From a virus: a DNA stretch of 20,452 nt. The position numbers and the translations under genes were made by a program. The notes beneath the pieces were generated by a model that worked only from the letters and a program-made list of their open reading frames with translations, ran no database searches and was not told where the DNA came from. Location: IMG/VR virus record IMGVR_UViG_3300049597_000097, positions 1 to 20,452 of that record. One strand, 5' to 3'. Below are positions 1 to 20,452 of this stretch, piece by piece (within the stretch, counting starts at the first letter, position 1; each line of letters begins with the position of its first letter).

Positions 1-2
1 TA

Positions 3-956
3 CCAGGTCGAGAAGTCAGGGTGAGCTGCAATGGCTATCCAGTTATCTATGGCTTTATTGATGACCTTGACATCGGGTATCAGCCAAACAACCGATCCAT
101 TGTCAGCATCCAAAGCTCAGATGCCCTAAAGACAATCACAACTAACAACCTTCCAGCGACTAGCGTTTCATCAGAGTTAGCCGGTGCTAGAGTCACGCGC
201 ATCCTTGACTTGCCAGAGGTGGCTTGGCCTAGTGACAAGAGAAGCATTGACACCGGTGACACCTTACTAAGCAATGTCGCCATAACTGAAGGCACTCAGG
301 CTGTTGCCTACCTTCAGCTAATTGGCACTAGCGAGGCAGGTGAGGTCTTTATCTCTAAGGATGGCAAGTTTGTATTCAAGGAAAGAAACGCTGCCCCTGG
401 AGCTGTTGATGTTATCTTTACCGATGAAACCTCTGTGCCAGGCTTTACAGTCATTCCTTTTGCCGACCTAAGCGTGGTCTATGGATCCGAGCAACTGTAT
501 AACCGAGTAGTGCTAAGCAACAACAAGGTTGTCCCAGACGAAGCCATTGCTGAGGACCTAAGCTCACAGGAGGTTTACGGAGCAAGGTCTTACAGCGTTA
601 CAGGCTTGCTAACTGACTCAGCAACTGACTTACAATCTCTAGCTAACTTCCTATTGTCTAGATTCAAAGAGCCTCAATATCGCTTTGACAGCTTGTCTGT
701 GGTGCTTGATGTGCTTACAGAGGCACAGCAGAATGAGGTCCTAGACTTAGAGATTGGCAACATCGTTCAGGTTAGGTTTACCCCATCAGGAGTGCCACCT
801 GCCATTGACCAGTATGTTCGAGTAATCGGCATCAGCCACGACTGGTCTAACAATGAAAAGCGAATAATCCTGTCCCTTGAAAGACTGGACTTTGGTTTGT
901 TTGTGCTTGATGACCCTGTATTTGGTGTCCTAGACGATGACCGCCTAACTTACTAA
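3..956 (+). CDS. Minor tail protein, 5' end outside window
   Basis: The frame is open to the left edge (visible N-terminal residues PGREVRVSC), so this is the C-terminal 317 residues of a longer protein, and the GTG at 21 is probably not the true start. The sequence is soluble and beta-rich with no membrane segment. The last ~100 residues (LLSRFKEPQYRF, then LEIGNIVQVRF, then YVRVIGISHDW, ending DDPVFGVLDDDRLTY) resemble the C-terminus of large minor tail (tail-tip) proteins of actinobacteriophages, where a 'D-P-x-x-G-x-L-D' ending is common. It would be a virion component at the distal tail, probably near the receptor-binding apparatus. The next gene starts 34 nt downstream and is also tail-like, which supports this. 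Tail-tip assignment is recalled from family resemblance; the exact role is inferred. Confidence 0.72.
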   Translation, partial: PGREVRVSCNGYPVIYGFIDDLDIGYQPNNRSIVSIQSSDALKTITTNNLPATSVSSELAGARVTRILDLPEVAWPSDKRSIDTGDTLLSNVAITEGTQAVAYLQLIGTSEAGEVFISKDGKFVFKERNAAPGAVDVIFTDETSVPGFTVIPFADLSVVYGSEQLYNRVVLSNNKVVPDEAIAEDLSSQEVYGARSYSVTGLLTDSATDLQSLANFLLSRFKEPQYRFDSLSVVLDVLTEAQQNEVLDLEIGNIVQVRFTPSGVPPAIDQYVRVIGISHDWSNNEKRIILSLERLDFGLFVLDDPVFGVLDDDRLTY

Positions 957-990
957 CTGCTAAACTACTAACACACAACTAAGGAAAACA

Positions 991-1377
991 ATGCCAAGAA
1001 AAGTATTTACCGCAGGTGAAGTCCTAGCGGCTGCCGATGTCAACCTTTATCTATCTAATGAAGTGGTCTTTGCCAGCTCAACCGCATCTGGAACTGTCGC
1101 TGTAACCGATCGCTACGAAACCTTACTTGTAAACTCTGCCGGCTCAGTCACTATTACCTTTGGAACAGCCACAGCTTTCCAGGCTGGCGAGCGCATGGAC
1201 ATCATCCGCGATGGTGCTGGAACTGTCACAATTACTCGTGATGGCACAGCAGTTACCTTGGCAGGTAGAGGCACAGCAGCAGCGTCTTACCAGATTGCTC
1301 AGCGTTACGATGCTGTATCTGTTGTCTGTGTCGGTACAAACTCCTACCGAGTTATCGGTAACGCTACGGCGGTCTAG
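991..1377 (+). CDS. Small tail/fibre-associated structural protein
   Basis: This is a 128-residue protein starting at ATG 991 with a good ribosome binding site (AAGGAAAA, about 5 nt upstream). The N-terminus MPRKVFTAGEVLAAADVN matches a short motif often seen at the start of phage tail or fibre proteins from actinophages and other environmental phages. The remainder is beta-rich, with repeating short hydrophobic strands (SVTITFGTATAFQAGERM, GTVTITRDG) and Ala/Gly/Thr/Ser richness typical of fibre or appendage proteins. No signal peptide or membrane segment is visible. It sits between a minor tail protein and three fibre-like genes, so it is probably a late structural gene of the tail tip. The exact role (fibre base or attachment domain) is not determinable here. 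Confidence 0.65.
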   Translation: MPRKVFTAGEVLAAADVNLYLSNEVVFASSTASGTVAVTDRYETLLVNSAGSVTITFGTATAFQAGERMDIIRDGAGTVTITRDGTAVTLAGRGTAAASYQIAQRYDAVSVVCVGTNSYRVIGNATAV

Positions 1378-1379
1378 CT

Positions 1380-1955
1380 ATGTTGATTCCTTTTGGGATT
1401 CTTTCAGCAGCAGGGGCAGGTGTAGCAGAAGGCACTTACGAGCTAATCTCTACAACTATTTTGGGTGGAACTGCCTCTTCTGTCACTTTCAGCAACTTAG
1501 GCGATTACTCATCTACCTATAAACATTTACAAGTTAGATACACAGGTAGAAGCAATCAAGCACAAACCTATGCTGGTCTAAGACTGACATTCAATGGAGA
1601 TACGGCTGCTAATTACTCATCTCACATACTATATGGGAACGGAACCAGTGCGCTTAGCGCTAATTACACTAGTACTAGCAACATTTTGCTGGACCAGCAC
1701 GAAATAACAGGGGCTTCAGTTACAGCAAACATTTTCGGTGCTGGTATCTATGACATTTTAGATGCCTATTCAACGACTAAAAACAAGACTGTGAGGTTCT
1801 TCGGTGGTCGTGGCGCAATACCCGAGAATGACAAAAAAATTGACTTAGGTTCTGGGTTATGGAGAAACACAGCTTCAATTACATCCATTACATTTACTCC
1901 AAATGGAGATTTGATTGCTGGCTCACGCTTTTCACTTTACGGAATAAGAGGATAA
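1380..1955 (+). CDS. Tail fibre-like protein, paralogue 1 of 3
   Basis: This 191-residue protein starts at ATG 1380, two bases after the previous stop. After a hydrophobic Gly/Ala N-terminus it carries a beta-rich domain: a first strand pair (LGGTASSVTFSNLG), then YKHLQVRYTGR, then LTFNGDTAANYSS near the middle, and a C-terminal block LWRNTASITSITF followed by RFSLYGIRG. The same blocks in the same order occur in the next two genes, so the three are tandem paralogues. The 'FNGDTAANYS' and 'FxLYGI' blocks are familiar from putative fibre or appendage proteins of environmental phages. The likely role is an exposed virion appendage, possibly binding the host surface; this is inferred from position and composition. 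The N-terminal ~20 residues (FGILSAAGAG) are not shared with the paralogues. Confidence 0.62.
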   Translation: MLIPFGILSAAGAGVAEGTYELISTTILGGTASSVTFSNLGDYSSTYKHLQVRYTGRSNQAQTYAGLRLTFNGDTAANYSSHILYGNGTSALSANYTSTSNILLDQHEITGASVTANIFGAGIYDILDAYSTTKNKTVRFFGGRGAIPENDKKIDLGSGLWRNTASITSITFTPNGDLIAGSRFSLYGIRG

Positions 1956-1957
1956 CT

Positions 1958-2428
1958 ATGCCGACACCTACATACACACCATTAGCTACTGTGACACTAG
2001 GCACAAATGCAGCAACTGTAACCTTTAGCTCTATTCCAGCGACTTATCGAGATTTAGTTGTGGTTGCTCATTGTAATACTGGCACGAATGTCGATGCGTT
2101 TCTTTACTTCAACGGCGACACAGCAGCCAATTATTCTTTCGTTTCGATGGCTGGCGATGGTTCATCGGCGACATCTGTTGCGTCTTCTTTAGCCAACTGG
2201 GGTTTCATTGGAACAACACGAGGTAACCTAATAAGTCACATAATGGACTACTCAGCCACAGATAAACACAAAACTACTTTGACACGCAATAATTTCTCAG
2301 CCAACACAGTAAGAGCTTTTGCTCGCAGGTGGGCGAATACTGCTGCTATTACAAGTGTTCAGTTGAACGCAAATACTCAGTCTTGGCAAACTGGTTCAAC
2401 CTTTGCCCTTTACGGAATAGCGAGCTAG
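1958..2428 (+). CDS. Tail fibre-like protein, paralogue 2 of 3
   Basis: The frame is open upstream to 1859, but the better start is ATG 1958, just after the previous stop at 1955, with a strong ribosome binding site (AAGAGGA, about 6 nt upstream). This gives 156 residues beginning MPTPTYTPLATVTLG. The blocks shared with its neighbours are LGTNAATVTFSSIP, YRDLVVVAH, YFNGDTAANYSF, RWANTAAITSVQL and the end FALYGIAS. It is all-beta in appearance, without membrane segments. It is a probable tail appendage or fibre domain protein, possibly one that assembles with the flanking paralogues. The receptor-binding role is inferred only from location and from the family pattern. Confidence 0.62.
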   Translation: MPTPTYTPLATVTLGTNAATVTFSSIPATYRDLVVVAHCNTGTNVDAFLYFNGDTAANYSFVSMAGDGSSATSVASSLANWGFIGTTRGNLISHIMDYSATDKHKTTLTRNNFSANTVRAFARRWANTAAITSVQLNANTQSWQTGSTFALYGIAS

Positions 2429-2431
2429 ATA

Positions 2432-2968
2432 ATGACCATGCAACTTATTGAAACCAAGACACTAGGGACTGCTGTTGCTTCAGTAGCGTTTACCTCTATT
2501 CCGCAAGACGGAACAGACTTAATGATTCTCTGCTCAACTCGCGCTAGTGGTAGCCCTGTTAGTCAGTTAAATATGCAGTTCAATTCATCTGGCGGAAGTG
2601 ATTATTCAGACAGAGAGTTATCCGCCGACTCGCTAGGTAGCGCGCTAAGTATTAGTCGCAGTAGTCAGCCAGTAATCAGAATTACTGTAAACATAGGAAC
2701 ATCTTTTACCGCTAATACTTTTGGTAGCGCACAAATCTACATACCAAATTACACTTCTAGCGTGGCTAAGTCGGTCAGTCTTGATGGTAGCACTGAACAA
2801 AACAACACGACCTCCTATAATTCTATTGTTGCTGGTCTTTGGAACAATGCTGCTGCCATTACAAGCATCACATTTACTGACCAAAACTCAGGCAACTTTG
2901 CTATTGGCTCAATGTTTTCCCTCTACAAAATTACAAAAGGCTCTGACGGAATAGTAACCACCAGCTAA
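2432..2968 (+). CDS. Tail fibre-like protein, paralogue 3 of 3
   Basis: This is a 178-residue protein starting at ATG 2432 (a second in-frame ATG lies at 2438). It shares the block order of the two preceding genes: LGTAVASVAFTSIP, DLMILCSTRAS, MQFNSSGGSDYSD, LWNNAAAITSITF and MFSLYKITKG. The central part is the most divergent of the three, with many Ser/Thr/Asn residues, as expected of an exposed loop region under selection. It is followed 16 nt later by a small coiled-coil gene. It is probably the third subunit or variant of a tail appendage. No enzymatic motif is visible. Confidence is moderate because fibre proteins are recognised by pattern rather than by catalytic residues. Confidence 0.6.
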   Translation: MTMQLIETKTLGTAVASVAFTSIPQDGTDLMILCSTRASGSPVSQLNMQFNSSGGSDYSDRELSADSLGSALSISRSSQPVIRITVNIGTSFTANTFGSAQIYIPNYTSSVAKSVSLDGSTEQNNTTSYNSIVAGLWNNAAAITSITFTDQNSGNFAIGSMFSLYKITKGSDGIVTTS

Positions 2969-2984
2969 CAAGAAAGAAAAGAAA

Positions 2985-3218
2985 ATGACAGATACACCGA
3001 TGAAAGTAGTCGTAGATTGTGCCACAGGCGAATCTACAACAGTACCGATGACCGAGGAAGAACTAGCCCAGCGTGAGGTAGATCGTGTTGCTTACGAAGC
3101 TCAGGAAGCAGAACGCCAAGCTGCCAAGCAAGCACAAGAAAACCTCAAAGCCTCTGCCAATGCCAAGCTTCTTGCTCTAGGTCTAACTGAAGCTGAAGTA
3201 GCAGCTCTAACCGCATAA
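2985..3218 (+). CDS. Small charged helical protein, tail/lysis junction
   Basis: This 77-residue protein starts at ATG 2985 with a purine-rich AAGAAAAGAAA stretch upstream. The N-terminal ~20 residues form a short beta-like segment (MKVVVDCATGES). The rest is strongly helical and charged (EEELAQREVDRVAYEAQEAE, followed by further Ala/Gln/Glu-rich sequence), ending in a LGLTEAEVAALTA helix. Small proteins of this shape commonly sit between tail-fibre and lysis genes in actinophages and marine phages, with no established function. Its stop codon overlaps the start of the next gene (TAATG at 3216-3220), so the two are translationally coupled. It may be an accessory virion or fibre-assembly protein, but this is only inference from position. 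Confidence 0.6.
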   Translation: MTDTPMKVVVDCATGESTTVPMTEEELAQREVDRVAYEAQEAERQAAKQAQENLKASANAKLLALGLTEAEVAALTA

Positions 3219-3463
3219 TGGCTGAGGAAACGACCTCAGTTCGCATTACGCAAGCTGACATTTACAAGAAGCAACTTGAGCATGGTGAGATTCTGGTCAA
3301 GGTATTACAGAAACTAGATCACCTTGACGATGTGCCGGAACGACTTAGAGAAGTAGAGCTAACCCTTGCCAGGCTTGCTTGGATTGAGCGTGTTGCCTAC
3401 ACAGGACTTACAGCCTCAGCAATAGCAATCATCGGCCTCATAATCGCAACGATAGGAAAATAA
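3218..3463 (+). CDS. XhlA-like holin/lysis membrane protein
   Basis: This is an 81-residue protein with a soluble, charged helical N-terminus (about residues 8-55, including ILVKVLQKLDHLDDVPERLR) and one C-terminal transmembrane helix (about residues 60-79, YTGLTASAIAIIGLIIATIG). Topology and length match the XhlA/haemolysin-type lysis proteins of Gram-positive phages: a coiled coil followed by a single C-terminal membrane anchor. It overlaps the previous gene by one base and the endolysin start by one base (TAATG at 3461-3465), which places it firmly in the lysis cassette. It could act as a holin or as a membrane anchor helping the endolysin. The assignment rests on topology and neighbourhood, not on a catalytic motif. 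Confidence 0.62.
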   Translation: MAEETTSVRITQADIYKKQLEHGEILVKVLQKLDHLDDVPERLREVELTLARLAWIERVAYTGLTASAIAIIGLIIATIGK

Positions 3464-4140
3464 TGACTACTTGGATTAGACCCGTAGACGGCGGCAGCAT
3501 CTCCGACAGCTTTGATGGACATCGCAACAGGAAGGTAAGCCCTTCAAGGAATCCAGGCACAGACTACGCAGTCCCAACTGGCACACCTGTCAAGGCAATC
3601 TCAGACGGCACAATCACCGGCATTGTCCCGACCTTTGCTGGTGCTGGTGGTCGCATGATTTTCCAGAGTTTTCCATCAGGTCACAACGCAGACTACCTAC
3701 ACCTTTCACGCATTGATGTTGTCGCTGGTCAGGCAGTCAAGCAGGGTCAGGTCATCGGTCTTGTCGGTGGATCAGGTCTAGGCAAAGAAAACGGCTACGG
3801 CGCACACCTTCACCTATCTTTCCGAGTCGGTGGCAAGCCAACTATGGGTGCTGGGAACATTGATTATGAAGCCTTCAGAGGCGCACCTACTGCTGCACCT
3901 GTCGCACCTGCTAAGCCAAGTGTTGCACCTGCTAAGGGTTCAAGACCATATCGAGGCAAGGAACTCAGACGAGGCGAGCCAGCAGGTCCAGATGTTCTTT
4001 ACTTACAAAACAAGCTAGGTGTAAACCCACCTGGTCCATTCGGTCCAATGACCCACAATGCTGTTGTCGCTTTCCAAAAGAAGCATGGCCTACTAGCAGA
4101 CGGAATTGTTGGTCCTCTTACTTGGTCAAAGCTTGGATAG
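3463..4140 (+). CDS. Endolysin: M23 peptidase + peptidoglycan-binding domain
   Basis: This 225-residue lysin starts at ATG 3463 with an AGGAAAA site 6 nt upstream. Residues ~10-135 form an M23 (LytM/lysostaphin-type) zinc endopeptidase: NPGTDYAVPTGTPVKA at 30-45, DYLHLS at 77-82 with the catalytic-type His80, VKQGQVIGLVGGSG, and the GAHLHLSF motif with His115 and His117. An Ala/Pro linker (about 141-159) leads to a PG_binding_1 domain (about 172-225, VLYLQNKLG, AVVAFQKKHGL, GIVGPLTWSKL). It would cut peptide cross-links of host peptidoglycan during lysis. There is no signal peptide, so export probably depends on the neighbouring holin-like protein. The usual first zinc ligand in the HxxxD motif is Asn30 here rather than His. 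An intrinsic terminator follows the gene. Confidence 0.88.
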   Translation: MTTWIRPVDGGSISDSFDGHRNRKVSPSRNPGTDYAVPTGTPVKAISDGTITGIVPTFAGAGGRMIFQSFPSGHNADYLHLSRIDVVAGQAVKQGQVIGLVGGSGLGKENGYGAHLHLSFRVGGKPTMGAGNIDYEAFRGAPTAAPVAPAKPSVAPAKGSRPYRGKELRRGEPAGPDVLYLQNKLGVNPPGPFGPMTHNAVVAFQKKHGLLADGIVGPLTWSKLG

Positions 4141-4141
4141 C

Positions 4142-4945
4142 TTGCTCGAACAATTATCAAAGTCAAAAAGCCTACGGATAATCTCTGTGGGCTTTTTTGT
4201 TTTCTTTATGGTCTGGCAGCCTATCCCTGCTTATGCCGCACAAGCCTCAGCAACTGTAATTTGCCAGAACGCAAACGGAGATCAGCAGACCTTCGGGATT
4301 GGATGGAACAATGAAAACGACTACTTCTTGGATAAGGGCAACATTCCCCAGCACTTTTGCGAGGGTGGCTTTGCTGGTGAGTTCACCACTTTTGTTAGCG
4401 TGGTATCTCTTGACGGCAGTGAGCTGGATCCTGCTTTGCTTTACCATCCTGATTATGTTCCTGATACCGAGCCTGACCCTGTACCATCTCCTGGGCCTAG
4501 TCCAGAAGTTAGTCAGGAACCGGAAGTGATTGAGCCAAGCCCAGAGCCAACCATCGAACCTAGCCCTGAGCCAAGCCCTGAGCCTACTGTTGAACCTCAG
4601 CCTGAACCTGCCCCTGTCCCACCAGTTGAACCCACGCCAGAGCCACAACCTACCCTAAACAGCCCTGTAAGCCCTGTAGAGCCGATTAGCCCTGAAACAA
4701 GCCCATCACCTACCCCCGAACCTGTCGAGCCTTCTACGAGCCTTATAGAGCCAGAAATTGAAAACACACCGATTGAAAACTTGCTAATGCTGCCTCAACT
4801 AGCGTTAGAACAGCTTGCTAAACTTGGAGAGAACCTACGCTCAATCGGGTCGGATATGAGTCCAGAAGTACGAGAGCAGTCGCAGCAAGTAATTGTTGCC
4901 TCTGTAATTGTGACCCAAGTCGCATTGGCAGGTAGGAAGTTTTGA
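4142..4945 (+). CDS. Secreted proline-rich protein with C-terminal hydrophobic segment
   Basis: I do not recognise a family. I chose TTG 4142, just after the endolysin stop with GGAT upstream, because it gives a classic signal peptide: basic residues (SKSKSLR), a hydrophobic core (IISVGFFVFF) and an AYA-A cleavage site. GTG 4187 or ATG 4208 would shorten or destroy it, and TTG 4106 would overlap the lysin. The mature part has a ~70-residue globular region with cysteines (ICQNANG, FCEGGF). A long Pro/Glu/Ser rod of EPSPEPTVEPQPEP type follows (about 110 residues), and then a helical end with a hydrophobic stretch VIVASVIVTQVALAG. It may span or coat the cell wall during lysis, or block superinfection; both are inference. 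The intrinsic terminator at 4165-4198 lies in its first codons. Confidence 0.6.
   Translation: MLEQLSKSKSLRIISVGFFVFFMVWQPIPAYAAQASATVICQNANGDQQTFGIGWNNENDYFLDKGNIPQHFCEGGFAGEFTTFVSVVSLDGSELDPALLYHPDYVPDTEPDPVPSPGPSPEVSQEPEVIEPSPEPTIEPSPEPSPEPTVEPQPEPAPVPPVEPTPEPQPTLNSPVSPVEPISPETSPSPTPEPVEPSTSLIEPEIENTPIENLLMLPQLALEQLAKLGENLRSIGSDMSPEVREQSQQVIVASVIVTQVALAGRKF
4165..4198 (+). terminator. Intrinsic terminator after the endolysin gene
   Basis: An 11-bp stem (AAAAAGCCTAC at 4165-4175 with GTGGGCTTTTT at 4187-4197, one T-G wobble) encloses an 11-nt loop and runs into TTTTTTG and further T-rich sequence to about 4207. This is a textbook rho-independent terminator shape. It lies 24 nt after the endolysin stop but inside the beginning of the next reading frame, so it may act as a partial terminator or attenuator between the endolysin and the proline-rich protein. 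Confidence 0.8.
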
Positions 4946-5100
4946 AGTTTCTAAAAGACCAACTAGATCAGTCTTGGACAATTCTCGGCTTAGGCATCGC
5001 TTGGGTAGTGCTTGAAGGCACAGCCAAAGACTTTGTAGGTTGGGCAATCATCGTGACAATACTCATCTGGGCAGCAACTTACCCTTTACGAAAGGACTAA
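4942..5100 (+). CDS. Small two-helix membrane protein, candidate holin
   Basis: This 52-residue gene starts at TTG 4942 and overlaps the previous stop codon (TTGA). A clear ribosome binding site (TAGGAAG, about 5 nt upstream) decides the start. The protein begins MKFLKDQLDQSW. It has a first hydrophobic segment TILGLGIAWVVLEG, a short charged turn AKDF, a second hydrophobic segment VGWAIIVTILIWAATY, and a basic tail PLRKD. Two membrane segments in ~50 residues next to an endolysin fits a small class II-like holin. Similar tiny membrane proteins of unknown role are common in actinophage lysis cassettes. The holin function is inferred from topology and context. Confidence 0.62.
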   Translation: MKFLKDQLDQSWTILGLGIAWVVLEGTAKDFVGWAIIVTILIWAATYPLRKD

Positions 5101-5103
5101 CTC

Positions 5104-5352
5104 ATGTGGTTAGACATTATTAGACGAACCTTTGCGGTCATCATCTTGAAGGTCACCGGTATCTTTGTCGGTGGAGCTGTCATCGGCCTTGAGGTTATCC
5201 AGGCTGTTGCTATGGCTGCCTTTGCTGGTGTGATTGATGTGGCTCAGGAGCTATCTCGGTCTTACCTTGCAGACGGCAAGATTGACCCAGACGAGCTAAA
5301 CAAGAGCTTTGGCAAGATTGCCGATAAGTCAGGCCCTAGCTCGAAGCCCTAA
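5104..5352 (+). CDS. Small membrane protein with EF-hand-like tail, lysis cassette
   Basis: This 82-residue protein starts at ATG 5104 with an AAAGGA site 7 nt upstream. Residues ~8-46 are hydrophobic and can form two membrane helices (FAVIILKVTGIFVGGAVIGL and QAVAMAAFAGVIDVA). The soluble C-terminus contains LADGKIDPDELNKSFGKIA, a stretch resembling half of an EF-hand loop and following helix, which recurs in membrane proteins near phage lysis genes. It may be a holin, an antiholin or an accessory lysis protein; the sequence alone does not decide. Its last 17 nt overlap the 3' end of the convergent whiB gene, so the lysis and whiB transcripts meet tail to tail with no visible terminator between them. 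Confidence 0.62.
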   Translation: MWLDIIRRTFAVIILKVTGIFVGGAVIGLEVIQAVAMAAFAGVIDVAQELSRSYLADGKIDPDELNKSFGKIADKSGPSSKP

Positions 5353-5611
5353 GCTTTACGCGTTCCTCATAGGTAGTGCCACCCCAGATGCCCTGCATCC
5401 CTGCTGATAGGGCATAGTCAAAGCACCTAAGCCTGACAGGGCAGTCATCACAGACTTCTTTGGCTACCTTGATCATTGACTTACGCATCTCTGGGTCATG
5501 CTCATCCTCTGGGAAAAAGACCTCTGGCACCGAGGCACATTGGACCCCATCATTGTTTCTTATTGCTTCTTGCAACTCAATATATTTGCGTTCAATCTGG
5601 CGTAATGTCAT
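5336..5611 (-). CDS. whiB: WhiB-family iron-sulfur transcription regulator
   Basis: This 91-residue protein is on the minus strand. It has the four WhiB cysteines (C25, C54, C57, C63; the last three in CDDCPVRLRC), FFPE upstream of the CxxC pair, and the signature GIWGGTT at 74-80 followed by YEER. WhiB-like proteins bind a [4Fe-4S] cluster and, where studied, the sigma factor region that reads the -35 element. They occur in Actinobacteria and their phages, which points to the host. It is the only confident minus-strand gene in the window and is divergent from the recombination genes. A TATACT -10 (5625-5630, minus) lies 13 nt from the ATG, so the leader would be very short. It probably regulates host or phage transcription early in infection. 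Confidence 0.93.
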   Translation of the reverse strand: MTLRQIERKYIELQEAIRNNDGVQCASVPEVFFPEDEHDPEMRKSMIKVAKEVCDDCPVRLRCFDYALSAGMQGIWGGTTYEERVKLRASS

Positions 5612-5624
5612 AGGGTAACCCTAG

Positions 5625-5632
5625 AGTATAAA
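5625..5632. promoter_or_regulatory. Overlapping divergent -10 elements between whiB and exonuclease genes
   Basis: The short sequence AGTATAAA reads as TATAAA on the plus strand (5627-5632) and as TATACT on the minus strand (5630-5625). The minus -10 would start whiB transcription only a few bases from its ATG. The plus -10 would start a transcript near 5639-5641, just before the hairpin at 5644. No good TTGACA-like -35 is visible for either direction. Because the hexamers overlap, the two directions should compete for polymerase. This is pattern matching only. Confidence 0.4.
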
Positions 5633-5643
5633 CATCGGAAATA

Positions 5644-5678
5644 GCAAAGCCACGCTGAGAGAGTTAGCGCGGCTTTGC
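5644..5678 (+). promoter_or_regulatory. Strong hairpin in the leader of the exonuclease gene
   Basis: GCAAAGCC at 5644-5651 pairs with GGCTTTGC at 5671-5678. After one A/C mismatch the pairing continues (CGCT with AGCG, then a G-T and an A-T pair) around a 5-nt GAGAG loop. It is followed by purine-rich sequence, not a T-run, so it is unlikely to be a terminator for the plus strand. It lies about 12 nt upstream of the AGAGGG ribosome binding site of the exonuclease gene, so it may be a 5'-end mRNA stabiliser or an operator. Confidence 0.55.
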
Positions 5679-5701
5679 GACAAGGAAAAGAGAGGGAAAC
5701 C

Positions 5702-6586
5702 TTGCCAGTAAACAAACTACCATTCACCGAACTACTCGATGCTGTGCTACTTGGCGACTTTGCCAACGGCAGTCAAGAGTGGCACGATCTACGCAACGAA
5801 CCAGGTGTCGTTGGTGGCTCTGACATCGGAGCAATCGCCGGACTAAGCACTTGGGAATCAGCAATTACTAAGTGGGCTAAAAAGACCGGTCAGATTCCTG
5901 ATGAGGTCACACCCAATATGAGCATGAAGCTCGGCACAATTCTTGAGTCACCTATCTTGAACTTGTTTGCTGACGAGCATCCTGAGTTGACTATTTGGGA
6001 AACCGGAACATGGGCAAACAAAGAACACCCTTGGGCTAGGTCAAACCCTGACGGCATCTATCAGACTGAGGATGGTCAACTTGGAATCATTGAAGTCAAG
6101 TTCTCACGCGACTACTGGAGTGGAGTGCCACAGGCTTACCGCGCTCAAGTGCTTTGGTACATGAGAGTCTTTGGAATCAAGCAAGCTAAGTTAGTTGCGC
6201 TCGCAGGTTCAAGCTACATGGAGTTTGACATCGAGTGGGATGAGTTTGAAGCGCAGACACTTTGGGATGCTGCTGTCAGATTTAGACAGGCTTGCCTAGA
6301 TATGAAGATGCCTTACTGGGATGGAAGCAACTCAACCCTAGAAACCATCAGGGCGTTATCGCCTGGCATTGTGGATACCGAGGTTGACCTTGATGACTTG
6401 GGTATGCACTACCTGAACTCGGTTGACGAGTTAGAGAAAGCTACTGTCAAAACAACAGAGCTAAAAGCTAGAGTTATACAAGCAATGGATGGGGCAAAGC
6501 GAGGTCTAGTCTTTGGTGAGCATCTGCTCAGCCTGAGATCAAGAGCTGGTGGAGCACCATACTTACACCACGAGAAAGGAAAATAA
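5702..6586 (+). CDS. YqaJ/lambda-type recombination exonuclease
   Basis: I chose TTG 5702 (294 residues) because AGAGGG lies about 5 nt upstream; an upstream TTG at 5675 falls inside the hairpin. The protein belongs to the YqaJ viral recombinase family (PD-(D/E)XK fold). It has SQEWHDLRNEPGVVGGSDIG at 24-43, then LGTILE with Glu82, SNPDG with Asp117, IEVKF with Glu131 and Lys133, and the downstream Gln-containing helix (VPQAYRAQVLWYM, 142-154). Such enzymes degrade 5' strands from double-stranded ends, leaving 3' overhangs for a single-strand annealing partner. The next gene, 2 nt downstream, is the likely partner. It is the first gene of the rightward early operon, and its length is usual for the family. 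Confidence 0.9.
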   Translation: MPVNKLPFTELLDAVLLGDFANGSQEWHDLRNEPGVVGGSDIGAIAGLSTWESAITKWAKKTGQIPDEVTPNMSMKLGTILESPILNLFADEHPELTIWETGTWANKEHPWARSNPDGIYQTEDGQLGIIEVKFSRDYWSGVPQAYRAQVLWYMRVFGIKQAKLVALAGSSYMEFDIEWDEFEAQTLWDAAVRFRQACLDMKMPYWDGSNSTLETIRALSPGIVDTEVDLDDLGMHYLNSVDELEKATVKTTELKARVIQAMDGAKRGLVFGEHLLSLRSRAGGAPYLHHEKGK

Positions 6587-6588
6587 AA

Positions 6589-7125
6589 ATGGCACAGAGT
6601 TACAAAGGTCCATTGGACTACATTGATGTAGCAACACGCATAGTCGAGTTCAGGGAGAAGTTCCCTCAAGGCTCACTTCAGCAAGTTAGCTATGAGTTTG
6701 TAAATGTGAACGGCAAGGATTGGATAATCTACACCGCTGCCGCTTATCGCTCACCGGATGATGCGCGACCAGGTATCGGAACAGCTTGGGAGCCAATCCC
6801 AGGACCTACAAACTTTACAAGAGATAGCGAAGTTCAGAACGCAGAAACCGCAGCATGGGGTCGCGCGATGGTTGCTGCCCTAGCTGTTGATACTAAAAAG
6901 GGAATCGCCTCATCTGAGGAAGTTCGCAACAGACAGGTCAAGAGTTCAGCAACTACTAAGGATTGGCTTGCTATGACTGAGGCGTTAGGGAATGACATCG
7001 AGGGTTTACGATTGTTATACAGCCAAGCTAAAACAGGTGGCGCAACCGATGACACACTCGACAAGATCAAGGCAATCGCTAATGGACTTACAGGCAAAGA
7101 GGATTCTTCTAGCCTCAATTCTTGA
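6589..7125 (+). CDS. Recombination-associated protein, possible ssDNA-annealing partner
   Basis: This 178-residue protein starts at ATG 6589 with AAAGGAAAATAAAA upstream. It contains YKGPLDYIDVATRIVEFREK near the N-terminus, FVNVNGKDWIIYTAAAYRSP in the middle and the block NAETAAWGRAMVAALAVDTK at about 84-103. The last block resembles the 'xxAETxAxGRAL' signature found in phage proteins of the Erf/Rad52-like single-strand annealing group and in proteins adjacent to phage exonucleases. Its position 2 nt after a YqaJ exonuclease strongly suggests it is the annealing or loading partner. The C-terminal ~60 residues are a separate helical region (LAMTEALGNDIEGLRLLYSQ). The annealing function is inferred, since the homology is weak by eye. 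Confidence 0.55.
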   Translation: MAQSYKGPLDYIDVATRIVEFREKFPQGSLQQVSYEFVNVNGKDWIIYTAAAYRSPDDARPGIGTAWEPIPGPTNFTRDSEVQNAETAAWGRAMVAALAVDTKKGIASSEEVRNRQVKSSATTKDWLAMTEALGNDIEGLRLLYSQAKTGGATDDTLDKIKAIANGLTGKEDSSSLNS

Positions 7126-7297
7126 AACCCAAGAGTGCCTACAAGAACAATTTGAGATAGGCGACTTCGATTCAATAAGTATGATCTGGAAGTTACAAAG
7201 AGAAAAAGCAGAGAGGCTAAAAAATGGAGATTATTACACCAGGCCACATAGTCGAGGAATTACAAAGGCTGACCAAGGAGATGGACAAGGGAGCTAG
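7082..7297 (+). CDS. Possible small overlapping gene, unknown function
   Basis: This reading frame starts at ATG 7082 and encodes 71 residues. Its middle (AKRILLASILETQECLQEQF, then KLQREKAERLKNG) reads like a plausible helical phage protein, and it fills the 98-nt gap between the flanking genes. Against it, it overlaps the previous gene by 44 nt and the next by 74 nt in other frames, its last ~20 residues (RPHSRGITKADQGDGQGS) look like out-of-frame reading of the next gene, and its ribosome binding site (AAGG) is weak. I list it as doubtful. Confidence 0.3.
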   Translation: MDLQAKRILLASILETQECLQEQFEIGDFDSISMIWKLQREKAERLKNGDYYTRPHSRGITKADQGDGQGS

Positions 7298-7562
7298 CGC
7301 TCTCTACGATGCCGAGTGCAAGCTGGCAGATGCTGATTCAGCGTATGACCGAGCTGTATCGCTGGCGTTCCTAAACAACTCTGGGACTGTGGCAGACCGG
7401 CAAGCTGTGGCTAAGTTGCAAGCAGTAGAGGAAAAGTTAAAGGCTGACCTTGCTAGGGCTGAATACAACAGGATCAAGACCAAGATGAAAACCCTGTCAG
7501 ACCAAGCCACAATGATGGCTGTGATGAGCAAGAATGTCGAACTCCAATGGCGACATGCCTAG
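7224..7562 (+). CDS. Helical phage protein of unknown function
   Basis: This 112-residue protein starts at ATG 7224 with GAGAGG 7 nt upstream. It is almost entirely helical, with Ala/Lys/Glu/Asp-rich heptads (EELQRLTKEMDKGASALYDA, then KLADADSAYDRAVSLAFL, then KLQAVEEKLKADLARAEYN), so it is probably a coiled coil. Proteins with this layout (an N-terminal IVEEL-type segment, an 'AYDRAxSLAFL' block and a basic C-terminal helix) recur in the early region of actinophages without known function. There are no cysteines, no membrane segment and no catalytic motif. Its position between recombination genes and zinc/HNH genes suggests a role in phage DNA metabolism, but this is weak inference. Confidence 0.65.
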   Translation: MEIITPGHIVEELQRLTKEMDKGASALYDAECKLADADSAYDRAVSLAFLNNSGTVADRQAVAKLQAVEEKLKADLARAEYNRIKTKMKTLSDQATMMAVMSKNVELQWRHA

Positions 7563-7578
7563 CTGGTAGCCTTATCGG

Positions 7579-7803
7579 GTGATAGCCGAATCCTGCTCTT
7601 GTGGGGCCAAAATAAAGACTGATGATGCTCAGGCAATCAAGCTCGTCCGAGAATGGCGGCGTAGGCATACCTGTATAACCGACAACACCGACAACTCCGA
7701 CATTGTTGAAGCTGTCAATGGTGGAATGGCAGACACCACAATCGCTTTAGGATTCCAACCTGGTGAGATGCCAGCCAAGATTTACGATCCGTTCGATGAC
7801 TAA
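7579..7803 (+). CDS. Small zinc-finger-like protein
   Basis: This 74-residue protein starts at GTG 7579, 16 nt after the previous stop; the ribosome binding site is weak. Near the N-terminus it has CSCGAKIKT (C6, C8) and then WRRRHTC (H30, C32), a compact Cys/His set that could bind one zinc ion. This 'C-x-CGA-x-I ... W-x-x-x-H-x-C' arrangement is seen in small early proteins of actinophages. The C-terminal half (GGMADTTIALGFQPGEMPAK) has no recognisable motif. The stop overlaps the next gene's start by 8 nt (ATGACTAA), so the two are coupled. A nucleic-acid-binding role is possible but unproven. Confidence 0.6.
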   Translation: MIAESCSCGAKIKTDDAQAIKLVREWRRRHTCITDNTDNSDIVEAVNGGMADTTIALGFQPGEMPAKIYDPFDD

Positions 7804-8137
7804 GAAACAGTTTCAGAAATACCTAGAGCGTGACCTTGGCTGTTGGCATTGTGGCACTCAAGGCGATGACTTGATACCTCACCACCGGCTCAATCGAGGC
7901 ATGGGTAGTAAGAATCACCTAGCTAGTCAGCCGAGCAACATCATTCCGCTGTGTGCCGAGGCTAACGGCTTACTAGAGTCAAACGCTGGCTTTGCTGAGC
8001 TAGGTCGCAAGATGGGCTGGAAGCTAAGAAACCATGAAACGCCGACTGAAGTGCCTATCTTTGGGCATGGTGGCTGGTGGCTACTAAATGACGACTTTAC
8101 AAAAGACCTGCTGGAATCCGATCCTGAGATGTTTTAG
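7796..8137 (+). CDS. HNH-like endonuclease domain protein
   Basis: I chose ATG 7796 (113 residues), coupled to the previous gene by an 8-nt overlap; an in-frame ATG at 7763 would overlap it by 41 nt. The layout is that of a small HNH protein. It has a zinc pair CWHCG (C16, C19), then IPHHRLNRGMGSK with the histidine pair at 29-30, and then PSNIIPLCAEANGLLES with Asn48, Cys53 and Asn57 where the HNH domain has its central Asn and final Cys/His region. The C-terminus (KLRNHETPTEVPIFGHGGWW) is an extra ~40-residue tail. HNH proteins of this kind act as nicking or homing nucleases in phages. The final histidine is not obvious, so activity is uncertain. Confidence 0.68.
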   Translation: MTKKQFQKYLERDLGCWHCGTQGDDLIPHHRLNRGMGSKNHLASQPSNIIPLCAEANGLLESNAGFAELGRKMGWKLRNHETPTEVPIFGHGGWWLLNDDFTKDLLESDPEMF

Positions 8138-8155
8138 GTGATACAGTCCAAGCAA

Positions 8156-8234
8156 GGGGCTGGATTAGACTCGACTATCAGTAAAGCCGATGAGGAATCT
8201 GACTAGGACTCGGGTGCAACTCCCGACAGCTCCA
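8156..8234 (+). ncRNA. Miniature tmRNA-like RNA (tRNA-like domain)
   Basis: A 7-bp acceptor stem (GGGGCTG 8156-8162 with CAGCTCC 8227-8233, G3-T70 wobble) ends in A8234. The D-loop region holds GACTCGAC (8168-8175), close to the tmRNA consensus GGATTCGAC. A P2-like stem pairs CTATCAG (8175-8181) with CTGA-C-TAG (8199-8206, one bulge) around a 17-nt loop. GGAC precedes a 5-bp T stem, TCGGG/CCCGA, with a TGCAACT loop. This reproduces the tRNA-like domain of tmRNA almost base for base, but there is no canonical 7-nt anticodon loop and the ~250-nt messenger and pseudoknot region is absent. CCA is not directly encoded (A, then CGCCA). A GCC-start, TAG-end frame (8186-8206) lies in the loop and stem. 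The family link is from memory of tmRNA consensus; function is unknown. Confidence 0.62.
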
Positions 8235-8242
8235 CGCCAGGA

Positions 8243-8370
8243 TACACTTCTGGTGCTAGTGTAAAGACATAACTGAATAAAAAGATGCCGCCTAAGGATC
8301 GGAACCCTTAGACGGCGTTGATAACCAACAATCATGCTGTTGGCATCATTACCAAGTGTAGTGTGCCAAC
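8243..8370 (+). promoter_or_regulatory. Hairpin-rich leader downstream of the tmRNA-like RNA
   Basis: Several hairpins fill this stretch. TACACT/AGTGTA lies at 8243-8263. A strong stem at 8287-8316 pairs GCCGCCTAAGG with CCTTAGACGGC, with one mismatch. Then come two mutually exclusive stems: CCAACA/TGTTGG (8325-8343), and GTTGGCA/TGCCAAC (8339-8345 with 8364-8370). None is followed by a T-run. The last ends 7 nt before the AGGAAGG ribosome binding site of the gene at 8392, so alternative folding could affect its translation. No protein-coding gene is supportable here. Confidence 0.45.
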
Positions 8371-8391
8371 CCGAATAGGAAGGCACATTTA

Positions 8392-8589
8392 GTGTTTAAC
8401 TGGGACAATCTAACGCTGGCAGAGATTCTGCCTTATTACGCAAACAACATATTCATGGCTGAGATGGACTACAAGGCTATGGGTCTCGATGCTGGTCAAT
8501 GGGCGATGCTAGTCAAGCAAGCCTTTGACACCAAAGTAATCAACGCAACTGTATTGATGGTTATGCTCGACAGGGCTAGTGTCGCATGA
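8392..8589 (+). CDS. Small protein of unknown function, upstream of initiator
   Basis: This 65-residue protein starts at GTG 8392 with a strong AGGAAGG ribosome binding site 8 nt upstream. The sequence (MFNWDNLTLAEILPYYANNI, then LDAGQWAMLVKQAFDTK, then ATVLMVMLDRASVA) is mostly helical, rich in Met and aromatic residues, and without cysteines or a clear membrane helix. I do not recognise a family. Its stop overlaps the ATG of the replication initiator (ATGA at 8586-8589), so it is translationally coupled to it, and it is the first gene after the structured leader. A role linked to replication initiation or its control is possible from position alone. Confidence 0.55.
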   Translation: MFNWDNLTLAEILPYYANNIFMAEMDYKAMGLDAGQWAMLVKQAFDTKVINATVLMVMLDRASVA

Positions 8590-9245
8590 GCATCGAAGCC
8601 GTATCGCTCGTACTAAACCAATCCAAAGCAACTGGCAGGGCAAAGCTAGTGCTACTTGGAATTGCTAACCACCTTGGAGATCAGGGTGCTTGGCCTTCCA
8701 TAAGCACATTAGCCAGGTACGCCAATGCCTCAGAGCGTTCGGTCAAGCGTGACATCCAGGAACTTATAAAGCTCGGTGAGCTTCGAGTCGAGCTACAAAA
8801 TGCACCTATAAACAGGCAATACAAAACCAACCTTTACTGGATTACAATTCAGCCAGGGGTGACAGATGGGGCATTAGGGGTGACAACTCAGGTAAGCAGG
8901 GGTGACAGCTCAGGTAAATCAGGGGTGACACCTGTTGGCACGCAAAACATAATATTAACCATCAAAGAACCATCAATGAAACAGGGTGAAAATGACTTTG
9001 ATAAATTCTGGGAGTTCTACCCTAAAAAGCGAGCTAGAGCGGATGCTGAAAAGGCATGGGCTAAGGCAATCAAACGCAAACCAGCTAGGGAGATTATTGA
9101 GCTAGCAAAGGCTTACTCCCAAGGTAAGCTACCGGCAGAGGAATACATACCCAACGGATCTACCTGGCTAAACAACAATCGGTGGGAAGATGTAGATGCT
9201 ACAACTCAGAAGCCAAGCGAGTTCAAGACAGGGGTGTTTTACTAA
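8586..9245 (+). CDS. Winged-helix replication initiator/replisome organiser
   Basis: This 219-residue protein starts at ATG 8586, coupled by ATGA to the gene before. Residues ~15-88 form an HTH_36-type winged helix (KLVLLGIANHLGDQGAWPSI, STLARYANASERSVKRDIQE, LIKLGELRVE). Residues ~90-135 are a flexible Gly/Thr/Ser linker with repeated GVT triplets, encoded by the iterons. Residues ~137-201 carry the block FDKFWEFYPKKRARADAEKA and end YIPNGSTWLNNNRWED, a C-terminal domain common in phage replication proteins that load a helicase. The DnaB-like helicase gene begins at its stop codon (TAATG), as in lambda O-P and many actinophages. It should bind the origin inside its own gene and recruit the helicase. 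The family is established; origin binding here is inferred. Confidence 0.85.
   Translation: MSIEAVSLVLNQSKATGRAKLVLLGIANHLGDQGAWPSISTLARYANASERSVKRDIQELIKLGELRVELQNAPINRQYKTNLYWITIQPGVTDGALGVTTQVSRGDSSGKSGVTPVGTQNIILTIKEPSMKQGENDFDKFWEFYPKKRARADAEKAWAKAIKRKPAREIIELAKAYSQGKLPAEEYIPNGSTWLNNNRWEDVDATTQKPSEFKTGVFY
8855..8930 (+). repeat. Four iterons inside the initiator gene, candidate origin
   Basis: Four exact copies of AGGGGTGACA begin at 8855, 8876, 8898 and 8921, with 21-, 22- and 23-nt spacing, about two helical turns, so they face the same side of the DNA. Copies 2 and 3 extend to AGGGGTGACA-n-CTCAGGTAA. They encode the linker between the two domains of the initiator. An AT-rich stretch follows at about 8943-8990 (including CATAATATTAACC), suitable for unwinding. 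This matches the lambda arrangement of iterons and an AT-rich element within gene O. Confidence 0.7.
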
Positions 9246-10501
9246 TGAGCAACTTCGAGCAACTGGTAATTGGATCAATACTTCTGACCAACGGAACTGC
9301 TATTGATGAACTAACCCTCACACCGGATGACTTTGACAATCTAGCCTGTGGCAAAATCTACGCAACCATGCTGGAGATGAGAACAGCAAGAGAGCCGATT
9401 GATACCTTCACAGTCGGAACTAAGTTGCCACGCTACGCAGCTGACCTGCATGACATGGTTACGGCAACACCAACGGCTGCCTCTGTAAATTACTACGCAA
9501 CCCAAGTCATAGACTTTGCCACTCGCAAGAGAGTCCAGCAAGCCGGAAACTTACTTAGCATCAAATCGCAGGGCGACAACATCAACGAGGTCATTGAGCT
9601 TGCCAGACAAGAGCTAGATCAACTGACCGAAAAGAACCAAGCAACTAAGCCCAGCTATGTTGATGACGAACTGCTGTCATACATGGATGAGCTAGACAAG
9701 CCAAAGCATTACGCAAAGTCACCTTGGGCAAACCTGAACGAGATAATCATGGGATTCAAGCCAGGTGCTCTTTACATAATTGGTGCAAGACCTGGCATTG
9801 GTAAAACTATTGTTGGTTTACAAATTGCTTGGGAGCTATCAAAGTCTGGGGCTGTTTCATTCCACAGCTTAGAGATGAGCCGCACCGAGCTCTATAACAG
9901 AATTATCAGCATGGAAGCCGAGGTTTACATTGGCAACATCAATCAAGGTTCTTTGAGAGATGAGCATTGGATCAAGATTCAAAAGACAAGGCAAGGCTGG
10001 TCAAACCACCGACTAGCGATCTTTGATAAGTCAGGTCAAACACTTCAGCAGATACGAGCCTCAGCAACAAGCATCAAAAAAGAAGGGCAACTCCAAGCCA
10101 TAGTTGTTGACTATCTAGGTTTGATTCAAGACACAATTGCTGGTCGCAAGCGATACGAGATGATCACCGACATCTCCATCGGACTCAAGAACCTAGCTAG
10201 GGATTTGAATGTGCCAGTAATCGCGCTAGCCCAGCTCAACCGAGGCCCAGAGCAACGCAGGGATTCTGAACCCGACCTAGCTGACCTAAGAGATTCTGGT
10301 GGTATCGAGCAGGATGCTGATGTGGTTATCTTGCTACACAGAGTCAAGACCGAGTTCGATGACCCTCAAAAGGAATGGCAAAAGTCAGGGATGATTATGA
10401 AGGTTGCAAAGAATCGGCATGGCAAGATTGGCAACGCAAACTTACTCTTTGAGGGTGAGCTCTCAAGAGTGATTCAACCGCCCAGAAATGATAAAGGCTA
10501 A
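9245..10501 (+). CDS. dnaB: DnaB-type replicative helicase
   Basis: I chose ATG 9245, which overlaps the previous stop by one base (TAATG); a longer frame from 9182 would overlap the initiator and has a non-homologous start. This gives 418 residues. The N-terminal helical domain (about 1-125, starting MSNFEQLVIGSILL) is followed by a linker and the RecA-like domain: Walker A GARPGIGKT at 180-188, FHSLEMS at 207-213, Walker B IVVDYLGLI, and LAQLNRG with DLRDSGGIEQDADVVILLHR near the C-terminus. It is a ring helicase that unwinds the replication fork in the cytoplasm, loaded by the initiator encoded immediately upstream. All main motifs are intact. The length is a little short of bacterial DnaB (about 450-470), as usual for phage versions. 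Confidence 0.93.
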   Translation: MSNFEQLVIGSILLTNGTAIDELTLTPDDFDNLACGKIYATMLEMRTAREPIDTFTVGTKLPRYAADLHDMVTATPTAASVNYYATQVIDFATRKRVQQAGNLLSIKSQGDNINEVIELARQELDQLTEKNQATKPSYVDDELLSYMDELDKPKHYAKSPWANLNEIIMGFKPGALYIIGARPGIGKTIVGLQIAWELSKSGAVSFHSLEMSRTELYNRIISMEAEVYIGNINQGSLRDEHWIKIQKTRQGWSNHRLAIFDKSGQTLQQIRASATSIKKEGQLQAIVVDYLGLIQDTIAGRKRYEMITDISIGLKNLARDLNVPVIALAQLNRGPEQRRDSEPDLADLRDSGGIEQDADVVILLHRVKTEFDDPQKEWQKSGMIMKVAKNRHGKIGNANLLFEGELSRVIQPPRNDKG

Positions 10502-10510
10502 GATTATGGC

Positions 10511-10786
10511 GTGGATGACAATGTGGCCTTATGCTGCCGATGTGGAGCAACTTGGAAGGTCAATACGCATAAACGCAAGCGTAAAGACCTCAAGTGCCAA
10601 TCCTGTCGGATGCACCGAGCCTTGGTCATCAAGTATGGATCCGAGAAGTGCATCCCTTGGCAGGGTGATTTTGACAAGGCTACTCTCACCATCCCGATCT
10701 TTGACGGCAAGCCAGTCCTACCTGGCACTAGAACTTGTGGGCATCTCGACTGCACCAATCCCAACCATGTCGCTGGTGACCACTAG
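10511..10786 (+). CDS. Zinc-ribbon/HNH-like small protein
   Basis: This 91-residue protein probably starts at GTG 10511, directly downstream of and in the same frame as the helicase stop at 10499-10501; the AAAGG site is rather far (13 nt). The N-terminal part is a basic zinc ribbon (C8, C11, then KRKRKDLKCQSC with C29 and C32). The C-terminal part (CIPWQGDFDKATL, then GTRTCGHLDCTNPNHVAG) has Cys/His/Asn spacing like the end of HNH domains of the CGHxxCxNPxH type. It could be a small DNA-binding or nicking protein of the replication region. The role is inferred from motifs. The alternative start GTG 10523 is possible. Confidence 0.62.
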   Translation: MDDNVALCCRCGATWKVNTHKRKRKDLKCQSCRMHRALVIKYGSEKCIPWQGDFDKATLTIPIFDGKPVLPGTRTCGHLDCTNPNHVAGDH

Positions 10787-10818
10787 AGTAAAACAACAAA
10801 TCGAAAGGAAATAAAGAG

Positions 10819-11148
10819 ATGGCAATAATCAAGGTAAAGGGCGCAATAACTAGAGTCTTTTATGAAGGCAAGGGCATCGAGGTAACCGAGTCCTACGAAA
10901 CCAAAACAGGCGACACCATCAACAAGCGTTACACAGTCTGGCTAAAGCAGCCAACCACGCTTGAAGCTGGCGACACAGTTCAGGTCGAGGGCTTATACAG
11001 CTCAGAGATTGACAACTGGACCAACAAGGAAGGCGAGGCAAAGCAGTCCATCAAGGTAAGCATCAACAACCCTTTGGTAGTCCCAGCCGAGCCTCTAAAC
11101 ATCATCAAGGGAATCTTCGAGCCGACACACGAGCCAAGTCCCTTTTGA
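10819..11148 (+). CDS. SSB-like OB-fold single-stranded DNA-binding protein
   Basis: This 109-residue protein starts at ATG 10819 with GAAAGGAAATAAAGAG upstream. The strand pattern fits an OB fold: IKVKGAITRVFYEGKGIEVT, KRYTVWLKQPTTLEAGD, TVQVEGLYSSEIDNW, then SIKVSINNPLVV. The C-terminus ends EPTHEPSPF, resembling the partner-binding tail of SSB proteins (an acidic/proline tail ending in Pro-Phe). It lies between the helicase and the Holliday junction resolvase, where phage SSB genes are expected. It would coat single-stranded DNA during replication and recombination. It is shorter than bacterial SSB (about 150-180 residues). The assignment is by fold pattern and context. Confidence 0.7.
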   Translation: MAIIKVKGAITRVFYEGKGIEVTESYETKTGDTINKRYTVWLKQPTTLEAGDTVQVEGLYSSEIDNWTNKEGEAKQSIKVSINNPLVVPAEPLNIIKGIFEPTHEPSPF

Positions 11149-11312
11149 AAAATCTCCGATGGCTAGTCCCTGCCCTCACCGCCGGCATACTACTAAACCT
11201 ATCGCTTCAAGATAAAAGCGTTCTTGATGGTGTGGGACTGGCCTTCGGTTTACTTTATGTCTGGGCTGCCATACTAGGAGCATGGGAGCTTTATGGCAGA
11301 GGTAAGCCTTAG
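11145..11312 (+). CDS. Small two-helix membrane protein
   Basis: This 55-residue gene starts at TTG 11145, overlapping the previous stop (TTGA), and ends within the first codons of the RusA gene (20-nt overlap). The protein begins MKNLRWLVPALTAGILLNLS (first hydrophobic segment), continues with the polar turn LQDKSVLDG, then GLAFGLLYVWAAILGAWELY (second membrane segment), and ends GRGKP. The basic start and end suggest both termini are inside the cell. The ribosome binding site is poor, so it probably depends on translational coupling. Function is unknown; its place in a DNA-metabolism operon is unusual for a membrane protein. Confidence 0.55.
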   Translation: MKNLRWLVPALTAGILLNLSLQDKSVLDGVGLAFGLLYVWAAILGAWELYGRGKP

Positions 11313-11691
11313 CGTTACAGGCGACCCAGCCAGCCAAGGATCACACGCCATAATGCACGGGCGAATAGTCCAAGTCAACAGCTCCAAACACAAGGCATGG
11401 CGTAAGGCGATAGTCCAAGAGGCAATAGCTACCCTGCCGGATGACTGGCAACCAATAGACGAGCCATGCGAGCTAATCGTCAACTTCTATTTACCTAAAC
11501 CCAAGACAGTAGATCGCCAGCTCCCCAGCGTGTCACCTGACCTAGACAAGCTGATTCGAGCCGTAGGGGATAGCCTGACCGATTCAGGCGTAGTTACCGA
11601 TGATTCCCGCATAGTACGAATCTCAGCTCGCAAGCTCTACGCCGAGGGCATCCAGCCAGGTGCCACAATTCAGGTCAAAACCCTCAACTAG
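11293..11691 (+). CDS. rusA: RusA-family Holliday junction resolvase
   Basis: This 132-residue protein starts at ATG 11293. The RusA fold is recognisable from the N-terminal strand AEVSLSVTGDPASQGS, FYLPKPKTVDRQLPSV in the middle, and the catalytic segment PDLDKLIRAVGDSLTDSG, followed by VVTDDSRIVRI and a Lys. The acidic residues Asp83, Asp85, Asp93, Asp103 and Asp104 supply the metal-binding set typical of the family. Length (about 120-140) is normal. It should cut Holliday junctions and branched DNA arising from replication or recombination before packaging. It forms a coherent set with the SSB-like protein, helicase and YqaJ exonuclease. Confidence 0.9.
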   Translation: MAEVSLSVTGDPASQGSHAIMHGRIVQVNSSKHKAWRKAIVQEAIATLPDDWQPIDEPCELIVNFYLPKPKTVDRQLPSVSPDLDKLIRAVGDSLTDSGVVTDDSRIVRISARKLYAEGIQPGATIQVKTLN

Positions 11692-11721
11692 CCCTTTAGC
11701 GCGACACGCCGATAATTAGGG

Positions 11722-11800
11722 AAAATTGCCAAAATTGCCAGAAAAAGGCAAAAACTGTGCTATTCTTTTTTTACGGCCCAAGGGGGGCCAGAAAAGAGGC
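11722..11800 (+). promoter_or_regulatory. Promoter with repeated GCCAGAAAA elements
   Basis: This stretch holds an extended -10 (TGC-TATTCT at 11758-11766), tandem direct repeats AAAATTGCC (11722-11730 and 11731-11739), and two related short palindromic elements, GCCAGAAAAAGGC at 11737-11749 and GCCAGAAAAGAGGC at 11787-11800, on either side of the -10. A GGCCC/GGGCC stem lies at 11775-11789. No convincing -35 is seen at normal spacing. It likely drives the modification-gene operon beginning at 11806 and may be an operator-controlled promoter. Confidence 0.5.
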
Positions 11801-11805
11801 ACCAA

Positions 11806-12111
11806 ATGCAGTATCTAAAGTCACCAACAGAGTCAATCTTTTATGACGCTTACGCAATCGCTGATGCGATTGTTTACCAAGAAGACCAAGAAACTCGGAT
11901 GCTCCTAGCAATCAAGCGCGAGGGCCTTATGAGCAACAAAGTTGCTGCACTATCTGATGACATCACTCGACTATCGGTTCTTATTCAGGATCGCATAACA
12001 GCATTTGAAAACAAGTACGGAGACACCAGCCCTTACAAATGGCACCAGCACCTTGCCGACCACAAACGCTGTGACAGGGTTTTGGCAAAGGTAGAACAGT
12101 GGGCAAGCTAA
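11806..12111 (+). CDS. Hypothetical helical protein, first gene of modification operon
   Basis: This 101-residue protein starts at ATG 11806 with AAGAGG about 6 nt upstream, first after the promoter region. The sequence is mostly helical (FYDAYAIADAIVYQEDQETR, KVAALSDDITRLSVLIQDRI, HQHLADHKRCDRVLAKVEQW) with no membrane helix and a single cysteine. I do not recognise a family. It overlaps the Mom-like gene by 13 nt, so the two are probably co-translated. In phage Mu the mom gene is preceded by com, a zinc-finger translational activator, but this protein lacks the cysteines of Com, so it is not an obvious equivalent. Confidence 0.6.
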   Translation: MQYLKSPTESIFYDAYAIADAIVYQEDQETRMLLAIKREGLMSNKVAALSDDITRLSVLIQDRITAFENKYGDTSPYKWHQHLADHKRCDRVLAKVEQWAS

Positions 12112-12749
12112 CTGATGATTATTACATTGACCAAATTGATTACAGGACAGCTATGCAAGTCGTTATCGAGCATCACTACTTGCACCGAAAAGCACCTTGC
12201 TCCTGGGCCTTTGGGTTGTTTGAAGTGATGACTCAAAGCCTGGTTGGAGTAGTCATCTATGGTGTCCCAGCTTCATCAACATTGCTCAAGGGAATCTGTG
12301 GCCCTGACGAGGCACAGAATGTCTATGAGTTGACTCGCTTATGGATTGACGATGCCGTACCTAAGAATGGTGAGAGCTTTTTGGTAGGGAACACGCTTGG
12401 CAAAGTCAATCGGGAAATTATCGTTTCTTATGCCGACACTTCCCAAAATCATGTTGGTGTTATTTATCAAGCTGCCAACTTTCTTTACACAGGATTGTCA
12501 AGCAAGTTTAGAGATCCAAAAGTCAAAGGCTTAGAGGGGCAGCACCATGCCACCTATGCCAACGGACTAACCAACGCACAAGTAAAAGAGAAGTTTGGCG
12601 ACAATGTTTATTGGGTAGATCGCCCAAGAAAACATAGATACATATTCATCAATGCAAAAGGCAAAAGAAAGAAAGAGCTGCTTGCCAAGATGAGATACAA
12701 AATACTGCCTTATCCCAAGGCTACAAAACAAGAAGGAGAAACAGCATGA
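12099..12749 (+). CDS. mom: Mom-like DNA adenine modification protein (GNAT-related)
   Basis: This 216-residue protein starts at GTG 12099 with AAAGG about 7 nt upstream. Conserved blocks of the phage Mom-like family are visible: VIEHHYLHRKAP at 22-33, LVGVVIYGVPASS at 48-60, VYELTRLWIDD at 75-85, and IVSYADTSQNHVGVIYQAA at 108-126 followed by NFLYTGLS. KHRYIF lies at 178-183, and the tail is strongly basic (KGKRKKELLAKM). Mu Mom converts adenines in DNA to a carbamoylmethyl form, protecting phage DNA from restriction; relatives occur in many tailed phages. It would act on phage DNA before packaging. The family call is good; the exact modification made here is unknown. The stop overlaps the next ATG (ATGA). 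Confidence 0.75.
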   Translation: MGKLTDDYYIDQIDYRTAMQVVIEHHYLHRKAPCSWAFGLFEVMTQSLVGVVIYGVPASSTLLKGICGPDEAQNVYELTRLWIDDAVPKNGESFLVGNTLGKVNREIIVSYADTSQNHVGVIYQAANFLYTGLSSKFRDPKVKGLEGQHHATYANGLTNAQVKEKFGDNVYWVDRPRKHRYIFINAKGKRKKELLAKMRYKILPYPKATKQEGETA

Positions 12750-12910
12750 AAACAATCATCCTTTACCTAATCGCACTAACTGGCATCTTGATTGCAAGCT
12801 GGCAGATACAAGAGATACATCTCGGCTGGGGTTACACACTCGGAGTCGCAGGTTTGATCCTTGCCTTCTTTGTAGCAGTCAACGCACTAACAAAGGACAC
12901 TCGCAAATGA
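12746..12910 (+). CDS. Small two-helix membrane protein
   Basis: This 54-residue gene starts at ATG 12746, coupled to the Mom-like gene by ATGA, with AGAAGGAG about 9 nt upstream. It starts MKTIILYLIALTGILIASWQ (first membrane helix), has a short loop IQEIHLGWGY, then TLGVAGLILAFFVAVNALTK (second helix) and a basic end DTRK. It is probably an inner-membrane hairpin protein with both ends inside. I know no specific family. Small membrane proteins in phage early operons can act in superinfection exclusion or host takeover, but nothing in the sequence proves it. It is coupled to the next gene by ATGA at 12907-12910. Confidence 0.6.
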   Translation: MKTIILYLIALTGILIASWQIQEIHLGWGYTLGVAGLILAFFVAVNALTKDTRK

Positions 12911-13089
12911 ATGAACAAGAACTAGCTGAACGCATTATTGCCGAGGCTCAGAAGTGGACTGAAATACAGTTCACGCTTCAAGAGGGTGTGCCAGGTATGA
13001 CGGCACAGACCCGCAACGAAGCCAAAGCTCGCATAGAGCTAATCGAACACATCAAGCAAACCTACAAAGAAATGAGAGCAAATGCCTAA
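12907..13089 (+). CDS. Small helical protein of unknown function
   Basis: This 60-residue protein starts at ATG 12907 and overlaps the previous gene by ATGA. It is charged and helical throughout (MNEQELAERIIAEAQKWTEI, NEAKARIELIEHIKQTYKEM), with no cysteine, membrane segment or catalytic motif, and may form a short coiled coil. I do not recognise a family. It overlaps the next gene by 8 nt (ATGCCTAA), as do several neighbours, so it belongs to the same coupled operon. It was supported mainly by its clean fit between neighbours. Confidence 0.55.
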   Translation: MNEQELAERIIAEAQKWTEIQFTLQEGVPGMTAQTRNEAKARIELIEHIKQTYKEMRANA

Positions 13090-13324
13090 CTACAATCCAG
13101 AACCACTTGAGTTCGCAGTCAAAGACTTCCAGCCTCACCAGTACAACTTTGGTGTCGCCAAGTCTGACGGAATCTACATGGGCAGGATGCTTATGAAGAA
13201 CGAGGTGCTAAGTCTTATCAAGGCGGCGTACCCAGTCCCAACCAAAGCAATCGCTAAGGTCATTGACATCGTGGACAACATCGAAATCTATGTTGACCCT
13301 CAATACAACATCTCATCGAGGTAG
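13082..13324 (+). CDS. Small protein with shared Gly-aromatic-Gly motif
   Basis: This 80-residue protein starts at ATG 13082, 8 nt inside the previous gene. It contains DGIYMGRMLMKNEVLSLIKA in the middle. This stretch has the same spacing (Gly-aromatic, two residues, Gly, a polar run, then a hydrophobic helix) as parts of the proteins encoded at 13327, 13922 and 14161. The C-terminal half (TKAIAKVIDIVDNIEIYVDP) may form one helix and a strand. There are no cysteines or membrane helix. I do not recognise a family. It is separated from the next gene by 2 nt. Function unknown. Confidence 0.55.
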   Translation: MPNYNPEPLEFAVKDFQPHQYNFGVAKSDGIYMGRMLMKNEVLSLIKAAYPVPTKAIAKVIDIVDNIEIYVDPQYNISSR

Positions 13325-13326
13325 CC

Positions 13327-13617
13327 ATGACACTGTCACCTTACGCAGAGGGCTTTTACGCCGGCATCCGTTATCAGCGCGACAACATTCTTGACTATGT
13401 ATCTATTCACTTGGATCAGGGATACATCCCAACAGCCGAGGACATCGTTGCTGAAATAAACGGCCAATACAAAAGAGACATGAACAATCAAGTCAATGCC
13501 ATGATGGATGGCAGCCTTGACAAGCTAATCAAGAACCTTGACGAGCTTGCTTACACAGTCACCAAGATTGAGCATCAAGCAAAAGAGTTGATTGCTGAGG
13601 TGACTGATAAGCCATGA
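13327..13617 (+). CDS. Small protein with shared GFxxGxxYxR motif
   Basis: This 96-residue protein starts at ATG 13327. Near the N-terminus it carries YAEGFYAGIRYQRDNILDYV, a motif echoed in the proteins at 13922 (GWTTGIKYERQRIIKLL) and 14161 (GFAKGYQQGAKDMTEYL). The remainder is helical (MMDGSLDKLIKNLDELAYTV, TKIEHQAKELIAEVTDK), perhaps a coiled coil. Such motifs are frequent in short phage proteins with no assigned function. The stop overlaps the next gene's ATG (ATGA at 13614-13617). No catalytic residues are apparent. Confidence 0.55.
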   Translation: MTLSPYAEGFYAGIRYQRDNILDYVSIHLDQGYIPTAEDIVAEINGQYKRDMNNQVNAMMDGSLDKLIKNLDELAYTVTKIEHQAKELIAEVTDKP

Positions 13618-13925
13618 AGTCAACAATCAAAGGCATAGACCTAAGCACTAGCTTTGACGCAACAGTCATTAGATACTTTGACGAGAACGCAAAGCTCCTG
13701 CTCTCGAAGCACAATGACTATGGACCTACCAACATCAGCAACGCACCTGGTGGGCCAATCAACGGCCTACGAGTCAGGATGCATGACAAGTTAGCAAGGA
13801 TCAACCACCTAACTGATTCCGGCAACGCACCTGAACATGAGGCATTGAGGGATTCTTTCATTGACCTTGCAAACTACGCAATTATCGGTTTGCTGGTCCT
13901 AGACGGAGAGTGGCCTGACAAATGA
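13614..13925 (+). CDS. DUF1599-type nucleotide-modification-associated protein
   Basis: This 103-residue protein starts at ATG 13614, coupled by ATGA. It has the blocks typical of DUF1599 (nucleotide modification associated domain): KHNDYGPTNIS at 32-42, GLRVRMHDKLARINHL at 51-66, and DSFIDLANYAIIGLL at 80-94. The domain is found in phages and near genes for DNA base modification. The conserved His/Asp/Tyr and Asp-Leu-Ala-Asn-Tyr residues suggest an all-helical nucleotide-binding or processing fold. It lies four genes after the Mom-like protein and in the same operon, which supports a link to base modification. The biochemical activity is not known to me. Confidence 0.75.
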   Translation: MKSTIKGIDLSTSFDATVIRYFDENAKLLLSKHNDYGPTNISNAPGGPINGLRVRMHDKLARINHLTDSGNAPEHEALRDSFIDLANYAIIGLLVLDGEWPDK

Positions 13926-14164
13926 CCGACATCTTTGACCGGATACTTGAGAAGCACAAAGAGGGACTTGCCGAGGTATCACAGCTCGGTTGGACTACCG
14001 GCATCAAGTATGAAAGGCAGCGGATTATCAAGTTGCTAAAGAACGAGCAAGAGAAGCATGAAAAGGTAATTGCCTTCAATGCTGATCGTAAAGACAGTGA
14101 TAATCGACACACAATCTGCCGCACTTATCAGCAAGCAATCCAGCTAATCGAGGACATCAAATGA
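13922..14164 (+). CDS. Small protein with shared GWxxGxxYxR motif
   Basis: This 80-residue protein starts at ATG 13922, coupled by ATGA to the DUF1599 gene. The central block GWTTGIKYERQRIIKLLKNE has the spacing shared with neighbours at 13327 and 14161, and the helix it starts is rich in Arg/Lys and hydrophobics. The N-terminus (MTDIFDRILEKHKEGLAEVS) and C-terminus (TYQQAIQLIEDIK) are also helical. No metal-binding or membrane signature is present. I do not recognise a family, but 'GYxxGxxxERxRII' blocks are common in short phage proteins. It is followed by another ATGA overlap. Confidence 0.55.
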   Translation: MTDIFDRILEKHKEGLAEVSQLGWTTGIKYERQRIIKLLKNEQEKHEKVIAFNADRKDSDNRHTICRTYQQAIQLIEDIK

Positions 14165-14403
14165 TTGGATGGCGACCTAACCGAGAAGAATCGCGAGCGC
14201 GGAAACTGACTATGGCTTTTGGCAGAGGCTTTGCCAAGGGTTATCAACAAGGAGCAAAAGACATGACTGAATATCTAACTGAGCAGGTTATCTACTCAAT
14301 CAACCAGGATGCAGTCCTAAGAACCACAGTAGATGTTGACACCATCGAAAGAGTCGTTGAGATTATCGAGGCGGTGAGGGACATTGGCAAAACACAGAGC
14401 TGA
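14161..14403 (+). CDS. Small protein with shared GFxxGYxxG motif
   Basis: This 80-residue protein starts at ATG 14161, coupled by ATGA. It has a very basic start (MIGWRPNREESRARKLTMAF), then RGFAKGYQQGAKDMTEYL, then a helical, acidic end (VDTIERVVEIIEAVRDIGK). The middle block aligns by spacing with proteins at 13082, 13327 and 13922. There are no cysteines and no membrane helix. Function unknown. Its 3' end overlaps a short basic gene starting at TTG 14384 by 20 nt. It may start later, at ATG 14212, which would remove the basic N-terminus; the ATGA overlap favours 14161. Confidence 0.52.
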   Translation: MIGWRPNREESRARKLTMAFGRGFAKGYQQGAKDMTEYLTEQVIYSINQDAVLRTTVDVDTIERVVEIIEAVRDIGKTQS

Positions 14404-14506
14404 GAGGCAACCGATCAACTGGCGCATCATGCGAGTTCATTGGGCATACAAGACACTAAGAATCAGGCGGGCCTTCTACACCTTGCTGTATAAGGTGTCA
14501 CGATGA
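14384..14506 (+). CDS. Very short basic protein, unknown function
   Basis: This frame encodes 40 residues from TTG 14384, with a good TGAGGGA ribosome binding site about 4 nt upstream. It ends in an ATGA overlap with the next gene, and otherwise there would be a 99-nt gap here. The protein is strongly basic (MAKHRAERQPINWRIMRVHW, then TLRIRRAFYTLLYKVSR), with about a quarter of its residues Arg or Lys, so it may bind nucleic acid or an acidic host protein. I do not recognise a family, and its shortness limits confidence. Confidence 0.5.
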   Translation: MAKHRAERQPINWRIMRVHWAYKTLRIRRAFYTLLYKVSR

Positions 14507-14826
14507 CTCACTTCACTAACGCTGATGAGCGAGAAATCTTTGACGCTATCTTGCTGCTCAAGGATGACGAGCGCGAGTGGTCGAGTGAGCTAGAAGCAAT
14601 TAGGCGCAACCTTGCCAGATTGATGGAAAGAATTATGCAAGTCGAATGGCACTACCTTGAGCCAGAAATCGGCGACCTAGCTCTAAACTTGATAAGGGAA
14701 ACAGAAAGGGAACCAAATGCTAGAAGGACTGACACCACAGGTGAGGAAATCATCCTGCAAAGTAAGAACAATCTTGGAAACTCTGGACACCAAGGATCAA
14801 GCCATACTTGTAGCTGCCATAGCTAA
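14503..14826 (+). CDS. Helical protein of unknown function
   Basis: This 107-residue protein starts at ATG 14503, coupled by ATGA. Residues 1-65 look genuine and helical (TNADEREIFDAILLLKDDER, EAIRRNLARLMERIMQVEWH, then LALNLIRETERE). From about residue 72 the frame overlaps the next gene by 110 nt, and the C-terminus (NNLGNSGHQGSSHTCSCHS) looks like out-of-frame reading of that gene. There is no stop codon before 14824, so either the tail is tolerated or a frameshift joins the frames. Both reading frames have support, so I keep both. Function unknown. Confidence 0.5.
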   Translation: MTHFTNADEREIFDAILLLKDDEREWSSELEAIRRNLARLMERIMQVEWHYLEPEIGDLALNLIRETEREPNARRTDTTGEEIILQSKNNLGNSGHQGSSHTCSCHS

Positions 14827-14938
14827 AGAGGAATGGACTGCTGGAGCATTGTCCAGAGAACTAACAGCCAGGGGAATCGCAATCAGCGAGAAGCCAATCA
14901 TGGCTCACAAAAAGAAAAGGTGCAGCTGTGTTAGATGA
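14717..14938 (+). CDS. Small helical, possibly DNA-binding phage protein
   Basis: This 73-residue protein starts at ATG 14717 with AAAGGGAACC upstream (spacing about 6). It reads MLEGLTPQVRKSSCKVRTIL, then LDTKDQAILVAAIAKEEWTA, then ALSRELTARGIAISEKPIMA and a basic Cys end KKKRCSC. Short actinophage proteins with this pattern (CKVR near the start, a helix pair resembling a helix-turn-helix 'ALSRELTARGIAIS', and a terminal H-x-x-x-x-C-x-C) recur between replication and packaging genes. They may bind DNA, but function is not established. It overlaps the metallophosphoesterase gene by 11 nt. Confidence 0.6.
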   Translation: MLEGLTPQVRKSSCKVRTILETLDTKDQAILVAAIAKEEWTAGALSRELTARGIAISEKPIMAHKKKRCSCVR

Positions 14939-16082
14939 CCTATCCCCAGCAGTGAAGGTAACACCACCGAAAGACTGGCGACCTGCTGTTCAGTTTGACG
15001 GCTCAATCGGTGAGGCAACAACACCACCGACTACAGGCAACCAACCCAACTTCAACGAGTTCCTAATTGAGCAAGGCTTTGACCCTGACAAGATTGAGAT
15101 TTACGGCCCAGTACGCACTAGCCGATGGCAACAGCGCGAGGGTGGCGATTGGTTGGTTAGCTGGCGATTCAACTTCAGAACACGCTCTGAAGTTGAGATT
15201 GACCTGCCTACACTTTATGCTCAGGCAAAGAAAACTAAGTTGCCAGTCAGGAAAGAAACCAAAGAAGGCAAAGCCTATGTAATCGTTCCAGCAGACTTTC
15301 AGGTTGGCAAGGTGGGTAGCAGGGGAAACACCCAAGACCTTATCGCCAGGGTGTTTGAGAGCTATGAACGCATAGAGCAAAAGCTAAAGCAGGGCAAGTA
15401 CGAGAAGGTAATCATCCTTGACGCAGGGGACATGATTGAGTCTGTGTCTAACAAGGCGAGCATGGCTCAGCTTGATAGCAACGATCTATCGCCATTCCAG
15501 CAACAAGACTTGGCTGCTGCTCTACTCTGGGACTTAGTAAAGATAGCCCACAAGTACGCGCCAGTAACCTACGCATCCGTTGGCTCCAACCATTGTCAGT
15601 TCAGGGTGAATGGTCAAGCAGTAGGTAAGCCTGGTCTTGACGATGTTGGCATTGTGATTCTGCAACAGCTAAGGCGATTGAGCACCGAGCTGGGCATGGA
15701 TGTCAACTACCTAATACCTGACCCTTACGATGAGTCACTAGCCCTTGATGTCTTTGAGGATGGCTTTCACATTCTTGCCTTAGCTCATGGACACCAAGCT
15801 GCCCGACCTAACTCAGTACCGGATTGGCTAATCAAGCAGACCTATTCCCAAGGCCCTATCTCAGCCTTTACCACCTTTGTGAGTGGGCACTTTCACCATG
15901 TCCGAGTTGAGGAACTAGCACCAGCGAGTAACGGCGGATCAAGGTATTGGGTACAAGCAAGCACTAGCGATAACGGCAGCGATTGGTTTCGCCTGAAGGC
16001 AGGAACCGAAAGCACCACCGGCATTGTCTGCTTTGAGTTAGAGCGCGACACACACTTCCAGGGAACTGTTTACAAGCTCTAA
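14928..16082 (+). CDS. Calcineurin-like metallophosphoesterase (phage DNA-repair type)
   Basis: This 384-residue protein starts at GTG 14928 with AAAAGG about 8 nt upstream. Metal-binding motifs of the calcineurin-like/SbcD superfamily appear in order: VPADFQVGK at 120-128 (the usual DxH is Asp123-Gln125), DAGDMIES at 165-172 (the usual GDxxD), SVGSNHCQFR at 217-226 (GNH-type), LAHGHQ at 285-290 and VSGHFHHV at 318-325. Residues 1-80 are an extra N-terminal region that contains a helical stretch like a short DNA-binding fold (FNEFLIEQGFDPDKI). Phage members are usually annotated as DNA-repair exonucleases or phosphoesterases. The substituted ligands in the first motif leave its activity uncertain. 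It sits just before a DNA methyltransferase. Confidence 0.78.
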   Translation: MLDDLSPAVKVTPPKDWRPAVQFDGSIGEATTPPTTGNQPNFNEFLIEQGFDPDKIEIYGPVRTSRWQQREGGDWLVSWRFNFRTRSEVEIDLPTLYAQAKKTKLPVRKETKEGKAYVIVPADFQVGKVGSRGNTQDLIARVFESYERIEQKLKQGKYEKVIILDAGDMIESVSNKASMAQLDSNDLSPFQQQDLAAALLWDLVKIAHKYAPVTYASVGSNHCQFRVNGQAVGKPGLDDVGIVILQQLRRLSTELGMDVNYLIPDPYDESLALDVFEDGFHILALAHGHQAARPNSVPDWLIKQTYSQGPISAFTTFVSGHFHHVRVEELAPASNGGSRYWVQASTSDNGSDWFRLKAGTESTTGIVCFELERDTHFQGTVYKL

Positions 16083-16102
16083 GTTGCCAGAAAGAAAAAG
16101 AG

Positions 16103-17596
16103 ATGACCTACCAAATACTAAAAGGCAACAGCCTTGACCTACTACCAACACTTGCCGACAACAGCATAGATGCCATAGTCACCGACCCACCTTACGGACT
16201 AGGCAACCCTGACCCTGATTACATAATCAAGGCAATACAGCTCTGGGCATCAGGTGATCGCGCTCACATACCTGAAGGCAAGGGTTTCATGGGTAAGTCT
16301 TGGGATTCCTTTGTGCCACCACCTGCTATCTGGGATGAGTGCCTAAGAGTGCTAAAGCCAGGTGGACACTTGCTCGCCTTTGCTGGGACTCGAACCTATG
16401 ACCTTATGGGTATCTCTATTCGCATGGCAGGGTTTGAGATTAGAGATTCAATCGGGTGGGTGTATGGGTCAGGCTTTCCTAAGTCCCTTGATGTTAGTAA
16501 GGCGATTGACAAGGCTGCCGGAGCTGAAAGAGAAGTAATTGGAACTCAAAAGCTAGGTGGCAATGCTGCTCAAACTACAAAAGAAAAAGGTGGAACATAC
16601 GCCAGCAATACAGATTCGGTTGGGGTTGAGCCAATACAAGTAAACATCACTGCCCCTTCAACACCTGAAGCTCAACAATGGCAAGGATGGGGAACAGCAC
16701 TAAAGCCAGCACTCGAACCAATAGTCGTTGCTCGCAAACCTTTAGGCGAAAAGACAGTTGCCGAGAATGTGCTAACTCATGGGACAGGTGGGCTAAACAT
16801 AGATGCCAGCAGGATTAGTGGGCTGACAGAAAAAGAAATGAATTGGACACCTCAAAGGCAGCACTCAGATAACCCAATTCAAATGGGTGGGGCAAAGACA
16901 GGTGATGTTATTTCTATGTACAAGCCAGGTGGCAGATGGCCAGCAAACCTAATCCTTGACGAATACACAGCAGAGCTACTTGATGAGCAGAGTGGACAAC
17001 TAAAGAGCGGCAAGCTAAAACCAGATGCTTACCAGAAAGAAAGAGATAATAGCTCAATCTTTGCTGGTGCAGGAGTGTTTGAACATAAAGGCTATGAGGC
17101 AGATAGCGGTGGAGCATCAAGATTCTTTTATGTAGCCAAAGCATCAAAGCGTGATAGGAACGAAGGGCTTGAGGACTTAGAGGCTAAGCACAAAGAGGAA
17201 AGAAAGAACAAGGTATCTAGGCGCGGAAAATGTGAGCCTTGTAACAGGTGGGCTGAGAGTAGCGAGGGTGATGTTTGTAAAGTTTGTAATGTTAGCTTCA
17301 ATAGAGATTTGAACGAACACACTCCGATGAGTAACTTCCACCCAACAGTCAAACCAACCGAGCTAATGAGATACCTAGTCAAGCTCATCACACCACCAGG
17401 TGGGACAGTCCTTGATCCTTTCACCGGCTCAGGCTCAACAGGTAAGGCAGCAATCCTTGAAGGCTTTGACTTCATCGGGATAGAACTAACCGAGGATTAC
17501 TGGCCCATCATCGAGGGCAGACTCAAACACGCTGAAGCCAAGGTTGCCGAAAGAGTAAAAGAAACCTCTGACCAAGAACAGGAAAAGCTTTTCTAA
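16103..17596 (+). CDS. DNA methyltransferase, N6-adenine/N4-cytosine type, with zinc knuckle
   Basis: This 497-residue protein starts at ATG 16103 with AAAGAAAAAGAG upstream. It has TDPPYGLGN at 27-35 (the catalytic DPPY), a target-recognition middle region, HPTVKPTELMRYL just before the SAM-binding motif, DPFTGSGSTGKAA at 438-450, and FIGIELTEDYW. Motif order (DPPY first, FTGSG last) is the beta class of DNA_methylase (PF01555). Inserted in the second half is a zinc knuckle (CEPC at 377-380, CKVC at 392-395). It probably methylates phage DNA to resist host restriction, or alters expression. No partner restriction gene is present. Target sequence cannot be told. It is coupled to the next gene by TAATG. 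Confidence 0.9.
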   Translation: MTYQILKGNSLDLLPTLADNSIDAIVTDPPYGLGNPDPDYIIKAIQLWASGDRAHIPEGKGFMGKSWDSFVPPPAIWDECLRVLKPGGHLLAFAGTRTYDLMGISIRMAGFEIRDSIGWVYGSGFPKSLDVSKAIDKAAGAEREVIGTQKLGGNAAQTTKEKGGTYASNTDSVGVEPIQVNITAPSTPEAQQWQGWGTALKPALEPIVVARKPLGEKTVAENVLTHGTGGLNIDASRISGLTEKEMNWTPQRQHSDNPIQMGGAKTGDVISMYKPGGRWPANLILDEYTAELLDEQSGQLKSGKLKPDAYQKERDNSSIFAGAGVFEHKGYEADSGGASRFFYVAKASKRDRNEGLEDLEAKHKEERKNKVSRRGKCEPCNRWAESSEGDVCKVCNVSFNRDLNEHTPMSNFHPTVKPTELMRYLVKLITPPGGTVLDPFTGSGSTGKAAILEGFDFIGIELTEDYWPIIEGRLKHAEAKVAERVKETSDQEQEKLF

Positions 17597-17769
17597 TGCC
17601 TACATACGATTACAAGTGCAAGACCTGTGACCTCAAGATGTCTGTCATAAGAAAGATAGACGAGAAAGAAAGAACACCACTCTGTGCCAACTGTGTCAAA
17701 GACTTAGTGAGAGTGTATGACCCACCAGCAGTAACCTTCATGGGTATCGGTTGGGGCAAAGACGGATGA
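17596..17769 (+). CDS. FmdB-like small zinc-ribbon protein
   Basis: This 57-residue protein starts at ATG 17596, coupled to the methyltransferase stop (TAATG). It begins MPTYDYKCKTCDLKMSVIRK with CxxC at 8-11, and ends with a second pair CANC at 30-33 and a Gly-rich FMGIGWGKDG tail. This matches the FmdB/CxxC zinc ribbon pattern (MPxYxYxCxxCxxxF), found widely in bacteria and actinophages as small putative regulatory or accessory proteins. It overlaps the HNH gene by 4 nt (ATGA at 17766-17769). The function in phages is unknown. Confidence 0.72.
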   Translation: MPTYDYKCKTCDLKMSVIRKIDEKERTPLCANCVKDLVRVYDPPAVTFMGIGWGKDG

Positions 17770-18107
17770 TCGTATTCCCGAAGCCCTGCCTGAAGTGCAA
17801 AGCACTATTTACAGCTAGGTCTGAGTACTGTGACGCCTGTCGGTTAGAGCGTAAACCGCGTGAACAAAAGCCAAGGGTTTACTCACCTGAAAGAAAAGCG
17901 CGCAAGGGTTTTTTATACGGAGGGGATTATCGCCAGCGAGCCAGGGTAGTGAGAGAGTCAGCTACTCATTGTCACATTTGTAAACAAGCTTTCACAGACC
18001 GCACCCAGATACAGGCAGACCACCTGATACCAGGCAATCCAGAAAGTCCTTTAGCACCTGCCCACCGCGCCTGTAACGCTCGCAAAGGCAATAGGTACAT
18101 AGGATAA
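17766..18107 (+). CDS. HNH endonuclease next to terminase
   Basis: I chose ATG 17766 (113 residues), coupled by ATGA; an in-frame GTG at 17751 would overlap the previous gene further. Two zinc pairs lie near the N-terminus (C8/C11, C22/C25). The HNH core at 66-108 has ATHCHICKQAFTDRTQIQAD with C69 and C72, then Asp85-His86, LIPGNPESPLAPAHRACNA with Asn91, His100 and Cys103, and ARKGNR. HNH proteins encoded beside terminase genes take part in DNA cleavage for genome packaging in several cos-type phages. That context, with TerS 176 nt downstream, is the main support for this role. Activity is inferred from the intact motif. Confidence 0.88.
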   Translation: MIVFPKPCLKCKALFTARSEYCDACRLERKPREQKPRVYSPERKARKGFLYGGDYRQRARVVRESATHCHICKQAFTDRTQIQADHLIPGNPESPLAPAHRACNARKGNRYIG

Positions 18108-18283
18108 CTAAACACATAAAACAAATAAAAACCGCTCTACGAGCCTCACATAGCCCCTAGACCCCCACTCCAGGTTATTACTAGGGGTGAGTCCATTCTT
18201 TGCGACTATCGAACCTTACACCCCGAGCCCCTGACCTTCTGTGCCTATCCGCATTTCAGAAGTAACGGGGGTAAGCTTGAACC
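18108..18283 (+). other. Gene-free region before terminase, candidate cos site
   Basis: No gene is supportable in these 176 nt. They hold an A-rich start, and CCCCTAG at 18154-18160 with its inverted partner CTAGGGG at 18181-18187 enclosing a C-rich stretch (ACCCCCACTCCAGG). Further C-rich blocks (ACACCCCGAGCCCCTGACC) and a G-run (ACGGGGGTAAG) lie just before the TerS start. In cos-type actinophages the packaging site usually lies just before TerS next to the HNH gene, so this is the best candidate for cos. No overhang can be fixed from sequence alone. Confidence 0.4.
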
Positions 18284-18727
18284 ATGCCAAACCCACCCAA
18301 GCCAGTTGAGCTAAAAATAATTCAGGGCAACCCTGGCAAAAGAGCCTTGCCTTTGAACGATGCATTGGCACCTTTGGACTACGGATACCGCGAACCTTTG
18401 CGCGAACTAGGCGAAGTTGGCAAGCAATTCTGGGACAACATCTTTGGTGCTGGTGAAATCTGGATCAGCATTAGAACTGACACCGAGTTAGTGCAGATGG
18501 TTTGTGAGCAGCTTGACCGGCGTGAGCTAATCAAAGACCAGATAGCAAGCGACCCAACTGACCCGACTTGGTATCGGCAAGCCAACGAGATTGAGAAGCA
18601 GATAGTCCACAGCTTGTCGTTGCTTGGCTTTAGCCCTGCTGACCGAACCCGACTTGGACTTGTATCAGCCAAGACTAAGAGCAAGCTCGAGGAACTTCTA
18701 GCAAAGAAGGCTAAGCGTGACATCTAG
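18284..18727 (+). CDS. terS: Terminase small subunit, P27-like
   Basis: This 147-residue protein starts at ATG 18284; no clear ribosome binding site is visible (the nearest G-run is 12 nt upstream). It has the P27/Terminase_4 pattern: ELKIIQGNPGKRALPL near the start, then LGEVGKQFWDNIFGAGE, and a helical C-terminal half (QLDRRELIKDQIASD, then NEIEKQIVHSLSLLGFSPAD) followed by a basic end. Small subunits bind phage DNA at the packaging site and guide the large subunit. It follows the candidate cos region and overlaps the TerL start by 11 nt, which fits. Usual length is 110-160. Confidence 0.88.
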   Translation: MPNPPKPVELKIIQGNPGKRALPLNDALAPLDYGYREPLRELGEVGKQFWDNIFGAGEIWISIRTDTELVQMVCEQLDRRELIKDQIASDPTDPTWYRQANEIEKQIVHSLSLLGFSPADRTRLGLVSAKTKSKLEELLAKKAKRDI

Positions 18728-20240
18728 CTGGCCGCCAGCTTATCTAACGCCTGTGGCTCAAGAGAGTATTGACAGAGGTGACGGCGAATACGCCATAGAG
18801 TTTGCTGAGGCTTTTGGCTCAATCGGTAAAGACGGCGTTGCAGGTAGAGCTGGTGAAGCCCTACTACTCAGACCTTGGCAACGAGAACTTGTCAAGCGTG
18901 TCTATGCCAAGGATGCCGATGGTGGCTTACAGTTCCAAGAAGTCCTAATCGGGATGCCCAGAAAGAACGGAAAGTCAGCCCTAAGCTCTGCTGCCTTTGG
19001 TCTTTATTCCCTGATTGCTGAGGGTATCCAAGGTGGCGAGGTTTACTCAGTAGCAGCTGAAAAGGAACAGGCTCGAATCGTATTCGGTGAGGCTAAGCGT
19101 ATGGTCGAAACCTCAGAGTTGTCAGAGCTTTGCACCTTGTATCGAGATGCCATCTTTGTGCCATCAACCAACAGCGTTTACCGAGTTGTTTCTGCTGAGG
19201 CTTATTCCAAAGAAGGTCTAAACCCAAGCCGAGTCATTATGGATGAGCTTCACGCTCACAAAGATAGAACCTTGTTTGATGTGTTTCAGTTGGCTATGGG
19301 TAACCGAGGTAACATCGCTCAGCTAATTGCCATCACAACTGCCGGTCAAAAGACAGACATGACAGGCCAAGACTCCATTGCTTACACTCGATTCCAATAC
19401 GGCAAGCGCGTGGCATCAGGTGAGCAGATTGACCCTAACTTCTTTATGGCTTGGTGGGCAGCACCAGATGAGGCAGACCACAGAGATCCGTTGGTGTGGC
19501 AAACAGCTAATCCTGGCTATGACGATTTAGTTTCTGCTGATGACTTTCAATCTGCTGTTAGGCGCACACCGGAACCAGAGTTTAGAACCAAGCGATTGAA
19601 CCAATGGGTCAGCTCGATGAACGCTTGGCTACCTAACGGAGCCTGGCAACCACTAGCAGAACAGCGAGAGTTGCAACCAGATGAGGACATTATCATCGGC
19701 TTTGACGGCTCATTCAATGGTGACTGTACTAGCCTGATGGGTTGCACCATACCCAAAGAGGATGAAAAACCCTACCTATTTATGATCAAGACATGGGAAA
19801 AACAGCCAGAGGACACCGATGATTGGCGTGTAAACACCCAAGAAGTTGAGGATGTAATCATTCAATTCTGCTCAACTCACAATGTAAAAGAGATAGCTTG
19901 CGACCCTTATCGCTGGCAAAGGTCTATGGATGCTATGGCTGAGATGGGCTTACCTGTAATCGAGTTCCCTTCAACTAGCCCAAGTCGCATGGTTGGTGCT
20001 TGTGCCAAGTTCTACACAGCGGTAACTGAGCAGACAATGATTCACGATGGCGACCCACTACTTGAGCGACACTTGACCAACGCAGTAGTCAAGACCGACA
20101 GGATTGGACCAAGAATTGTAAAAGACAATCGAGGCTCACCAAGAAAGATTGACGCGGCTGTTGCTGCTGTAATCGCCTTTGATAGGGCAACTGTTGGTAG
20201 AGTAGAGTCTGAACAGCTTGTCCCACAATTCTTTATCTAA
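18717..20240 (+). CDS. terL: Terminase large subunit
   Basis: This 507-residue protein starts at GTG 18717, inside the TerS 3' end. ATPase motor: Walker A-like GMPRKNGKS at 79-87, then SVAAEKEQARIVFGEAK (after Walker A), and Walker B VIMDELHAH at 173-181 with the catalytic Glu next to Asp, followed by ITTAG. Nuclease domain: IIIGFDGSFNGD at 325-336 with Asp330, ACDPYRW at 394-400 with Asp396, and RKIDAAVAA at 476-484 with Asp479. This is the Terminase_1 family common in actinophages. It pumps DNA into the capsid and makes the packaging cuts. Full-length, with no visible interruption. The portal gene follows after a small membrane gene. Confidence 0.95.
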   Translation: MTSSWPPAYLTPVAQESIDRGDGEYAIEFAEAFGSIGKDGVAGRAGEALLLRPWQRELVKRVYAKDADGGLQFQEVLIGMPRKNGKSALSSAAFGLYSLIAEGIQGGEVYSVAAEKEQARIVFGEAKRMVETSELSELCTLYRDAIFVPSTNSVYRVVSAEAYSKEGLNPSRVIMDELHAHKDRTLFDVFQLAMGNRGNIAQLIAITTAGQKTDMTGQDSIAYTRFQYGKRVASGEQIDPNFFMAWWAAPDEADHRDPLVWQTANPGYDDLVSADDFQSAVRRTPEPEFRTKRLNQWVSSMNAWLPNGAWQPLAEQRELQPDEDIIIGFDGSFNGDCTSLMGCTIPKEDEKPYLFMIKTWEKQPEDTDDWRVNTQEVEDVIIQFCSTHNVKEIACDPYRWQRSMDAMAEMGLPVIEFPSTSPSRMVGACAKFYTAVTEQTMIHDGDPLLERHLTNAVVKTDRIGPRIVKDNRGSPRKIDAAVAAVIAFDRATVGRVESEQLVPQFFI

Positions 20241-20247
20241 GGCGGTC

Positions 20248-20379
20248 ATGGCAACCATACTTCAAGTGCTAGGGGCTTTGAGCATTAGCATCGGTGCAGG
20301 TCTAATCTTCCCACCAGTAGGCGTAATTCTTGCTGGTGTATTTTCATTACTATTTGGCTTGGCTCTCGAAAGGAAATAA
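20248..20379 (+). CDS. Small hydrophobic protein between TerL and portal
   Basis: This 43-residue gene starts at ATG 20248, 7 nt after TerL, with AAGGCGG a few bases upstream. It is hydrophobic almost throughout (MATILQVLGALSISIGAGLI, then FPPVGVILAGVFSLLFGLAL, ending ERK), which gives two membrane helices with a short Pro-Pro turn. Tiny membrane proteins occur between TerL and portal genes in several actinophages, without established function. It ends 3 nt before the portal ATG. Its stop codon region (GAAAGGAAATAA) also supplies the portal ribosome binding site. Confidence 0.55.
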   Translation: MATILQVLGALSISIGAGLIFPPVGVILAGVFSLLFGLALERK

Positions 20380-20382
20380 CCA

Positions 20383-20452
20383 ATGCTTAACAATCTTTTC
20401 GAGTCCAGAGCTATCAGCTTTCAAACCATCTGGGGAACCGGTGGCGACATTG
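20383..20452 (+). CDS. Portal protein, N-terminal fragment (3' end outside window)
   Basis: The frame begins at ATG 20383 with AAAGGA about 8 nt upstream and runs off the right edge after 23 residues (MLNNLFESRAISFQTIWGTG). Short N-termini of this form, with an 'ISFQxIWGTG' block, are typical of HK97-like phage portal proteins, and portal is the gene expected right after TerL. It would be the dodecameric connector at the head vertex. The call depends heavily on gene order because so little is visible. Confidence 0.7.
   Translation, partial: MLNNLFESRAISFQTIWGTGGDI

Follow-up and report, generated by a model that had tools for sequence, protein, structure and literature searches.

The window, that is, the whole stretch of DNA analysed here, is an IMG/VR record of 20,452 bases. 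Its genes include those for a terminase, a DnaB helicase, a RecE-like exonuclease and WhiB, and we infer that the record belongs to an actinophage with an aquatic actinobacterial host. The WhiB transcription factor gene, located at 5336-5611 on the minus strand (PF02467), supports an actinobacterial host. At the DNA level the phage is unrelated to known records; the best match of its terminase is that of Pontimonas phage phiPsal1, with 55% identity. A protein of the Mom family, to which the enzyme for DNA adenine modification (momylation) in phage Mu belongs, is encoded at 12099-12749 (PF25680, E 1.3e-41).

A mini-tmRNA gene is located at 8156-8234 on the plus strand, as identified with Rfam model RF00023, our covariance model R1 and 136 homologous places. 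It begins after a gap of 18 nt behind an HNH endonuclease gene (7799-8137, +; phrog_740, E 7.9e-20), with which it is likely to share a transcription unit. Downstream are the genes for a replication initiator and a DnaB-like helicase (8586-10501, +; phrog_270, E 3.4e-31, and phrog_19, E 2.6e-89), which form the early or replication region.

Positions 8238-8391 are the leader of a small ORF that starts at 8392. A hairpin in this leader (8287-8316) is variable with compensating changes, and an A-run on its 5′ side makes it resemble a terminator of the minus strand. Overlapping complementary segments (CCAACA/TGTTGG, GTTGGCA/TGCCAAC and GTGCC/GGCAC) lie around AGGAAGG and allow mutually exclusive pairings of an attenuator- or riboswitch-like kind. 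Eight of 36 predicted pairs in the leader were double-changed, and the leader had no Rfam match. Three relatives (L007, L009 and L012) have neither the leader nor the small ORF.

Structure and identification of the mini-tmRNA gene

The gene is 79 nt long and corresponds to the tRNA-like domain (TLD) of tmRNA without the messenger part. The 5′ strand of the acceptor stem, GGGGCTG (8156-8162, including G3), pairs at 7/7 positions with the 3′ strand CAGCTCC (8227-8233, with U70 at 8231). It is followed by GATTAGA and CTCGA, which make up the D-loop region GATTAGACTCGA (8163-8174) with the tmRNA signature TCGA(C); TCGAC was invariant in alignment A1. The D-loop stretch GACTCGAC is found at 8168-8175, and A8167 would be position 18 by analogy with tRNA. 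Next comes the P2 hairpin, CTATCAG TAAAGCCGATGAGGAAT CTGA(C)TAG. Its 5′ strand CTATCAG (8175-8181) pairs with the 3′ strand CTGA-C-TAG (8199-8206), leaving C8203 bulged, and this stem is supported by pairing in homologues and by covariation. The apical part TAAAGCCGATGAGGAAT (8182-8198), with a short hairpin CC-GATGA-GG, replaces the messenger and pseudoknot domain. After P2, GAC (GGAC at 8206-8209) leads into the T arm TCGGG-TGCAACT-CCCGA (8210-8226), with stem strands 8210-8214 and 8222-8226 and a G in the loop TGCAACT where U55 is usual. The 3′ acceptor strand and a discriminator A at 8234 complete the molecule. CCA is not encoded at the 3′ end, where ACGC is found instead, and would have to be added post-transcriptionally.

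An earlier note on this DNA, made from the letters alone, had proposed that a phage encodes a miniature RNA resembling tmRNA. The RF00023 match, the homologues, their covariation and the R1 match bear this out. The acceptor GGGGCTG/CAGCTCC with G3-T70, the tmRNA D-loop (GACTCGAC), GGAC and the T stem TCGGG/CCCGA that it had read were all found in place. The 3′ end, which it had set at 8239, has to be moved, as the RNA ends at A8234. The note had also estimated that about 20 nt replace the messenger region. The messenger is indeed gone; however, TCGA and GAC are separated by 32 nt (8175-8206), of which about 17 nt are loop and the rest is the P2 stem with 7 pairs and one bulged C. Its observation that there is no 7-nt anticodon loop holds, since in place of an anticodon arm the window element has the P2 stem with an irregular 17-nt loop and ARAGORN is silent on it. 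The T loop TGCAACT with its G had gone unremarked in the note.

Pseudoknots PK1-PK4 are absent from the element, with 318 mid-model positions missing in the RF00023 alignment, and no messenger-like domain with a resume codon and a tag reading frame was found in it. A candidate tag peptide read from the loop (GCC GAT GAG GAA TCT GAC TAG, ADEESD-stop) was rejected, the frame being broken in L004, L005 and L019.

In the Rfam cmscan, RF00023 matched 8156-8237 end to end with 34.9 bits (E 7.2e-11), which is below the RF00023 gathering score of 47 bits; that cut-off was reached by 37 of 43 sampled mini-carrying records. ARAGORN called no gene on the element. Folding of the single strand was unremarkable (z -0.84) and single-sequence folding was uninformative, so the case for the window element rests on homology and covariation. 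True tRNAs in MAGs score up to about 40 bits with RF00023, and that score by itself was therefore not accepted as proof. Covariance model R1 was built from 21 phage minis with the window's own family left out. It found the window element with 55.9 bits (E 8.3e-12) as its sole match in the window. In the same search of loci, R1 gave 59-87 bits to the minis of named phages, 23-34 bits to full tmRNAs and at most 27.5 bits to tRNAs, and on whole MAGs non-mini matches reached up to 38.9 bits.

On these sequence grounds a tRNA identity is excluded by the clan-best tmRNA call, the TCGAC and GGAC signature and the R1 score, and the lack of both an ARAGORN call and a 7-nt anticodon loop led us to reject it as well. 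We also discarded a permuted tmRNA in two pieces, of which the element would be the acceptor half, since its 5′ half precedes its 3′ half as usual and a closed P2 links the two. Judged by its sequence features, the element fits an unpermuted, TLD-only phage tmRNA gene of the kind described for phage DS6A.

Covariation and conserved positions

The homologue set comprised 136 places, which represent 87 distinct sequences. The acceptor was fully paired in 135 of the 136 places and the T stem was complete (5/5) in all 87 sequences. The two outer T-stem pairs had been left free in the search pattern. At the pattern-free positions, acceptor pairs 5 and 6 were formed in 99% of the 87 sequences and T1 and T2 in 100%, compared with shuffled means of about 39-56%, and 4-6 standard pair types occurred per position. 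T1 and T2 each showed 5 pair types, as the covariation of the T stem expected in the earlier note would require. In P2, to which the same shuffled means and range of pair types apply, positions 2-7 were paired in 99, 95, 91, 91, 83 and 75% of the 87 sequences; positions 1-5 were standard-paired in 91-100%, against 42-55% in shuffled controls at positions 2-5. The pairing result was unchanged in the 59 sequences with less than 85% identity.

Because a MAFFT alignment of all 64 minis misplaced 5′ ends, we used anchored positions and a clean subset for the covariation counts. In the clean alignment A3 (21 sequences), 96.3% of cells were paired, compared with 75.5% after shuffling and 41-54% after sliding, and 98 cells were double-changed versus 29 in the control. 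The acceptor, P2 and T stems thus covary strongly across the 87 distinct sequences. The apical part has the class consensus AAA-n-CCGCAYGCGG, with its helix 92% paired in A3; the window carries the variant AAAGCC-GATGA-GGAA.

G3-U70 is the identity pair of alanyl-tRNA synthetase (AlaRS). It was present in 136/136 places, though the pattern permitted C70, and in Streptomyces phage LuckySocke it was kept while the neighbouring pair 4-69 had changed to U-A. The discriminator was A in all 136 places. The invariant G3-U70 and discriminator A argue for natural alanylation of these RNAs, and the phage minis are probably charged with alanine.

A second constrained feature is located at the elbow. The base three before YTCGA was A in 12/12 sequences with G55 in the T loop and in 0/75 others, although these 12 include several close relatives, so that independent events are fewer than the Fisher p-value implies. 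By analogy with the tRNA elbow, a pair A18/G55 would replace G18/U55. The joint swap was also found in 2/2 full-length phage tmRNAs, and there was no exception among 118. The window element belongs to this A18/G55 subtype.

Distribution and genomic context

IMG/VR was scanned at several spacer lengths with a pattern consisting of GGGG..G, YTCGAY, GGAC, the T arm and the 3′ strand of the acceptor. A spacer of 15-45 nt gave at least 120 contigs, one of 46-76 nt gave 5 and one of 77-107 nt gave 1, and at least 120 were found with the 275-305 nt spacer of full-length tmRNAs. These counts by size indicate that mini-tmRNAs are a separate size class and not a tail of decay. Only 4 matches were found when the 15-45 nt pattern was applied to 84,980 genomes of bacteria and archaea. 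One of them (L135) was spurious, lying inside a full tmRNA. The other three are real and located in actinobacterial MAGs, each with its own full tmRNA of different sequence; the mini and the tmRNA of the same MAG differ in the acceptor and T stems. One of the three contigs has phage head and RNA-ligase genes, and the other two had no PHROG match.

SmpB was found in 0/43 mini-carrier records, so an SmpB partner would be that of the host. A second, full-length tmRNA was likewise found in 0/43, the other matches being tRNA-sized or partial.

Minis were present in Streptomyces phages LuckySocke, BRock, pSt2308 and Alone3 (L140 3501-3581, L141 3492-3572, L156 801-881 and L157 787-866) and in Stenotrophomonas virus Jojan60 (L148 1493-1575), in each case without an annotated RNA feature and in or beside a tRNA cluster. 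phiPsal1 (MG835450, L162) has an unannotated mini at 5569-5650 (RF00023, 54.6 bits; R1, 79.2 bits). Its apex has the CC..GG form seen in the window, but it precedes the major capsid gene, whereas the window element sits beside the HNH and RepO genes.

Several other tmRNA-like RNAs were observed in the search. SM1, XacN1, DLP_6, BUCT628, CcrSC and other blastn matches considered as minis were set aside as permuted two-piece tmRNAs. Tunturiibacter phage Tunturi_4 (L152) also has a permuted tmRNA (79.2 bits), directly beside a gene annotated as a release factor with an RF-1 domain (418-765 and 770-1179 for the pair). The RF-1 domain gene is possibly ArfB-like, in which case two ribosome-rescue functions would adjoin in one phage. 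A second structural class may be formed by tmRNA-like RNAs of 86-123 nt, mini or intermediate in size, whose apical parts differ (L014 1903-1992, L010 925-1021, L030 6256-6349 and L130-L134); L014 has a GAAA-capped hairpin at its apex, and CCA is encoded in some of this group. The long tmRNAs that ARAGORN reported at L078 5905-6228 (-) and L141 3476-4101 (+), with unusual tag peptides, are spurious, as they join a mini to unrelated sequence upstream or downstream of it. Minis may therefore be wrongly annotated by automated tools.

In the window's family the sequence of the element is kept while its neighbours vary between relatives. The mini is located just after another tRNA-like 3′ end in L019, behind another gene in L004, L005 and L021, and directly before the replication gene in L007, L009 and L012. 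In this respect the element behaves like a mobile RNA gene that acts in trans. The position of the window-family mini between the HNH gene and the replication genes would also suit a cis-acting tRNA-like leader that regulates the latter. We consider such a leader very unlikely, given the other neighbours in L019, L004/L005 and phiPsal1, the tRNA clusters of the Streptomyces phages, and the processing-type ends and alanine identity pair, which fit a free RNA.

The earlier note had also offered an attachment site, or a remnant of host ssrA, as its alternative. Phages commonly use ssrA as an attachment site, and prophages contain fragments of it (PMC9004378, PMC11915505), so that an attachment site or an inert copy acquired by recombination has to be weighed. 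Both ends of the element are kept, however, in normal order around a closed P2, and every free helix position covaries. That note had remarked that no integrase is visible, and a tyrosine integrase was not found in the window. Among 44 carrier records, tyrosine integrases were found in 4 and serine recombinases in 1, and none adjoined the mini at the coordinates listed. The element is nearly absent from bacterial genomes (4/84,980), the minis of the MAGs are not copies of the acceptor and T stems of the resident tmRNA, and the element is at different loci in relatives. Furthermore, phiPsal1 is described as lytic and non-integrating, and its host, Pontimonas salivibrio, has a regular tmRNA (PMC6106888). 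This origin is thus disfavoured to the point of being extremely unlikely.

Standard tRNA and tmRNA finders miss this class, which isolated Streptomyces, Pontimonas and Stenotrophomonas phages also carry.

Proposed function and comparison with known systems

The conserved TLD parts are those for tRNA-like processing, alanylation and binding of EF-Tu and SmpB, and the lost tmRNA parts are those for resuming translation and tagging. By analogy, the most likely function, which we hold at somewhat better than even, is that of a dominant-negative decoy of host trans-translation during infection. The window element would be transcribed with the early replication genes, and its transcript processed and completed with CCA in the manner of tRNA. 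Host AlaRS would charge it with alanine through G3-U70, host SmpB and EF-Tu would bind it, and it would then compete with host tmRNA or take its place in stalled ribosomes. With no messenger part it could direct neither tagging nor proteolysis and would thereby act as a decoy.

A TLD-only ssrA/tmRNA is known from Mycobacterium phage DS6A (Mao 2009, as cited in PMC4131195 and PMC11915505). According to the same accounts, a DS6A-like TLD-only molecule is a strong inhibitor of tmRNA in E. coli whether or not it can be charged, and titration of SmpB may be the reason (Mao 2009, via PMC4131195). The decoy against trans-translation that the earlier note had suggested thus has an experimental precedent in the literature for RNA of the DS6A type. 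That the inhibition is irrespective of chargeability, together with the conservation of every element of the TLD fold, would suit a pure titration of SmpB (or of EF-Tu or AlaRS) by a charged or uncharged decoy that does not enter the ribosome. Such titration seems improbable to us, as G3-U70 is absolute despite the allowed C70, even beside the changed pair 4-69 of LuckySocke. With inhibition independent of charging in the published account and yet an invariant charging pair in the phage RNAs, entry into the A site or rescue would fit better than pure titration.

The main rival to the decoy is rescue without a tag, in which an alanylated mini with SmpB would take over the nascent chain from a stalled ribosome and drop off; ribosomes programmed by the phage would be freed and phage proteins left unmarked for proteolysis, as has been proposed for mitochondrial tmRNAs that lack a tag. 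The invariant G3-U70 implies that charging matters and suggests more than passive titration, and in several large phages the minis lie among translation-supporting genes in tRNA clusters. Mitochondrial tmRNAs without a tag frame have been conserved alongside SmpB and are believed to assist ribosome rescue (PMC11915505), so that 'inhibitor' is not the sole reading. On the other hand, the DS6A-like TLD inhibits tmRNA in E. coli by the account in PMC4131195, and no known step ejects a peptidyl-TLD. We regard rescue without a tag as rather unlikely.

More broadly, the phage minis probably jam or bypass the rescue-and-degrade pathway of the host during infection. A more specific proposition, to which we give slightly less than an even chance, is that phages of many bacterial groups have in common alanine-charged mini-tmRNAs of about 72-80 nt, which gain access to stalled ribosomes together with host SmpB as active substrates and re-route protein quality control in lytic infection. 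Selection on charging, as indicated by the invariant G3-U70, points to active substrates, and under this proposition the minis would be tag-free rescue catalysts or chain-terminating blockers and not passive sponges for SmpB.

The kind of molecule is already known, from the TLD-only tmRNA of DS6A and from tag-less organellar tmRNAs. What appears to be new is how widespread it is (at least 120 viral contigs, and several phages available as isolates), along with the evidence of covariation, the identity pair that never varies, the swap at the elbow and the apical hairpin shared across the class. Our literature search found no paper on a wider mini-tmRNA class; papers beyond that search may exist. 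The TLD-only phage tmRNA accordingly turns from a single curiosity (DS6A) into a recurrent, structurally constrained class of phage genes. If trans-translation is blocked or diverted by these RNAs, ribosome rescue would be a direct arena of conflict between phage and host, and nature would have provided, in the mini, a small inhibitor of a pathway that is under study as a target for antibiotics (PMC8778911, PMC10653918).

Compared with known systems, the window element resembles DS6A in being a phage tmRNA gene of little more than a TLD, a likeness drawn from description and not from sequence; it differs from that description in its subfamily, with the putative A18/G55 elbow and the CC-GATGA-GG apex. 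With one-piece tmRNA (RF00023) it shares the acceptor with G3-U70, the TCGAC D-loop, GGAC, the T arm and the start of P2, but it has no tag frame and no pseudoknots and measures 79 nt instead of about 330-400. Tag-less mitochondrial tmRNA (RF02544) and the plastid tmRNA of about 65 bp of Mallomonadaceae have likewise lost the messenger part and kept the TLD (PMC11915505); these are organellar, and the mitochondrial form is usually permuted in two pieces, whereas the window element is viral and unpermuted. Two-piece permuted phage tmRNAs (Melnitz, PMC9004378; SM1, XacN1, DLP_6) are likewise encoded by phages, but they keep a coding piece in permuted order (RF04321), and the window element has neither. 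Finally, it is like phage tRNA genes in its size, its acceptor and T arm and, in some carriers, its location in tRNA clusters, and unlike them in having a tmRNA-type D-loop, no anticodon arm and no ARAGORN call.
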